DNA from: Halobellus litoreus
Lineage (GTDB): Archaea; Halobacteriota; Halobacteria; Halobacteriales; Haloferacaceae
NCBI RefSeq assembly: GCF_024464595.1
Contig: NZ_JANHAW010000001.1
Coordinates: 248,001-312,000 of the forward strand
Direction: 5' to 3'
Length of the DNA: 64,000 nt
Shown here: piece by piece, positions 1-64,000 of the stretch
How positions within the stretch are numbered: position 1 is the stretch's first letter
Layout: the number at the start of each line of letters is the position of its first letter
Program-made: the position numbers and the translations under genes
The notes under the pieces: generated by a model
Seen by the model: the letters and a program-made list of their open reading frames with translations, nothing else
Told to the model about the DNA's origin: nothing
Databases searched by the model: none

Positions 1-86
1 ACTTAGCCGGCGGGATCGAAACCATCACCCAGCCGCAGGAACATCTACGCGCCTTCGCACGTCGAAAAATCCGGAGCCAGTGCCGG

Positions 87-641
87 TCAGCCGAGGAGGT
101 ACCGCATCCACGGATACCGTTGGATGAGCGGTTCGCCGCCGACTTCGTACTGCTCGATGTAGGCGTCGAGGCCGAGGATCCGCCCCGCGCCGAACGCCGC
201 GACGGACAGGAACACGAGCATATACGCGAAGTCACCGTTGATGTACCCGTGCGAAATCTCCCAGTTCCCGAGGTAGAACAGGAGCATCATAAACGCGCCC
301 CAGAACGCCGCGAGTCGCGTCAGCGCCCCGAAGATGACGCCGAGTCCGATCAGCACCTCACCCCACGGAACGGCGATGTTGACGAAGTCAACGAACCACG
401 GTGTCTCCCCCATCGCAACGAACAGGCCGGCGACCGGACTGCCGTTCGCCGGCGGCGCGTTCTGCAGGTAGCCCGCGGCGCTGAAGCTCCCCGACAGCAC
501 CTTGTCGATGCCGCTCTGGAAGAACGCTACCCCGATCATCAGCCTGAGCGCGAGGATGAACCAGACGCTCAGGGAGTGTAGCTTTCCATCCGCCGTGAAC
601 CCGGCGATCGTGCTCGTGAGTCTGACTTCTTGAGAGGACAT
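87..641 (-). CDS. DoxX family membrane protein
   Basis: The 184-residue protein has four hydrophobic segments, near residues 25-45, 85-105, 108-125 and 135-155, which is the usual DoxX/DoxD layout. The first segment carries the typical pattern FFQSGIDKVLSG. DoxX proteins sit in the membrane; some are linked to thiosulfate:quinone oxidoreductase and others to redox stress, and this sequence does not decide between them. It stands alone with no operon partner. A TATA-like TTTTAA lies near 673-680 on the coding strand side. Family assignment is firm, the physiological role is not. Confidence 0.85.
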   Translation of the reverse strand: MSSQEVRLTSTIAGFTADGKLHSLSVWFILALRLMIGVAFFQSGIDKVLSGSFSAAGYLQNAPPANGSPVAGLFVAMGETPWFVDFVNIAVPWGEVLIGLGVIFGALTRLAAFWGAFMMLLFYLGNWEISHGYINGDFAYMLVFLSVAAFGAGRILGLDAYIEQYEVGGEPLIQRYPWMRYLLG

Positions 642-1007
642 TGTTCTACAGGTGAGTCTCGACGACAGATGTTAAAAGTACCCTCGTGCAGTTATCGATT
701 CGTGAAAAGCGTCCGCAACACCCGTCCAAACCGCTCGTAACGAGGAATTCGAACTGTCTTTCGCGATCCCGTTCGACCGTTCGAAACGTCGACTGTCGCG
801 GCGTTCGCGCTGCGCTCCCAGACAAAAATCGTGGGCGTTCGTCTCGGAAATCTGTAAATTGCCCTGAAAATTTGCCGCATCTGACTTTGGATACTCATTC
901 CCACGGGATCGCGCACCGACCGAAAAGCCGCGCGTAGAACGGATTCGCGGACGCTCTCGTTCGATTCGCACTCACGTGAGACGGCTAGTCTGACTCCAGC
1001 CGGATCC
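642..1007. other. intergenic stretch, no gene seen
   Basis: This 366-bp gap lies between the starts and ends of two leftward genes. The short open frames in it overlap each other on both strands, have no recognisable protein features and lack plausible starts. A TATA-like element for the DoxX gene lies near 673-680. Nothing else is supported. Confidence 0.5.
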
Positions 1008-2324
1008 TCACGACTGCGGTCCGAGGTAGCCCCACGCCTGCAATCGGTCGCCGTCGCCGCCGATCCAGCGTTCGCCGATGTCGTCGCGGTAGTAGAGGTT
1101 CGGAATGACGATGTCGTCGAGGCGCTCGTAGGCCTGTTCGCGGGCGTTCTGCATCGTCTCGCCTTTGCCTGTCACGACGAGCGGCATCCCGCTCTCGCCG
1201 GCGACGCGCCACTGTCCGTCGACCCGTTTCGTGTCCTCCAAGTGGATTCCGTCGTGGCTGTCGGTGCCGAACACGACGGCCGCGTTCCGGGAGTTCTCGT
1301 CGTAGGTCTTCTCGTCGTCGAACGGGAACGGCGGCAGCACGACGCGAACTCCGATCTGAAATCCATTGTGGACCTCCAGTTCGGGGTCGTTCCCGTGTGC
1401 GAGGTCGTAGAAGAACCGGCCAGTCGGGGACTCGAACGACTCCTCTTGCAGCGCGATCGTCGGATAGCCGAATCGTGGGGTGAACTCTAACGGGTAGATG
1501 CCGGTCTCGTTGACGATGCAGTTGATGTCGATACTCCCGACGTAGCCCTCCCCGGCGAGCCAGTCTTCGAGTTTCCCGAACGTCTCCTCGAACAGTTTGT
1601 TTCGGCCACCCCAGAACATCGACGTACCCATCTCGCCAGTCGATGGCCCGATATTTCCGGGGAACAACTTCTTGTGCTCGAAATTGAAATTGACTTGGTC
1701 GATGAACCGGTCACCGTCGAAGAACCCACAGATGGCGATCTCCACGCCCTCGACCTTCCGCTGCAACTGGAACCCCTTCATCCGGTGGCCCCACGCCTTC
1801 TTGTAGGCGCGAAGGACGTCGACGACGTCGCTGCCGTCGTCCTCGGTGCCGACGTAGAGCAGTCGCTTGACGTTCTGGACCTCCCCGAGCGGTTTGATCA
1901 CGTACGGTGCGGGATGCTCCCGGACGTGTTGGATACCGGCGTCGAAGTCCCCGAAGACGTGGTGCTCGATCGTGTCGACACCGTGCGCTTCGAGCACGTC
2001 CATCGCGTAGCCGCGGTCCTCTTCGAGCCGGTCAGTGTTCGGCGTCCCGCCGACGACGGCCGTTCCTTCCTCGCGGAGTTCCCGTGCGAACGCGCCGGTA
2101 CCGACGTCGTCGCCAACCCAGATGTCGTCGAAGACGACGACGTCGGCCCACTCGACCTCGGCCCGCCAGTCGTCCGTTTTCGGCACGAAGCCGTCGCCGA
2201 TCTCTCTGTCGCTCTCGGCTTCGATGTAGTACTTCACGTCGTGTCCCTCACGATGGATCTGCCACGCGAGGTCGGTGATCAACGCGGCGTCGGCTGAGAC
2301 GACGAGGAATCGCTTGGCGTCCAT
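1008..2324 (-). CDS. PurD-like ATP-grasp enzyme (phosphoribosylamine-glycine ligase homologue)
   Basis: The 438-residue protein has the ATP-grasp order of glycinamide ribonucleotide synthetase: an N-terminal Rossmann-like part (MDAKRFLVVSADA), a lid/ATP segment around residues 138-150 (APYVIKPLGEV), a PurD-like glycine-rich loop GNIGPSTGEMGT at 223-234, and the metal-binding strand IDINCIVNE at 265-273 with LEFTPRFGYP at 279-288. The reading frame is open far upstream, but ATG at 2324 gives the natural N-terminus; the extra upstream residues overlap a divergent gene and look non-coding. PurD itself makes GAR in purine synthesis. The loop differs enough that this may be a paralogue with another amine-acid ligation. 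Confidence 0.75.
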   Translation of the reverse strand: MDAKRFLVVSADAALITDLAWQIHREGHDVKYYIEAESDREIGDGFVPKTDDWRAEVEWADVVVFDDIWVGDDVGTGAFARELREEGTAVVGGTPNTDRLEEDRGYAMDVLEAHGVDTIEHHVFGDFDAGIQHVREHPAPYVIKPLGEVQNVKRLLYVGTEDDGSDVVDVLRAYKKAWGHRMKGFQLQRKVEGVEIAICGFFDGDRFIDQVNFNFEHKKLFPGNIGPSTGEMGTSMFWGGRNKLFEETFGKLEDWLAGEGYVGSIDINCIVNETGIYPLEFTPRFGYPTIALQEESFESPTGRFFYDLAHGNDPELEVHNGFQIGVRVVLPPFPFDDEKTYDENSRNAAVVFGTDSHDGIHLEDTKRVDGQWRVAGESGMPLVVTGKGETMQNAREQAYERLDDIVIPNLYYRDDIGERWIGGDGDRLQAWGYLGPQS

Positions 2325-2424
2325 ACGTCGTCGTTCGGAGCGGAACGACTTGAGTCTGAGAACCGAACTCCGCCCGCCGCGACGGTCGGCGATATTAAGA
2401 AACCGCACGGCGTTAGTGCACGGT

Positions 2425-2715
2425 ATGACAACGCTCCGACGAATCACGCTGGACGTGCTGAAGCCCCACGAGCCGTCGATGTTGACGTTCACGGAACGCG
2501 TCGCCGAGGTCGAAAGCGTCGACGGCGTCACGGCGTCGCTGATCGAACTCGACCAGGAGGTCCAGAACATCAAAATCACGGCCGAGGGGGCCGGCCTGGA
2601 GTACGAGGCCATCGAGTCCGCGATCGACGGTCTCGGCGGGACGATCCACTCCGTCGACCAGGTGGCCTTCGGCGAGCACGTCGTCGAGGAGCGACGAACG
2701 CTGCAGGACGGGTGA
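2425..2715 (+). CDS. DUF211 family protein
   Basis: The 96-residue product starts MTTLRRITLDVLKPHEPS, the signature of archaeal DUF211 proteins, which adopt a ferredoxin-like fold and form oligomers. Their biochemical role is not established. The stop overlaps the start of the next gene by four bases (GTGA), so the two are translationally coupled. It is divergent from the PurD-like gene, with the shared promoter region in the 100-bp gap. A function related to the downstream VIT-type metal transporter is an inference from coupling only. Confidence 0.8.
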   Translation: MTTLRRITLDVLKPHEPSMLTFTERVAEVESVDGVTASLIELDQEVQNIKITAEGAGLEYEAIESAIDGLGGTIHSVDQVAFGEHVVEERRTLQDG

Positions 2716-3302
2716 TCACAGTGCTCTCGAGGATCGCGGTGCTCCGGCGCCTCTTCGAACGCGAGGACGTCCGCGCCATCTCCCGGCGCTACTTCGTCTC
2801 GAACGGGTTCGACGGGACGCTGACGAGCATCGGGGTCATCGTCGGCGCGGTGCTGTCGGGGATTCCGGACGGACTGACCGTGGTCAAGATCGGACTCGGG
2901 GCCGCCGTCGGGCTGGGGACCTCGGCGATCTGGAGCGTCTGGGAGATCGAACGCGCCGAGACGCGCGCGGAGATCCTCCGCATCGAGCGCGCGATGCTGA
3001 TCGACCTCGACGACACGCGCGTCCACCGCGAACGGCGGGGTGCGCGGGTCGTTCACGCGACGGCCAGCGGCCTCGGGCCGCTCATCGGCGTGGTGATCCC
3101 GCTCGTTCCCTTCCTCTTCGAGGGAACGGTGCTCTCGATGGCCGAGGCGGGCGTGGTCGGCGTCGCGCTGGGCATCGGGGTCCTCGCGGTGTTCGGCGCG
3201 TATATGAGCACGATCGCCGGCCAGCGGTGGTACGTCTCGGCACTCCGGATGGCGCTCGCCGGACTCGTCGTCGCCGTGATCAATCTGTTCCTGCCGGGGT
3301 GA
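2712..3302 (+). CDS. VIT1/CCC1 family transporter-like membrane protein
   Basis: The 196-residue membrane protein carries the VIT/CCC1 N-terminal motif RRYFVSNGFDGTLTSIGVI around residues 25-43. An amphipathic acidic/basic helix follows (EIERAETRAEILRIERAML) and then three further hydrophobic segments. Eukaryotic and bacterial relatives carry iron or manganese across membranes. The start is GTG at 2712, inside the stop of the DUF211 gene; a second in-frame GTG lies three codons on. The segment between membrane helices is short compared with plant VIT1, as in many archaeal homologues. Family placement is good, substrate unknown. Confidence 0.75.
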   Translation: MITVLSRIAVLRRLFEREDVRAISRRYFVSNGFDGTLTSIGVIVGAVLSGIPDGLTVVKIGLGAAVGLGTSAIWSVWEIERAETRAEILRIERAMLIDLDDTRVHRERRGARVVHATASGLGPLIGVVIPLVPFLFEGTVLSMAEAGVVGVALGIGVLAVFGAYMSTIAGQRWYVSALRMALAGLVVAVINLFLPG

Positions 3303-3330
3303 ACGCGCGCCGGAGGGGCCTTCGCGTCGA

Positions 3331-6042
<2,712 letters not shown>

Positions 6043-6199
6043 CCCTTGTCAGTTTACTCACACCACCGACATATATATGATAGCGTTGGTGGACTGACCT
6101 CTCCGGGGCTCAGATTCGTTCGGCGGATCGTCTCCCGGGGGGGATCGAACCAGTGAATCGGCCCGCGTGTCGACGCGATTTCCGCCGCCGTGAGGTGGC

Positions 6200-6207
6200 T
6201 TTTTATC
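6200..6207 (+). promoter_or_regulatory. TATA element upstream of the UspA-family gene
   Basis: TTTTTATC lies 23 bases before the ATG at 6230, the distance expected for a leaderless or near-leaderless haloarchaeal transcript. This is a sequence-only prediction. Confidence 0.45.
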
Positions 6208-6229
6208 GTCTGCACACGCGGGTCGAAGT

Positions 6230-6640
6230 ATGACGACGTACGTACTCGCGACGAACCACGTCGACACGAGCGCGCGGCTCTGTGATTACCTCGTCGATCG
6301 GATCTCGTCGAGCGACGAGATCCACGCCGTCAACTCGCACCGCGGGGGCGACGAGACGGACAGCCAGGACGTCCGCGACGGCGAAGAGGCGCTGACGGTC
6401 GTCTCCTCGCGACTCGGCGGGCGGGCCACGGTCGAGACCCACCAGTTCGTCCGCGGCAACGCCCCCTACGAGGACGTCCTCGAACAGGCCGAGGACGCCG
6501 ACGCCGACGAGATCGTGATAGGGATCCGCAAGCGAAACCCGACGGCGAAGGTGGTCTTCGGCAGCACCGCACAGCGGATTCTCCTCCACTCGAACCGGCC
6601 GATCGCGGTCGTGCCGCTGGTCGAAGTCGACCGCGAGTGA
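6230..6640 (+). CDS. UspA-family universal stress protein
   Basis: The 136-residue single-domain protein begins MTTYVLATNHVD. It ends with the Usp nucleotide-binding stretch, here GIRKRNPTAKVVFGSTAQRI followed by NRPIAVVPL, which matches the Usp pattern G-x2-G-x9-G-S/T in altered form (the second Gly is Arg). Acidic insertions are typical of haloarchaeal Usp proteins. It is a monocistronic gene divergent from the P-type ATPase. Ligand and stress signal cannot be read from the sequence. Confidence 0.8.
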   Translation: MTTYVLATNHVDTSARLCDYLVDRISSSDEIHAVNSHRGGDETDSQDVRDGEEALTVVSSRLGGRATVETHQFVRGNAPYEDVLEQAEDADADEIVIGIRKRNPTAKVVFGSTAQRILLHSNRPIAVVPLVEVDRE

Positions 6641-6691
6641 TCGGCGGTCGAGTACGGGCGGCACCGCGGTCACCCTACTCGGACGTCTCGT

Positions 6692-7999
6692 TCACCGCTC
6701 GATCACCGCGTCGGCGAGCATCGGCACGAACGTCCCGATGTCGGTCACCATTCCGATCGCCTGGGAACTCCCGCGATCGAGCAGTTGCGTCACCGTCGCC
6801 GGGTTGATGTCGACGCAGACGACCTTCGTCGTCGACGCCAAGCAGTTGCCGACGGCGACCGAGTGAAGCAGCGTCGACAGCATCAACACGATGTCCGCCT
6901 CACGGGCCTGCTCTCGGATCGCCTCCTGCGCCTCGACGGCGTCGGTGATCGTGTCCGGAAGCGGGCCGTCGTCGCGGATCGATCCCGCGAGGACGTACGG
7001 GACGTCGTTCTCGACGCACTCGTACATCACGCCCTCGGTGACGAGGCCTTTCTCGACGGCGGGTTCGATGCCGCCGGCGCGGATGACCTCGCTGATCGTG
7101 TAGATGTGGTGTTTGTGGCCTTTCCGCGGGTGTTCCATCGTCTCCATATCCATCCCGAGAGAGGTGCCGTAGAGGCCGCGCTCGATGTCGTGAGTGGCGA
7201 AGCCGTTACCGGCCGAGAGCATATCAACGTAGCCCGCCCGGATCAACCGCGCGAGGTCGTCGCCGCCGCCGGCGTGGATGACCGCCGGCCCGGCCACGAC
7301 GAGCACCGACTCGCCCCGTTCGTCCGCCGCGACCAGCGCGTCGGCGATGTCGTCGATGAGCGACTCTGAGGGCCGCTCCGCGGAGACGCCGCCCTGCATG
7401 AATCCGAACGGGCCGGAGGCGTCCCGGGGGCGGTCCGGCGGCTTGACGCGGATGCCCGCCTCGTCGGTGACGACGAGGTCACCCTCCCGGATCGCGTTCA
7501 GCACCTTCGTCCTGGCGCGGACGTCGCCGGCGGCGTCGCTCGCGTCTACGCCGTCGTCGCCTGCTTCGACGACGTCACCCGAACCCTCCGAGTTCTGGTT
7601 GCTTGTCGAGCTTTGCTCGACAACGATGGCACAGTCCATCTCGATGTGCTCGACGGGGATCCACTCGCCGTCGTATCTGATCTCTGTCGGGTGGTTCGTC
7701 GTCGAGTAAAAGCCCGCCGGGACGACCTGATCGGCCGGGGCGGGCTCGACCCGGGCGTCGACCGGATCGGTGAGGTTCGCCCCGTTCTGGTGGAGTTCGT
7801 GGAGGATCTCCCGGAGCGTCTCCTCGTCGTCGGCACCGACTTCCATCCGGCAGTAGGAGGTCTCGTCCTTGTGCCGACCGACGTCGAACGTCTCGATCTC
7901 GAAGGTGCCGCCGAGGTCCATCACGATCCCGAAGGCGCGCTGCATCGTTCCCGAGTCGATGATGTGGCCGTCGAGTTCGACGGTTCGCGTGGCGTTCAT
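6692..7999 (-). CDS. TIGR00300/LOR-SDH domain protein, probable archaeal ornithine cyclodeaminase
   Basis: The 435-residue protein starts with the LOR/SDH conserved domain (ELDGHIIDSGTMQRAF, then a beta-rich half to about residue 120). After an acidic linker near 132-155 it continues with a Rossmann-like half containing VVAGPAVIHAGGGD and VLMLSTLLHSVAVGN. Archaeal members of this family have been described as NAD-dependent ornithine cyclodeaminases, making proline from ornithine with release of ammonia, and the same fold occurs in cyanobacterial AgrE/ArgZ. The acidic linker is a haloarchaeal feature. Activity is inferred from family, not from a unique motif. Confidence 0.75.
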   Translation of the reverse strand: MNATRTVELDGHIIDSGTMQRAFGIVMDLGGTFEIETFDVGRHKDETSYCRMEVGADDEETLREILHELHQNGANLTDPVDARVEPAPADQVVPAGFYSTTNHPTEIRYDGEWIPVEHIEMDCAIVVEQSSTSNQNSEGSGDVVEAGDDGVDASDAAGDVRARTKVLNAIREGDLVVTDEAGIRVKPPDRPRDASGPFGFMQGGVSAERPSESLIDDIADALVAADERGESVLVVAGPAVIHAGGGDDLARLIRAGYVDMLSAGNGFATHDIERGLYGTSLGMDMETMEHPRKGHKHHIYTISEVIRAGGIEPAVEKGLVTEGVMYECVENDVPYVLAGSIRDDGPLPDTITDAVEAQEAIREQAREADIVLMLSTLLHSVAVGNCLASTTKVVCVDINPATVTQLLDRGSSQAIGMVTDIGTFVPMLADAVIER

Positions 8000-8092
8000 C
8001 GGCGGAGGTGCGTCCGGGAGCTAAAAGACGGTTGCGCCGGACGCGCGCCCGGTGGAGGGTCGCCGCGACGACGCGGCCCGACCGACCCCCCG

Positions 8093-9097
8093 TCACTCCC
8101 CCACGACGGCGTCGAGAAACGCCAGCCCGTGACCGATCGCCTGCTCGAAGCCGGTCCCCTCGTAGAGGTCGAAGTGACCCGCGGGGAGGCTGACGAGCGT
8201 CGCGTCCGCCAGCTCGTCGCTGAGGTCTTCGACCGTCTCGATCGGAACCACGTCGTCGCGGGTGCCGCCGACGAAGAGGGTAGGACAGGCGAGCCGATCC
8301 CGGTCCTCGTCGCCGACGTGCCGCGCCAGCGCGAGCAACGACCGGGCCGGGATCTGACCCTCCCAGTCGTCGCCGGCGAGATCACGGTAGCCGCGGTGAG
8401 CGCTCGGCGTCGACACGAGCGAGAGGCCCCGCCCGCCGTCGCTGCCGTCGTCGGCGACGGCGATCGAGTGGGGCCCGAAAAGCGGAGACTGGAGGCGGTC
8501 GCGGACCCCGGCGATGACGCCGCGGGCGAGGAATCCGAGGCCCCGTTCGCGGAGGAAGGCCCGGCCGGAGAGGACCGGCGTCTGCGAGACGACAGCCGCG
8601 ATCCGCGGGTCGTCGGCGGCGACGTCTAGGACCGTGCCGCCCGCGAGGTCGATTCCCCAGAGAACCACTCGGTCGGTGGCGACGTCGCTGCGGCCTCGGA
8701 GCCCCGCGAGCGCCGCCTCCCAGTCGGCGCGCTGTCGCGGCGGCGAGATCAGGTCCCGCGGTTCGCCGTCGCTGTCGCCCGTGTGTCGCTCGTCGAAGTG
8801 GAAGACCGCGTACCCGGCCGACGCGAGGCGCTCGGCGTACCCGTCCAGGCCGACGCCCGAGGCCCCGATCGGTCCGCCGGCGAGGACGATCAGCGCAGGG
8901 TCCGACGGTCTGTCGGGTCGGTAGAGGCGACCTACGCAGCGCTCGCCGCCGCTGCGGAACGTCATCCGCACCGTGGCAAAGTCGTATCGGGAAGGTCGGC
9001 GTCGACGAGCGGTGTCCCGGCTTGGGTCGTCGCCGCTCTTTCGGCGCGCGTCGTCGCCCGTATCGCTCTCTCCCGACTCCGGACGGCGGACCGTCAC
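8093..9097 (-). CDS. alpha/beta hydrolase with Asp at the nucleophile elbow
   Basis: With GTG at 9097 the product has 334 residues. The start overlaps the stop of the upstream gene by four bases, which decides the choice; an internal ATG (residue 45) would remove an Arg/Asp-rich lead and leave the core fold. The oxyanion strand reads LIVLAGGPIGASG (69-81). The nucleophile elbow is WGIDLAGG, with Asp150 where esterases have Ser. The acid region is GGTRDDVVPI and the histidine lies in PAGHFDLYEG. Asp nucleophiles occur in dehalogenases and epoxide hydrolases. The substrate is unknown and the protein could be inactive. Confidence 0.7.
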   Translation of the reverse strand: MTVRRPESGESDTGDDARRKSGDDPSRDTARRRRPSRYDFATVRMTFRSGGERCVGRLYRPDRPSDPALIVLAGGPIGASGVGLDGYAERLASAGYAVFHFDERHTGDSDGEPRDLISPPRQRADWEAALAGLRGRSDVATDRVVLWGIDLAGGTVLDVAADDPRIAAVVSQTPVLSGRAFLRERGLGFLARGVIAGVRDRLQSPLFGPHSIAVADDGSDGGRGLSLVSTPSAHRGYRDLAGDDWEGQIPARSLLALARHVGDEDRDRLACPTLFVGGTRDDVVPIETVEDLSDELADATLVSLPAGHFDLYEGTGFEQAIGHGLAFLDAVVGE

Positions 9098-9444
9098 TGT
9101 CCGTCCTCCGAGAGCGTGTCGATGACCCGTGCGGAGAACTCTTCGCCGTCGATGTCGTAGTCGAGGTACTGCCGGAACCACTCGGCCTCGGCGTGCCACG
9201 TTCCCTGCACGTTGTTTTCGTGCCGAAGCACCGTCGCCGACACTCGCTTCGGCTCCCACTCGTCGTGCTCCGCGGCGTCGATGAACGTCCGGAGGGCGCG
9301 TCCCATCTCCTGGTGGTTCACGTGCACGTCCGGAAACGCGGTGAGATAGACCAGTTCCACGGCCTCACCGCTCGAATCGAGCGATTCGACGTTGACCCCG
9401 TTCGACCGGAGTTCGCCTTCGAGTCCGGAGATGACATCTTCCAT
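9094..9444 (-). CDS. conserved haloarchaeal hypothetical protein
   Basis: The 116-residue acidic protein begins MEDVISGLEGELRSNG and ends in a Trp/Tyr-rich helix (WHAEAEWFRQYLDYDIDG). ATG at 9444 is chosen because the in-frame extension upstream has a basic, non-coding composition. No signal peptide, membrane helix or metal motif is visible. It is co-transcribed with the downstream hydrolase (GTGA overlap). The family is not recognised and no function is proposed. Confidence 0.65.
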   Translation of the reverse strand: MEDVISGLEGELRSNGVNVESLDSSGEAVELVYLTAFPDVHVNHQEMGRALRTFIDAAEHDEWEPKRVSATVLRHENNVQGTWHAEAEWFRQYLDYDIDGEEFSARVIDTLSEDGQ

Positions 9445-9633
9445 ACCGGTTCCTTCTATGCGGAGCGAGTAAACAGTTGCCGCGCGAGCGTGCACGACGC
9501 CAGCACGGCGCGTCCGGAATCGTGGCCTCCCCGAACTCCGTTCCGTCCGAGAGGCGGACGATCCCCACACGAGAATCAGCACAGATAATTGGGCGAAATA
9601 CACTTTTCTACTCGGTCGTAACCGCTCGTGTCA

Positions 9634-10383
9634 ATGAGGGACGACCCGCTCTCGATCCTGCACGTCGACGACGATCCGAACCTGGGGGGACTCGTAAAGA
9701 CGTACCTGGAACGCGATTCGAACGACGTTGACTGCACCGTGACGACCGAGACGTCACCGACCGACGCGCTGGATCGGATCCGGTCCGGGGGGCCAGAGTT
9801 CGATTGCGTGGTCAGCGACTACAATATGCCCGAGATGAACGGGATCGACTTTCTCGAAGCGGTCCGAGAGACGCATCCCGAACTTCCGTTGCTATTGTTC
9901 TCCGGCGAGGAGACCAACGACGTCGCCGCCGAGATCATCCGCGCCGGGGTCACCGACTACCTCCGAAAAGGGACGGGGACCGACCAGTACACGATGCTGA
10001 TCCGGCGGGTCGAACACGCGGTCGAGGGAGGCGGGCAGTTCGATCCCGAGGCCGAGACCGAACTCGACGGCGTCGGCGTCGTCGGCACCGACGAGCGCTT
10101 CGAGGAGGCCGACGACACCTACGCGTCGTTCTACGGGTACGACCCCGAGGACGTCGAGGGCAAACACTGGACGGAACTGCACCCCGAGGAGGAGGTCGAA
10201 CACATCCGGACGCACGTCCTGCCGGTCGTCCGGCGCGGCGGCGAGTGGAGCGGCCGCAGCCGCGGCCTGCGGTCCGACGGGAGCACGTTCACCGAGTCGA
10301 AGATGGTGACGGCGCTCGACGACGGCCGGCTACTGATCGCCGTCTCGGAACTCGACGATTCGGGACTCGGCGCGGCGGAGTGA
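9634..10383 (+). CDS. response regulator: receiver plus PAS-like domain
   Basis: The 249-residue protein has a receiver domain at residues 6-125 with the acidic pair VDDD (11-14), phosphoacceptor Asp62 in SDYNMPEMNG, the Ser of LLFSGEE (90) and the conserved Lys112 in YLRKGTG. A degenerate PAS-like segment follows (about 145-245, FYGYDPEDVEGKHW), with no DNA-binding or output enzyme domain. Haloarchaea have many such REC-PAS proteins that pair with orphan histidine kinases; no kinase lies next to it. GTG two codons upstream (9628) is an alternative start. Confidence 0.85.
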   Translation: MRDDPLSILHVDDDPNLGGLVKTYLERDSNDVDCTVTTETSPTDALDRIRSGGPEFDCVVSDYNMPEMNGIDFLEAVRETHPELPLLLFSGEETNDVAAEIIRAGVTDYLRKGTGTDQYTMLIRRVEHAVEGGGQFDPEAETELDGVGVVGTDERFEEADDTYASFYGYDPEDVEGKHWTELHPEEEVEHIRTHVLPVVRRGGEWSGRSRGLRSDGSTFTESKMVTALDDGRLLIAVSELDDSGLGAAE

Positions 10384-10456
10384 GCGAACGGCGGCGTGCG
10401 CTCGCGACGCGTCACACGCGATCCCCCCTGCACCCCTGTCACCTGCGTTCGGCCGG

Positions 10457-11203
10457 TCACTCGACGTCGACTCGCAGGCCGTCGCGCGCGAACCGAACGT
10501 CGCCGTCGTAGTGCGCGCGAACCGAATCGAGCATCTCCTCGTGGCGGCCCTCCGTGTGGGGGTAGAGATGCGTCAGGTAGACCCGCCCGACGTCGCGTCC
10601 GGCCAGCGCCGCGCCGAGCTGCGACGGCGTCGGGTGGTTCGAGACGTCGACGTCGTCGGGGAACGAACAGTCGTGTGCGAGAACCGCCGCGCCGTCGGCG
10701 AAGTTCGCGAGCCCCGCCGACGCCTCTCCGTCGCCCGAGAAGACGACGTCGCCGCCGTCCTCGCCAGCGAACCGGTACGCCAGACAGTCCATCGAGTGGG
10801 TCGTCTCGGTCGCGGAGACGTCGAACCCGGCGACGGAGAACTCGGTCGCGCCGACCTCGCGGACGCTCAGGTCGACCCGGCCGTCGAGGTACTCGTGAAC
10901 GTCGAGTAGGCCGTCGACCAGGGACTTCGTTCCCACGGGGCCGACGACCTCGAGGTACTCTTCCCCGGCCAGCCACCGCGCCTTCAGGAGCGGCAGGAGG
11001 TCCGCGACGTGATCGAGGTGGTGGTGCGTCAGGAGCACCGACGAGACCCCCTCGTAGCCGACCTCGGTGCCGGCGAGACGGTGGAGGACGCCGCTGCCGC
11101 AGTCGACGAGCAGGCTCCGGTCGTCCCGCTGGAGGAGCAGTCCCGACTGCACGCGGTCGGGAAGCGGCATCGCGCTGCCCGTTCCGAGGAATGTCAGTCG
11201 CAT
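10457..11203 (-). CDS. metallo-beta-lactamase fold hydrolase (RNase Z/ElaC-like)
   Basis: The 248-residue protein starts MRLTFLGTGSAMP, as RNase Z and related phosphodiesterases do. It has the metal motif HxHxDH as THHHLDHVADL (His60, His62, Asp64, His65), the third ligand region ETTHSMDCLAYRF, the fourth at FSGDGEAS and a final LTHLYPHTEG. At 248 residues it is shorter than classical RNase Z (about 300) and lacks an obvious flexible arm for tRNA binding, so it may be an RNase Z-like phosphodiesterase rather than the tRNA 3' maturase. It is monocistronic. Confidence 0.8.
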   Translation of the reverse strand: MRLTFLGTGSAMPLPDRVQSGLLLQRDDRSLLVDCGSGVLHRLAGTEVGYEGVSSVLLTHHHLDHVADLLPLLKARWLAGEEYLEVVGPVGTKSLVDGLLDVHEYLDGRVDLSVREVGATEFSVAGFDVSATETTHSMDCLAYRFAGEDGGDVVFSGDGEASAGLANFADGAAVLAHDCSFPDDVDVSNHPTPSQLGAALAGRDVGRVYLTHLYPHTEGRHEEMLDSVRAHYDGDVRFARDGLRVDVE

Positions 11204-11555
11204 ACGACCACCTACGTCGGCGCGGCCGAAAGTCGTTCGGAAGGAACGCCGCCCACACCGGGGTCCGGCGTAGGTTTATGTCCGAACGGGCGGCCACCAC
11301 CCCTGTGACGTAGAAGCCGTCCCGCGTCGGGCAGCGGTCGTCCGGCACGTCGACGCGGGACTCGGTGAGCGCGGTTCCGAGGAAGCCGCGGGTCGCCGAC
11401 GCGGGTGCCGGCTGTTCGCCACGACCGAGACCGGGGTCCAGACAGCGACGGCGCGATCGCCGGTTCGCGTTTCGGCCCTCACTTCCGCCCGAATCGAACG
11501 GAGATCCGCGACAGCGGGCAGAACCCACTTATCCGTTCGCTCCTACCTCCAGACG
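11204..11555. other. divergent promoter region, no gene seen
   Basis: This 352-bp region separates the divergent MBL hydrolase and Lhr genes. A TATA-like ACTTATCC at 11527-11534 lies 22 bases before the Lhr ATG. Frames on both strands are open because of GC content but show no protein features. Confidence 0.5.
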
Positions 11556-14522
11556 ATGCCGCCCAGCGGGCGCGAACTGCTCCGACGAGTCGCCGCCGAC
11601 GCAGTAGCAGCCGACGTCGACGATGGGGGCGCTGACACCGACGATGGGACTGCCGCCGACGATGGCGGGGCTGACGCCGACGAGGGGGCCGCCGACGCGG
11701 CACCAGTCGACGTCGCTGAGGGGGTCGCCGACAGCGGCGCTTCCGTCGCCACCGGTCGCGACGAGGACGCACCGGCGGACGCGACCCGCGCCTCCGACGG
11801 CGACCCGTTCGAGTTCGATCCCGACGCCGTCGACATCGCCGACGAGGACGTCCTCGACCGCCTCGAACCGGCCGTCCGCGAGTGGTGGGTCGAACAGTTC
11901 GGCCGCTACGTCGACCAGAACGGCGGCTTCTTTACGCCGCCGCAGCGCGAGGCGATCCCGCTCGTCGACGAGGGCGAGAACGCGCTCGTCTGTGCGCCGA
12001 CGGGGTCCGGCAAGACGCTATCCTCTTTCACCGCGATCCTGAACGACCTGTTTCGGCGCAGCAGAGAGCTCGAGGACGGCCTCGACAACTCGGTGTACTG
12101 TCTGTACATCTCCCCGCTGAAGTCGCTCGCGAACGACATCCACCGCAACCTCACCGTGCCGCTGTCGGGGATCAGCGAGCGGATGGAAGCGCGGGGCGAG
12201 GCGGTCGAGGTCCGCCAGGCCATCCGCCACGGCGACACCGACTCCGCCGATCGACAGCGGATGCTCGAGGAGACGCCGCACGTGCTCAACACCACGCCGG
12301 AGACGCTCGCGATCCTGCTCAACGCGCCGAAGTTCCGAGAGAAGCTTCGCTCCGTGGAGTACGTCGTCGTCGACGAGATCCACAGCCTCGCGGCCAACAA
12401 GCGCGGCACGCACCTGTCGGTCTCCCTGGAACGCCTCGAAGCCCTCGCCGAGTCGTCGCCGACGCGGATCGGCTGTTCGGCGACAGTCGAACCGCTCTCG
12501 GAGATGGCGGAGTTCCTCGTCGGCCGCGACGACGACGGCGACCCGCGGGAACACGAAATCGTCGACACGCGGTTCGTCCGCGATTTCGACCTCCAGCTGG
12601 AGTGTCCGACCGACGACCTGATCCACACGCCTCGTTCGGCGATTCAGTCGGGGTTCTACGAGCGACTGCACGAACTCGTCGAGTCTCACCGGAACACGCT
12701 CGTGTTCACGAACACCCGCTCGGGCGCGGAACGCGTCCTCGAAAACCTCCGCGAGCGCTTCGACGACTACGACGAGGGAAACTCGGGCTGTCACCACGGC
12801 AGCCTCTCGAAAGAGCGGCGGCAGCTCGTCGAGGAGGGCCTGAAGGACGGCTCTCTGGACGTCGTGACGACCTCGACGAGCCTGGAACTCGGAATCGATA
12901 TGCCGCATCTGGACCTCGTCGTCCAAGTCGGCTCGCCGAAATCGGTCGCGTCGCTGCTCCAGCGCGTCGGCCGCGCGGGCCACAGCCTCGGACAGACGGT
13001 CGAGGGGCGGGTGATCGCACTCGACCGCGACGAACTCGTCGAGTGCGCGGTGATGGTCGAGAAGGCCGAATCGGGGTTCGTCGACCGCGTGTTCGTCCCG
13101 GAGAACGCCCAGGACGTCGCCGCCCAGCACGTCTACGGAATGGCGATCAACGACGTCAGGCGGGAGGCCGACGTCCTGGGAACGCTCCGCCGCGCGTACC
13201 CCTACCGGAACTACGCCGACGACGACTGGGAGCGACTGCTCCGGTATCTCACCGCCGACTACGACGGTCTCGAATCGAAGAACGTCTACGCGAAGGTCTG
13301 GCGCGACACCAACGACCCGCCCGACGGCGAGCACCACTACGAGTCCTTCGACGTCGGGGAACCGCTGCTCGGCAAGCGGGGGCGTCTCGCCCGCGTCATC
13401 TACATGACGAACGTGGGAACCATCCCCGACTCGTTCACCTGTGAGGTGGTCACCCGGCAGGGCGAGGAGTGGGTCGGCACGCTCGACGAGGACTACCTCG
13501 ACACCTTAGAGAAGGGAGACGTGTTCGTCCTCGGCGGCGATCGGTTCGCCTACCGCTACCGACGTGGCTCGAAGGTGTACGTGGACCGGACGAGCAAGCA
13601 GGCGACCGTTCCCTCGTGGTTCTCAGAGCGGTTGCCGCTGTCGTACGACCTCGGTCGCGAGGTCGCCGCGTTCCAGGCCGATCTGCTCGAACGCCTCGAC
13701 GCCGACGGCCCCCCCGCGGTCCGCGAGTGGCTCCGGGGCTTCCCGATCGACGAGAACGCGGTCCGCGCTGTCACGCGCCTCTTCGACGAGCAGCGTCGCT
13801 ACGCCGGCGCGGACAGCGTCGCGACCGACGAGCGAATCGTCGTCGAGGAGACGCTCGATCGGGAGACGTACCGCCGGCACTTCTACGTCCACTCGACGTA
13901 CGGCCGGCGGTTCAACGACGGCCTCTCCCGCCTGGTCGCCCTCCGCTGTGCCAACCGCTCGAACGCCAACGTCCAGATCGCGGTCGCCGACAACGGCTTT
14001 TCCCTCTCGATGCCGCTGAACCGGAAGGTCGACGTCAGCGGCGTCCTTCGCGATCTCGACCCCGACGCGGTCCGCTCGGACCTCCGCAGCGCGCTCCAGG
14101 GCACCGACCTCCGCAAGCGCTACTTCCGGATCAACGCGACGCGCGCGCTGATGATCTTGAAGCGCTACAAGGGCTACGAGAAGTCCGCGGCCGAACAGCA
14201 GGTGTCCGCTGAGATGCTGCTCTCCTTCGCCGAGGACCTCGAGGAGTTCGCGGTGATGGAGGAGACCTACCGCGAGATCGTCGAGGACAAACTGAACCTG
14301 GCGGCCGTCGAAGCGGTACTGCGGGAGGTCCGAGCGGGCGACGTCGAGATCGTCACGAAACGGGTCGACTCACCGACGCCGCGGGCGTTCGGTCTTGCGA
14401 CGCTGCTCGCCAGCGACGTCGTTCTCGCGGAGGACGAGAGCGCCGTGTTACAGGAGTTCCACGAGCGGGTGCTGGAGTCGATCGGGGACGAGGCCGAGGA
14501 TGGCCGGGATTTCGGCACGTAA
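11556..14522 (+). CDS. lhr: Lhr-family superfamily 2 ATP-dependent helicase
   Basis: The 988-residue protein has an acidic extension (1-95) and a Q-like FTPPQREAIP (126-135). Motif I is APTGSGKT (147-154), motif Ia YISPLKSLAND (184-194), motif II VDEIHSL (272-278) and motif III GCSATVEPL. The second RecA domain has TNTRSGAE and QRVGRAGHSLGQ, and a large C-terminal winged-helix/DUF4145-like region follows. Archaeal Lhr enzymes are 3'-5' DNA/RNA-DNA helicases thought to act in replication-coupled repair. It converges on the Dna2-like gene, with the stop codons only two bases apart. The acidic extension contains short imperfect repeats. Confidence 0.9.
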   Translation: MPPSGRELLRRVAADAVAADVDDGGADTDDGTAADDGGADADEGAADAAPVDVAEGVADSGASVATGRDEDAPADATRASDGDPFEFDPDAVDIADEDVLDRLEPAVREWWVEQFGRYVDQNGGFFTPPQREAIPLVDEGENALVCAPTGSGKTLSSFTAILNDLFRRSRELEDGLDNSVYCLYISPLKSLANDIHRNLTVPLSGISERMEARGEAVEVRQAIRHGDTDSADRQRMLEETPHVLNTTPETLAILLNAPKFREKLRSVEYVVVDEIHSLAANKRGTHLSVSLERLEALAESSPTRIGCSATVEPLSEMAEFLVGRDDDGDPREHEIVDTRFVRDFDLQLECPTDDLIHTPRSAIQSGFYERLHELVESHRNTLVFTNTRSGAERVLENLRERFDDYDEGNSGCHHGSLSKERRQLVEEGLKDGSLDVVTTSTSLELGIDMPHLDLVVQVGSPKSVASLLQRVGRAGHSLGQTVEGRVIALDRDELVECAVMVEKAESGFVDRVFVPENAQDVAAQHVYGMAINDVRREADVLGTLRRAYPYRNYADDDWERLLRYLTADYDGLESKNVYAKVWRDTNDPPDGEHHYESFDVGEPLLGKRGRLARVIYMTNVGTIPDSFTCEVVTRQGEEWVGTLDEDYLDTLEKGDVFVLGGDRFAYRYRRGSKVYVDRTSKQATVPSWFSERLPLSYDLGREVAAFQADLLERLDADGPPAVREWLRGFPIDENAVRAVTRLFDEQRRYAGADSVATDERIVVEETLDRETYRRHFYVHSTYGRRFNDGLSRLVALRCANRSNANVQIAVADNGFSLSMPLNRKVDVSGVLRDLDPDAVRSDLRSALQGTDLRKRYFRINATRALMILKRYKGYEKSAAEQQVSAEMLLSFAEDLEEFAVMEETYREIVEDKLNLAAVEAVLREVRAGDVEIVTKRVDSPTPRAFGLATLLASDVVLAEDESAVLQEFHERVLESIGDEAEDGRDFGT
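11614..11700 (+). repeat. imperfect tandem repeat coding an Asp-Gly-Ala acidic tract
   Basis: Units of about 18-21 bases starting GACGATGGG or a close variant recur four times and encode DDGGADT, DDGTAA, DDGGADA and DEGAADA at the N-terminus of the Lhr helicase. Such tracts vary in copy number between strains and lie outside the helicase fold. Confidence 0.6.
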
Positions 14523-14523
14523 C

Positions 14524-17340
14524 TCACCGACGCGCCCAATCGAGCAACCGCGCGTAGAACGGGTCAGAGGAGAGCGCGTCGGCGTCGCCGACGAGCGCCA
14601 GCGCTTTCTTCGCCCGCGTGAGCGCGACGTTGATGCGTCGGTAGTCCTCGAAGATCGGGCCGTCGAGCGCCCCGGTGGCGACGAAGGAGACGACGATCAC
14701 CTCTTTCGCCGAGCCCTGGAACCGGTCGACGGTGTCGACGGTCACGCTGGTCCGCCGACCGATTTCGGCCACCTGCGCCCGGAACGGTGCGATGACCCCG
14801 ATATCGTCGGGGTCGACGCCGGCGTCGACGTACGACTCGACGATCTCGGCCACGCGGTCGGCCTCCGTCGGATTCGTGTTGCCGACGCGTTCGCCGTCGG
14901 GGTCGACGAACGCGACGGCGTCGCCGAGCGGGGAGGGAAGCGCCGCCTCGTCGACGCCGAGGTCCGAGAGGCGCTGGGCCGCGACCGCTCCGTTCGCCGG
15001 CCGAAGCGCACCGTCGTAGAACTCCCGGGAGGAGAACGCCTGAATGCGCTGGCTCATTCGGTACTGTCGGTCCAGGAGCACCGCGGCGTCGGGATGCGTC
15101 TCGATCAGTCGCTCGAACAGCGACGTCTGCAACGCGTTCTCCGCTCGCGGCTCCTCGCCGCTCGGAGACCCCGAGCCGGGGTGGGGTTCCGTCGCCTGGA
15201 CGACCGGCGGCAGTTGCTCGTGGTCGCCGACGAGGACGAATCTGTCGGCGAGTTCGACGGCCGCGAGCGTTCCGGGCTCGGTGAGCTGTGAGGCCTCGTC
15301 GACGAGCGCGACGTCGAACGACGCCTCGCGCATCACGCGCGAGCCGCAGGTGGCGGTCGTCGCCGCGACGACGGGGGCGTCGCGCAGCGCCGCCGCCCGC
15401 TCGTTCGGGTCGCCGCCGCGGTCCAGTCGCACGTCCAGCATATCCTCGCGGACGCCGTTCTCGGTCCCGACGCGGACGACGTCGTCGACTCCCTGTTCTC
15501 GGACCGCTTCGAGCGCGTTGTCGACCGCGCGGTTCGTGAACGCCGAGAGCAACACGCGCTGGCCGCGGTCGACCAGCGCGCGGACGATCTGTGCGATCGT
15601 GTACGTCTTGCCCGTTCCGGGCGGTCCGTGGACGAGCGCGACGTCCTCGGCGTCGACCGCCAGCCGAACCGCGCGGTCCTGGGCGTCGTTGTTGTCGACG
15701 TACGTTCCGGGGTCGGTCGCGCGGCCGGCGAACTCGGGATCGCGACGCCCGAACAGGACGTCCTTGCGGTCCGGGTCGCCCTTCAGGACGAAGTCGTGCA
15801 GCGCCGTGAGCATCCGGTCGACGCCGATCTCGGAGGGATAGACGTCGAGCCGACGCAGGGAGACGGGTTCGTCGGCGGTGACGACGACCTCCTCGCTCAA
15901 CTCGCGGATCCGACACAGTTCGGCGTGTCCGGAGACCGGGTCGCCGTCGCTCGCCAGCGCCACGTCGCCCTCGCGGAGTTTCGAGACGGCGTCGCTCGAT
16001 TTCCGGGCTCGCATCTCCCAGCGGCCGTCGTCGAGTTCTCGTCGGTCGATCGGTTCGAGGTCGATCAGCGCTCGGTCGTCGGCGGCGCGTTCTTCGGGGG
16101 ACTGCTCCCAGAGCTTTCGGTACTCGGCGTGGACCGCGCGCCGCTCGGCCTCGACGGCGCGGTAGAAGCGTTCGAAGTACTCCCGTTCGTCCTCGGACAC
16201 GGGCGTTCCGATCTGGCCCGCCTTCGACTCCTGATCGAGTCGGCCCGAGACGACCATACAGGTGTCCTGCTCGAAGCAGTACTCACAGCGGGCGTCCGCC
16301 TCGTAGCCCGTCGGAACCGAGGAGTCGAACTCCATCGCGGCGATCTCGTTTCTCGTTCGAACGACGAAGTCGAGCAGGCCGTCGCCGATCGAGAACTCCT
16401 TTGCGGGCGAGAGGTCGCCGGTCTCCTCGTTGCGTTCCAGCGCCGTGTTCTTGGTGTACAGGAGCGTTCCCGTGTCGGCGGGGACGCCCCGCTCGGCGAG
16501 GATCAAGGCGTAGGCGGCCGCCTGGATCTTGTCCTGAAAGCGCGGTTCGCGGTTGGTGTTCTTGCCCGTCTTGAGCTCGACCGGCATCCCGCGGCGGAGC
16601 GCGTCCGCCCGGCCCTTGATCCCGAACGTCGGCGAGATGAGCGTGTACTCCGAGCGCCAGGCGTCCTCCTCGGTGAGCGTCCCCTGCTGGAGCCAGCCCT
16701 CGATCGCCGCGGCGTTCCGTCGGACCTCGTCTCGTACCTCCTCGGCGTCGCGACCGAGCAGACCCAGTTCCAGCCCCGCCTCCCGGACGCGCTCGTCGAT
16801 CGAGTCCGCCAGGTCGCGGTCCCGGAGCAGGTCGCCGAACACCTCGTGGACGATCGTCCCCTTGACGACCGGATAGTTCAACGGAATTCCCGAGAGCTTG
16901 TTCAGGTAGTACATCCGCGGACACTGCACCCACGAGCGGATGTCCGTCACGTCGACGAGAAAGCCCGGTTCGACGACGACGTGAGAGTCCCCGCTCGTCG
17001 CGTAGGTCGTCACCCCGCGGTACTCGGACGTCTCGACGTCCGTCGCGAGCAGTTCCATCCCGACCTCGGCGTGTTCGACCGTGTGCGTCCACTTGCCCCA
17101 GAGCGTGAGCCGGACCGTGCCGTCGTCGGCGCTGCGCTCCCCGAGCGTCGTCTGTCCGTACTCGGTCTCGTCCTCGGCCAGCGTCGTCTGTCCGTCGCCG
17201 GCTGCGGGCCTGCCGTCACCGTCGGATGCCGGCCGCTCCGCGTCGCCGCGCAGCGTCACCTCCGCGAGCGACCGCGACCCGTACTTCGTGTCCACCTCGC
17301 GCTCGTCGCCGACGTCGACGATCCGGCCGCGCAGTTTCAC
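14524..17340 (-). CDS. Dna2/Cas4-like nuclease fused to SF1 helicase
   Basis: The 938-residue protein has an N-terminal OB-fold-like region (1-125, interrupted by an acidic linker with two QTTL motifs). A RecB-type nuclease follows, with GRADALRRGMPVELKTGK at 243-260 (Asp245, Glu255, Lys257) and four cysteines expected to hold a 4Fe-4S cluster: Cys140, Cys352, Cys355 and Cys361. A superfamily 1B helicase then has Walker A HGPPGTGKT (571-579), DEAS in motif II, motif V VDRFQGSAKE and motif VI RINVALTRAKKA. This is the domain order of Dna2, which trims Okazaki flaps and resects ends. Length fits haloarchaeal homologues. Confidence 0.88.
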   Translation of the reverse strand: MKLRGRIVDVGDEREVDTKYGSRSLAEVTLRGDAERPASDGDGRPAAGDGQTTLAEDETEYGQTTLGERSADDGTVRLTLWGKWTHTVEHAEVGMELLATDVETSEYRGVTTYATSGDSHVVVEPGFLVDVTDIRSWVQCPRMYYLNKLSGIPLNYPVVKGTIVHEVFGDLLRDRDLADSIDERVREAGLELGLLGRDAEEVRDEVRRNAAAIEGWLQQGTLTEEDAWRSEYTLISPTFGIKGRADALRRGMPVELKTGKNTNREPRFQDKIQAAAYALILAERGVPADTGTLLYTKNTALERNEETGDLSPAKEFSIGDGLLDFVVRTRNEIAAMEFDSSVPTGYEADARCEYCFEQDTCMVVSGRLDQESKAGQIGTPVSEDEREYFERFYRAVEAERRAVHAEYRKLWEQSPEERAADDRALIDLEPIDRRELDDGRWEMRARKSSDAVSKLREGDVALASDGDPVSGHAELCRIRELSEEVVVTADEPVSLRRLDVYPSEIGVDRMLTALHDFVLKGDPDRKDVLFGRRDPEFAGRATDPGTYVDNNDAQDRAVRLAVDAEDVALVHGPPGTGKTYTIAQIVRALVDRGQRVLLSAFTNRAVDNALEAVREQGVDDVVRVGTENGVREDMLDVRLDRGGDPNERAAALRDAPVVAATTATCGSRVMREASFDVALVDEASQLTEPGTLAAVELADRFVLVGDHEQLPPVVQATEPHPGSGSPSGEEPRAENALQTSLFERLIETHPDAAVLLDRQYRMSQRIQAFSSREFYDGALRPANGAVAAQRLSDLGVDEAALPSPLGDAVAFVDPDGERVGNTNPTEADRVAEIVESYVDAGVDPDDIGVIAPFRAQVAEIGRRTSVTVDTVDRFQGSAKEVIVVSFVATGALDGPIFEDYRRINVALTRAKKALALVGDADALSSDPFYARLLDWARR

Positions 17341-17409
17341 GTGGCGTACCTGCGGTCGGCGAAATAAGACGCTATCGGTCGTCGCGGTGCGAGCGGGAGG
17401 TCACTGCAC

Positions 17410-17643
17410 TCAGCGGTCGTTTCGCGGCGACGGCAGGAACTCCGCCCACCATCGCAGTAGAAACCACAGGAGGACGACTCCGAGCGCGAGGCCGACGACG
17501 AACCCGGCCGTGATGATCAGCAGCGAGCCGCCCGCCTGGATCGCGATGAGCGCCCCGGAGATTCCGACGAGGGCCACGAAGCCCGCCTTGAGCCGTCGGC
17601 TGGCGACGTCGCGTTCGCTCGGCGTGAGACTCGGGCCGACCAT
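17410..17643 (-). CDS. small conserved haloarchaeal membrane protein
   Basis: The 77-residue protein starts MVGPSLTPSERDVASRRLKAG. It has two hydrophobic helices (about 22-42 and 44-66) separated by a very short turn, and a short polar tail. The helical-hairpin pattern and N-terminal basic patch suggest N-in/C-in topology. No known family motif is recognised. It lies just upstream of the Dna2-like gene on the same strand, but the 69-bp gap does not prove an operon. Confidence 0.65.
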   Translation of the reverse strand: MVGPSLTPSERDVASRRLKAGFVALVGISGALIAIQAGGSLLIITAGFVVGLALGVVLLWFLLRWWAEFLPSPRNDR

Positions 17644-17741
17644 TCAGCGGCCCCCCTCGACGCCGGCCGGGTGGGGCCGACCGGTCGCGACGCCGTCACT
17701 CCGATTCGTCTCGGCCTCGAAGCGCGGCGGGAGATCGACGG

Positions 17742-18299
17742 TCACTGGAACCCGCGGCCGACGCCGTCCTCCTCGACCAGGTCGTCGAGGTCCTTCGAGA
17801 GCAACTCGTCGGCGTCGGCGAACTCCTCGCTCAGTTCGTCGAGGCGGTCGGGACGGCCGTCGAACTCGTAGTCCATCGGCCCGAACGCGGGGCTGTCGAG
17901 GGCGTCCATCACGTCCTCGAAGAAGTCGTCCGGCGTCGTCGGGGCCTCCGAGTGGACTTTCACGGTCTCTTCGAGCCGCGTCGCCATCGACTTCGCGTGA
18001 TCTTCGTCTTCGGGGGGAGACTGGACCGCGAAGCGCCCGCCCTCGTCGCGGTCCTGATTCGGCAGCAGCGGTTCGAGGTCGTCGTCGATCCGGCGGGCGA
18101 CGCGACTCCCGACCCCGCGGAGTTCGGTCGGGTTCTTGGTGTACGTCTTCAGCGCGTACACGCCGCTGTCGGGGTGGCCGAGAAAGAGGTCCTCCCCGAG
18201 TCCGCCGCGTCTGTCGCCGGCGACCGCCCGCCACCCGTCGGGGTCGACGTCGGCGTCGGTCACGTCCGCGAGGATGTCCTGCCAGTCTCTGACGCGCAT
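17742..18299 (-). CDS. conserved haloarchaeal hypothetical protein
   Basis: The 185-residue acidic soluble protein starts MRVRDWQDILADVTDADVDP. A central part, FLGHPDSGVYALKTYTKNP, looks like a small folded domain, and the C-terminal half is highly acidic. No signal peptide, membrane segment or catalytic motif is visible. Codon use and acidity match neighbouring core genes, so it is likely real and expressed. The family is not recognised. Confidence 0.65.
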   Translation of the reverse strand: MRVRDWQDILADVTDADVDPDGWRAVAGDRRGGLGEDLFLGHPDSGVYALKTYTKNPTELRGVGSRVARRIDDDLEPLLPNQDRDEGGRFAVQSPPEDEDHAKSMATRLEETVKVHSEAPTTPDDFFEDVMDALDSPAFGPMDYEFDGRPDRLDELSEEFADADELLSKDLDDLVEEDGVGRGFQ

Positions 18300-18459
18300 A
18301 CCCTCAGTATTGCCCCCGAGAGAAAGAGTATGACGGTCGCGGGGCGTCTCGCGGCCGACCCCGACTCGGGCCTGCGGTGAATCGGCGATCGACGGTGCGG
18401 GACGCTCGGTTACTGATCGCGAGTCGGTGACGCTCGCGCTTCGGGCACGTCCGCCAGCG

Positions 18460-19467
18460 TCACGGATCGACCCGCGCCAGCCACTGCGCGGGATCGTCCA
18501 GTTCGGCGCTCGTCGGGAGGTTCTCCGGGCGCTCCCAGACGGCCGCGGCGGCCGCGACGCCCCGGCGGTCGGCGACCGTCTGGAAGAAGCGCGCCCCGCG
18601 TTCGTACTGTCGGCGTTTCAGCCCGAGGCCGAGCAGCCGACGCGCCAGGCGGGCGAACGGGCCGCCGCCGCGACGGCGCTCGTCGAGTTTCGCCCGCAGA
18701 TCGGCGTACTCGGCGTCGAAGGCGCGGTCCATCAGCATCTCGGCGTAGCCCTCGACGGCCGTCATCGCGACGTCGAGGTCGCGGAACGCCTCCCGGTCGA
18801 ATCCGCCCTTCGTGAGCGTCTCCAGGCCGTCTTCCATCCGCGACTCCAGGTGTTCCGAGAGCCACGGTGCGGCCCCGAACTCCGCGGCGTGGGCGACCTC
18901 GTGGAAGGCGATCCAGCGCCGGAACCGCGGGTAGTCGACCTCGAGCGCGTCGGCGGCGGCGACGATGTTCGGATGGACGAAGTAGAGGCTGTGGCCCGCG
19001 CCGTCGTCCCCGTTCGCTGCCCCATCCGACGCGGTCGCGTCGCCGTCGGCCAAGAGCAGCGGGTCGTACTGGCCGAGGACGTGCGAACCCAGGAACGAGA
19101 GGACGAACGTCATCGATCCGGTGTTGAGCACCCGCGTCGCGTTCGGGAAGGCCACCTCGATCTCGGATTCGATGGGGCGCATCACCCGGCGGAACGTCGC
19201 GACGTTGGCGTCGATCCAGTGGTGGCGGTTCTGCACCTCGACCGTCTCGGGGACCTCGAAGTCGAGACCGCCGACCGACCGCAGTCGCTCGCGGGCGTCG
19301 CGGACGTCCGCGGCGTATCCCTCGCGGTCCGCGGCCGTCAGATCCAGCGTTCCCGCGTCGGTAGCGCTCTTCGCGGCGGTCGCGACGGCGCTCCAGTCGA
19401 TGGTCGCGGAACCGTCGCCCGTGCCGGACGCCCCCGCGATCGCGCGAACGCTCCGATAGAGGTTCAT
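18460..19467 (-). CDS. zinc-dependent metalloprotease-like protein (DUF2342, F420-associated type)
   Basis: The 335-residue protein has the HExxH zinc motif as FHEVAHAAEFG (His189, Glu190, His193), preceded by YFVHPNIVAAADAL. A third ligand is probably supplied further on. The layout matches the DUF2342 family, found in actinobacteria and haloarchaea, whose members co-occur with coenzyme F420 biosynthesis. Proteolytic activity has not been demonstrated for most members. An Asp/Ala-rich loop (140-158) is a halophilic insertion. The gene is monocistronic. Confidence 0.75.
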   Translation of the reverse strand: MNLYRSVRAIAGASGTGDGSATIDWSAVATAAKSATDAGTLDLTAADREGYAADVRDARERLRSVGGLDFEVPETVEVQNRHHWIDANVATFRRVMRPIESEIEVAFPNATRVLNTGSMTFVLSFLGSHVLGQYDPLLLADGDATASDGAANGDDGAGHSLYFVHPNIVAAADALEVDYPRFRRWIAFHEVAHAAEFGAAPWLSEHLESRMEDGLETLTKGGFDREAFRDLDVAMTAVEGYAEMLMDRAFDAEYADLRAKLDERRRGGGPFARLARRLLGLGLKRRQYERGARFFQTVADRRGVAAAAAVWERPENLPTSAELDDPAQWLARVDP

Positions 19468-19527
19468 ACGAGGATGTGGAGGTCCGAGCGCAAAACCCTT
19501 GTTCCGGCGCGGGATCCCGCGAGACCG

Positions 19528-20679
19528 TTAGGCCGCGCAGTTGTTCGGCCCCAACTCCACCTCGGTCGCCTCGTCTTCCGGCAGTTCGCGCCGCCCGCGG
19601 TTGACGTCGATGACCGTCTCGTAGTTCGGCGGTTTCTCGTTCCCCTCGCCCGTCAGACGCTCGACGAACGCCGCCTCGTCGAGCCTGTAGAGGTCCAGTT
19701 CGGCGCGGAGGTCGCCGAGCGTCGCCGCGATCAGTTCGCCCGGTCGCCCGACGCCGAAGCGCCCGTCGGCGTCGACGGAGACGTGACCGGGCAGGACGAC
19801 CACGTCGTCGGAGAGGGAGTCGTACCGCCCGTGTAAGGTCTCGTAGAGCAGCCTCGCGCCGTGTTCTGCGCCCTCCTCGCCGAACTCCAGTTCGGTCCGG
19901 CCGACCGACTCGACGAACAGGGTGTCGGCCGATAGGAGGTACGAGCCGTCGACGAGGAGGTTCACGAGTTCGGTGGTGTGCCCCGGCGCGGCGAGGATCT
20001 CGACGTCGACGTCGCCGACCGACAGCGTCTCGCCGTCGCTGACCGGGTCGTAGTCGTAGGCGACGTCGCGTTCCTCGGCGTCGGCGCTCAGGTAGTACGG
20101 GACCGAGCGCCGCTCGGCCAGCGCGCGCCCGCCGGAGACGTGATCTGCGTGGACGTGGGTGTCCAGAACGCCCGTGACGACCAGTCCGTTGTCCGCGGCG
20201 ACGAGTTCGAACTCGTGGTGCTGCCGCGTCGGGTCGACGACGAGCGCCTCTCCCGCCTCGCGGTCGCCCACGATGTACCCGAGACAGCCTTTCGCGCGCC
20301 GCTGGACCTGCGCGAGATAGAGGTCACCCCCGGTTTCGACCTCGACGACGTCGTAGAGCTTACTCCAGTCCTCCATTCCGCCTTTGACCACTTGGACGTC
20401 GTGGCCGCGCGTGGAGAGTTCGAAGCCGAACGACGTCGAGGAGAGCCCCTTCCCGCAGATGACCGCCACTCGCTGCCCCTCGACGATGTCGGCGACGTCG
20501 TCCCAGTCGAGGCCCGGACCCAGGCCCTCGACCGGGTGGTACGGAACGTTCACCGCGTCCGGCACGTGCCAGGCGTCGAAGCTCTCGGGCGGGCGCGTGT
20601 CGACGACCGTGAGATCTTCGCCGGCGTCGATGGCCGCCGCGAGTTCGTCGACGGTGAGTTGATCGAGCAGTTTCGGCAT
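19528..20679 (-). CDS. rhodanese-metallo-beta-lactamase fusion, persulfide dioxygenase-like
   Basis: ATG at 20679 gives 383 residues. Residues 1-115 form a rhodanese domain (VVDTRPPESFDAWHVPDAVN) with the active cysteine Cys75 in VICGKGLSS. Residues 120-383 form an MBL domain with DTHVHADH (His175, His177, Asp179, His180), LAAPGHTTEL and LPGHVSV. Glyoxalase II-like MBL domains joined to rhodanese are typical of persulfide dioxygenases that oxidise glutathione or other thiol persulfides. Haloarchaea use gamma-glutamylcysteine, so that persulfide is a plausible substrate. Here the rhodanese precedes the MBL domain, the reverse of several bacterial fusions. Confidence 0.8.
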   Translation of the reverse strand: MPKLLDQLTVDELAAAIDAGEDLTVVDTRPPESFDAWHVPDAVNVPYHPVEGLGPGLDWDDVADIVEGQRVAVICGKGLSSTSFGFELSTRGHDVQVVKGGMEDWSKLYDVVEVETGGDLYLAQVQRRAKGCLGYIVGDREAGEALVVDPTRQHHEFELVAADNGLVVTGVLDTHVHADHVSGGRALAERRSVPYYLSADAEERDVAYDYDPVSDGETLSVGDVDVEILAAPGHTTELVNLLVDGSYLLSADTLFVESVGRTELEFGEEGAEHGARLLYETLHGRYDSLSDDVVVLPGHVSVDADGRFGVGRPGELIAATLGDLRAELDLYRLDEAAFVERLTGEGNEKPPNYETVIDVNRGRRELPEDEATEVELGPNNCAA

Positions 20680-20817
20680 AAGTGCGGGTATGGGACACAC
20701 GCGAATAATCGTTTCTGGCCGACGGGAGGGCGGGTGGTCGCGAGTGCAGTCGCTCCGCAGTCGAATCACGGCGCGCAGGACGGAAACGCGAAAAGTCTCT
20801 CCGAACGTCGAAGGCCG

Positions 20818-21636
20818 CTAGATCTCGTCCTCGAAGTCCTCGAGGCCGTAGACGGTGTCGCTGCCGCGGCGGTCGAGCGTCTCGTTGGCGAGCAGCCAGT
20901 AGACGACCGACAGCGCGCGGCGACCCTTGTTGTTCGTCGGGACGACGAGGTCGACGTTGCTGGTCTGGTTGTTGGAGTCGCACATCGCGATGACGGGGAT
21001 ACCGACCGTGATGGCCTCCTTGACCGCCTGCGCGTCGCCGATCGGGTCGGTGACGACGACCACGTCGGGCTCGATGTAGCCGGCGTAGTCGGGGTTCGTC
21101 AGCGTCCCCGGGATGAATCGGCCGGTCCGGGCGCGCGCGCCGACCGCGTCGGCGAACTTCGTCGCCGGGAAGCGGCCGTACTGGCGCGAACTCGTGACCA
21201 GGATCTGTTCGGGGTCGTAGTTCGCGAGGAAATCGGCGGCAGTCCGGATCCGCGAGTCGGTCTGGCTGACGTCCAGCACGTACAGGCCGTCGTCGCGGAC
21301 GCGGTGGATGAACCGCTCCATGTCCTCGGTCTTCTGCTGGGTCCCGATGTGGACACCTGCGGAGAGGTAGTCCTCGACGGGGATGAGGAGGTCGGCCTCC
21401 TCGTCGGGCATCACGTCCTCGTCGAACGTCGGGCCCGATTCCTCGGGTGCTTCGGCCTCGGCAGCCTCGTCGGCGGCCGCGCCCTCGTCGGCGGCGACCT
21501 CGTCTTCGGCGGCCTCGGCGACCGGTTCGGTCGTCTCGGCGTCGGCCTCGGTCGCCTCGACGCCCGACGTGGCCTCCTCGGCCACGTCGGACTCGTCGTC
21601 GACGACTTCGACCGCGTCGTTGTCGTTCTCTGTCAT
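20818..21636 (-). CDS. rps2: 30S ribosomal protein S2 (uS2)
   Basis: The 272-residue protein has the uS2 fold from about residue 80 on ([18 protein letters not shown]), with [18 protein letters not shown] and [19 protein letters not shown]. The first 75 residues are a Glu/Ala/Asp-rich extension common in haloarchaeal S2. The start overlaps the enolase stop by four bases, so it is the last gene of the ribosomal/RNA polymerase operon. It binds the platform side of the small subunit. Confidence 0.97.
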
Positions 21637-22838
21637 ACTGCGTCGTCCGCGATGCGGATGAGTTCGTTGAGTTTGGCGGTTCGCTCGCCCTGGACCGTCC
21701 CGGTCTTGATGAAGCCGGCGTCGGTCGCCACAGCGAGGTGTGCGATCGTGGTGTCCTCGGTCTCGCCCGAACGGTGGGAGATGACCGTCTCGTAGCCGTT
21801 CTCGGTCGCCAGTTCGATCGCGTCGAAGGCGTCCGACAGCGTGCCGATCTGGTTGGGCTTGATGAGGATCGAGTTGGCCGCGTCGGCGTCGATACCCGCC
21901 TGCAGGCGCTCGACGTTCGTCACGAAGAGGTCGTCGCCGCAGACGAGCGTCTGCTCGCCGACGCGCTCGGTGAGGTCCGCGAAGCCCTCGTAGTCGTCCT
22001 CGTCGAGAGGGTCCTCGACGTAGACGAGGTCGTACTCGTCGACCATCTCGGCGACGTACTCGACCTGTTCGGCGGTCGATTTGACCTCGTCACCGTAGAC
22101 GTAGCCGTCCTCGTCGGCGTCGTAGAGCTCGGCGGCGGCCATATCCAGACCGAATCCGATCTCGAAGCCGAGGTCGTCGGAGACGTCGTCGACGGCTTCG
22201 TCGACGATTTCGAACGCCTCGGCGTCGGAGATCGGCGGGGCCCACGCGCCCTCGTCGCCCTTCGCCGCGGGCACCCCGCGGTCGTCGAGGAGCTCGGAGA
22301 TGCGGGCGTGGACCGCCGCGTTCGCGAAGACGGCCTCGGAGACGCTCGGCGCGCCGACCGGCGCGGCGAGGAACTCCTGGATGTGGGTCGCCTCCTTGGC
22401 GTGCTCGCCGCCGCCGACGACGTTCCCGAGCGGCGTCGGGAACGACTCGCCGCGGAACGTACCACCTAAATGCTGGTACAGCGGCGCACCGAGGACGTCG
22501 GCACCGGCCTTGGCGGCCGCCATCGAGACGGCGACGGCGCTGTTCGCGCCGATCTCCGAGAAGTTCTCGGTGCCGTCGGCGGCGCGGAGCGCGGCGTCGA
22601 CCTCGCGCTGGTTGCCGGCGTAGACCTCGCCGACGAGTCGGGGGAGCGCGTGCTCCCGCGCGGCGGCGATAGCCTCGCTGGGCGGGAGTTCGATCGCTTC
22701 GTACTCGCCCGTGCTCGCCCCGCTCGGGGCGGCCGCGCGGCCGAAGCCACCGGACTCCGTCAGGACGTCGGCCTCGACGGTGGGGTTGCCGCGGGAGTCG
22801 AGGACGCGTCGAAGCGAGACGTTCGTGATGAGCGTCAT
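21633..22838 (-). CDS. eno: enolase
   Basis: The 401-residue protein converts 2-phosphoglycerate to phosphoenolpyruvate. It begins [20 protein letters not shown] and has the enolase features [19 protein letters not shown], the metal-ligand motif [10 protein letters not shown], the catalytic lysine region LIKPNQIGT and the signature SHRSGETED. Length is normal for archaeal enolase. Its place between rpo6 and rps2 is conserved in archaea. It overlaps rps2 by four bases and follows rpo6 after one base. Confidence 0.97.
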
Positions 22839-22839
22839 C

Positions 22840-23022
22840 TCAACTGTCCTCCCGCTTGACCGTGAACGGCAGCACGCCGGCGTCGTACTCCTCGGCGGCG
22901 ACCAGGATCGGTTCCGACTGGTCGGTGTCGACGAGGACCGGTGCGCCGTAGGACACCTGCAGCGCTCGCGCGCCGAGGATGCGGGCCTTCTCGTACCGGT
23001 TGTACTGTGTGCGTCCGCTCAT
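22840..23022 (-). CDS. rpoK: RNA polymerase subunit Rpo6 (K)
   Basis: The 60-residue protein, [20 protein letters not shown], is the archaeal homologue of eukaryotic RPB6/bacterial omega and clamps the largest subunit. [18 protein letters not shown] is the conserved central part. The start overlaps the rpo10 stop by four bases. Length is typical of the archaeal subunit. Confidence 0.95.
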
Positions 23023-23213
23023 TGGTAGGGGGCGACGACGTCGACGAGGTCCTTGTGCGAAACCATCATCCGTCGGCAGCAGTGCCGCTCGACGCCGAGT
23101 TCGTCTAAGACCTTCGCCGGGTCCTCGTCGCCCTCACGGGCGCGCTCTTTGAATTCGTCCCAGTGTTCACCGACGACGTTGCCGCAGGTGAAACACCGAA
23201 CTGGTATCATCAT
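23019..23213 (-). CDS. rpoN: RNA polymerase subunit Rpo10 (N)
   Basis: The 64-residue zinc protein, homologous to RPB10, has the CFTCG pair at the N-terminus and the adjacent HCCRRMM pair, which together bind one zinc ion. Two ATG codons stand in tandem (23213 and 23210), and either may be used. It overlaps rpo6 by four bases and follows rps9 after 12 bases. It is not the bacterial sigma-54 also called RpoN. Confidence 0.95.
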
Positions 23214-23225
23214 AGTTGGATCACC

Positions 23226-23624
23226 TCAGCGGTAGGACTTCTGGTAGCGCGCCCGCGCACCCGGTCCGCCCCACTTCTTGGGCTCGGACTGGCGCACGTC
23301 GTTGACGAGCAGCGAGCGGTCGAAGTCCATGTACGCGTCACGGAGCTCGGCGTCGTTGAGATGCTGCACCAGCCCGCGGGCGATCGCCGTCCGCGCGGCG
23401 TCGGCCTGTCCGGCGAACCCGCCGCCGGAGACGCTGACGTCGATGTCGACCTGCGAGCGGAGGTCCTCGCCGGCGATGCGGAACGGTTCCAGCATCTTCA
23501 GGCGGGCCATCTCCGGCTCGACGAGTTCGACGGGCTGGGAGTCGATTCGGACGCGACCCTCGCCGTCGCGCACGGTGGCGCGGGCGATGGCCGTCTTCTT
23601 CTTCCCAGAGGTATTCGTTACCAT
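23226..23624 (-). CDS. rps9: 30S ribosomal protein S9 (uS9)
   Basis: The 132-residue protein begins [19 protein letters not shown] and ends with the basic tail [17 protein letters not shown] that reaches the P-site tRNA. The glycine-rich [20 protein letters not shown] is the uS9 signature. It overlaps the rpl13 stop by seven bases, so translation is coupled. Confidence 0.96.
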
Positions 23625-24055
23625 GTGACTTTCGCACCCAGGTTCTCGGAAATCTCTCCGAGCGTGAGGAACTTGATGTTCGAGAGCCGATCCAGCGTGG
23701 TGTCGTCGAGCGCCTCGCCGTCCTCGTCGAACGGGTTGCCCACGTAGACGCGGACGTTCGAGAGCGCTTCGCGACCGCGCTGTTTCTTGTACGGGAGCAT
23801 CCCGCGCACGGCGCGCTTGAAGATCCCGTCCGGACGCGTCGGGTAGTGCGGTCCGCGGTCGGAGCCGACCTCCGCTCGCTTCCCGTAGGTCGCCATCACG
23901 TCCTCTTCGGTACCGGTGATGACGGCGTCCTCCGCGTTGACGATGGCGACCGTCTCGCCGGCGAGGGCCCGTTGGGCGACCTCGCTGGCGACACGGCCGA
24001 CGATGCAGTTCCGCGCGTCGACGACGACGTCGGCGTCGAACTCTGCGAGGCTCAT
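23618..24055 (-). CDS. rpl13: 50S ribosomal protein L13 (uL13)
   Basis: The 145-residue protein has the uL13 patterns [18 protein letters not shown] and [16 protein letters not shown]13 is an early assembly protein of the large subunit. The start overlaps the rpl18e stop by four bases. Length is usual for haloarchaea. Confidence 0.96.
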
Positions 24056-24402
24056 CGGATCACCCGCACGTTGCTTCCGTCGGGGTTCTCCTCGATGGCG
24101 CGTTCGAGCGCCACCGTGTCCCCGACCTGTTCGATTTTCTTTCGAGCGGACGACGAGAAGTCGACCGCCGCGACTGTAACGTTCTTCTGCAGCGCCCCAC
24201 TCCCCAGCACCTTGCCGGGGACGACGACGGTCTCGTCCTCTTGGGCGTACCGTTCGATACGCCCGAGGTTGACCTCCGCGTGGGTGCGCCGCGGCTTCTC
24301 CAGACGGTCCGCGACGTCCTGCCAGATGTTGGCACCGGACTCGCGAGAGACCGCCTTCAGCTCGGCGATGAGACTGTTGAGTCTCGGATTCGTCTTACTC
24401 AT
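24052..24402 (-). CDS. rpl18e: 50S ribosomal protein L18e (eL18)
   Basis: The 116-residue protein starts [20 protein letters not shown] and has the eL18 core [20 protein letters not shown], shared with L15. It lies just downstream of tRNA-Leu(CAG) and a tRNA-like relic in the operon. It overlaps rpl13 by four bases. Confidence 0.96.
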
Positions 24403-24503
24403 TATCTATCTCCTGAGAGTGATACGGTCGGTGTGTGCCGGCCGTACGAGAGAAAACGGAGCGAGAGCGGGCATCTACGGCTCTCCGGGGTTGTCGATCC
24501 GAA

Positions 24504-24528
24504 AAGTGCAGGGAGCAGGATTTGAACC
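24504..24528 (-). repeat. relic copy of the tRNA-Leu 3' end
   Basis: Twenty-five bases are identical to 24606-24630, which hold the T-loop to acceptor 3' part of tRNA-Leu(CAG) and three flanking bases. The copy is in the same orientation, 102 bases downstream of the real tRNA end. It lacks the rest of a tRNA, so it is a partial duplication. An inverted T-arm-like sequence (24555-24564) pairs with 24519-24528. Confidence 0.85.
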
Positions 24529-24608
24529 GCCGGGTGACGCGGTGCGCCCCCCGAGGTTCAAATCTCCGTGTCGCACGCACAGCTCTCCCACTTGGTCGAG
24601 CTGAGAAG

Positions 24609-24693
24609 TGCAGGGAGCAGGATTTGAACCTGCGGACCCCTATGGGACAGCGCCCTGAACGCTGCGCCGTTGGCCAGACTTGGCTATCCCTGC
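24609..24693 (-). tRNA. tRNA-Leu(CAG)
   Basis: The 85-nt gene folds as a type II tRNA: acceptor GCAGGGA/TCCCTGC with discriminator A, a D-arm beginning GCCAAG, and anticodon stem CAGCG/CGCTG with loop TTCAGGG, giving anticodon CAG. A long variable arm and the T-loop TTCAAAT follow. CCA is not encoded. The tRNA is embedded in the ribosomal operon between rpo3 and rpl18e. Confidence 0.95.
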
Positions 24694-24872
24694 TCGCACT
24701 CCGTTCTACTGCGTGCCCCTTCAAACTCCTTTCGGTCTGGCGACGCCGACAGCGTCCGCGCCGTCCCGCGTCGACCGCGGTGCGACCGGCTCTCGGCGTC
24801 GTCTGAGACGACGGCGACGCCGGCGCGACGGCGGGCGGGTGTCGGGTACTGAGTGAAGGGACAGACATCATA

Positions 24873-25655
24873 CTATACTGCGACTTTCTCTTCGAGTTCC
24901 GCTGCGCGGTCGCCGAGCGTTCCGGCGGCGCGAAGCACTAGTTCCTCGACGGTGAACGACCCGTCCGTCTCCACGTGGAAGACGAACGCCTCGGGCACGT
25001 CGTGGATCTCGACCTCCTTGCCCGGATACCGGTTCGTGAGGTCGTTGTCGAACGCGTCGGTGGGGACGAGGTCGCCGTCTTCGGCGCTCTCGTCCGCAGC
25101 GTGGGCCGCCGCGCCCTCCTCGATCACGCCGCGCAGGATGTTCGGTTCCTGCGAGGCGAACTCGCCGGCGTCGCCGACGACCTCCACGCGCTGGAGGTGT
25201 CGGTAGCCGACGGAGACGCCGCCCTGGTGTTTGGCGTGCGCCTTCCCGGAGTCGAGGACCGCGTCGGCCTCGAACTCGAGGTGTTGATCCTCTTTCAGTT
25301 CGACGATGGGGACGTTCTCGTCCGCCGGCTGCACGAGCGCGTCAGACGACTCGATGTCGCCGGAGTACGCCGTCGCCGGCCCCCGCACGTCGAGCGCGAG
25401 GGTGACGGTGTCGCCGACCTCGAAGTCGTCGAGCGGCGTCGTCAGCGGGACGAGCCCGAGTCGGAGCCCGATCATCTCGTCGAACATCACCGAGGAGTTC
25501 TCGACGAACCGGACGGTGTCGATACTGAACGTCGGCACGTCGGCCACCATCGCCCGGCGGATGCCGTTGGCGACGGCCGGCGACGCGCCGCGGACGAGGA
25601 ATCGGGCCTTCCGATCGCCGCGTTCGATGAACTCGACCTCGAAATCGTTCGTCAT
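24873..25655 (-). CDS. rpoD: RNA polymerase subunit Rpo3 (D)
   Basis: ATG at 25655 gives 260 residues, homologous to RPB3 and bacterial alpha. The dimerisation signature is [20 protein letters not shown] and the core continues [11 protein letters not shown]. The protein contains no cysteine, so it lacks the Fe-S cluster present in some other archaeal Rpo3 subunits, as expected for haloarchaea. It ends the first half of the operon, before tRNA-Leu, and starts seven bases after rps11. Confidence 0.95.
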
Positions 25656-25662
25656 TGGTGTC

Positions 25663-26058
25663 TCAGAGGCGGCTGTTTTTCGGCGCTCGGGTCCCGTCGT
25701 GCGGGATCGGTGTGACGTCCTCGATGCGGCCGATCTCGAGGCCGGCGCGGGCCAGCGCACGGATCGTCGCCTGCGCGCCGGGGCCGGGGCTCTTGTTGTC
25801 GTTCCCGCCCGGGCCGCGGACGCGAACGTGCAGGCCCTCGATGCCCGCCGCCTTGATCTCCTCGGCGACGGACTCGGCCATCTGCATCGCCGCGTACGGC
25901 GACGCTTCGTCGCGGTTCTGCTTCACCACGGCGCCGCCGGACGACTTGACGATCGTCTCGGCGCCGGTCAGATCCGTGACCGTGATGAGCGTGTTGTTGA
26001 ACGACGCGTGGACGTGGGCGATCCCCCACTTGTCTCGGGTTGTCTCGGATTCGCTCAT
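25663..26058 (-). CDS. rps11: 30S ribosomal protein S11 (uS11)
   Basis: The 131-residue protein contains [19 protein letters not shown], the glycine-rich [19 protein letters not shown] and the C-terminal [17 protein letters not shown] typical of uS11, which lines the mRNA exit platform. Three bases separate it from rps4. Confidence 0.96.
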
Positions 26059-26061
26059 GGG

Positions 26062-26589
26062 TTACTCCTGTCCCTCCGCGCGCTCGGGGTGTAGCTCGTC
26101 CGCGAGCGGACTCGTCTCGTCGAACGCGATGCCGTCTTCCTCGACCACTTCGACGGTCTTCGACGGGCGCGTGACGCGCGCGTCGTCGACGACGACGTGG
26201 CCGTGGACGATGAACTGCCGCGCCTGCTCGGGCGTGCTCGCGAGGCCCTTCCGGTACGCGACGGTCTGCAGTCGGCGTTCGAGAATGTCGGTGACGTCGA
26301 GGCCGAGGACGCGACTGATGTCGTCGTCCTCGGAGAGGACGCCGTAGCGGCGGAGCCGGTCGAGGAACTCCTCGCCGGCGGCCTCGGCTGCCTCCAGGTC
26401 GCCCTGGGCCTCGCCGATGAGGCGTCGGGCCTCGCGTCGGTAGTTCCGGAGCTCCGACTGCGCGCGCCAGAGCTCCTCTTTGTTCTTCAGGCCGTAGCGG
26501 CCGAGCAGGTCACCCTCCTGGACGATGCGCTCGCCCTGGAACGGGTGATTCGGCGTCTCGTACCGCTTGGTGTTGTTTCCGGTCGCCAT
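26062..26589 (-). CDS. rps4: 30S ribosomal protein S4 (uS4)
   Basis: The 175-residue protein has the archaeal S4 N-terminus (NNTKRYETPNHPFQGERI) and the S4 RNA-binding domain around residues 105-155 (LASTPEQARQFIVHGHVVV). S4 nucleates assembly of the small subunit. The acidic tail is a halophilic feature. It follows rps13 after three bases. Confidence 0.96.
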   Translation of the reverse strand: MATGNNTKRYETPNHPFQGERIVQEGDLLGRYGLKNKEELWRAQSELRNYRREARRLIGEAQGDLEAAEAAGEEFLDRLRRYGVLSEDDDISRVLGLDVTDILERRLQTVAYRKGLASTPEQARQFIVHGHVVVDDARVTRPSKTVEVVEEDGIAFDETSPLADELHPERAEGQE

Positions 26590-26592
26590 TGG

Positions 26593-27126
26593 TTACTCTT
26601 CGTCGCCTTCCTCGGCGGCGGCCTCTTCGGCGGCCGCCTCCTCTTTGATCGCCTCGACGTTGACGCCGATCGTCCCCTCGGTACGTCCGGTGGACTTCGT
26701 CCGCTGTCCGCGGACCTTCTGTCCGCGCTTGTGTCGGACGCCCCTGTAGGAGTCGATCATCTTCATGCGGTTGATGTCGTGGCGGCGCTTCTCTTCGAGG
26801 TCCGAGCCGGTCTCGTGGGTGGTCTCTCCGGTGAAGAAGTCGCTCTGCCGGTTGGCCATCCACTCGGGGATGTGTTCGTCGAAGCTCTCGACGACCTCGA
26901 CGACGGAGTCGATCTCGTCGTCGTCGAGCAGACCGAACGTCGCGTGTCGGTCCACATCCGCGGCGTCGGCAACGATGCGCGCCGTGCGCTTGCCGATTCC
27001 TTTCATCTCGCTGAGACTTCGCTCTACCGTCTTCGTCCCGTCGAGATCGGTCTGTCCGATCCGGACGAAGTAACGGAGGTCTTCCTCCTCCTCGGGAGCG
27101 TCGTCCTGTGGTTCTTCTGCACTCAT
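26593..27126 (-). CDS. rps13: 30S ribosomal protein S13 (uS13)
   Basis: ATG at 27126 gives 177 residues. The acidic start (MSAEEPQDDAPEEEEDL) is followed by the S13 helix-two-turn-helix MKGIGKRTARIVADAADVD and the basic tail RGVRHKRGQKVRGQRTKSTG. The in-frame upstream extension runs into the tRNA-Ser gene and is rejected. This is the first protein gene of the operon, with the promoter probably before tRNA-Ser. Confidence 0.95.
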   Translation of the reverse strand: MSAEEPQDDAPEEEEDLRYFVRIGQTDLDGTKTVERSLSEMKGIGKRTARIVADAADVDRHATFGLLDDDEIDSVVEVVESFDEHIPEWMANRQSDFFTGETTHETGSDLEEKRRHDINRMKMIDSYRGVRHKRGQKVRGQRTKSTGRTEGTIGVNVEAIKEEAAAEEAAAEEGDEE

Positions 27127-27149
27127 GACTTTTTGGGCAGTCTGGTGAG

Positions 27150-27235
27150 CGTTGCGGCGGGGATTCGAACCCCGGAGGCATTGACGCCACAGAGTTAGCA
27201 ACCCTGCGCCTTGGGCCAGGCTTGGCTACCGCAAC
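27150..27235 (-). tRNA. tRNA-Ser(GCU)
   Basis: The 86-nt gene folds as a type II tRNA with acceptor GTTGCGG/CCGCAAC and discriminator G. The anticodon stem is CAGGG/CTCTG with loop TTGCTAA, giving anticodon GCT. A long variable arm and T-arm CGGGG-TTCGAAT-CCCCG follow. CCA is not encoded. It lies 23 bases upstream of rps13 and is probably part of that transcript. Confidence 0.95.
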
Positions 27236-27466
27236 GCGCGGTCTCGTACTGTCGCCCTTGCGGACTCGGGAGCCGACCTCCCTACAGCGTATTGCACGCT
27301 GAACAAGCCGGGGTCGCTACTTAAACATCACGATAGGGTCTGCGGGTGCGAGCGACCCGCACGGCGGTGATTCCTGTGACCGTCTCCCACGACACGCCGT
27401 GGCGGGTGTGCGCGGCTCCGGACAGCGCGCCGACAGTATATCCCGGTCGACGACGAAGGAGTGGGT

Positions 27467-27832
27467 ATGAGCACCGACGCAGCTGCCGGCGACTCGACGC
27501 CGGAACGGCCGGTCCACCTCGACAGCGAAGCCGACCTCGACGAGTTCCTCGCGACGCACGACCGCGTCCTCGTCGACTTCTACACCGAGGGCTGTGCGCT
27601 GTGCGCCAGCATCGAACCCGTCGTCGGAAACGTCGCGCGCGCACACGACGACCTCGCCGTCGCGACGATCAACCCCCGCGACGATCCGCCGCTGATCGAC
27701 CGGTTCTCGATTACGAGCGCCCCGACTCTCGTGCTCTTCGAGAAGGGCGAGGTCGTCGGTCGCCTGGCCAGCGGTTTCCAGGGCGGCGACGCCATCGACG
27801 CGTTCCTCGAGAACCCCCGCGGCGACGAATAG
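27467..27832 (+). CDS. thioredoxin-fold protein with CALC active site
   Basis: The 121-residue protein contains VLVDFYTEGCALCASIEPV with a CxxC pair at Cys43 and Cys46. Ala-Leu between the cysteines replaces the usual Gly-Pro. The cis-proline loop TSAPTLVLF and FEKGEVVGRLASGF are thioredoxin features. Such proteins reduce disulfides in the cytoplasm. The altered CxxC changes redox potential and suggests a specialised partner. ATG at 27467 is preferred over GTG two codons before. Confidence 0.85.
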   Translation: MSTDAAAGDSTPERPVHLDSEADLDEFLATHDRVLVDFYTEGCALCASIEPVVGNVARAHDDLAVATINPRDDPPLIDRFSITSAPTLVLFEKGEVVGRLASGFQGGDAIDAFLENPRGDE

Positions 27833-27905
27833 GCGGCAATCGACGCCCGAACCGTCGCATTCACGCGCCGTAAGCACGAGGCCGGGGCGCTTCCGGACTC
27901 GCTCC

Positions 27906-28112
27906 TCACTCCTCCGCGTACAGGAGCGTTCGCCGACAGGCCGGGCAGACGTACGGGACCGGCTCGAGAATCTCGTCCGCTCGGATTCCGCTCAGGAGCC
28001 CGTCGTCGTCAGCGGGAGACACGATCGACAGAGATCCGAGGGCGTTAGTCCCCTGCAGTTCCATTCGTTCCAGCGGTTCCTCACAGTCCGGGCAGACCTT
28101 CTCGGGGGGCAT
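27906..28112 (-). CDS. small zinc-ribbon protein
   Basis: The 68-residue protein has two CxxC pairs, CPDCEEPLERMELQG near the N-terminus and YVCPACRRTLLYAEE at the end, as in treble-clef or zinc-ribbon domains. The segment between them is 40 residues, enough for one compact zinc domain. ATG at 28112 is chosen because the upstream extension is poorly conserved in composition. Role unknown; nucleic-acid or protein binding are possible. Confidence 0.7.
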   Translation of the reverse strand: MPPEKVCPDCEEPLERMELQGTNALGSLSIVSPADDDGLLSGIRADEILEPVPYVCPACRRTLLYAEE

Positions 28113-28249
28113 ACGCTCCGTCTCTCCGCCGCGGACAAAAATTCGGCGCTCGTTCACGTCCGCGGAGCGCGATCGGTCGGTCAGACCCTCGCCACCGGAG
28201 CGTTCGAGCGGTCGTCGCTGACTCGGAGAGCCCGGCAGTCACCGCCGGT

Positions 28250-28972
28250 TCACTCCGCGGTCGTGGCGATCGGCTCGCGCTCGACGACTGCCAGGAAGTT
28301 CTCGAACACCGACTTCGCGGCCTCGGTCTCCGCGTGTCGCTCCGGCGTCGCCGCCGACAGCACCGCGTCGACGCGGTCGTCGTCGACGCCCTCCCCGCGC
28401 TTGCCCTCGACGACCGATCGGACCGTCTCCAGATCGTACTCGGGGTGGAACTGCACGCCGAAGGTCGGTCCGAGGGAGAACGCCTGACACGCGGTCTCGT
28501 TGCCGGCGAGTTCGACCGCGCCCGGCGGCAGTCGGAGCACCTCGTCGGAGTGCGTCTCGAAAGCGACGAACTCGCCGGGCATCGACGCGAAAAGCGGCGA
28601 GTCGTCGTAGCGTTCGATGCGGCGATAGCCGAGTTCGTACTCGCCCATATCGGCGACGCAACCGCCGAGGGCCTGGGCGAGGAACTGATGCCCCCAGCAG
28701 ATGCCAAGCATCGGCACGCCGAGTTCGTGGAGGTCGACGACGAGTTCGTCGAGCGTCTCCATCCACGGTTCGTCGTCGTACACCGAGGTCTGTGACCCGG
28801 AGATGACGACGCCGTCGTACGGCCACGAACCGTCCGCGCGCGGCCACTCGGGCCACTCCTCCTCGCTCACTTTGAACGCCGTCACCGTGGCGTCGAGTTC
28901 GCGGCGGACGTTGCGCTCGGCCGGCGTCTCGCCCACCGAGGCGTCGAACAGGGCGACGTGAGGTGCACTCAT
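28250..28972 (-). CDS. class I glutamine amidotransferase-like protein
   Basis: The 240-residue single-domain protein has the nucleophile loop MLGICWGHQFLAQALGG (Cys92) and the His-Glu pair in FGVQFHPEYD (His176, Glu178), completing the GATase-1 triad. It resembles the GMP synthase glutaminase subunit family but starts with SAPHVALFDASVGETPAERN rather than the GuaA glutaminase start. Stand-alone homologues are often annotated as GMP synthase-like and may deglutamylate or hydrolyse glutamine conjugates. It is monocistronic. Confidence 0.8.
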   Translation of the reverse strand: MSAPHVALFDASVGETPAERNVRRELDATVTAFKVSEEEWPEWPRADGSWPYDGVVISGSQTSVYDDEPWMETLDELVVDLHELGVPMLGICWGHQFLAQALGGCVADMGEYELGYRRIERYDDSPLFASMPGEFVAFETHSDEVLRLPPGAVELAGNETACQAFSLGPTFGVQFHPEYDLETVRSVVEGKRGEGVDDDRVDAVLSAATPERHAETEAAKSVFENFLAVVEREPIATTAE

Positions 28973-29130
28973 ACGCGTCCCTACGGGTCGGCGACGCTTT
29001 AATATTGCTTAGATTGTCCATTAGCGTGCACAACCGATTAGCGGCTCCGGCGGTCACGACGATGGCACTGCGCGTCACGTGCTATGGCGTCGACAGCGGA
29101 CCGAATCGATCCGGAGTTCGAAGACGAGCC

Positions 29131-30138
29131 TCAGGAATGCGTGACCGGGGCGTCGATATAGTCGTCGTTGACGACCCACTCGCCGTCCTCTTTGATCATA
29201 TACTCGCCGTAGTAGGGGACCCGGTTCGCGACCGTCTCGCGGAACGTCTCGCGGATCTCCTCCCGGCTCATCTCGCCCATCGACCGCAGGTCGTCGTTGC
29301 GGTTCAGACAGCCCTTCAGGTAGCCCTCGTGGGTGACGCGGACGCGGTGGCAGTTCGCGCAGAAGTTCGGGTTCTCGACGGGGTCGACGATCTCGACCAT
29401 CCCGCCCTCCGAGGCTCCGCTCCCGTCGCGTCCGGACTCCTCACCGACGTAGTAGCGTCGGCGATTGTGCATCTCGCGAGTCTCGACGCGGTCTGCCTTC
29501 TCCTCGAGCCAGTCGTGGACGCGTTCGATGTCGATGTTCCACTCGGGACGCCCCGTCAGCTCCGGCATATACTCGATGAGTTGCAGTTGGAGACCGGGGT
29601 TCTCCGCGACGTGGTCGACCATTCCTTCGACGTACCCGGCAGTGTGCTCGAAGACGACCATATTCAACTTGACCGGGTCGAGGCCGGCGTCGAGGGCGGC
29701 TTCGACGCCCTCGATGACCTTCTCGTAGGCGCCGGATTTGGTGATCTCCGCGAAGGCGTCGGGGTCGATCGCGTCCTGAGAGACGTTGACGCGTTCGAGT
29801 CCCGCCGCTTTGAGGTCCTCGGCGCGCCCGGGAAGGAACGACCCGTTCGTCGTCATCGACACCTCCATCGAGTCCGGCGTGCGCTCGATGATTTCTTCGA
29901 GGTCGCCGCGCAGCATCGGCTCGCCGCCGGTGAACTTCACCTTCCGGACGCCGAACTCCGAGACCACCTCGAGGAACCGCACGACCTCGTCGGCGGTCAT
30001 CTCGTCGTCTTGGGGGTCCATCGGGCCGCGGGTGTCGCCGAGCCCCTCGTTGTGACAGTAGACGCAATCGAAGTTGCATCGGTCCGTCAGAGAGACGCGA
30101 ACGCCGGACACCTCGCGCCCGAAGTCGTCTTCGAGCAT
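29131..30138 (-). CDS. moaA: GTP 3',8-cyclase MoaA
   Basis: The 335-residue radical-SAM protein has the N-terminal cluster motif RCNFDCVYC (Cys21, Cys25, Cys28), [13 protein letters not shown], and the C-terminal cluster motif beginning [20 protein letters not shown]. It rearranges GTP to 3',8-cyclo-GTP, the first step of molybdopterin synthesis. The usual C-terminal Gly-Gly is not seen; the protein ends in a Thr-His-Ser tail. A Gly/Ser-rich insert lies near 235-245. It is divergent from the Mrp ATPase gene. Confidence 0.9.
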
Positions 30139-30250
30139 TACCCGAGGGTTCGTCGCAATGCAGATAAATTCGCCGTCGTCGTCCGGCTGTGTGTAACCGT
30201 TTGCAATTACATTCTCTGGAGATGTACCGGCAAAAGACGACGGAACCGGT

Positions 30251-30264
30251 CAAAACCCTTATCC
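30251..30264 (+). promoter_or_regulatory. BRE/TATA element for the Mrp ATPase gene
   Basis: CAAAACCCTTATCC contains an A-rich BRE and the haloarchaeal TATA form CTTATC. It ends 23 bases before ATG at 30288, consistent with a leaderless transcript. Confidence 0.5.
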
Positions 30265-30287
30265 GCAGATCCCACCGACCTCGGTGT

Positions 30288-31361
30288 ATGAACGACGAAG
30301 CCGTCCGCGAACGCCTCCGCTCGGTTTCGGACCCCGACCTCGGCGACGACATCGTCTCGCTCGATCTCGTCAACGCCGTCGACGTCGACGAGGACGCCGA
30401 AGTCGTGCGAATCTCACTCGCGCTCGGCGCGCCATTTTCGCCCGCCGAAACCGATATTGCGAGTGACGTCCGCGAGGCGCTCTCCGATACCGATTACGAC
30501 GTCGATCTCACGGCGCGGATCCCCTCCGAGGTCGATCCCGAGGAGGACGTCCTTCCTGGCGTCGAGAACGTGATCGCGGTCGCCTCTGGAAAGGGGGGCG
30601 TCGGCAAGTCGACCGTGGCGGTCAACCTCGCGGCGGGGCTCTCGAAACTCGGCGCGCGCGTCGGCCTGTTCGACGCCGACGTCTACGGGCCGAACGTCCC
30701 GCGGATGGTCGGTGCCGACGAAGCCCCGCAGGCGACGGGCGAGGAGACGATCATCCCTCCCGAGAAGTACGGGGTGAAGCTGATGTCGATGGCTTTCCTG
30801 GTAGGCGAGGACGATCCGGTGATCTGGCGCGGCCCGATGGTCCACCAGCTGCTCACCCAGCTCGTCGAGGACGTCGAGTGGGGCGACCTCGACTACCTCG
30901 TTTTAGACCTCCCGCCGGGGACCGGTGACACCCAGTTGACCGTCCTGCAGACGCTCCCGCTCACGGGCGCGGTGATCGTCACGACGCCGCAGGACGTCGC
31001 CGTCGACGACGCCCGGAAGGGACTGGAGATGTTCGGCAAGCACGACACGAACGTCCTCGGCATCGTCGAGAACATGGCCTCGTTCCGCTGTCCCGACTGC
31101 GGGTCGACGCACGATATCTTCGGCGCGGGCGGCGGCGAGGCGTTCGCCGCCGAGAACGACCTGCCCTTCCTGGGATCGATCCCGCTCGACCCGTCGGTCC
31201 GGGACGGCGGCGACGGCGGCGAACCGATCGTCCTCGACGACGGCGAGACGGCGGGCGCGTTCCGCGTGATGACCGAGCGCGCGGCCGATATGGCCGGCGT
31301 CGTCCGACGGCGAGCGGCCTCCCAGCGGAGCGCTCCGATCGACCGCACGCCGCAGGAGTGA
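30288..31361 (+). CDS. Mrp/Nbp35-family iron-sulfur carrier ATPase
   Basis: The 357-residue protein has an N-terminal MIP18/DUF59 domain (residues 4-80, LRSVSDPDLGDDIVSLDL). A deviant Walker P-loop ASGKGGVGKST (99-109) and VGLFDADVYGPNVPRM follow. A C-terminal zinc/Fe-S motif FRCPDCGSTHDIFG contains the CxxC that binds a bridging 4Fe-4S cluster in Mrp/ApbC proteins. It delivers Fe-S clusters to target enzymes. It overlaps or nearly touches the next gene (GTGAGTATG), suggesting co-translation. ATG at 30288 is chosen over upstream in-frame starts because of the TATA box spacing. Confidence 0.9.
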   Translation: MNDEAVRERLRSVSDPDLGDDIVSLDLVNAVDVDEDAEVVRISLALGAPFSPAETDIASDVREALSDTDYDVDLTARIPSEVDPEEDVLPGVENVIAVASGKGGVGKSTVAVNLAAGLSKLGARVGLFDADVYGPNVPRMVGADEAPQATGEETIIPPEKYGVKLMSMAFLVGEDDPVIWRGPMVHQLLTQLVEDVEWGDLDYLVLDLPPGTGDTQLTVLQTLPLTGAVIVTTPQDVAVDDARKGLEMFGKHDTNVLGIVENMASFRCPDCGSTHDIFGAGGGEAFAAENDLPFLGSIPLDPSVRDGGDGGEPIVLDDGETAGAFRVMTERAADMAGVVRRRAASQRSAPIDRTPQE

Positions 31362-31363
31362 GT

Positions 31364-31999
31364 ATGGACGCCGAACAGGACTCCCTCGCGAACCCCTTCA
31401 GTATGGACGAGGAGTGTCGAAACTGCGAAGGGCTCTGCGACGTCCGATCGAACGTCGTCCACGGCTACGGCGACGTGGGCGGGGAGTTCCTGTTCGTCGC
31501 CGAGCGCCCGCACGACGGGGCCGACGAGAGCGGCGTTCCGTTCACCGGCGACGAAGCGGGAAGACGCCTCCAGGAAGTCCTCGGCGAACTCGGCTTCGCG
31601 CGCTCGCCGCCCGACGCCGCGGAACCCGAGTTGCAGAACGTCTTTCTCACCTACCTCACGCGCTGTCGACACCCCGAGCGACCGCCGACCGACGAGGAGA
31701 TTCGGACCTGCGAGCCGTACCTCAACGCCGAGGTTCGGATGATCAACCCCGAGATCATCGTTCCAATCGGCCAGCGGACCCTGGACGCGCTCGCGACGGA
31801 CTACACGACGAACCGGCCGGGCGACGTCGACGTCGACGAGGCGCACGCGACGACTATCAGGGGGAGAGGGTTCGAACTCGTGCCGATGCTCGAACTGGAG
31901 CGCCAGACCCCCGAACAGACCGAGGCGTTCGTCGACCACCTGCTGGAGAACGTTTTCTCCCGGGACTACCGGCAGACGAAGGGCCGTCGCGGACGGTAG
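31364..31999 (+). CDS. family 4-like uracil-DNA glycosylase homologue
   Basis: The 211-residue protein has four cysteines with family 4 spacing (Cys18/Cys21, Cys101/Cys116), expected to hold a 4Fe-4S cluster. The altered active-site loop is FVAERPHDGADESGVPFTG (family 4: GEAPG-ED-GxPFVG). IVPIGQRTLDAL matches the next conserved strand. The usual C-terminal leucine-loop motif HPS is replaced by VPMLELERQ, so the substrate may differ or base excision may be weak. GTG at 31358 inside the Mrp stop is an alternative start. Confidence 0.75.
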   Translation: MDAEQDSLANPFSMDEECRNCEGLCDVRSNVVHGYGDVGGEFLFVAERPHDGADESGVPFTGDEAGRRLQEVLGELGFARSPPDAAEPELQNVFLTYLTRCRHPERPPTDEEIRTCEPYLNAEVRMINPEIIVPIGQRTLDALATDYTTNRPGDVDVDEAHATTIRGRGFELVPMLELERQTPEQTEAFVDHLLENVFSRDYRQTKGRRGR

Positions 32000-32112
32000 C
32001 GGCTGTCGGACGCGCGGCGTCACCCCTATCCGATCGAGCAGTCCACCGCGATACCGAGACTCGTCGGGGTCAGAAACGTCGGGTTCAAGACCGACGGCGG
32101 CCGAGAACGGGT

Positions 32113-32880
32113 ATGACCGTCGTCGCCGTCTTGGCCGATCCGCCGCGCCCCGGACTCACGCCGCCGCGACTCGCGGAAACCAGTCTCCTCTCCGAAGAGG
32201 AAGCCGCCGAGCTCTCGGCGGCGATGCTTCGGGACACGCTCCGCGCCGTCGAGCGTTCCGGGGGCGACCTGCTCGTGAACTACCGGCCGGACGACCTCCT
32301 CCCCGACGCCGCCGTCGACCCCGACGAGCCGTCGGCGGAGGCGCTCAAATCGATCGCCGCGGACGCCCTCGAAGACCCGGGCGCGGCGCGGTTCGAGGTC
32401 CAGGTCGGATCCACGTTCTCCGCGCGCGCCGGCAACACGGTGACGCACCTCCTCGACGAGGAGGGCGTCCAGTCCGCCGCGGTGCTCCGTGGCGACGCGC
32501 CCTTCGTGCTCCGTTCGACGATCGATTCCGCGGCGATGAAACTCCGCACGAACGACGTCGTCCTCGGTCCCTCGACCGACGGCCGCGTCTACTACGCCGG
32601 GTTCACGGCACCGATCGACTTCGAGGGTGCCTTTTCGCGGCCCGAGATGGAGACGCTCGTCGACCGCGCGAACGACGCCAACCGCGACGTCGGGTTCCTG
32701 GAGATGCAGCCGACGGTCCGGACGGGCGCGGACCTCGCGACGCTCGTCTCGACGATCCGCGCGCGCTGGCAGGCCGGGCGCGTCGTCCCCGAGCGGACGG
32801 CGGAGTTCGTCGTCGACTACGGGCTGACGGTCGTGGCGGACGACGGGTCGGACGACGGACTGACCCTCGTTCGGGAGTGA
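32113..32880 (+). CDS. DUF2064-like/nucleotidyltransferase-fold hypothetical protein
   Basis: The 255-residue protein starts MTVVAVLADPPRPGLTPPRL and contains GDLLVNYRPDDLLPD, VLRGDAPFVL and LGPSTDGRVYYAGF. This is the order of strands seen in GT-A-like nucleotidyltransferases/DUF2064 glycosyltransferases, where the DAP and GP-DG patterns hold the nucleotide sugar. No membrane segment is visible. The assignment rests on these weak patterns. ATG at 32113 follows the short gap after the UDG-like gene. Confidence 0.55.
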   Translation: MTVVAVLADPPRPGLTPPRLAETSLLSEEEAAELSAAMLRDTLRAVERSGGDLLVNYRPDDLLPDAAVDPDEPSAEALKSIAADALEDPGAARFEVQVGSTFSARAGNTVTHLLDEEGVQSAAVLRGDAPFVLRSTIDSAAMKLRTNDVVLGPSTDGRVYYAGFTAPIDFEGAFSRPEMETLVDRANDANRDVGFLEMQPTVRTGADLATLVSTIRARWQAGRVVPERTAEFVVDYGLTVVADDGSDDGLTLVRE

Positions 32881-32943
32881 TCGGATAGTCGCGTCGGAAG
32901 CGACCGACAAGTCTTAGATGCCGGGTCGGAAACTACCGGGCGC

Positions 32944-33027
32944 GGTGGGATGGCAGAGCGGCCTATTGCGCCTGCCTTGAAAGCAGGTATCCTCACGGAT
33001 TCCTGGGTTCAAATCCCAGTCCCACCG
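32944..33027 (+). tRNA. tRNA-Ser(UGA)
   Basis: The 84-nt gene folds as a type II tRNA with acceptor GGTGGGA/TCCCACC and discriminator G. The anticodon arm is CCTGC-CTTGAAA-GCAGG, giving anticodon TGA. A long variable arm and T-arm CTGGG-TTCAAAT-CCCAG follow. CCA is not encoded. The 3' end is duplicated 148 bases downstream. Confidence 0.95.
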
Positions 33028-33052
33028 CATATTGTCACGAACTCCCGCGAGC
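33006..33052 (+). repeat. 47-bp direct repeat, copy 1 (tRNA-Ser 3' end and flank)
   Basis: This segment covers the last 22 bases of tRNA-Ser(UGA) and 25 downstream bases, and is identical to 33154-33200. Identity that starts inside a tRNA gene and runs past it is the usual form of an att-site duplication left by integrase. Confidence 0.9.
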
Positions 33053-33153
33053 ACCTCGTGTGCTCGCCACTCGTGAGTGGCGATTTCGGAGACGCTGGGA
33101 TTTGAGCCCTGCCAGTCGCGCGCAGTGAGGGACGAGCGAGCACGTCTGGCTTC
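33049..33153 (+). other. hairpin-rich spacer between tRNA 3'-end repeats
   Basis: The spacer holds a 6-bp hairpin at 33049-33065 (GAGCAC/GTGCTC), an 8-bp hairpin with a 2-base loop at 33065-33082 (CGCCACTC/GAGTGGCG), and an inverted T-arm copy CTGGGATTTGAGCC at 33095-33108. The T-arm copy pairs with GGTTCAAATCCCAG at 33154-33167 apart from one mismatch. It has no coding potential. Confidence 0.75.
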
Positions 33154-33200
33154 GGTTCAAATCCCAGTCCCACCGCATATTGTCACGAACTCCCGCGAGC
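33154..33200 (+). repeat. 47-bp direct repeat, copy 2 (att-like scar)
   Basis: This segment is identical to 33006-33052. It is a solo copy of the tRNA-Ser 3' end with no tRNA body. It marks a possible right boundary of a lost or reduced element, or the left boundary of the low-GC segment that follows. Confidence 0.88.
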
Positions 33201-33491
33201 CGGGCGACCGGGGGCTCGTCACGAGCGAAGCGACGTGACGGTGAAGACGGGCGACGCAAGGACCGCAGGACGGAGTCAGCGGACCACAGCGAGCCCATCG
33301 AGTCGAGAGCGCGGGGGCTTCCAAGGTCTTCTCTGCACCATCCTCGACGACTTCGCTCCTAACTAAACAGTACCTGCCGAGAGAGTAGGGTGTCTGGGAA
33401 CTCTTGTCACAGCGTTCATTTCACGGTCTCGTACCTGAATCAGCCGTTAGAGTCTGCCTGCGTATTGAGTATATGCGAGCGAATCAGTCTG
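33201..33491. other. intergenic stretch, no gene seen
   Basis: The sequence changes from GC-rich to more AT-rich near 33360. No open frame with protein features occurs. The end of the histidine kinase gene follows at 33492. Confidence 0.5.
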
Positions 33492-35228
33492 TTATGAGTT
33501 TTCAGCCAGCGGTAATTCGACAGCAAAAACAGCGCCTTCAGGATCGTTATCTTCGATCCAGACTTCACCGCCATAGTGAGTGACCAAGTGCTGGACGAGA
33601 TAGAGACCAAGACCTGTCCCGGAACTGTCGAGCCCTTTCTCACCCTTCCCAAATATTTCCTCTTTTTGGCCGTCAGGCACCCCAGGGCCGTTATCTGCAA
33701 TACGGACGGTAACTCGGTCGTCGTGGGATGTCGCTGAGACCGATACTTCGGGAACGTCTTTATCATTATGCTGAACAGCATTCGACAGGAGATTCCGGAA
33801 CACCGAGTCTAACATCCGGTTGGCCTGGATCTGCACTGATGGCAGCTCCCCCTCAACCATCACGTGTGCGTCCGGATACTCAGCTTCGATCTTGTCGAGT
33901 TCTCGGGTGAGCGTGTTGCGAAGGTTGACTTGGTGCTGTTGTTGCGAGTTCTCGCGTGCGAGCATCACATCGGCCATATCGCGTGCTGTTTTGGTCAGTT
34001 CAACTGAGTGGTTCGCGCTCTCCCGTACCGTGTTGAGATGCTCAGTCCCTTCTTCGTCAACGTGGTCTGTTAGGATATTGCTATACCCAGTCACTAACTG
34101 CAGATCGTTCCGGATATCGTGCCGCAGAACCTGGTTCAGGAGATCGAGGTTGTTGCGTTGTTCTTCTAACTGCTTTTGTGCCTCTTTACGTGTGGTAATA
34201 TCCCGTATCACGAATAACGTCCCGATTGTCTGTCCAGTCTCGGTAGTGAAATGAGAAGAAGAGATTTCGAGGGTCCGTGTTTCGGTTTCCGTCTCGATAT
34301 GTGTCTCGAACGACTGTGTGGTCTCTGCTTCCCTCAGCACCTGCTCATCCCTTGTGGATACCAGATCCGAAAACTGCATATCAGTAAGTGGGGTCTCAAC
34401 GTCAAGCAAAGAACGAGCACTCTGATTGGCGTCGATGATTTCCCCGTCAGTGTCAACAAGCAGATACCCCTCGCTCATATTTTCGACTGTCCGAGAGCGG
34501 GCTAACGCCTTCGTGTCAAAAATCTCGTAGCGGAACGCTGCGTAGCCAACCCCTGCCATACCCACGGAGAACGAAGTAGGTGTCAAAATCGTTCCTGGAG
34601 TCTCGAACGGAAGGAGTGAGAACGTCTGGGCAACGGACAACAGCATCGGAGCAAAGATTGCGGAGACAAGAATCGCAGTCTGACTCGAACCGAGACTCCG
34701 GTCTGTCCAGGTCTGGTAGACGATGTAAGAGAGCCCGACTGTCGCAATAATATAAAACGCGGATAGGTACGAAACATAGAGCGTACTATTCCCGTGTTGG
34801 ATGACCGAAAACGCACCAAACGAGATAAGATGGGGGTCCTCAAAGAGAACGGGGACAGGTTCGGTGAACAAGAAGACGAACACTGGCGATAACAACACTA
34901 CGACGACAGAGGCAGTCTTCCAATGCACCCATCTGCGTGCGTCCCCCATCGAGAGTCCGTAGAAGAGGACCGCGGGTGCAGTGGTAAAGGACCCGAAATG
35001 GAGCATTTTGTACGCCCAATAGGAGTGAGCGAAGGTGGTCGCAGTTAATTGTAGCAGCGCAAAAAATGTCCAGATAGTTATAGCTGCGGCCAACACGGTA
35101 AATGCCATCGCTTGTTTCGTTCGCTCATACTTGTTGAGATAATGTGCGGCGTAGACTGAGGTCAGTACTCCAACCGAGGTTGCTAACACAATAAGGATAA
35201 GGGGCAGATAGAATCGGAAACCGTCCAT
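33492..35228 (-). CDS. membrane sensor histidine kinase (7TM-PAS-HisKA-HATPase)
   Basis: The 578-residue protein has seven hydrophobic helices in residues 8-232, a PAS domain about 245-345 (NMSEGYLLVDTDGEIIDANQ) and a HisKA helix with the phosphoacceptor His370 in VLRHDIRNDL. The ATPase domain has N box LLSNAVQHND, G1 DNGPGVPDG and G2 GTGLGLYLVQHL. The 7TM region (related to the 7TMR-HisK/MASE type) probably senses a membrane or extracellular cue. No response regulator is adjacent. GC content is clearly lower than in neighbouring genes and it sits behind the tRNA-Ser duplication, suggesting horizontal acquisition. Confidence 0.9.
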   Translation of the reverse strand: MDGFRFYLPLILIVLATSVGVLTSVYAAHYLNKYERTKQAMAFTVLAAAITIWTFFALLQLTATTFAHSYWAYKMLHFGSFTTAPAVLFYGLSMGDARRWVHWKTASVVVVLLSPVFVFLFTEPVPVLFEDPHLISFGAFSVIQHGNSTLYVSYLSAFYIIATVGLSYIVYQTWTDRSLGSSQTAILVSAIFAPMLLSVAQTFSLLPFETPGTILTPTSFSVGMAGVGYAAFRYEIFDTKALARSRTVENMSEGYLLVDTDGEIIDANQSARSLLDVETPLTDMQFSDLVSTRDEQVLREAETTQSFETHIETETETRTLEISSSHFTTETGQTIGTLFVIRDITTRKEAQKQLEEQRNNLDLLNQVLRHDIRNDLQLVTGYSNILTDHVDEEGTEHLNTVRESANHSVELTKTARDMADVMLARENSQQQHQVNLRNTLTRELDKIEAEYPDAHVMVEGELPSVQIQANRMLDSVFRNLLSNAVQHNDKDVPEVSVSATSHDDRVTVRIADNGPGVPDGQKEEIFGKGEKGLDSSGTGLGLYLVQHLVTHYGGEVWIEDNDPEGAVFAVELPLAENS

Positions 35229-35250
35229 ATGTTACTCTAGAATAACTTTC

Positions 35251-35258
35251 TATAAAAA
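35251..35258 (-). promoter_or_regulatory. TATA element of the histidine kinase gene
   Basis: TTTTTATA on the coding strand lies 23 bases before the ATG at 35228, in a locally AT-rich stretch. The spacing suits a leaderless mRNA. Confidence 0.45.
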
Positions 35259-35394
35259 CAGTACTATGACTATCAGGTTATGTGATTCTGCGTCTGGCTG
35301 AATTGAGCGATTCCTGATTGGTGTGGGAGGACTTCTATGACACCCTCGCCGAGAGATGCGTAACGGCTTTGCCGTGGCTCCACTACACGCGGGT

Positions 35395-35715
35395 ATGGAC
35401 TGGCCACACGACCCCGACGGCGAGGAGGGCTCCGAGGGCAGACGCAAGTACGGCCACGCGGTGATCGCCAAGAAGGTCGACGAGGAGGAGGACTTCCCGC
35501 TCGACCGCGACGCGTTCGTCGCGGAGTACGGCGACCACCCCGTGCGGCTGGATTACGAGCGCGTCGTCGCCCTCGAGGAGATCTTCGAGCACGTCGAACC
35601 CGCGGAGTTCGAGGACTTCGTCGCGTTTCACAAGGCGGTCGGTCGCGCGATGCGCGAGAACGGATACTGGTTCTACGAGGGCGCCGAGCAGTTCGTCGAC
35701 GCGAACGAAGCCTGA
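35395..35715 (+). CDS. conserved haloarchaeal protein (DUF5785-like)
   Basis: The 106-residue acidic protein starts MDWPHDPDGEEGSEGRRKYG and contains HAVIAKKVDEEEDFPL and NGYWFYEGAEQFV. It is common across haloarchaea and always short. No metal or nucleotide motif is visible. ATG at 35395 is preferred; the upstream extension lacks acidity. Function unknown. Confidence 0.75.
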   Translation: MDWPHDPDGEEGSEGRRKYGHAVIAKKVDEEEDFPLDRDAFVAEYGDHPVRLDYERVVALEEIFEHVEPAEFEDFVAFHKAVGRAMRENGYWFYEGAEQFVDANEA

Positions 35716-35739
35716 GTAGTCGGTTTAGTCTTTTTTAAC

Positions 35740-37995
35740 TCAGTGTCTCCCGCCGAACAGCCGCTCCCACAGCGACCGTTTCCGTTTCTTCTCGGCGAGT
35801 AGCACCGAACACTCGACCTCGTTGAGGACGTCGAGGACGAGCGTCCCGCGGGCGAGTCGCGAGAGGAGGCCGCGTTCCGTCGCGCCGATGACGAGCATCG
35901 ACGCGTCGGCGGCGTGCCGTTCGATCGCTTCCTCGACGTCGCCGGATTCGACGATCAGATTCGCGTCCGGCAGGCCGTTCTCGGCCGCCCACTCCTCGAG
36001 GAACTCTCTGCCCGCCGCCTCGTCGTCCGAGACGTGGAGTAGCGACACCTCAGCGTCGTATTCGCCCCCGAGTGCGCTCGCGATGGCCGCCGAGAGTTCC
36101 GAGTCCGGACCGCCCGCGGTCGGCAGCAGGATCTCCGATGGATCGAAGCCGCGGTCCTTCAACACCAGGAAGTCACACGGCAGCGACGCGGCGAGTTCGT
36201 CGATCGCGCTCTCGGCGCGCCCCGGCGAACCGTGGGAGCCGGGACCCCAGCCCATCACCGTCAGATCGGCGTCGTAGGTCTTCGCGGCGTCGAAGATGCC
36301 CTCGAAGCTCTGGTGTGAGAGCACGGTGTGCGTCTCGATCGGCACGTCGAACGTCTCGGCGTCTTCGCGGGCCTGATCGAGGAGGTCGTGCGACGCCGAG
36401 AGGTCCAGTTTCTCGCGAGCCGATTCGAGCGCCGTCTGATCGGGGACTTTCTCGATGTGCACGGCGACGAGCGTGCCGTTTCGCTGCTTGGCGACGGCGC
36501 TGGCGAGCGTGATGAGATCGGTCTCGTGCTCGGGGTTCGCGAGCGGGACCATGACGCGGTAGTCGCCGCCGTCAGGCTGAACCGAGGTGGCAGCCGAGAC
36601 GGCCGCGTCGGGCATCTGCTCGGAGCGGTGGAGGATGTACTTCCCGAGGATCCCCTGTTTCGTGGTCCTGCTGCGGGCGTAGACGAGGTACCAGACGACG
36701 GCCGCAGCGGAGATACCGAACGACAGCAGCCGAGCGTTGGGTTCGACGTACGCCAACAGCGCGAACGATAGCACGGTTCCGAGGATCGGCAACAGGGGGA
36801 ACAGCGGCACCGTGAAGTCCGGTTGGTAGTCTTCAGGAGCGATATACCGCATCGCGATGAGCGCGATGTTGAGCAGCCCGTAGATGATGAGGTGTAGTCC
36901 CGAGGCGGCCCCCGAAAGCAACGCGATGTCGCCTACCAAGATGAACAGCAGAATGAGCCCGCCGGTGATGGCGATCGACCGGTAGGGGGTCCCGAACCGG
37001 GGGTGGATCTCGTTGAGCGAGGGCGTGACGATCCGATCCCGGCCCATCGCGAAGTTGATCCGCGAGGACGCGAGGATCGAGGCGTTCGCACTGGAGGCGG
37101 TCGCGAGGAGTCCGCCGAACAACAACGCACCGCCCATCAGCGCGCCCTGTACCTGGCGGCCGACTTCCACGACCGCGATCGGTTGGGTCTCTCCCGGTGC
37201 GATGTCCGTGACGAGGTCGGCGATGAAGCCCTGCGGGACGGCCGCGCTCATCACGACGAGAACCAGCGCGTAGATCACCGTGACGAGGACGACGCTCCCG
37301 ATGACCGCCCGCGGGAGGTTCTTTCCGGGGTCCTTGATCTCCTCGGCGACGCTCGTGATCTGCACGAACCCGAGGTACGAGACGAAGATGAACCCGGTCG
37401 TGCCGAGCGTCTCACCGACCGTGCTGGGTGCGGGGAGGTTCGACAGGTCCGCCTGGAACGTTCCAAGCAGCGTGAACGCGGCCAGGATGGCGATCAGGAG
37501 GAGGACGATGACGTTCTGGAGCCGACCGGTCTCTTTCGCGCCGACGTAGTTGACGAAGACGAAGAACGCGCCGCCGACGAGCGCGGCCAGAGTCACCATA
37601 TCGAGTCCGATTGGACCGATACCCACGGTGCCGCTGATCCCGAAGATCCGGGAGATGTACCGGCCGAACCCGACCATATAGAACGCGCTGGCGAACGCGA
37701 GGCCGAGCCAGTTCGCCCACCCGGCAACAGAGCCGAGCAGGGGTCCGAGCGCGTGGTTGACGTAGTAGTACGCCCCACCCGACCGCGGCATCGCGGTCCC
37801 GAGTTCGCTGGCCGACAGCGCCGTGAACATCGCGATGATGCCGCCGAGAACGAACGCGATAGAGGCGAACGATCCGGATCGAAGGATGGCGTCGCCGGGG
37901 AGGACGAAGATCCCCGCGCCGATCATCGTGCCGACGCCGATCGTGAGCGCGGCGAGGGGACCGAGGTCCTTCGCGAGTTCCTCCTCTCCGCTCAC
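35740..37995 (-). CDS. APC-family amino acid permease with two C-terminal Usp domains
   Basis: The 751-residue protein has an N-terminal APC permease of about 12 membrane helices (residues 10-430), with the APC pattern TIGVGTMIGAGIFVLPG at 15-31 and SRINFAMGRDRI. Two tandem universal-stress domains follow (about 470-605 and 610-740): MVPLANPEHETDLI, then GWGPGSHGSPGRAESAIDEL, and LLPTAGGPDSELSA then VIGATERGLLSRLARGT. Fusions of APC transporters to Usp domains are frequent in haloarchaea and imply nucleotide-dependent control of uptake. Substrate not determined. A stand-alone Usp gene lies 52 bases upstream, probably in the same operon. Confidence 0.9.
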   Translation of the reverse strand: MSGEEELAKDLGPLAALTIGVGTMIGAGIFVLPGDAILRSGSFASIAFVLGGIIAMFTALSASELGTAMPRSGGAYYYVNHALGPLLGSVAGWANWLGLAFASAFYMVGFGRYISRIFGISGTVGIGPIGLDMVTLAALVGGAFFVFVNYVGAKETGRLQNVIVLLLIAILAAFTLLGTFQADLSNLPAPSTVGETLGTTGFIFVSYLGFVQITSVAEEIKDPGKNLPRAVIGSVVLVTVIYALVLVVMSAAVPQGFIADLVTDIAPGETQPIAVVEVGRQVQGALMGGALLFGGLLATASSANASILASSRINFAMGRDRIVTPSLNEIHPRFGTPYRSIAITGGLILLFILVGDIALLSGAASGLHLIIYGLLNIALIAMRYIAPEDYQPDFTVPLFPLLPILGTVLSFALLAYVEPNARLLSFGISAAAVVWYLVYARSRTTKQGILGKYILHRSEQMPDAAVSAATSVQPDGGDYRVMVPLANPEHETDLITLASAVAKQRNGTLVAVHIEKVPDQTALESAREKLDLSASHDLLDQAREDAETFDVPIETHTVLSHQSFEGIFDAAKTYDADLTVMGWGPGSHGSPGRAESAIDELAASLPCDFLVLKDRGFDPSEILLPTAGGPDSELSAAIASALGGEYDAEVSLLHVSDDEAAGREFLEEWAAENGLPDANLIVESGDVEEAIERHAADASMLVIGATERGLLSRLARGTLVLDVLNEVECSVLLAEKKRKRSLWERLFGGRH

Positions 37996-38047
37996 GCGCG
38001 GTCACCTCTGTGTGAACGAGACGTGAGGGGGGAGGAGCACGCTCCGC

Positions 38048-38563
38048 TCACGCGCGGTCACCGCCTGCGGAGTCGGACTCATCGTCCGGGTTGTCGGAGT
38101 CGTCGCCGACGGTCGACGAATCAGCGCTCTCGTGCGTCGGGAACACCACGACCGGTATCTCGCTCTCGGAGGTGAGCGCGTCGCGGGTGTCGCCGCTGAA
38201 GAAGTCCCACCACGACTTGCCGCCGCGGGGAGTGAATACGATCGCCGTCGCGTCGGCCGCGCCCGCGGCGTTGAGGATCGTGTCGGCGACGTCGGTCCCG
38301 TAGTGCAGTTCCGTCTCGACGTCGACGCCGGCGTCTTCGGCCGACGAGCGCACTCGCTCGAAGATCGACTCGGCGATCTCCTCGCGCTGTTCCAGCGGCG
38401 CCTTGTCGGGCGCGCCGCCGGCCTTTTCGATCACGTGGACGACGGTCGCGCGCCCGCCCGCCGCGGCGACGTGCGGAAACGCCAACCGCGCCGTTCGATC
38501 GGCGTCCTCCTCGTTCGCGACCGGGAGCAGCGGCCGGGCGAATAGTGGTTCGACCTCGCTCAT
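38048..38563 (-). CDS. UspA-family protein, upstream partner of the APC permease
   Basis: ATG at 38563 gives 171 residues. The Usp domain occupies 1-145, MSEVEPLFARPLLPVANEED, with TPRGGKSWWDFFSGDTRDAL in place of the usual nucleotide loop, then IPVVVFP. The last 25 residues form an acidic Asp/Ser/Gly tail. It precedes the APC-Usp fusion by 52 bases on the same strand and likely acts with it. A farther upstream start would add a basic stretch and is rejected. Confidence 0.8.
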   Translation of the reverse strand: MSEVEPLFARPLLPVANEEDADRTARLAFPHVAAAGGRATVVHVIEKAGGAPDKAPLEQREEIAESIFERVRSSAEDAGVDVETELHYGTDVADTILNAAGAADATAIVFTPRGGKSWWDFFSGDTRDALTSESEIPVVVFPTHESADSSTVGDDSDNPDDESDSAGGDRA

Positions 38564-38950
38564 CGATGAGAGGTACTGACGGCGATGATCCGACGCCGTC
38601 GGCGCGGTCCGTTCGCCTCGCCGGGGCTGGTCGCCGTCGTTGACGCCGGCTGAGATCCCAGCCGTCCCCGGGACGGGGGCAGATTCGATCTCGACGGGTC
38701 GTCGTTCCGGACAGTCATACAGGGCTTCTATGACGGCATCGGGTATAGTGGTTCTCACTCGGATCCGCGAAACGCACCGCTCGCTGTCACCTCGTCACAA
38801 TAAATAGTACAATAATATCGGTTCGTCAGCACGCGGCAATCGAATTCACGTCCTGTCCGCTCTGAACGGGTCTCGCGACTGTCGGGGACCGCGCGGACAC
38901 GGTGTCACTCGGCTACCATAGTCTCCCCGCGAGGACGACTACCGGGCTGA
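38564..38950. other. intergenic stretch, AT-rich patch only
   Basis: An AT-rich segment at about 38796-38822 (including AATAAATAG) may hold a promoter for the leftward Usp gene or mark transcription termination. No gene is seen in these 387 bases. Confidence 0.4.
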
Positions 38951-39349
38951 TCAGACGGCCGCGACCCACGCGCGGTAGTCGTCCTCGCGGTCGTACACGT
39001 CCTGAAACACGCGATCGGCGAACGCGGCCAGCCGATTGGCGTCCGAGCGGGCCGTGATCCGGACGTTCGTCGCCTCGGCCGCTTCGGGAGCTTCCAACTG
39101 ATCGATCCGAAACGCCGGGAAGTCCTCGACGACGTCGTTCAGTCGATCCAGTTCGTCGTCGTCGACGTCGAGGTTGAAGGTGTTCTCGGCGAACTGCACC
39201 CACGGCGCGGGCGAGTCCTCGCAGTCGATGTCGGGGTCGTGTTCGGCTTCGAGCGTCAGAAAGGCGCTCGCCCGCGTCCGGTGGGCGGCGATGGCGTCCG
39301 CGAACAGTTTCTGTCGCTCTCGGGGCTCCGCGGCGTCGAATCTGGTCAT
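38951..39349 (-). CDS. conserved haloarchaeal hypothetical protein
   Basis: The 132-residue acidic protein begins [20 protein letters not shown] and ends [19 protein letters not shown]. It is predicted soluble and mostly helical, with no metal or nucleotide motif. ATG at 39349 is the only start that keeps halophilic composition. It is divergent from adk. Function unknown. Confidence 0.65.
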
Positions 39350-39563
39350 AGTCTCCGTATCTGCCCGCGCCCGTGAAAAGCCGCCGGTCGACGAGGCAGT
39401 GGTGGGATCGATGACGACGAACGGTTTCGGGCGACGAACGGCTCTGGACGACGAACGACACCCGGACGGGGTCGACCGGACGTTTCCGGACGGCATACAA
39501 TGGCGCCCCGACCGGCGGGCGCGTTTCTTCAACGTTATACGGGCGGACACAGACTGGTGCGAT

Positions 39564-40202
39564 ATGGGCAAGCACATCCTGCTTCTGGGCCCGCCGGGTG
39601 CCGGGAAGGGAACGCAGTCGAAACGACTCGCCGACGAGTTCGGCCTCGACCACGTGACGACGGGCGACGCGCTCCGCGCCAACAAGGGAATGGACATCAG
39701 CGAGATGGACACGGAGTACGACACGCCGGGCGAGTATATGGACGCCGGCGAACTCGTCCCCGACGAGGTCGTCAACGCCATCGTCGACGAGGCGCTCTCC
39801 AGCGCCGACGGCTACGTCCTCGACGGCTACCCGCGAAACCTCGAACAGGCCGAGGAACTCTCGGAGATGACCGATCTCGACGCCGTCGTCTACCTCTCCG
39901 TGGACAACGACGAACTGGTCGACAGACTGACGGGGCGTCGCGTCTGCCCCGACTGCGGTGCGAGTTACCACGTCGAGTTCGAACCGCCCGAAGAGTCGGG
40001 CGTCTGCGACGAGTGCGGCGCCGACCTCGTCCAGCGCGACGACGACACCGAGGAGACCGTCCGCGAGCGGCTCCGCGTCTACGAGGAGAACACCGCGCCC
40101 GTCGTCGAACATTATCGCGAGGCGGGCGTCCTCGTGGAAGTCGACGGCGAAGGCACGCCGGACGAAGTGTTCGAGGCGATCGCGGACGTCGTCGAGCAGT
40201 AA
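39564..40202 (+). CDS. adk: adenylate kinase
   Basis: The 212-residue enzyme interconverts ATP + AMP and 2 ADP. It has P-loop [18 protein letters not shown] (6-23), the AMP-site motif [11 protein letters not shown], and a zinc LID domain with two CxxC pairs ([12 protein letters not shown] and CDECGADL). Length is that of bacterial-type long adenylate kinases, as in haloarchaea. It is the first gene of the adk-DUF106-cmk-cbf5 cluster, which in archaea usually follows secY. Confidence 0.96.
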
Positions 40203-40374
40203 GGCGTCGCAGAGTCGGAACCCGTCGCGGACCAGTACAGCACCGGGACGCTACCGACGCGCGGGGTCTCGGATCGTAGAGGACGAACCGTTCTTCCGGC
40301 GCCGTTCCGGGCGCCATACCCTCACGCACGGAGAGTAAAAGGTTCATAACCGATGGGGGGCTATCTGGGAGTAG

Positions 40375-41301
40375 ATGCCACGAATCGAATCGAAGGTTCG
40401 CACCCTCGTCTCCGACGACGGGATGCGTGAGGCCGTCGAGACGGTCCTCGACCGGACCGACGACGGCGAGACCGAGGTCAAATGGCTCGACGTGAAAGGC
40501 GACATCACGTCCGGCCAGTGGGGTCGCCTCATCGAAAAGGAAGTACTCGTCGAGGGCGAGGAGGGATTCCGCGTGGCCGACGCCGAGGCGACGCGGGCGG
40601 GTCTCGAACCCGCGTCGAGTACGACCGGCGGGTCGACGTCGGAGAGCGTCACCGAGGTCCCGGACGACGACGAGTCCTCGTGGTCGACCTACGACAAGGG
40701 CGCCGCGCTCGTCACCGTCGGCCTCTTCGTCGGCTACTCGTGGAAGCCGCTCCGCGACCTCATCGGGAACACGATGGACGTCGCGCTCGGGCCGCTCGGT
40801 GAGATGCTTCCCTTCTACGCCGTCGTGATGATCCTCGCGCTGGCGACGGGGCTGTACTCGACGCTGCTTCAGGCGAACCTGATGAATATGGACAAGATGT
40901 CCGCCTACCAGGAGCGGATGAAGGACATCCAGGAGCGCCGCAAGGAAGCCAAAGAGGCGGGCGACGACGACGCCCTCGACGCGATCCAGGAGGAGCAGAT
41001 GGACGCGATGGGCGATCAGCTGGGGATGTTCAAAGAGCAGTTCCGGCCGATGGTGTGGATTATGTTCCTCACAATTCCGGTGTTCCTGTGGATGTACTGG
41101 GCGATCGGCGTCGGTCAGAACGCGACCGCGCACGTCCCGCTGGATCCGCTGGTGCTCCCGCTCCGCGGCCAAGTCGGGTGGACCGACTCGGTCATCGGGC
41201 CCATCCAGGCGTGGATCGTCTGGTACTTCCTCTGCTCGATGGGCTTCACGCAGATCATCCGCAAGAGCCTGAACATCGACATCTCGCCGACGACGAGCTG
41301 A
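40375..41301 (+). CDS. DUF106 (Ylp1/EMC3-like) membrane insertase homologue
   Basis: The 308-residue protein has a soluble winged-helix-like N-terminal part (1-80), an acidic linker and three membrane helices (about 108-128, 140-165, 225-245) plus a final one near 275-290. A charged cytoplasmic helix hairpin ([20 protein letters not shown]) lies between. This layout places it in the Oxa1/YidC/EMC3 superfamily, where the DUF106 proteins serve as archaeal membrane-protein insertases. It lies between adk and cmk, as in most archaea. Confidence 0.85.
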
Positions 41302-41404
41302 TCGGGGACGCGGCTCAAGATCCAACGACGACCCGGTGGGCCGTTCTCGCTCACCGACGGGGCGCAAAGACAACCTCTTTTACTCGCCTTCCCGCAGGGA
41401 GAGT

Positions 41405-41983
41405 ATGTTGTTGACCGTCTCTGGCCCGCCCGGGGCCGGCAAAAGTACGACCGTGAATGCGCTCGCGGACGCGTTCGGCCTCGAACACGTCAGCGGCGGG
41501 GACATCTTCCGCGAACTCGCCGACGAGCGCGGGATGTCTGCCGTCGAATTCAACAGACTCGCCGAAGAAGACGACCAGATCGACCGCGACCTGGACCGCC
41601 GGCTCCGGAACGTCGCCCTCGAACGCGACGACGTCCTCTTAGAATCCAGACTGGCCGGCTGGCTCGCCGGCGACGCCGCCGACCTCCGCCTGTGGCTGGA
41701 CGCGCCGATCGGGGTGCGGGCCGAACGGATCGCCGAGCGCGAGGACAAGTCCGCCGAGACCGCGCTCGAAGAGACCCGCGCTCGCGAAGAGAGCGAGGCC
41801 CTCCGGTACCAGGAATACTACAACATCGACATTTCCGACCTCTCGATTTACGACGTGGTCCTGAACACCGCCCGCTGGAGCGAGGCGGACGTCCCGGACA
41901 TCCTGACCGCCGCGGTCGAAGCGTACGATCCGGCGGCCGACGAGGGCAAGTACCCCGTCGAGGGCGTCAGCTACGACTTCTGA
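41405..41983 (+). CDS. cmk: cytidylate kinase
   Basis: The 192-residue archaeal-type CMP kinase has P-loop [17 protein letters not shown] (5-21), [17 protein letters not shown] for the monophosphate site and the [24 protein letters not shown]. It phosphorylates CMP and dCMP. The start ATG at 41405 fits the short promoter gap after DUF106. It precedes cbf5 by 66 bases. Confidence 0.93.
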
Positions 41984-42049
41984 GATGGTGGGAGTCTCGT
42001 CGACACGGCACAGACTTCGGACGTCGACGCCCGGGGGCGGTGTCTGAGG

Positions 42050-42934
42050 ATGCCGACACTCCGTGATTCGCCCGAGGAGCGGTCGGTCGACGACCTGCTA
42101 TCGTTCGGCGTCGTCAACCTGGACAAGCCGCCGGGGCCGTCGGCCCACCAGGTGTCGGCGTGGGCGCGGGACCGGGCGGGCGTCGACCGCGCCGCCCACG
42201 CGGGGACGCTCGATCCGAAGGTGACTGGCTGTCTCCCGATCCTGCTCGGCGACGCGACCCGTCTCGCACAGGTCTTTCTCGAAGGCACGAAAGAGTACGT
42301 CGCGGTCTTGGAACTCCACGGGCCCGCACCCGCGGACCTCGACGCCGTGCTCGCGGAGTTCGAGGGCGAAATCTACCAGAAGCCCCCGCGAAAGAGCGCC
42401 GTCGCGCGTCGGCTCCGTACCCGAGAGATCCACGACCTCGAACTCCTGGAGGTCAGCGAGCGACAGGCCCTCCTGCGAATCCGTTGTGAGAGCGGGACGT
42501 ACATCCGGAAGCTCTGTCACGACATCGGCCTCGCCGCGGGGACCGGCGCGCATATGGGTGACCTTCGACGGACCGCGACCGACCCGTTCGACGACAGGGA
42601 CCTGGTCTCGACGGCGGACTTCACGGACGCGCTCGTCTTCGCCGAGGAGGGCGACGAAGGCCCGCTCCGCGAGGTCGTCGCGCCCGCGGAGCGGGCCTTA
42701 CGACACCTGCCGCGACTCACCGTCGCGTTCTCCGCGGCCGAACAGGTCGCCGAGGGCGCACCGGTGTACGCCCCCGGCGTCGTCGACGCCGACGAAGGTG
42801 TCGCCGACGCCGACGAAGACGCCCTCGTCGCCTGTTTCACGCCCGACGACTCGGCCGTCTGTCTCGGTCGGCTGGTCGGCGATCCGACCGCGGAATCGGG
42901 CGAGGCCGTCGCGCTCGAACGCGTTCTCGTCTGA
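42050..42934 (+). CDS. truB: tRNA/rRNA pseudouridine synthase Cbf5 (TruB family)
   Basis: The 294-residue protein has the catalytic motif HAGTLDPKVTGCLP with Asp55, the TruB motif KSAVARRLRTREIHDLELLE, the KxCGT-like RCESGTYIRKLCHDIG and a C-terminal PUA domain (about 215-294). In archaea Cbf5 joins Nop10, Gar1 and L7Ae in H/ACA RNPs and also modifies tRNA position 55. The PUA domain carries an acidic duplication (DADEGVADADEDA). tRNA-Pro lies just downstream. Confidence 0.94.
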   Translation: MPTLRDSPEERSVDDLLSFGVVNLDKPPGPSAHQVSAWARDRAGVDRAAHAGTLDPKVTGCLPILLGDATRLAQVFLEGTKEYVAVLELHGPAPADLDAVLAEFEGEIYQKPPRKSAVARRLRTREIHDLELLEVSERQALLRIRCESGTYIRKLCHDIGLAAGTGAHMGDLRRTATDPFDDRDLVSTADFTDALVFAEEGDEGPLREVVAPAERALRHLPRLTVAFSAAEQVAEGAPVYAPGVVDADEGVADADEDALVACFTPDDSAVCLGRLVGDPTAESGEAVALERVLV

Positions 42935-43045
42935 CGACTGTGCGGGCGTCGGGCCCGACTGTCCGCCTCCGTGAGAACGAGTCACCCCCCGCACGAGGAA
43001 ACGAAGGACTTAACGGTTCCACTCGCCTCCGATCGAATGCACAAC

Positions 43046-43116
43046 GGGACCGTGGGGTAGTGGTATCCTCTGCCGATGGGGTCGGTAGGACCTGAGTTCG
43101 ACTCTCAGCGGTCCCA
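43046..43116 (+). tRNA. tRNA-Pro(GGG)
   Basis: The 71-nt gene has acceptor GGGACCG/CGGTCCC with discriminator A and a D-loop starting GGGGTAGTGG. The anticodon stem is TGCCG/CGGTA with loop ATGGGGT, giving anticodon GGG. The T-arm is CTGAG-TTCGACT-CTCAG. CCA is not encoded. Accessory DNA starts immediately behind it; I found no second copy of its 3' end in the window. Confidence 0.94.
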
Positions 43117-43310
43117 TTGTATTTTTCCACAACATCATCCGATAACAGCAGATATAGCTGTAAGAAACGGAGGTGTGTCCGCGTGACGGCGCTCGATTTC
43201 GCGGCACAACGTGAGGCGAACTCGGTGAGCAGTTCGCCGTCGCGTCTGACCGCTACGACGTCCGAGACAACATCCGCACGATCGGCCTCTACGTCGAAGA
43301 GAAGCGGAAG

Positions 43311-43583
43311 ATGTCGAATCGACCGGTGAAAACCGGCCAAGACGAGTTCGCGACGGCGCGGTTGCCGCCGGGAGACGACGAGGAGGCGATCGTCGCGACC
43401 GGCGAAACCGCACAGGAACCACACGAAGTACTCGGGGGTACTCCGGACGCACCGGAGGCGACGGTGAAAGGCGCGTTCAGAGAACACGTCAAGGACGCTC
43501 ACGCCGATCACGGAGGCAACGGCGAGCACTCGGTGGCGGAAGTGAAAAACGCCCGCGATGCGCTGCTGGAGGGCTCACGATGA
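43311..43583 (+). pseudogene. J-domain protein, 5'-truncated and frameshifted
   Basis: The intact frame from ATG 43311 gives 90 residues and ends in a J-domain (PHEVLGGTPDAPEATVKGAF, then a helix with HAD where DnaJ proteins have HPD). The same frame is open upstream to a TGA near 43210 and reads FAVASDRYDVRDNIRTIGLY, the segment that precedes VKTGQDEFATARLP in full-length haloarchaeal J-domain proteins. A one-base deletion near 43212 would join this to a GTG-initiated frame beginning near 43182. Full-length relatives are about twice as long. It may still express the J-domain part. Four bases overlap the next gene. Confidence 0.6.
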
Positions 43584-43867
43584 GCACCCAGAACGCGCTG
43601 TCGGAGTTCGGTGGGGGTATCGAAGCAGACACTGAGGAGTGGCGTGATGCAGTCGTGTCAGACTCGAAGAGTGGCTACCTCGTCGACGTTGCGACGCAGA
43701 ACCCGGTGAACGACGCCCAGCGGTTGAAATTCCTCTGTTGTCCGGCGTGCGGCGAGCAGTGGCTGCGCGAGTGGCGGGACGCGCTGAACGACCCGCTGGC
43801 ACGGCATCTTGTCGAGGCACACGGACCGGCAGATTTCGGGCTCTCGGAGCGAGGTGAACACCGATGA
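43580..43867 (+). CDS. small zinc-finger protein of integrated element type
   Basis: The 95-residue protein has a single zinc-finger core, LKFLCCPACGEQWLREWRDA, followed by LARHLVEAHG, giving a C2H2/C2HC-like ligand set. The family is unknown. It is the middle gene of a row linked by four-base overlaps with the J-domain gene and the next gene, an arrangement common in haloarchaeal plasmids and proviruses. DNA binding is a reasonable inference. Confidence 0.65.
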   Translation: MSTQNALSEFGGGIEADTEEWRDAVVSDSKSGYLVDVATQNPVNDAQRLKFLCCPACGEQWLREWRDALNDPLARHLVEAHGPADFGLSERGEHR

Positions 43868-44112
43868 GTCGATCGCAACGCGTGGTCGGGGCGGCACCGA
43901 ACGTCGATCTTCGCGAAGCGAGCGACGAGACACCGTTCGAGCGCGACACCGACGCCCGGCGCGTGATCTCCTGCTACTGGTGCAACTGCGAGGAGTCGGC
44001 GACAATCCTGGCCGAACCGGGCCGGACGCGACGGTGGGAGCACGAGCGGTCGAATCCGTCGCACGTGGTGGAGTACTGGCGGGAAGACAGCGACACGAAT
44101 CCGGAGATCTGA
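43864..44112 (+). CDS. small CxxC protein of integrated element type
   Basis: The 82-residue protein contains VISCYWCNCEESATIL with a CxxCxC cluster, and an aromatic/charged C-terminal half. No known family is recognised. It overlaps the previous gene by four bases. It probably belongs to the same accessory transcript. Confidence 0.6.
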   Translation: MSRSQRVVGAAPNVDLREASDETPFERDTDARRVISCYWCNCEESATILAEPGRTRRWEHERSNPSHVVEYWREDSDTNPEI

Positions 44113-44115
44113 ACG

Positions 44116-44238
44116 ATAGCAACGACACAATCCGACGAGAGCGACGCTGAGGCACCGAGTGGGAAGATCATCACGTGTGCGGTTTACGGGAACATCCACC
44201 TGAACGACGCGCCGTGTAAACCGTGGTGGTGGGCCTGA
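44116..44238 (+). pseudogene. short gene with lost start codon (ATA)
   Basis: From ATA at 44116 the frame reads ATTQSDESDAEAPSGKIITC and ends LNDAPCKPWWWA at TGA 44236-44238. The regular composition, the place right after the previous stop and the TGATG junction to a following ATG suggest a real 40-residue gene whose ATG start became ATA. No start codon of standard type is available in frame. Function unknown. Confidence 0.35.
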
Positions 44239-44687
44239 TGCCTGAGAGCCCTGCGAGGCGATCGGCGGGCGACTGCCGTACGGAGCGAGCGACTGCGGAC
44301 TGTGCGACAGCGAGGAGGGCGAAGAAAATGTCTGAAAACGAAGATGCGAGACTCGGAGGAGCTACCGCTCAGTGTGTAGATAGCACCGAGTGGTCGTTTT
44401 ATCAAAGGGAGGTGTGGGAAGGAGTTCCCGCTGCGGTGGTTGTGTCAGTGGCACACTCCCAGGTAAACAGTCGTTCTGACTGCTCATCAACCCACATTGT
44501 CACCCAGATACTCTGTTTGATAAATCAAGTGAATCACCGGCCAAGTCCAAATTCAGATGTAGGAGAATCTGGACAGCAACCACTGGTTACTGACGGTGGG
44601 AGAGTGAGTCTCGGAGACGGGGTAGATTGTCTGTCGGTCTCGATGGAGGAGCCTAACGAACTGGTGGCTTTTGAACCAGAAACCCGA

Positions 44688-45194
44688 TCACTCGAGATAT
44701 CCCTGATCTTCGAGCTCGTCATACGCAAATACGTATTCGACGAGGCAGCCGAAATAGGGATATTGGTTGACGTAGTTGGTTGTCCAGGACAACGGCTCAG
44801 TCTCTCCGAAGCCGTCCAGTACCGACACGATTTTTGGAGTGTGTTGGTCGATCACCCCGACAGCCTCGTCGATATCCAGCTCGTCGGTCGTATCCGAGTC
44901 TGTGTCGTGTGTGTCAGACTCCCATGCCGTTTGGACTTGGGCCAAGGAGTTGATCGAGCCGTGGTACTTGCAGTAATCCCGGACGATTGGTTCGATGGCT
45001 CCGAGAAGATCCGACTCATCGTCGAATCTGGTCTTCTCGACTGCGAGGTCACCGCTCGCTACGGCGTTCGTGAGATCGGACGTGACACGCTCGACTGTCA
45101 CATCGTCTGGCCGGTCTAGCTCCGTGAACGATGTCTCGGTGCCGTTCGACAACCCGAGGCCGTCTCGGATCCTATCAGCGAGGTTGAATGGCAC
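44688..45194 (-). CDS. orphan hypothetical protein in accessory region
   Basis: The 168-residue acidic protein starts MPFNLADRIRDGLGLSNGTE and ends FGCLVEYVFAYDELEDQGYLE. GC content is lower than in the core genome, and codon use includes many A/T third bases. No domain is recognised. The opposite strand also has a long open frame over the same bases; the minus frame is preferred for its acidic, balanced composition and a normal ATG. Confidence 0.55.
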   Translation of the reverse strand: MPFNLADRIRDGLGLSNGTETSFTELDRPDDVTVERVTSDLTNAVASGDLAVEKTRFDDESDLLGAIEPIVRDYCKYHGSINSLAQVQTAWESDTHDTDSDTTDELDIDEAVGVIDQHTPKIVSVLDGFGETEPLSWTTNYVNQYPYFGCLVEYVFAYDELEDQGYLE

Positions 45195-45370
45195 GCGTCA
45201 AACATACAAAGTCGCGTATTTTTGTTTTGGGGACTTCATTTCGGAACTGAGCGCCTCTCACCACTCCTATGGTACGAGAACTGTTGGAATCTGATCGCCG
45301 AGCCAGATGGCAGTCTTTCTGAGGAGTCCCTCGACGGCGGTTCAGCGGAGGTGTTGGTGTCTTGATTGAA

Positions 45371-45535
45371 CTACCTGGAGACTGAGTCTCGCAGGCCGAC
45401 GAACGGCTGCAGTCGCTCGTGTTCCTCACTGCGGTCGGGGCGACGACGCTCGGATTCGAGCGCGGCTGTCGCGTTCTCTTTCAATCAGTCCTCGAGCTTC
45501 GCGAGGGCAAACAGAAAATCGCTCTCGACGTACGT
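45371..45535 (-). pseudogene. decayed VapC (PIN-domain) toxin
   Basis: Directly after the AbrB-type antitoxin stop, the minus strand reads TYVESDFLFALAKLED, a stop (TGA at 45485-45487), then LKENATAALESERRRPDRSE and further to TAG at 45371-45373. The first part matches the PIN-domain start (YVxSDFLFALxKxEDWL). The expected ATG is ACG, the Trp codon TGG is TGA, and only about 54 codons of roughly 130 remain. The toxin is therefore inactive by at least three lesions. Confidence 0.7.
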
Positions 45536-45541
45536 CCCGCG

Positions 45542-45796
45542 TCAGGCCTCTTCCTCGTCGCGTTCGGCGGCGACCTCGCGGGCCGCTTTCGAGCGCGCTT
45601 CGGCTTTGAGCTCGTCGACGTCTTTGCCCGCCAGGGCGTCGCCGACCGCCTCCTCGATCGCGGCGAGAGGGTCCTCGGCGACGGGGAACAACGCGACGTG
45701 CGAGGGGAGTTCGACGATGCGGTATTTCCGGCCGTGTTTCTCCCGGATCTCCTTGGGGAGGTAGATCGGGCCTCGCTTGTCGGCCTTCGACGTCAC
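45542..45796 (-). CDS. AbrB/SpoVT-type VapB antitoxin
   Basis: The 84-residue protein has the AbrB swapped-hairpin start KADKRGPIYLPKEIREKHG, then YRIVELPSHVALFPVAEDPL and an acidic/basic C-terminal helix rich in Glu/Arg that would bind a VapC toxin. Its toxin gene is present but broken (45371-45535). Orphan antitoxins can still repress their own promoter. ATG at 45796. Confidence 0.8.
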   Translation of the reverse strand: MTSKADKRGPIYLPKEIREKHGRKYRIVELPSHVALFPVAEDPLAAIEEAVGDALAGKDVDELKAEARSKAAREVAAERDEEEA

Positions 45797-45966
45797 ACAC
45801 GCGGGTCGTCTCGTACAAACAAAACTATTCCCGTATTTCGACTACTTTCCCCGTATCGTCTCGCGGGCCGAATCTACCGGCTCGACCCGTCCTGCGAATC
45901 CGCGTCGTCGATCGTAGTGCAGAGACAGCGAGTATCGGCTCTGGTGAAATCCTCAGTCGCTGATCG

Positions 45967-45990
45967 TTTGTTGCGGTCGTGCTGAATACA
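45967..45990 (+). repeat. 24-bp dispersed repeat, copy 1
   Basis: These bases match 48061-48084 at 21 of 24 positions. The two copies flank the lipoprotein gene 46077-47978 in the same orientation. They contain CGTGCTGAA, half of a palindrome seen complete at 48072-48102. Confidence 0.65.
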
Positions 45991-46028
45991 GAGTTCGTAT
46001 CGGTCATCGATCGGTTTGTCGCAACATC

Positions 46029-46047
46029 ATAAATATAAGAAAGCTTA
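46029..46047 (+). promoter_or_regulatory. TATA element and inverted repeat upstream of lipoprotein gene
   Basis: ATAAATATAAG (46029-46039) is a strong TATA match. It overlaps the inverted repeat ATAAG-AAAG-CTTAT (46034-46047). Transcription would begin near 46060, which favours ATG 46077 over ATG 46047 as the start. Confidence 0.45.
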
Positions 46048-46076
46048 TGATAACGGATGCCCTTTACTCTTCGATT

Positions 46077-47978
46077 ATGCATTCACGAAAACGAGACAGT
46101 CACGCATCCGGGACGTCACGTGCTCCTATCAGTCGACGAAAGCTCCTCGCGGTAAGCGGTATCGTTGCGTTCAGTGGGCTCAGTGGATGTCTGGGTAGAG
46201 TGGCCTCGGCGGTAACGAATACGGGGGCATCGCCTGCGGCTGTGTTTGCGGGGGGTGGTGGAGGCCGTGCTGCGCTGACGGTGCCCCGAGTCGTTCGATT
46301 GACGCCGACGTTTTCCGCCGATCTGGGCGGAGTCTCTGGCGAGGTTGAACTGGAGGGATGGGTCACTGCCGCGTCTGTTATGACGTCAGACTACAACTCG
46401 TCGCGGAGTAACAAGCCTTCAACGCGGTCGGCCGACGATGACGCTGATGCCGATGGCGTGGACGACGGGACTGCTGCGGCACCGGCGAACTACAATAACA
46501 CGCGGAGCAACCGGTCTACCGCTCGGCCGCCAGAAATCGTCGACGACGACCTCGAGGAGGACGACGAGACGTTCCGAGTCGTATCTCGGTTAGATAGCCG
46601 ATTGAAAGAGGCGACTGCGGCGGCCTGGGCAGCGATATCGAAACGCAGCGCTCGAACAGGTCGAAATCCAAAACTGGATAAACAAGTATCTGCCGCGATG
46701 GGTGATATGGACACGGCGCTCGCGGAGCTTCGAGCGGCGTTGCAGCGGTGTTCCAGTGAGTCCTGTGTCGTGGCCCTGGGAAACGTTGCTGACAGAGAAG
46801 CCGACCTCGCACGAGCGAAAGGATACATCGAAAACGAGGAATGGGCTGCGTTTGGCCTCAGAGGTGGAGATGACAATGATATCCTCGTTGGGGATTACCT
46901 CCTCCCGCCAGCGACGTTCGACCCGGCGGGGGCGTACAGCGCAGGCGAACAGGCTGCACTCTATCGGTATCTCGACGGGGACGCGGTCGTTGCTGAGCGA
47001 GTCACGGTGTGTCTGCCTGATGCAGAGGTGCCCGGTGGAAACGGTAGTCTCAGAGCTGGCGTGACGCCGAAGCGAATCATAGATTACCTCACGGGCCACG
47101 GGGGAGGTACGGACCATTCGTGGGGCGGGCGTATCAATGCGGCTGCCGACGGAGGGGGTGATTGCGACGATGAAGACCCGGGGAATTACCCGGGGGCGGT
47201 CTGTGGATCTTCACCGCACTTTGTGGCCGAGGTCACAGGGCCAGTGACGAGTGGGGGGTCGCTTGAAGGGGTTCGAGCGAGTGACGGAACGCTGGTGGTG
47301 ATGACTACAGGGCCTACGTCAGAGAGTGGTCCGTCGGTACTGGTCTGCCCGGCTGACGGTGAGGCATACGAACCCGCGAACTTACGGTCGTGGGGGGCTC
47401 GCTCAACGTCTCCGCCGACGCAGCTGACGCAACAGGGGCGGATTCAGGATGTGACCGTCGCACAGGTGCAGGTTCAGCCGCCGGGGTGCCCACACCCAGT
47501 CTCGGCACTGTTCTATGTTGGTCGTGGAGAGAGTGACGGACAGCTCATCTACTCGGGTGGGTGGGTCATCGACGACGCAGCGCTGTACGAGACAGCTTCG
47601 ACGGTGTTGTCGATGGCCGGACCGACGCAGGTGGTTGGTATCGAGTGTTGCTTCGATTACTCGACCGACGCTGATGGGGATGGATTCGGTGACGTGGTGA
47701 AGCGGTCGGTGTCTGGTGAGCGTGCTTGGCGGGGGGCGCGGCTCGATACCGGCACTGTGGGTGAGTTGGTGGAGAAGGGCGTCCTCACGGACGGTGGAAA
47801 GCAGGGGAACGACCCCGTCGTACGAAAGAAACCGGGTCGAACGTCAGAAACAGATGGGGAGCCATTCATCACGCACCTTGCGCTGGATGCTCCCGTGCTC
47901 CACCTCGTGAATGCCGCGAACGCATCGAACGAGGTGAAGTTCAAAGCGGGAGCCGAGTTATCGAAGGCGGTGAACTGA
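46077..47978 (+). CDS. large Tat lipoprotein with MopE-type and calcium-binding motifs
   Basis: ATG at 46077 gives 633 residues. The signal has SRRKLL (Arg20-Arg21), a hydrophobic core and lipobox LSGC (Cys38), so the protein is exported folded and lipid-anchored outside the cell. Two related Asn/Ser-rich segments occur at about 105-118 and 139-151. DADADGVDDG near 122-131 and DADGDGFGD near 545 resemble thrombospondin type 3 calcium loops. DCDDEDPGNYPGA at 362-374 matches the MopE putative metal-binding motif known mainly from bacteria. The rest is unknown. Flanking repeats and lower GC suggest acquired DNA. Confidence 0.75.
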   Translation: MHSRKRDSHASGTSRAPISRRKLLAVSGIVAFSGLSGCLGRVASAVTNTGASPAAVFAGGGGGRAALTVPRVVRLTPTFSADLGGVSGEVELEGWVTAASVMTSDYNSSRSNKPSTRSADDDADADGVDDGTAAAPANYNNTRSNRSTARPPEIVDDDLEEDDETFRVVSRLDSRLKEATAAAWAAISKRSARTGRNPKLDKQVSAAMGDMDTALAELRAALQRCSSESCVVALGNVADREADLARAKGYIENEEWAAFGLRGGDDNDILVGDYLLPPATFDPAGAYSAGEQAALYRYLDGDAVVAERVTVCLPDAEVPGGNGSLRAGVTPKRIIDYLTGHGGGTDHSWGGRINAAADGGGDCDDEDPGNYPGAVCGSSPHFVAEVTGPVTSGGSLEGVRASDGTLVVMTTGPTSESGPSVLVCPADGEAYEPANLRSWGARSTSPPTQLTQQGRIQDVTVAQVQVQPPGCPHPVSALFYVGRGESDGQLIYSGGWVIDDAALYETASTVLSMAGPTQVVGIECCFDYSTDADGDGFGDVVKRSVSGERAWRGARLDTGTVGELVEKGVLTDGGKQGNDPVVRKKPGRTSETDGEPFITHLALDAPVLHLVNAANASNEVKFKAGAELSKAVN

Positions 47979-48266
47979 GGGCGTTCAGCAGTTCTCTCGT
48001 TGCTCGGCCCTGTTCAGATAGATTCTACTGACCGGTTGAAACCCGCATCCATTGATACTTTGTTGAGGCCGTGCTGAACACATCTCCTGTATTCAGCACG
48101 CAGTTCCTATCTGGTGGTGAGGGTTTCAACAGTGCCTCTAAAACAGAATGCGCTGAGAACGAACCCAGTCAACACTCATCGGTTCGGTCACCGACCGGAG
48201 AGTAGAGCGCACCCACTAGCTGACACCACAGACATAAGATTCCGAACACACAACGCCCTAAAATGA
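47979..48266. other. intergenic region with MITE-like palindromes
   Basis: Around 48035-48129 an inverted repeat (GTTGAAACCC ... GGGTTTCAAC) encloses the smaller palindrome CGTGCTGAA ... TTCAGCACG (48072-48102). This looks like a miniature inverted-repeat element or the ends of a deleted insertion sequence. No gene is seen. Confidence 0.5.
48061..48110 (+). repeat. dispersed repeat, copy 2 with complete palindrome
   Basis: The 24-bp repeat (48061-48084) is followed by TATTCAGCACGC. A third related copy lies at 59593-59623 (ATGCTGA ... TATTCAGCACGC). Conservation of spacing between the half sites supports a shared mobile origin. Confidence 0.6.
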
Positions 48267-48593
48267 ATGGTGGATTACCATTTCCGCGACATCGTCCAGA
48301 ACTCGAAAGAGCTCAAAACGTTCGACGACGGTGTGCTCGTCGGCCGCGGCTGGCAGGCGATGTGTAAGACCTGTTCGACGGTCCACGAGACGGATCACTC
48401 GGAGTTCGACGTGCCGATAACGACATTCGACAACGGAGAAAAGCACATTCCGATCGACGAGGAGGTCTTTCGATTCGTCGCAGAGATGCGTGCGTGGAAT
48501 TGCTGTCACGAGGGAACGGAGCCGTACGATGGGTTTCCAGCGGCCCCAGATGCCCCCTACGGAATCGAATTGGGTTCGTCCCACAGAGAGTGA
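48267..48593 (+). CDS. hypothetical protein with CxxC and CC motifs
   Basis: The 108-residue acidic protein starts MVDYHFRDIVQNSKELKTFD and has MCKTCSTVHE and AWNCCHEGTEP, a possible zinc site. No family is recognised. It stands between the lipoprotein genes with no operon link. Composition is consistent with a real haloarchaeal gene. Confidence 0.55.
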   Translation: MVDYHFRDIVQNSKELKTFDDGVLVGRGWQAMCKTCSTVHETDHSEFDVPITTFDNGEKHIPIDEEVFRFVAEMRAWNCCHEGTEPYDGFPAAPDAPYGIELGSSHRE

Positions 48594-48778
48594 GAGAACT
48601 CTTCGCAGCGCCGAGGAAAGACGGCGCGGCGACCTCAACGACTTCCACCAGCGCGTATCTGCAGGGAATGAGCGGGCGTCGTTCGAGTTGATGCTGAAGA
48701 AGGTGACCCCGGCCAACTGTCACGTTCAGTACACCCTCGGGAGAATCGGCGGACATCTCACAGCCATCTACCGAGGGC

Positions 48779-49141
48779 TCACGCTGCACGCCCTCGGTTC
48801 AACTCGACTGCTCCATCGCTGTCGATGAAAACGTCCAGCTGATTGAACCATTCCTCGGACCGGAACTCCCTGGCGAATACGACATCGCCGTCCATTTGAA
48901 CCGTGATTCGATACTGACCGCTCTTCCAGGGCATCTGACCGAGTTGAGCGGTCCCCTCGGTCGCTACCTCAACTGTGTTTGCCACGGCCAGTTTCTCCCG
49001 CTGGACAGCCCAGACCGTCACTGTATGAGTACCATCGTCTTGATTGACCACGAGCATCGTTATTGGATCTCCCGGCCCTCCGGTACAGCCCGCGAGAGGT
49101 AGTAGGCTCGCTACGGTGGCGAGGTACTGACGGCGTTTCAT
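48779..49141 (-). CDS. small predicted lipoprotein
   Basis: ATG at 49141 gives 120 residues. A signal MKRRQYLATVASLLPLAGC places the lipid-modified cysteine at residue 19, with an Arg-Arg pair as for Tat export. The mature part, PITMLVVNQDDGTHTVTVW, looks like a single beta-sandwich domain. Such small lipoproteins are common on haloarchaeal surfaces. Function unknown. Confidence 0.7.
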   Translation of the reverse strand: MKRRQYLATVASLLPLAGCTGGPGDPITMLVVNQDDGTHTVTVWAVQREKLAVANTVEVATEGTAQLGQMPWKSGQYRITVQMDGDVVFAREFRSEEWFNQLDVFIDSDGAVELNRGRAA

Positions 49142-49193
49142 ACTGTGGTGATGCGATGTCAAAATCAAAAACCCACGCTTCGGTCAAACCAGT

Positions 49194-50177
49194 CTACACC
49201 CACTCTAGCGACGCGTTGTGCTGGCTGATGTATCCGGGATCAATACGCTCGGCGACGCGAGGCACACGCTCGCTAGCCTGATCGAGGATCGTTCCGTTGA
49301 GAAGATCACTCTGAGTCTCGAACTCGGGGTTCACCCGCAGTCGGTAGTCCCGATCAAAAGTGAATAGCCCCCGATCGAAGGCTGCGTGGTGGGTCTTACT
49401 CAACGGCAGAACGTTCTCCAGATCAGCACGGTGATCCGGATAGTCACTCCACGGGAGGACGTGCGCCACGTCGATCAGGCCCGGATGATCGACGCCTGAA
49501 ATCGGACAGGTGCGGTCGTACTGCGAGAGCACCGTCGCGCGAAACTCGGGATCGACGGCGCGGGTGTACGCAGTCGTCTCGTACGTCGCGGCCGTCAGCG
49601 CGTCGTCGATCTCCGGCGTCCAGTCCGAATCGGCCCAATCTGAGACGGCGTCGTCGACGAAGGCGCGACCCGCGTCAGTCAGCGCGTATTCGTCGCCTCG
49701 CTTCTCGATTAGCCCCATACTCTGGAGCCAGTTCACCCGCTGGCGGGCCATATCAGTCCGCTCGGGGTTCCAGCCCAACTCGGGATGCGTCTGCAACTGC
49801 TGCGCGGAGATCTCGGCGAGCGTCATCGGTCCTGCTGAGAGCGCATAGAGGAGGCTCCGCAGGCCGACGTTTCGGTCACACATAATCCGGAGCAGCGTCG
49901 CGGTATCGCCCTGCTGGACGTACTCGACGCCGGCGTCGCCGAGTTCCCAGTGGTCGATGGTCTCCCGGAGGAATCCGACCTGCTGGAGGTAGCTGACGCG
50001 CCGCATAATCGAGTCGCGGCTGGAGACGTTCGCGAAACTCCCGCGGTGCCAGCCGACGAGTTCGTCCGTCGTCGGCTGGTGTGCCTGGACGAAGTTCAAA
50101 ATCGCATCGAGGGTGTCGACGTAGCGTGTCCCCCCGCCGAACATCGGGACGATGCTGCGGAGCCGATCCGTGGGCAT
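49194..50177 (-). CDS. HNH endonuclease with N-terminal winged helices
   Basis: The 327-residue protein has two winged-helix-like parts (about 15-85 and 95-170: RRVSYLQQVGFLRETIDHW, RQRVNWLQSMGLIEKRGDEY). A C-terminal HNH nuclease follows, with CPISGVDHPGLIDVAHVLPW then NVLPLSKTHHAAFDRGLF; the three core residues are His in AHVLPW, Asn in NVLPLS and His in THHAAFD. Such proteins act as restriction-like or homing-type nucleases; relatives occur in defence and mobile regions. No methyltransferase lies beside it. ATG at 50177. Confidence 0.85.
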   Translation of the reverse strand: MPTDRLRSIVPMFGGGTRYVDTLDAILNFVQAHQPTTDELVGWHRGSFANVSSRDSIMRRVSYLQQVGFLRETIDHWELGDAGVEYVQQGDTATLLRIMCDRNVGLRSLLYALSAGPMTLAEISAQQLQTHPELGWNPERTDMARQRVNWLQSMGLIEKRGDEYALTDAGRAFVDDAVSDWADSDWTPEIDDALTAATYETTAYTRAVDPEFRATVLSQYDRTCPISGVDHPGLIDVAHVLPWSDYPDHRADLENVLPLSKTHHAAFDRGLFTFDRDYRLRVNPEFETQSDLLNGTILDQASERVPRVAERIDPGYISQHNASLEWV

Positions 50178-50367
50178 ACACGGGCCTGACAGCGGGGAGG
50201 GATGATTCTTTCTCTGAGACCGTTCTCGTCCGAGGGACGGTTCGCTGTCGATGCGGTAGTATTGGTCAAGCAGATCTAAAAGACGCTCCGAGTCTGTAGT
50301 AGGTCGTCGGAACTCTCGAAGGAAGCGGTGGGCGTGCTTTCATCTTCGTGAACAGCGTAGGTCGTCT

Positions 50368-51039
50368 ATGGTGCAACGGAAAACGGTCGCCCTCGGTCTC
50401 GTGGCGCTTCTCGGAATCGGGGCCGCCAGTCGCAGATACCGCCAAGACCGGACGACGCCACGAGTCGAGTACGAAACAGTCTCCAGGATCGGCGACATCG
50501 AGATCCGTCGGTACCCTCCAACAGTCATCGTCGAGACCACTGCCCCCAGTGAGAACGCCGCCTTTCGGCGTCTATTCAGATACATCTCCGGTGAGAACAG
50601 AAGCGCGACAGAGGTGTCGATGACCGCCCCTGTCGAGAGCGACGCCGGCGAATCAGCCTCGATGACGGCCCCGGCCGACTCCGAATCTGTAGCGATGACC
50701 GCACCCGTGGAGTCAGAGACAACTGGCGAAGGTGTCCGGATGGCCTTCTACCTGCCGGGAGCGCACGATTACGACTCGGCACCTCGGCCGACTGCTGATT
50801 CGGTGCGTCTCGTCGAGCAGCCGGGTCGCACGCTCGCCGTCATCGGCTTCTCGTGGTGGGCCACCGACAGCCGTGTCGAACGGAAGACGCGGGAGTTGCG
50901 CTCGCAACTCGCCGCGGCCGACACGTCGTTTGAAATCGTCGGTGCACCGGTGCTGCTGCGTTACGAGGGGCCGTGGGTCCCGCCGTTCCTCCGGACCAAC
51001 GAAGTCGCGGTTCCCGTCCGACGGACCAGTTCAGTCTGA
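50368..51039 (+). CDS. SOUL/HBP-family heme-binding protein
   Basis: The 223-residue protein has an N-terminal membrane anchor or signal (VALGLVALLGIGAASRR), then the SOUL domain: YETVSRIGDIEIRRYPPTVI, NAAFRRLFRYISGENRSATE, MTAPV, MAFYLP and FSWWATDSRVERKTRELRSQ. SOUL proteins bind heme or tetrapyrroles. The MTAP motif occurs three times in about 35 residues where most family members have one or two. It is divergent from the HNH gene. Confidence 0.85.
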   Translation: MVQRKTVALGLVALLGIGAASRRYRQDRTTPRVEYETVSRIGDIEIRRYPPTVIVETTAPSENAAFRRLFRYISGENRSATEVSMTAPVESDAGESASMTAPADSESVAMTAPVESETTGEGVRMAFYLPGAHDYDSAPRPTADSVRLVEQPGRTLAVIGFSWWATDSRVERKTRELRSQLAAADTSFEIVGAPVLLRYEGPWVPPFLRTNEVAVPVRRTSSV

Positions 51040-51143
51040 CCGACACGGAACCAGAGATCGACCTCGGTGCGTGTGCGACATCGACTAACAGCAGCATCGG
51101 GACACGTCGCCCGATGGCTCCGAACCGGAGACCGACGGAGTAG

Positions 51144-52424
51144 CTATTCGAGCCGTTCGACGACGAACGCGGCCGCGGCGGGAACGGCGCGCGCGTAGAG
51201 CTCGACCCAGGCGAAGTCGCCTTCGACGCGTGGGGGGTCGGCGTAGTGGTCCTCGATGAGCTCGGTGACGTACTCGAAGGTCCCGAGGGTCGGTCGAACG
51301 ATCTGTGCGGCCATTCGCGGATGTTCGCCCTCCCCGATGGCGGTGATCGCTTCCCGCGCCCGGTCCGCGGTTCCCGAGACGGACGCGGCCGTCAGTTCAC
51401 CCTGATATGCGCCGTCACGGATTCCGTGTATCGTCGCTCGGAGCGCTTCGATGCCAGCCAGGATCTGCCCAGCGTCGATGACGGCGGCCGCGAACTGGCC
51501 GTCGTCTCGATGCTCCCGCGCCTCCTCGGTCTTCGCCTCGACGTATCCGCTGGCCCGTCTGAACAACCACCGGCCCGCCGTTCCCTCGAGGTCGGCGCGG
51601 AACGGTGGTTCCTCGCGGTCGAGGAAGTCGCTAACGGCCGAGCGTGTGCGAGAAGCCGCGTATTCGAGGCGTCTCGACGCGTCGATCAGCGCTGTCCACT
51701 GCGGGGCCGTCTCGGAGCGCTCGCTCAGGTACGCGTCCCGCAGTCGACGGGCGTCGGCGAGCGTCGCACGGGCGAGTTCGACGCGGCCGACGGCGTCCCC
51801 GGCTTGGAACGGACGGGCGACCGGATCGGACGGATACGCCGGGGCAGGGCGGACGCGTCGGCGACAGTCCCCCAGCAGGCCTTCTATCGGTGCGTGCGCG
51901 AGCACCGCCTCCAACGACGACGACGCGCGGTACTCGTGGCCGGCGGCGAACGACCCGAGCTCGTCGCGCACTCCTTGCCGCCGTTCAATGACCGCCCCCG
52001 CGTCGCCGTCGCCCGTCGCGGCGCGGTACGTTCCCAGAACGCACGCGGCCTCCTTCCGCCGCTCGCGCCATACCGAGAGTTCCTCGGTCGGCCAGGACTC
52101 GCCCGGTTCGTCGTCGAGACGGTCCGCGGCAGATTCGCGATTCGATCGGACCTCCTCGGCGACGGCCCCGTTCGGCACGGACGGCTCGGACGGGACCGCC
52201 GCGAGCAACTCACGGGACCGCTCGCGGTGCGCGTTCACCGGGTCCGTGGGAACTGCGATCGGGAACGGGGATTCGGGCCACGCGAGCGACCCGATATCGT
52301 CAGTCGACAGCGACACGTCCGCGTCGTCTGACTGGTCGTTTCCGAACGGCAGGGCCGCACACCCGGCCAGTCCGGAGACGCCGACGGCTCCGAGTCCGGC
52401 GAGCACGTCGCGACGCGACCTCAT
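51144..52424 (-). CDS. Tat lipoprotein of unknown function
   Basis: The 426-residue protein starts MRSRRDVLAGLGAVGVSGLA with lipobox LAGC (Cys22). The mature part is helical and charged, with several Arg/Glu-rich coils (RSRELLAAVPSEPSVPNGAV and later). No catalytic motif is recognised. Its start overlaps the stop of the upstream lipoprotein by four bases, so the two are co-produced and probably interact on the cell surface. Confidence 0.7.
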   Translation of the reverse strand: MRSRRDVLAGLGAVGVSGLAGCAALPFGNDQSDDADVSLSTDDIGSLAWPESPFPIAVPTDPVNAHRERSRELLAAVPSEPSVPNGAVAEEVRSNRESAADRLDDEPGESWPTEELSVWRERRKEAACVLGTYRAATGDGDAGAVIERRQGVRDELGSFAAGHEYRASSSLEAVLAHAPIEGLLGDCRRRVRPAPAYPSDPVARPFQAGDAVGRVELARATLADARRLRDAYLSERSETAPQWTALIDASRRLEYAASRTRSAVSDFLDREEPPFRADLEGTAGRWLFRRASGYVEAKTEEAREHRDDGQFAAAVIDAGQILAGIEALRATIHGIRDGAYQGELTAASVSGTADRAREAITAIGEGEHPRMAAQIVRPTLGTFEYVTELIEDHYADPPRVEGDFAWVELYARAVPAAAAFVVERLE

Positions 52425-53077
52425 TCGCCGCCACCCCCGCCAGCGGGCGTCACCGTCGCGTTAAAGTACTCCCCGCGGGGAGAGGGCCGGCAGGAACTCG
52501 ACATCCCGCGACCCATCCCCGAGGACTGCTCGGCGGCGACGGGCAGCCGAATCGCGAATCCGACGGTGTGGGTTTCCTCGACGCTACATTCGACGTCGGC
52601 AGGGCGGTGCGTTCGGCAGAAGTCGGCGTGCGGGTGGAGGTCGTCGCGTTTCAGCTCGTCCCACTCGACGGTCGCCGATCGGAGGCGGATCTCGTAACAG
52701 GCCTCGACGGGCATCGAGAGGAGGTACACCGACGACGAGTCGAAGTCCGTCTCCGTGACGAACGAACGGAGTCCCTCGGCCTCTTGCACGTCGCCGAAGG
52801 TGAGTTCGGCGAGACCCCCCTCGGCGACGACGACGCTTCGACCGTGACGGGCGTACCGACCGCGCCCCTCGTCGCTGGGCGTCGGCAACTCCGCTCCTTG
52901 GGCGAACAAGACGGCTCCGTCCTCGTTGCGGACGCGGCGCGCTTCGTAGTCCTCGATCCTGTTCCGATCGCTCCGGCGGTCGATCATCGGGAGGTCAGCC
53001 TCGCTGGAGCACCCGGCGAGTGCGGCGATCCCGGATGCGGCCGTGAGGAGGGCTCGGCGGCGGGTCAGGGAGGGCAT
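52421..53077 (-). CDS. Tat lipoprotein of unknown function, upstream partner
   Basis: ATG at 53077 gives 218 residues. A signal LTRRRALLTAASGIAALAGC gives a lipid-modified cysteine at position 22. The mature part contains Cys-bearing segments (CYEIRLRSATVEWDELKRDD and RTHRPADVECSVEETHTVGF) and beta-strand-rich stretches. No known domain is recognised. The following lipoprotein gene overlaps by four bases. Confidence 0.68.
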   Translation of the reverse strand: MPSLTRRRALLTAASGIAALAGCSSEADLPMIDRRSDRNRIEDYEARRVRNEDGAVLFAQGAELPTPSDEGRGRYARHGRSVVVAEGGLAELTFGDVQEAEGLRSFVTETDFDSSSVYLLSMPVEACYEIRLRSATVEWDELKRDDLHPHADFCRTHRPADVECSVEETHTVGFAIRLPVAAEQSSGMGRGMSSSCRPSPRGEYFNATVTPAGGGGGE

Positions 53078-53262
53078 CACCGCCCACATCGGGGAGCGGT
53101 GTGAAACGTTTTCTGGAACTGCCGGTCCTGTAACCACGCCGAGGAGGACGCAGATTCGTTCTCGATTCGGCGAACAGGTAACTCGGCTTCGCCAGTGGGT
53201 TCATCGTGCGAGCGAGGATTCGAGTGGTAACTGTTACCTAGAGGCGGGTCGACAGGGACGGT

Positions 53263-53517
53263 ATGAGTGTTTCAGCCGCGGTCGGCGAGGGGAGCGCGGA
53301 CGGCTGTACGCTGTGCGGAGACTCGAACGCACCGGAAACCCGCCAGGGGAAACGGCTCTGCCGCCCGTGCGTGCGAAAGCTCAGCAGTTCGGAGTTGCTC
53401 GGAGCGGTGTCGTCCGACGACGACCGAGCGCCACCGGACGCCGACGCCGTTCCCGATCTCGGCGCACGGGACGGGGTGGAGCACATTGAGGAGAATCGGT
53501 ACCTCGTCGTGATCTGA
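53263..53517 (+). CDS. small haloarchaeal zinc-finger protein
   Basis: The 84-residue protein has DGCTLCGDSNAPETRQGKRL then CRPCVRKL, a CxxC-CxxC zinc motif near residues 15-40. The acidic C-terminal tail ends VEHIEENRYLVVI. It is divergent from the lipoprotein pair. Zinc-finger proteins of this size in haloarchaea have regulatory roles in several cases, but the role here is unknown. Confidence 0.65.
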   Translation: MSVSAAVGEGSADGCTLCGDSNAPETRQGKRLCRPCVRKLSSSELLGAVSSDDDRAPPDADAVPDLGARDGVEHIEENRYLVVI

Positions 53518-53605
53518 ACGCGTCGGGTCAGAACGCCGGGGGAGAGACACGTATCAGCCGAGGCCCGATGCCCCGATTAGCAGACCGTCGGGTCGCGCCA
53601 CCCGG

Positions 53606-55006
53606 CTACACGCCCTCGAAACCGTCTTTGAACGAGTTGTATCCGGACGGCCCGCGCTCGGCGACGCGCCGGAGGGGGTCGACGCTGCCCGTCCGGTGGC
53701 GCTCCGCCCAGAGGATCAGCTCCTCTTCGAGCGAGTCGACGAGGTCCGGACGGTCCGCCGCCAGGTCGTTCTGTTCCCAGGGATCGTCGTTCATCTCGTA
53801 GAGCTGATACTCGGGAAGGACGCCGTCCCACATCCCGGGGTGGTACGTCCGGACGAGCTTCCAGTCGGGCGTCCGGATCGCTCGCTGGGCGGTGTAGAGA
53901 CCGTGATCGAACACGATGGCGTCGCGCCCCGCCGCGTCCGACGATTCGACGATCGGGCGCAGCGACGCGCCCTGCCAACGCGCCGGCGGCGACTCGCCGA
54001 GGTAGTCCGCGATTGTCGGCGCGAAGTCGACGTTCGTGATCAGGTGCTCGCGAGTCCCTTGTTCGATCGGCGTGTCGGCCGGCGGCTTGACGATCATCGG
54101 GACGCGCTGGGTGCCGTCGTGGGTGCTCCAGTGCTCGCGGTAGAGGCCGTGCTCGCCGAACTCCTCGCCGTGATCGCCCGAGAGGATGATCAGCGTCTCG
54201 TCGTACTGGCCGGTGGATTTGAGATATTCGATGAGTCGGCCGACGTGGTGGTCAGTGTAGCGGATCTCGGCGTCGTACGCGGAGATCATCTCGTTGAGAT
54301 CACCGCGCGTCTCGATACCCTCCTGGGACGCGCCGCGGAGCGTGTCCCACTCGCGGTGTTCCGCGAGTTGCTCCTCGGTCGGGTGCGGCGGCAGCGGGGT
54401 GTCGCGGAACCGCTCGATCTCGTCCTCGGAGCGGTTGTACGGCGCGTGCGGGTCCCAGTACTGGGCGTACAGGAAGAACGAGTCGCCGTCGACGGATTCG
54501 AGTTCCTCGATCGCGGTGTCGGTGACCGTCTCGGCCCGCGGCGTCTGAAACGAGACGTGGCCCCACTCGACGGTCATCTCCTCGTCGGGCTCCTGGGGCT
54601 GTCTGAACGTGTGCCAGACGTGGTAGAACCACGGCGCGGGGTGCCGCGGGAACGACGAGACGCCGATGGTCGGGATTCTGTTCTGGAAGAACAGTTCCGG
54701 CAGCGTCCACCAGGGTCGCCCCGGTTGATTCTCGGTCCACGATCCGGCCCAGTCGGTGCGGTTCTCGGGGCGGTCGATCCGCTGAGACTGCTGACCGTGA
54801 GTCTCGACGCCGTTGGCGATCCCGAACCGACCGGAGGTCAGGGCCGCCCGCGACGGCATACACGGGGAGTTCGCGACGTACCCGCGCTCGAACGCGACGG
54901 CGTCGTCGAGGAGTTCGTCGATGTTCGGGGTGGTCGGCCCCGCGTAGCCGTAGCCGCCGACGTGGTCCGCCCGGAGTGAGTCGATGTCGATGAAGAGGAC
55001 TCGCAT
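53606..55006 (-). CDS. sulfatase-family hydrolase
   Basis: ATG at 55006 gives 466 residues. The start MRVLFIDIDSLRADHVG has the two metal aspartates. The formylglycine motif is NSPCMPSRAALTSGR with Cys49 in the CxPSR arrangement. SGDHGEEFGEHGLYREHWST completes the metal site. No signal peptide is seen, so it acts inside the cell or is exported by another route. Possible substrates are sulfated or phosphorylated lipids or glycans. It is divergent from the geranylgeranyl reductase-like gene. Confidence 0.87.
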   Translation of the reverse strand: MRVLFIDIDSLRADHVGGYGYAGPTTPNIDELLDDAVAFERGYVANSPCMPSRAALTSGRFGIANGVETHGQQSQRIDRPENRTDWAGSWTENQPGRPWWTLPELFFQNRIPTIGVSSFPRHPAPWFYHVWHTFRQPQEPDEEMTVEWGHVSFQTPRAETVTDTAIEELESVDGDSFFLYAQYWDPHAPYNRSEDEIERFRDTPLPPHPTEEQLAEHREWDTLRGASQEGIETRGDLNEMISAYDAEIRYTDHHVGRLIEYLKSTGQYDETLIILSGDHGEEFGEHGLYREHWSTHDGTQRVPMIVKPPADTPIEQGTREHLITNVDFAPTIADYLGESPPARWQGASLRPIVESSDAAGRDAIVFDHGLYTAQRAIRTPDWKLVRTYHPGMWDGVLPEYQLYEMNDDPWEQNDLAADRPDLVDSLEEELILWAERHRTGSVDPLRRVAERGPSGYNSFKDGFEGV

Positions 55007-55167
55007 ACCGCCAGCTACCACTCCCGCGATCCGGATAGGTTTTCGGGAGGGTGCCGGCGACCAGGGACGGTCTCCGAGAGCCCGTCGGCGACCCGGGTGT
55101 CGCCTGCGGGTGTCGACGTCGATCCACAGGCGACAGTATAATACCGGGTCGGGGTCGCTGTAGCCAT

Positions 55168-56553
55168 ATGGAGCGATTCGACGTAGCCATCGTCGGCGGC
55201 GGCCCCGCGGGGTCGTCCGCCGGACACGCCGCCGCGTCGGCCGGCGCGTCGGCGGTCGTCCTCGAAAAGGGCGTCCCGCGGGCTGATCGGCCGGATCGAC
55301 TGGGCCCGGATTCGACGGACGCCGCGGGAATCCTCGACTACTGGGTGGACATTATGGGGATCCACCCCGACGAGATGCCCGAGGACGTCGTGCTCGGCGA
55401 GTTGGACAGGGCGGAGTTCATCGGCCCGACGGAGTCGCTAACGATGCGCTCGACGGGCATCGAATCGTCGTACGACGAGTTCGGCTTCTGTATGCAGCGG
55501 GCTCGCTTCGACGACTTCCTGCGCGACCGGGCCGAAGAGGCGGGGGCGGCCTACCGCGTCGGCACGTCGGTCCGCGGCGTCGAGACGGACCTGGCGGCGA
55601 CGGACGGACCGCGGCATCGACTCGAACTCGCGGACGGCGAAACCGTCGGTACCGACTTCCTGATCCTGGCGGACGGTCCGCAACGGCAGGTCACGTCCGG
55701 CGTCCTCGACGACTACCTCCCCTTCGACGTCACCGAACGCCTCTCGACGCGGGAGACGAACCACATCGCCTACCAGGAACACCGTCGCCTGCCCGAGGAG
55801 GTCTTCGAGGAGGTCGCCGGCGCGATCAAGTTCTGGTGGGGACATATGCCCGGTCACACCGCCTATCCGTGGATCTTCCCGAACGACGACAACGTGGCCC
55901 GGATCGGGCTGACGATGCCCATCGGGATGGACATCGACGACGTCGAGAACCGGGACGCATACCCGCTTCTCCGCCCCGACGACGAACGGATCCCGCAGGG
56001 GAAGGAGTACATTCGACGGCTGCTGGAGATGGAGTACGGCGACGAGTACGACATCGAGGCGGACTTCCCGCTGGTCGAGGAGCGCGGGAAGTCCGGCGGG
56101 ACCGAGACGTACGCCATCTCGTCGACGCGGCCGATCGATTCCCCCACCGCCGCGGGCATCGCCGTCGTGGGCGGCGCGATGGGCGCGACGTCGGCGTTCC
56201 ACGAGGGCGGCGACCACACGGCCGTTCGGACGGGCGCGATCGCGGGCGAACTGGCCGCGTCCGGTGACCTCTCGCCGTACAACGACCGCTGGAAGGACGC
56301 CATCGGCGACGAGGTGCTCAGAAACGTCGCGATGGCGGACGTCGTCCACGACTACGACCCCGACGACTGGGACTGGGCGTTCTCGACCGCCCGGAAACTG
56401 ATGGAGAACAGCGACGGGTACGGCCTGTTCGACACGAGCAACGTCCGGGCGGGCTTCGGTGCCGCCCGCCTCGTCACCAGTTACAAGCGCACGAAGTTCT
56501 CGTTCCGAAACGGCAAGTACGTACAATTCACCGAATCCGAGTACACGCTGTAG
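55168..56553 (+). CDS. geranylgeranyl reductase-family flavoprotein
   Basis: The 461-residue protein has the FAD dinucleotide motif VAIVGGGPAGSSAGHAAA (6-23), the substrate-cavity segment GIESSYDEFGFCMQRARFDD, GHTAYPWIFPNDDNVARIGL and AVVGGAMGATSAFHEGG for the FAD phosphate. Relatives saturate archaeol side chains or isoprenoid quinones. Length is about 60 residues over the smallest archaeal members. It may have another isoprenoid substrate; this cannot be settled from sequence. It has a short divergent promoter region with the sulfatase. Confidence 0.82.
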   Translation: MERFDVAIVGGGPAGSSAGHAAASAGASAVVLEKGVPRADRPDRLGPDSTDAAGILDYWVDIMGIHPDEMPEDVVLGELDRAEFIGPTESLTMRSTGIESSYDEFGFCMQRARFDDFLRDRAEEAGAAYRVGTSVRGVETDLAATDGPRHRLELADGETVGTDFLILADGPQRQVTSGVLDDYLPFDVTERLSTRETNHIAYQEHRRLPEEVFEEVAGAIKFWWGHMPGHTAYPWIFPNDDNVARIGLTMPIGMDIDDVENRDAYPLLRPDDERIPQGKEYIRRLLEMEYGDEYDIEADFPLVEERGKSGGTETYAISSTRPIDSPTAAGIAVVGGAMGATSAFHEGGDHTAVRTGAIAGELAASGDLSPYNDRWKDAIGDEVLRNVAMADVVHDYDPDDWDWAFSTARKLMENSDGYGLFDTSNVRAGFGAARLVTSYKRTKFSFRNGKYVQFTESEYTL

Positions 56554-56765
56554 TCGCTCTCGGTGGCGAGTCGGAACGGCCTTGGGCGTCGGTCTCGTTA
56601 GTCCGACTGCGCACCCTTAGTCCCCGCCCGAGTTCTCCCGTCACGGGAGCGATGAATCGGCGGCGAACCCGGGTGTGCGACATCCGCGGACTGTCCGCGC
56701 CCGAAAGACGGACCGCCCGACACGAGGGTTTCCCGGCCGACGCGGCACGCAGCCAGGGATGAGGC

Positions 56766-56786
56766 CGGCCGTTAGTGTTCCGGGCG
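56766..56786 (+). repeat. half copy of the 49-bp hairpin repeat (A)
   Basis: CCGTTAGTGTTCCGGGCGTA at 56769-56788 recurs at 57013-57032, with 22 of 23 bases identical including the next three. The upstream palindromic half of the repeat is missing here. Confidence 0.7.
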
Positions 56787-56981
56787 TACATCGACCTTTT
56801 ACGCTGCGCGAGCGACTGCGTCGCTCGCTCGGTAAAAGCTCGACCAAAAGCACTCCTCGCTCCAGCGCGCCTTTCGGCGCTTAGTCGCTCGTCGGCCTCG
56901 CGCTCACGTCCGTTCGCGCGAGTGAATCGGCGACCTACCGGGTCCTTCGGACCACTCGGTCGCCGAACGCTCGTTGATTCT

Positions 56982-57030
56982 ACTTCCACCAAGCCTACTA
57001 GTAGATGTTCGCCCGTTAGTGTTCCGGGCG
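56982..57030 (+). repeat. 49-bp hairpin repeat, copy B
   Basis: The copy has the palindrome CTACTAGTAG, three variable bases, and the hairpin CGCCCG/CGGGCG around a TAGTGTT loop. It aligns without gaps to copies at 59680-59728 and 61388-61436. Confidence 0.85.
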
Positions 57031-57353
57031 TATATTTCGAATATACTATTAGAATTATCTGCAAATAATACAGATTACTTCAGCCAGAGTCTATCGTCGA
57101 ATGAGATTTACCCGTAGTAGCCGCTCTTTCTCGCCGTATCGTGGAAACTGCCGATGACGACCAGCTTGGAATGAAGTCTGCCGGGAGTACTCTATGCCAG
57201 TAGACCTATCGCCAGGATATCCACATTGCGGTACTTCAGAAGGCCGACCAACTGTCGCTTACTCCGAACTCTGCCCACTTGCTGTAGTCTTATTACGAAA
57301 TCACGATTGAATCATAACACAACAATCATTTCTGCGCGGTATCCATTCTCAGT

Positions 57354-58574
57354 ATGGCTGTTCGATTCTGGCGTTCTTCTGATCTACCACCGGCGAGCGT
57401 GCTGAAGTATTATTTCTACAAATCGACCAAAGCCGTCGAGTTTTATCGCCCAATTATGTATCTCTTTTTTCTCGCACAGGGACTCAATTTCACGCAAATC
57501 GCCGTCCTCGAAGCGATATACAATCTGACGACGCTGCTTGGTGAGATTCCGACGGGCTACATCGGTGACCGTGTGGGCCGGCGCAACAGCCTCCTGACCG
57601 GAACGGTACTCATTTCGCTCACACTGCTTGGCATCGGACTTTCCAGTTCGTTCTGGGCGCTCGCAGGGCTGTACGTCTGCTGGTCGATGGGCTACAACTT
57701 CCGGTCGGGAAGCGAGGATGCCTGGTTGTACGATACGCTCACTGACGACCTCTCCGAAGACCAGTTTGCGCACGTCCGGGGACGCGGCGAATCCGTCGCC
57801 CTGGCAATCGGCGCTGGGGCAGCAATAATCGGGGGCTATCTTGGCAGCATTGACCTGTCGTATCCGTGGTTCGTCGCTTCGGGAGTGACAGCAATCGGCG
57901 TGTTCGTTCTCCTGACGATAGACGAGCCCGCGACCTACGAACGAACCGACACCACGGCGTTGAGCTTTCGTCGCACACTCTCGATTATTCGGCGAACGAT
58001 CTCAGAGCGCAACATACGGGCGTTCGTGCTGTATTACTACGTCCTCTACGCAGCAGTGACATACCTCGTTTTCGTGTTTCTTCAACCGATCTTCGAGACA
58101 ATCGTCATCGACTTCGGTGTCTCTCAGTCACAGGTGAGATCACTGCTCGGGTGGTTCTACGCGGCCTACAGTCTCTTTGGCGCCGGTCTAAGCTACTATA
58201 CCGGAGCGATTCGTGACCGTCTGGGACTTCGGACGTGGTTTCTGTGGCTGCCCTTCGTCGTCGGCGGTGCATTGGTGGGAATGTATTTTGTTCCGGTGCT
58301 CGCGCTTCCGACGTTCCTGCTGATCCGCGGGCTCTCCGACGTGACACGGTCGTTTGCTGGCCAGTATATCAACGACCACATCAAGACGATGGGACGTGCG
58401 ACCGTACTCAGTGCCATGGCGATGGTTAGCGGACTCGCTGTCGTTCCGTTCCAGCTTGGGAGTGGTGTCATCTCCGACGTCGTCTCCCCATTGTTCGCGC
58501 TTGCTGTGGCCGGTGTCGTCCTCATTGTCAGCTCGACCGGCATCTTACTCTGGGAGGCACCCATCGAGCGATAA
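57354..58574 (+). CDS. MFS transporter
   Basis: The 406-residue protein has 12 predicted membrane helices. The loop between helices 2 and 3 reads GYIGDRVGRRNSLLTG, the MFS G-x3-D-R-x-G-R-R motif. It starts MAVRFWRSSDLPPASVLKYY. GC content is lower than average, and it lies in a segment bounded by repeats. The next gene is a NikR-like regulator, which suggests that the substrate could be a metal or metal chelate, but no direct evidence for the substrate is visible. Confidence 0.85.
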   Translation: MAVRFWRSSDLPPASVLKYYFYKSTKAVEFYRPIMYLFFLAQGLNFTQIAVLEAIYNLTTLLGEIPTGYIGDRVGRRNSLLTGTVLISLTLLGIGLSSSFWALAGLYVCWSMGYNFRSGSEDAWLYDTLTDDLSEDQFAHVRGRGESVALAIGAGAAIIGGYLGSIDLSYPWFVASGVTAIGVFVLLTIDEPATYERTDTTALSFRRTLSIIRRTISERNIRAFVLYYYVLYAAVTYLVFVFLQPIFETIVIDFGVSQSQVRSLLGWFYAAYSLFGAGLSYYTGAIRDRLGLRTWFLWLPFVVGGALVGMYFVPVLALPTFLLIRGLSDVTRSFAGQYINDHIKTMGRATVLSAMAMVSGLAVVPFQLGSGVISDVVSPLFALAVAGVVLIVSSTGILLWEAPIER

Positions 58575-58644
58575 CTACCATTGCTGTCAACTCTCAGAGA
58601 AACCATACTTGGAACTCTTGTACGAGCACCCCGAACAGCACTCA

Positions 58645-59034
58645 ATGCGAACGAGTTTCAATATCCCGGATGCGGTCGTCGAAGAGTTCGATCAGGTCTG
58701 GCAAGATGAGGGACTAGAGAATAGATCACGAGCGGTTCGTGAGGCGATGCAAGAGTATATCGAGTCGCATTCCCGACTCGAAGACCTCAGCGAGGACGTT
58801 ATCGCCCTCGTCGCTTTCGACTACCGCCATCACGAGGTAATCGAGGAACTCCACAGTGTCCAACACGACTATCAGGACGTGATTCTCAACACGAGTCACA
58901 CGCACCAAGGAGAGTGGTGTCTTGAGTCCTTGTTCTGTCAAGGAACCGGTGAACGCGTTCGGGAATTAACCTACCGCCTTCGTGACTTCGACGGCGTAAA
59001 CCGAGTCAAAATTATGGTGATTCGAGATAACTGA
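58645..59034 (+). CDS. NikR-like metal-responsive ribbon-helix-helix regulator
   Basis: ATG at 58645 gives 129 residues. The ribbon-helix-helix part is MRTSFNIPDAVVEEFDQVWQ to about residue 45. The C-terminal ACT-like domain has the metal site His74 (VQHDYQ), His85 and His87 (SHTHQ) and Cys92, matching NikR ligands His76, His87, His89 and Cys95 of E. coli, with one residue fewer before the cysteine. NikR represses nickel uptake when metal-loaded. It likely controls the preceding MFS gene 70 bases upstream. Confidence 0.82.
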   Translation: MRTSFNIPDAVVEEFDQVWQDEGLENRSRAVREAMQEYIESHSRLEDLSEDVIALVAFDYRHHEVIEELHSVQHDYQDVILNTSHTHQGEWCLESLFCQGTGERVRELTYRLRDFDGVNRVKIMVIRDN

Positions 59035-59063
59035 GCGCGGGATATGCCCGTGAATTCGCTCGT

Positions 59064-59447
59064 TCAGTCTGCTTCCGTTGCCGTGTTTCCGACCGATTCG
59101 GACGGCGTGTTCAAATAGAGATAGATCAACACGAGAATCAAGACGACTTGAACTGCCTTGTCAACGTAGTCGATCATTCCGTATTCTGACTTGGCCGCGA
59201 TCCAGAGGGGGAATTGCACGGCAGTATACGGACTCCCAACGAGGTAGAGCAGGCGACGCCGGTAGCTAAGCAAAAACAGCACAAGAGCACCGGCGTAGCC
59301 AACGCCTGCAAGTGCCACTGGTGCCCGCCCTTCGACGATACCAGCATATATATGGAGGGCGCCAGTGACGACGACTAACGCGATTGCAATCCACTGGATT
59401 TGAGTGATCGACCCGAGCTGGCTTGCCGATTTGTTTTGTGCGTTCAT
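59064..59447 (-). CDS. four-helix haloarchaeal membrane protein
   Basis: The 127-residue protein has four hydrophobic helices (about 20-38, 46-63, 68-85, 100-118) joined by short loops, with SYRRRLLYLVGSPYTAVQFP in the middle. Similar small membrane proteins of unknown function are widespread in haloarchaea. ATG at 59447 is preferred over GTG one codon upstream. It converges on the NikR-like gene. Role unknown. Confidence 0.7.
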   Translation of the reverse strand: MNAQNKSASQLGSITQIQWIAIALVVVTGALHIYAGIVEGRAPVALAGVGYAGALVLFLLSYRRRLLYLVGSPYTAVQFPLWIAAKSEYGMIDYVDKAVQVVLILVLIYLYLNTPSESVGNTATEAD

Positions 59448-59470
59448 CACAATACTACTTCGTTGGCGCT

Positions 59471-59480
59471 TTTAGATAAG
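59471..59480 (-). promoter_or_regulatory. TATA element of the four-helix membrane protein gene
   Basis: CTTATCTAAA on the coding strand lies 24 bases before ATG 59447. Confidence 0.45.
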
Positions 59481-59885
59481 GACTGTTATTATCCAACTCC
59501 GGACTCCATCATATGTCGCTTGATAACTCAATTCGCACATGTGTGGTGAGCGGCTGGTTCAGCAGTTTCGACGTGAAACAAACAGAGCTGTAATGCTGAC
59601 TATACGCTCTATATTCAGCACGCCTTTCGTGTCATCTGCTGGTGATGTTCAGCAGAGCCCCTCGCATTATGTCGTTTTCACTTTCGCCAGGCCTACTAGT
59701 AGAAACTCGCCCGGTAGTGTTCCGGGCGCACACCTCGAAATTCCCCGAAGCGATGGCTATCTGACCTCTCAGGTGTCACGAAGTCGCTGGAATAGAACCC
59801 AGATGTACTCACGCATCGCTAAGCACAGCAATTACGACACTGCTGCTCCGCGACGAAGAAGTGTGCCAGCCGGTCGACTAGTACA
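59481..59885. other. non-coding region with two repeat types
   Basis: It contains the dispersed-repeat copy at about 59593-59623, a 6-bp hairpin at 59636-59655 (CTGCTG/CAGCAG) and the 49-bp repeat copy C at 59680-59728. A 168-codon open frame over this stretch crosses both repeats and lacks protein features, so it is not annotated. Confidence 0.55.
59680..59728 (+). repeat. 49-bp hairpin repeat, copy C
   Basis: The palindrome CTACTAGTAG and the perfect 7-bp hairpin CGCCCGG-TAGTGTT-CCGGGCG are present. Similarity to copy B continues for about ten bases past the hairpin (through TCGAA). Confidence 0.85.
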
Positions 59886-61019
59886 CTACGGATACAGTTG
59901 TGTTCGTAGACCAAGGAGTGCCGCTACGAGAACCGATAGTACCCCGACGCCGACACCGAATCCGGGAGTGCTGCCGGAACTGGACGCCTGTCGAAGGACG
60001 AGGGTGACCTCCGATCCACTCCGCGAGCGGTTCTCGACGGTGTAGGTGTCGCTGATTTCGAGCGTGGGACGACCCGCAATCTCGATCTGGGTTGTGTTTC
60101 CGACTTTGAGCCGTCCGTCCGCGGTGGTCTCACCGCGGCGGGTCACCCCATCGCTCCCGACGTTGACCGCGATATCGCTGACCGGGGCGCCGGAGGTGTT
60201 GACCACGGTAACGGTTATGGGATTCGCATTAGGAACGGTAACGCGTCCGATAGAGCGGTTTTCTGGCACGGTGACGTTCTCGAGACCCGCTGCGTCTGGG
60301 ACGCCGTCGCGGGGACTGCCAGTCTGGACGACGCCAAGCACGTAGGTGTTGCTCGGGAGGTCGGGTTCCTCTCGCCAAGACGTGAACGCGAACCCGCCGG
60401 TCGCGTTCAGCGGCTCCCGCGTGTAGTTCCCGTCGGGACCGACGAGCACCGCCGACGCGTTCGTTACAGGAGTGCCGTCGTCGCGGACAAGACGGCCAAT
60501 GACGGCCGGCCGGAGAACAGTCAGGTTGAGCCTATACGTCTTCGAAAGGTGTGTGCTCCCTTCTTGGTCGTACCTGAAGTCCATCTCGAGGGGGTGAGAA
60601 GTCTCCGGGGCGGCAGACGCTGACGCGTTGACGGTGAAAGTCAGATTCCGTGTCTCCTCAGGGGCCAACGAATCGAGACGGGCCGTGTCGTTGCTGGCGC
60701 TGAACGGATCATCGATGAACAGTTTGGCAGCCACGTTCCGGGCCGGCTCGTTGCCGTGGTTCGTCACGCTAATCGTGACATCTCGCTCGGCTCCTTGCGT
60801 GATCGCCCCTCCCTCGATAATCGAGACGGAGAAACGGTCGCGATTCGATTGCTGTACCGTATCAGACGCATTCGTCAGTGCCGGGATCGTTCCGCCTCCC
60901 TCAATAGCGATGCCGCTCTCGGCGGCTGCTCCGGTCGCCCCACTACCTGCTCCGATTCCGGTGAGCGAACTCAGAACGACGAGCAAAGCGACCCCGAGTG
61001 CGCGACGCCGCGTCGTCAT
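59886..61019 (-). CDS. secreted surface protein with PGF-CTERM sorting signal
   Basis: ATG at 61019 gives 377 residues. There is an N-terminal signal (RRALGVALLVVLSSLTGIGA) and a CARDB-like domain about 65-165 (VTISVTNHGNEPARNVAAKL). Two carboxypeptidase regulatory-like beta domains follow (IGRLVRDDGTPVTNASAVLV; VVNTSGAPVSDIAVNVGS). A C-terminal PGFGVGVGVLSVLVAALLG is the PGF-CTERM signal cut by archaeosortase A for lipid attachment. Many Asn-x-Ser/Thr sites suggest N-glycosylation. The basic residues after the last helix are few. It probably forms part of the cell envelope. Confidence 0.8.
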   Translation of the reverse strand: MTTRRRALGVALLVVLSSLTGIGAGSGATGAAAESGIAIEGGGTIPALTNASDTVQQSNRDRFSVSIIEGGAITQGAERDVTISVTNHGNEPARNVAAKLFIDDPFSASNDTARLDSLAPEETRNLTFTVNASASAAPETSHPLEMDFRYDQEGSTHLSKTYRLNLTVLRPAVIGRLVRDDGTPVTNASAVLVGPDGNYTREPLNATGGFAFTSWREEPDLPSNTYVLGVVQTGSPRDGVPDAAGLENVTVPENRSIGRVTVPNANPITVTVVNTSGAPVSDIAVNVGSDGVTRRGETTADGRLKVGNTTQIEIAGRPTLEISDTYTVENRSRSGSEVTLVLRQASSSGSTPGFGVGVGVLSVLVAALLGLRTQLYP

Positions 61020-61489
61020 TATCTCCGAACCCTCTCGCCTTTCACCACGTGATGACGGACAGAGGATAGAATCCATTGCTCGGTGGTCAAGAGTAAACCT
61101 GTTATTAGTTGCGAAAGATGTTATCTCACCCATTTTCAGGGGCCTGTTTGATGCGGTTGATTGGCTGCTCGTGAAGCGAACCTTCGAGTAATCGCACAGG
61201 GTTGCAGCAGGCGAGAGAATTCTCTCCGAAAGGAGAGATGTCGACTCGGCATAGACTTCTGCGAAATGCCGGGGCCGTTCCTCTCGGCCGACATTTCCAA
61301 CCGAACCTACCACTCGACTCGACGGATCGACCGCCTCAGACGCAGATCAGCTTAACGGCTACTTCACCGCCACTGATACCGGATTTTAGTCCCACCGAGC
61401 CTACTAGTAGAGCGTCGCTCGGTAGTGTTCCGGGCGACGCAGTACTTCGTACACAGGGTCGTGTCTACTGGCACCGAGAGGTGAGTGCG
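61020..61489. other. non-coding region with 49-bp repeat copy D
   Basis: The AT-richer part near 61080-61130 probably holds the promoter of the leftward surface protein gene. Copy D lies at 61388-61436. No gene is supported. Confidence 0.5.
61388..61436 (+). repeat. 49-bp hairpin repeat, copy D
   Basis: This copy aligns without gaps to copies B and C. The hairpin is CGCTCGG-TAGTGTT-CCGGGCG, where the C-to-T change keeps pairing as a G-T wobble. The three variable bases are GCG. Confidence 0.85.
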
Positions 61490-61573
61490 TTACTGGGTTG
61501 GTGACATTTGACTCGCGACCGCCTCCGCTTCGACGGGCGCGTCGATCGTAATCTCTTGTTTGATGGTCGGCAT
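61490..61573 (-). pseudogene. possible 5' fragment of an SRPBCC-family gene
   Basis: The minus strand reads MPTIKQEITIDAPVEAEAVA and stops after 27 codons. The start resembles SRPBCC/START-like proteins (TI-EITIDAPVE), which are about 150 residues long. If so, only the first strand remains. The match is short and uncertain. Confidence 0.3.
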
Positions 61574-61626
61574 CTCACCGCCTCTAGAGGCGCCGCGAGA
61601 ATATAACGATTAAGTATGATGATAAC

Positions 61627-62157
61627 GTGACGGTTGGGCCGATCGACCGATTAGAGCCGGTCGAGGCGGCACTGTCGACTGAGACTGGGACGGGTATCGA
61701 TATGCCCACAGAGCAGGTCGAGAAGGCCAACGGCCTCGCAGCGGACAAGGGCTTCCACAACCTCACGTTCCGCGAAGGCTATATCGAGGATCTCCCGTTC
61801 GGTGACGCCTCCTTCGATGCGGTCATCTCGAACGGCGTAATCAATCTCTCCGCCGAGAAGGGGCAGGTCTTCGAGGAGGCCGAGCGGGTACTCAAACCGG
61901 GCGGACGGCTGCCCCTCTGTGACATCGTCAGCGAAAAGCAGCTGCCGGCGAGCATCAAGACCGACGCGGACCTCTGGGCCGCCTGTATCGGCGGTGCCGA
62001 ACAGGTCGACAGCTACGTGTCGCACGTCGAAAGCGCTGGCTTCGATCTCGTGGACATCGACGAAAACACCGAATACGAGTTCACCTCCGAACGAGCGGCC
62101 AACGCGTGTCAGAAGTACGGAATCAAAAGTATCACTCTGAGTGCCGCCAAGCGGTAG
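61627..62157 (+). pseudogene. 5'-truncated SAM-dependent methyltransferase
   Basis: The frame gives 176 residues from GTG 61627. It contains TGIDMPTEQVEKAN (motif II region), DLPFGDASFDAVISNGVINL (motif IV) and RVLKPGGRLPLCDIV (motif V), the order of class I methyltransferases close to the ArsM-like group. The glycine-rich motif I that binds SAM is missing and replaced by unrelated residues, so about 80-100 residues are lost from the N-terminus. The protein is probably inactive. A strong hairpin follows the stop. Confidence 0.65.
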
Positions 62158-62505
62158 TCCTCACTACTGGACAGCAATTTTTGCTGTCTCAGTTTTGCGG
62201 ACGATTCTCAGTGAACCGTTTCGATTCGCCACGTACTCCGGCGATCGGCCACAGCGTGGCTCCGACCGCGATCGTTGCAGACGGGCGTCGGCGATCGACG
62301 CGGACCACAGCCACACGAGCGCGTCGCTGTCACCACCGACAATAGTTGCCACTACGTACGACCCGCTGTAGCGGAACTCATCGACGGAAGACGTAGCGTC
62401 GGTGGGGCTCTCGCGCGTGAAAACGAGGAGCCCGAGTGTCACGAGTGGCGGAGTATCTGCCCACTGTCGGTCGCTTGATGGAGTGGCGTCCCGTTCTACG
62501 ATTCG
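62158..62505. other. non-coding region, possible gene remnants
   Basis: Beyond the hairpin at 62170-62188 no intact gene is seen. The minus strand has a long open frame here with a hydrophobic patch (PLVTLGLLVFTRESP), but it continues antisense through the OsmC gene and has no supported start. Decayed coding DNA is possible. Confidence 0.35.
62170..62188 (+). terminator. hairpin after the methyltransferase remnant
   Basis: GACAGCAA-TTT-TTGCTGTC is a perfect 8-bp stem with a 3-base loop, 12 bases after the stop, followed by a TTTT stretch. Archaeal termination usually needs only T-runs, so the hairpin may be incidental or mark an element end. Confidence 0.4.
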
Positions 62506-62958
62506 ATGAGCGAAGCAGATCACACCGAACGGTTCGCGGTATCGGCTGCAAGCGAGAGCGAGACGAAGACGGTGGTCGAAGCGCGCGACTTCGAATTCGT
62601 CGTCGACGAACCCGCCCAGTTGGGCGGGACAAACGACGGCCCCAATCCCGTCGAATACCTCATCGGCGCGTGGGCCGGCTGTCTCAACGTCGTGGTGCAC
62701 ACCGTCGCCGAAGAGCACGGGATCGACCTCGACGACGTCGAAATCGAAATCGCGGGCGACCTCGATCCGCGGAGGTTCCTCGGTGTCACCGAGGAGGGCA
62801 GGGCCGGCTACCAGGCTATCGACGTGCGTATCACCGTCGAGTCTGACGCCGACCCGGAGCGCCTCGACGCGGTCGCCGACGAGGTAGAAGCGCGCTGTCC
62901 CGTGGGTGACAACATCGAGAACCCGACGCCGACGGACGTGACCATCGACAGGGCCTGA
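62506..62958 (+). CDS. OsmC-family peroxiredoxin-like protein
   Basis: The 150-residue protein has the OsmC features NPVEYLIGAWAGCLNVVVHT with Cys59 and ARCPVGDNIENPTP with the second cysteine near 131. The two cysteines reduce organic hydroperoxides in OsmC/Ohr enzymes. It starts MSEADHTERFAVSAASESET. It is monocistronic and its position beside a damaged methyltransferase does not imply a shared function. Confidence 0.87.
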   Translation: MSEADHTERFAVSAASESETKTVVEARDFEFVVDEPAQLGGTNDGPNPVEYLIGAWAGCLNVVVHTVAEEHGIDLDDVEIEIAGDLDPRRFLGVTEEGRAGYQAIDVRITVESDADPERLDAVADEVEARCPVGDNIENPTPTDVTIDRA

Positions 62959-63238
62959 TCGATCGAGGAGCGCGAAGCTGTCCCGGGCGGGCGGGATCCC
63001 GGTGGCGTGGTCACGGAAGGAGCGTACCTGAGCTATACGATCCCTTGAGCGTCGGGTGCGAGTCTTTTCGATGCACGCTCGGCGTGTGTCGGATCACTCG
63101 GTTCCCGGCACCAGGGTAGCCGTCTTTTTGAAGTGATTCGTTGTCCCCCCTGTGACGGCCGCTATCGCTGGGTAGCAGTCAGTGCGGGGGACCCAGTGGC
63201 GTTGTGGATCGAGTAGGATCCGGACCGCGCCCCAGTTA

Positions 63239-63264
63239 TTAGATTAGTCTAAATCTAGATTTAG
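63239..63264 (+). promoter_or_regulatory. overlapping palindromic operators, DtxR/SirR-like
   Basis: TTAGATTAGTCTAA (63239-63252) is a palindrome with one mismatched pair and overlaps the perfect 16-bp palindrome CTAAATCTAGATTTAG (63249-63264). The TTAG/CTAA half sites resemble those of DtxR-family metal repressors. They lie just upstream of TATTATTA (63273-63280), where bound repressor would block TFB/TBP. The regulator is inferred. Confidence 0.6.
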
Positions 63265-63272
63265 AATAGTAG

Positions 63273-63280
63273 TATTATTA
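63273..63280 (+). promoter_or_regulatory. TATA element of the metal ABC transporter operon
   Basis: TATTATTA lies 28 bases before ATG 63309. Confidence 0.5.
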
Positions 63281-63308
63281 TGTTTGCATCGACTATCATC
63301 GGACGACA

Positions 63309-64000
63309 ATGGCCGATCAGACTCGAACGAGGAGGCCGACGCTCTCTCGGAGGGACGCGCTTCTCGCCGGATCAGGACTCGTTTCGACCGGGCTCGCCGG
63401 CTGTCTCGGCGGCGCAGCCAGTCGATCCGGCTCGAATCCGACGCGATCCGCAGACGGGACCGACGACGGCCCCGTCGCGGTCGCGTCGTTCTTCAGCTTC
63501 TACGATTTCGCCCGAAAAGTCGCGGACGGCACGCCCGTCACGGTGCGCAATCTGGTCCCGACTGGGCTCCACGGTCACGGGTGGGAACCGAACGCGGGAA
63601 TCACCAGGGACATCATCGAAGCCGACGCGTTCATCCACGTCGGGCAGGACTTCCAGCCGTGGGCCGACAGAGCGATTCAGACGCTCAGAGACGATAACGT
63701 CGAGACGCAACTCATCAACGTCCGCGAGGGCGTCGAGTTGGTCGATCTCGCTGCCAGTCTGGACCCCGAGGAGGAGGGCGTCGGCGACGGCCGGGGGAAG
63801 GACCCCCACTTCTGGCTCGATCCCGACCGCGCGAAGCAGTCGGTCGACAACATCACCGAGGGCTTCGTCGAACTCGCGCCGGACCACGAGTCGGTGTTCC
63901 GGGAGAACGCCGCGACCTACAAAAGCGAGGTGCTCGACCGGATCGATCGGGAGTATCGGTCCATCTTCGAGGCCGCCGACCGCGACGTCGTCCAGTTGGC
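63309..64000 (+). CDS. metal ABC transporter substrate-binding lipoprotein (ZnuA/TroA type), partial
   Basis: The gene runs off the window; 230 codons are visible. The signal LSRRDALLAGSGLVSTGLAG has a Tat motif and lipobox Cys32. VASFFSFYDFARKVADGTPV is the family start, LVPTGLHGHGWEPN (81-94) carries the histidines of the first metal-ligand loop, and KDPHFWLDPDRAKQ carries the second. These cluster A-I proteins bind Zn2+ or Mn2+. The operator upstream fits metal-repressed expression. Permease and ATPase genes are expected beyond 64000. A Gly/Asp loop replaces the long His-rich loop of some ZnuA proteins. Confidence 0.85.
   Translation, partial: MADQTRTRRPTLSRRDALLAGSGLVSTGLAGCLGGAASRSGSNPTRSADGTDDGPVAVASFFSFYDFARKVADGTPVTVRNLVPTGLHGHGWEPNAGITRDIIEADAFIHVGQDFQPWADRAIQTLRDDNVETQLINVREGVELVDLAASLDPEEEGVGDGRGKDPHFWLDPDRAKQSVDNITEGFVELAPDHESVFRENAATYKSEVLDRIDREYRSIFEAADRDVVQL

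Follow-up and report, generated by a model that had tools for sequence, protein, structure and literature searches.

A probable integron-like array of gene cassettes at the 3' end of a box H/ACA guide RNA gene in haloarchaea

The pdif modules of Acinetobacter plasmids are small, often carry toxin-antitoxin genes and rely on a recombinase encoded elsewhere, and their 28-bp XerC/XerD sites alternate in orientation. The cassettes described here are like these Xer/dif modules in small size, in toxin-antitoxin genes and in a recombinase that would be encoded elsewhere, but their sites all point the same way and possess a long left arm, and any involvement of XerA is hypothetical. Integron arrays are similar in that small cassettes stand head to tail at one chromosomal platform, newcomers apparently taking the first position, in that toxin-antitoxin and ORF-less cassettes occur, and in that whole cassettes are exchanged between distant hosts. 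Here, however, no intI gene lies beside the platform or scores above cut-off in the genome, there is no attC consensus or supported fold, gene orientation is mixed, and the platform is an RNA gene that needs its tail rebuilt. Integration of the pNOB8/SNJ2 type at tRNA 3' ends, as covered in the available sections of PMC8371274, also uses inverted arms around a 7-bp centre within an RNA stem and an incoming element that restores the RNA end; the target here is instead an H/ACA guide RNA, a class not named in those sections, and the cassettes lack an integrase gene and form multi-unit arrays. The literature searched held no description of this system or of a known relative, and it described no dedicated cassette-capture platform in haloarchaea, which swap genes very freely.

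The window, a 64,000-nucleotide stretch of Halobellus litoreus DNA, very probably holds an integron-like array of non-autonomous cassettes, each with an attC-like site of about 60 bp, recombined site-specifically into the 3' end of a box H/ACA guide RNA gene. The platform and its surroundings are as follows (R1 is the site model, R2 the model of the platform RNA).

55051..56553, + strand: FAD-dependent oxidoreductase, cluster c0 (Pfam FAD_binding_3, E 1.3e-8), outside the mobile unit
56608..56790, + strand: box H/ACA guide RNA gene (R2, ACA hairpins, guide complementarity to its own 23S); the attI-like integration platform is formed by its 3' end
56608..56682, + strand: H/ACA hairpin 1; lower stem 56608-56615 / 56672-56678, box GACA 56679-56682, 3' guide AACCC
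56714..56790, + strand: H/ACA hairpin 2; 5' stem strand 56714-56720, 3' stem strand CCGGGCG 56780-56786, box UACA 56787-56790
56766..56792, + strand: attI-like hybrid site (R1 positions 34-60); the RNA flank is conserved in every array where the site was identified
56978..57037, + strand: full cassette site 1 (R1 64.8 bits, E 1.9e-17); crossover region TAGTGT 57017-57022
59676..59735, + strand: full cassette site 2 (R1 65.2 bits, E 1.4e-17); TAGTGT 59715-59720
61384..61438, + strand: last full site (R1 56.2 bits, E 9.3e-15); TAGTGT 61423-61428

The repeats had been noticed earlier as three 49-bp copies (56982, 59680 and 61388) that align without gaps, and this was borne out. A repeat search extended the similarity past 49 bp, grouping 69-nt copies at 56973, 59671 and 61379 (identities of 78% and 68%), and the repeat unit is about 60 bp long. 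All three full copies share CTACTAGTAGA, a variable triplet and then TAGTGTTCCGGGCG. With R1, E-values in the 3.86-Mb genome were 1.4e-17 to 9.3e-15 for the full copies and 7e-4 for a half copy at 56766, which rules out chance. The half copy, also reported earlier, is real and comprises the right half only, matching R1 positions 34-60. Two repeats of CTACTAGTAGA on plasmid contig C7 have nothing else in common with the unit, and matches to CCTACTAGTAGANNNTCG in Streptomyces, Saccharothrix and Lentzea resemble transposon ends and are unrelated.

From its sequence, the half copy can be identified as the 3' terminus of an RNA universal in haloarchaea, the known box H/ACA pseudouridylation guide RNA. 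The R2 match (G000:C1:304604-304793, window 56604-56793) has E 5.3e-48. The identity follows from two hairpins each followed by an ACA box (GACA, UACA), from covarying stems and from guides that match known 23S targets. Compensatory change in the stems of the RNA comprises double changes in 9 of 45 pairs, with the variants CGCCCGC/GCGGGCG and CACCCGG/CCGGGTG. The hairpin 2 stem covaries among genomes. Its guides (5' GAGGGU 56724-56729 and 3' UAGU 56773-56776) pair with ACUA-UG-ACCCUC in helix 69 of the organism's own 23S, complementary on both sides of the UG. For hairpin 1 the best-ranked own-23S target was GGGUU-UA-GAC, where the 3' guide pairs with GGGUUUA; this position is the known Psi2621 target of H. 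volcanii (PMC2584109). A blind 23S scan placed the hairpin 1 3' guide target first and that of hairpin 2 25th by length, so that the latter placement leans on prior knowledge. Both targets match those of the H. volcanii H/ACA hairpins, and the platform RNA is like the haloarchaeal Hvo1/Hvo2 sRNA in its two-hairpin layout (PMC2584109, PMC4652768); a role as an integration platform was found undescribed in the literature searched. R2 detected the RNA in 108 of 117 genomes, and it is single-copy in nearly all Halobacteriales, with or without arrays. Rfam has no family for it at gathering or relaxed thresholds. RNase P RNA was considered as its identity and rejected, that gene being located elsewhere. 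The c0 oxidoreductase lies upstream of the platform in many families, for example in Natronomonas, Halapricum and other Halobellus loci.

In each site the right half reproduces the RNA end, comprising the 3' guide element, the 3' strand of the last stem and the ACA box, while the left half, CACTTCCACCGAGCCTACTAGTAGANNNTCGCCCGG, is cassette-specific. The attI-like site at 56766..56792 is a hybrid whose left part comes from the chromosome (the RNA body) and whose right part comes from the first cassette, and the RNA gene's own chromosomal end, now displaced, forms the right arm of the last full site (61384..61438). Each cassette brings a copy of the RNA tail, so the guide RNA gene stays intact. 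The suggestion of a dispersed structured RNA was thus partly right: the half copy ends an H/ACA guide RNA and its tail recurs in every copy, but the full copies are not RNA genes. The proposed hairpin around TAGTGTT in the full copies is not a conserved RNA hairpin, since covariation of its pairs was 0.109 observed against 0.110 shuffled. The two variable arm bases were identical in half and full sites of one array in 56 of 66 comparisons, against 26.3 expected from a shuffle that ignores genome kinship. Selection for a working guide RNA would, we infer, keep the arms of a site matched to the stem variant of its host.

The earlier note had called for a model search of haloarchaeal genomes, and this established that the unit is not confined to the locus. 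Among 293 Halobacteriales genomes, R1 gave matches at E<=1e-3 in 82, with full sites in about 66. Arrays contain 1-8 site copies on the same strand, usually at one locus per genome, and wherever a half-site was identified the array starts with it and its strongly conserved RNA flank. By hand tally, 48 of 54 sites (22 genomes) lie on the same strand as the RNA and within 13 kb downstream; a few stand away from it (G080:C1:277729 and 285112, G115:C2:236204, G031:C2:708128). The system has one predictable address in every genome, with the recombination site named.

In Halorubrum, an empty locus (L169) and filled loci (L173-L175) that share the right-flank gene reveal a clean insertion at the RNA end, and polymorphisms bracket the crossover within TAGTGT. 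Such empty and filled strain pairs are ready for experiments. Complete cassettes of 760 bp and 1089 bp match across family boundaries at 97.4% and 95% identity; for the flanking c0 gene the figure is 69-71%. Array layout, empty and filled loci, crossover mapping and this whole-cassette exchange all uphold the view that the repeats are recombination sites around unrelated cargo. That arrays spread solely by homologous recombination between repeats or flanks, without a dedicated site-specific enzyme, is very unlikely: repeats within an array are alike and could recombine, but the incoming cassette end and an empty site have only some 18 bp in common, and exact cassette ends are common to different families despite unrelated flanks.

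Site-specific insertion at the RNA gene end uses a crossover within TAGTGT(T), the 6-7 bp that separate the two site arms. A new cassette would consequently enter first and bring a new RNA tail, displacing the old one to the far end of the array. The reaction would be carried out on circular cassettes by a tyrosine recombinase acting in trans. These arrays also show an rRNA-modification guide RNA in the role of an integration platform, and a working RNA that derives partly from mobile DNA ties the sequence of a housekeeping RNA to the cassette pool.

The repeats had also been proposed as ends of IS200/IS605-IS1341-type elements with guide-RNA-like right ends. We give next to no credence to this, or to MITEs, in spite of a palindromic motif, a structured right half and a TnpB gene found in one array. 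Insertion is at a single conserved RNA gene end and not at a 4-5 nt motif, the H/ACA RNA tail makes up the right half, and the cassette matches listed include no Y1 transposase family. The lone TnpB, among 90 cassette proteins, interrupts a PemK-like/HTH toxin-antitoxin cassette as a passenger; TnpA and TnpB are not associated with the repeats.

A true integron, or an integrase-less attC cluster (CALIN) with divergent attC sites and IntI in trans, is extremely improbable, and this reading has already been largely refuted. The array layout, in which cassettes share an orientation at a primary site, the attI-like first site and the ORF-less and toxin-antitoxin cassettes speak for it, as does a possible imperfect hairpin, CACTTCC..CGAG..CTCG..GGTAGTG. 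However, TIGR02249 (IntI) scored above its curated cut-off in 0 of 20 array-bearing genomes, GTTRRRY/RYYYAAC boxes are absent from the site consensus, and an archaeal integron survey leaves Halobacteria unmentioned. The attC-like fold is energetically possible but lacks covariation (0.168 against 0.164 shuffled). The array is not an integron by membership, since IntI above cut-off and covariation of a folded site are both lacking.

The earlier observation that no recombinase gene lies beside the array was confirmed and extends to the other arrays examined, none of which contains one. As to whether copies adjoin integrase genes, an integrase was near arrays at two loci only (L127 and L171), from different families and 3-6 kb outside the array. 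We infer that the cassettes are moved by a tyrosine recombinase in trans, a type suggested by site anatomy alone: the crossover lies in a short central stretch flanked by inverted arms, of the 6-8 bp expected for such integration at an RNA gene, and the RNA end is regenerated. Inverted arms and a 7-bp centre in an RNA stem fit the canonical tyrosine-recombinase attB of tRNA genes (PMC8371274).

One candidate is an XerA-like protein universal among haloarchaea. It occurs in 255 of 255 good genomes (about 111-119 bits to NF040815, cut-off 220), and because it is universal its distribution gives no link to the arrays. Tentatively, haloarchaea as a whole may possess a cassette-capture system, analogous to integrons but of independent evolutionary origin, in which this host protein uses the H/ACA gene end as attI and the need to rebuild a working guide RNA checks every captured cassette; the RNA gene promoter may drive the first cassette. 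The same anatomy could arise if a virus, plasmid or integrative element passing through the host supplied the recombinase and used the same H/ACA attB, with the cassettes as tandem non-autonomous satellites and host XerA uninvolved, and we put this only a little short of an even chance. RNA genes are common targets of archaeal integrative elements, for which integration in tandem is also known (PMC8371274), and every genome encodes several further tyrosine recombinases. Against it, the XerA-like protein was the only integrase family common to all five genomes with the most fully fetched integrases, and searches of phages, plasmids and viral contigs turned up no autonomous element with the site. 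Copies were absent from the plasmid, phage and viral collections searched: plasmid and phage BLAST with the consensus gave no match, and IMG/VR pattern matches (12-17 bits) were chance.

For the non-autonomous cassettes recombined at the RNA gene end in the window, the segment sizes given earlier (244, 2698 and 1708 bp) were confirmed.

56773..57016, + strand: cassette 1, 244 bp, without an ORF; a gene-less cassette of about 245 bp that recurs in several genera
57017..59714, + strand: cassette 2, 2698 bp, bounded by the TAGTGT of successive sites
57354..58574, + strand: cargo MFS transporter (PF07690, E 2.8e-21)
58645..59034, + strand: cargo NikR-like ribbon-helix-helix regulator (PF08753, E 1.3e-19)
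59064..59450, - strand: cargo small membrane protein, DUF7475 (PF24287, E 1.6e-8)
59715..61422, + strand: cassette 3, 1708 bp, bounded by the TAGTGT of successive sites
59886..61313, - strand: cargo surface protein with a CARDB domain and a PGF-CTERM-like tail (PF07705, E 8.5e-11)

Pfam agrees with the earlier description of an MFS, NikR-like and membrane-protein group between copies. Across arrays, toxin-antitoxin genes are abundant in the cargo and candidate-defence genes also occur, which suggests that the arrays may store variable genes, as bacterial chromosomal integrons do. The product called a PGF-CTERM gene is a surface protein with a PGF-CTERM-like tail, but TIGR04126 scored just below its curated cut-off (23.4 against 24.5 bits). 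Its true start may lie near 61019.

Re-examination of the window sequence bore out the earlier note's report of three 49-bp copies and a half copy in one orientation, and the likeness among the copies stretches further, to about 60 bp. A whole-genome search gave matches at E ≤ 1 in only four places, the three full copies (E = 1.4e-17, 1.9e-17 and 9.3e-15) and the half copy (E = 7e-4). The pattern CCTACTAGTAGANNNTCG matched dozens of haloarchaeal contigs, whose consensus is ATTTCACTTCCACCGAGCCTACTAGTAGANNNTCGCCCGGTAGTGTTCCGGGCGTACATTTC, and a sequence-only model of the unit matched 82 of 293 Halobacteriales genomes (E ≤ 1e-3). By hand count, full sites are present in about 66 of these, that is, 82 minus the 16 genomes whose best match was weaker than 1e-5. 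Every positive genome in a phylum-wide sample belonged to this same order. Copies within a genome almost always form a single cluster on a single strand, with successive sites 155 bp to about 10 kb apart (median 897 bp in the fetched loci); this layout marks a cassette array rather than scattered repeats. Actinobacterial copies of CCTACTAGTAGANNNTCG (loci L011, L014, L016, L017, L018, L022, L023, L035 and L041) resemble IS-element ends and were rejected as unrelated to the haloarchaeal sites.

Wherever a fetched locus took in the upstream end of its array, the array opens with the half-site, which has the right half of the unit only, and strongly conserved sequence adjoins the half-site on the left. 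Aligned as RNA, this platform has two hairpin domains, each ended by an ACA box, and 9 of its 45 predicted pairs are changed on both sides. Of 117 Halobacteriales genomes, 108 matched a covariance model of the RNA, with few exceptions in single copy and whether or not an array is present. Rfam has no entry for it, and RNase P RNA is located elsewhere. The H/ACA guide of H. volcanii has two hairpins, for 23S rRNA Psi2621 and Psi1956/1958 (PMC2584109, PMC4652768). Within the 23S rRNA of this genome, GAGGGU and UAGU of hairpin 2 can pair on either side of UG in ACUAUGACCCUC (helix 69), and the 3' guide of hairpin 1, at GGGUUUA, ranks first among all positions. By length, a blind scan puts the helix 69 match only 25th, so that match depends on its agreement with the target already known. 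The platform RNA is securely predicted to be the haloarchaeal box H/ACA guide RNA. Its two hairpins are nearly contiguous in some cases and up to about 150 nt apart in others, and the stretch between them contains extra hairpins in several genera (for example, L117 10928-11268 versus window 56604-56793).

The right half of the full copies, TAGTGTTCCGGGCGTACA, consists of the 3' guide, final-stem 3' strand and ACA box of the H/ACA RNA. Where the RNA has CGCCCGC, the half-site has GCGGGCG, and in one genome with CACCCGG it has CCGGGTG. In 56 of 66 cases, the two variable bases of a full site are those of the half-site in the same array; shuffling, with genome relatedness left in, expects 26.3. 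The hairpin that had been noted in the full copies shows no covariation in its opposite arm there and is therefore not an independent RNA structure.

Halorubrum loci were informative about insertion. In the cassette-free locus L169 the RNA is followed directly by gene c9, whereas in L173, L174 and L175 c9 comes after the last site with at least one cassette in between; in the filled loci, chromosomal sequence picks up exactly at the repeat. L174 has the cassette's TACATTT in its first site and the chromosome's ACATTC in its last, L175 has TAGTGTT and TAGTGTC respectively, and the left parts of the Halorubrum sites diverge directly 5' of TAGTGT. These polymorphisms and this divergence place the predicted crossover within TAGTGT, a 6-7 bp centre flanked by inverted arms. 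Tyrosine recombinase sites in tRNA genes have the same core layout (PMC8371274). All our findings are based on sequence. L116 is another platform without a full site.

A few full sites lie apart from the H/ACA gene (L112 5730 and 13113, equal to G080:C1:277729 and 285112; G115:C2:236204; G031:C2:708128), those of L112 with a DUF5615/DUF433-type pair. We read them as secondary insertions or relics of rearrangement.

Among 59 cassettes compared, some whole ones are common to different families. One is 97.4% identical over 760 bp between L117 (same genus as Halapricum hydrolyticum) and L118 (Halobellus), and another 95% identical over 1089 bp between L113 (Natronomonas) and L119 (Halobellus). For c0, the flanking oxidoreductase gene, comparable pairs show only 69% and 71% identity, Halapricum L128 being used in place of L117 for the first. 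The cassettes and shared leader of the window are as follows.

56773-57016, cassette 1, ORF-less, about 245 bp; also in L110, L111, L115, L117, L118, L119, L125 and L128
57017-59714, cassette 2, MFS transporter, NikR-like regulator and DUF7475 protein
57017-57070, shared leader; also in L065, L115, L117, L128 and others
59715-61422, cassette 3, PGF-CTERM-like surface protein

The ORF-less cassette is rich in inverted repeats and recurs across genera, often in first position. The commonest families among 90 cassette proteins are DUF5615 (PIN-like), Fic, DUF3368 (PIN) and DUF433, and PADLOC classes the DUF3368 protein as candidate defence family PDC-S70. Cassettes with unrelated cargo often start with a common leader, about TACATTTCGAGTATGCTATTAGAATTATTTGTAAATAATA, immediately after the site; of the 30 matches to its motif in 1.37 Mb, 19 had this position. 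The leader might act as a promoter or serve as an arm site for a recombinase. A TnpB gene sits inside a PemK-like/HTH toxin-antitoxin cassette (L113 11341-12597).

No tyrosine recombinase gene was found within any array examined, and in 20 array genomes no IntI exceeded its cut-off. All 255 good genomes encode a protein of about 340 aa whose closest relation is to archaeal XerA, and no other family of the fetched integrases is shared by the genomes sampled. This protein is therefore a possible but unproven candidate for the cassette recombinase. Our search of the open literature, incomplete in coverage, found neither a haloarchaeal cassette array nor integration at an H/ACA gene, and an earlier description is possible; Halobacteria go unmentioned in a survey of archaeal integrons.

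The 19-kb plasmid contig C7 of this genome (locus L001) carries the following features.

8618-8647 and 13915-13944, 30-bp direct repeats GGCGTTCCAMAYTCAGAAACTACTAGTAGA enclosing 5.3 kb
5353-6468, minus strand, tyrosine recombinase

These repeats are possibly another cassette-like system, having only CTACTAGTAGA in common with the array sites.
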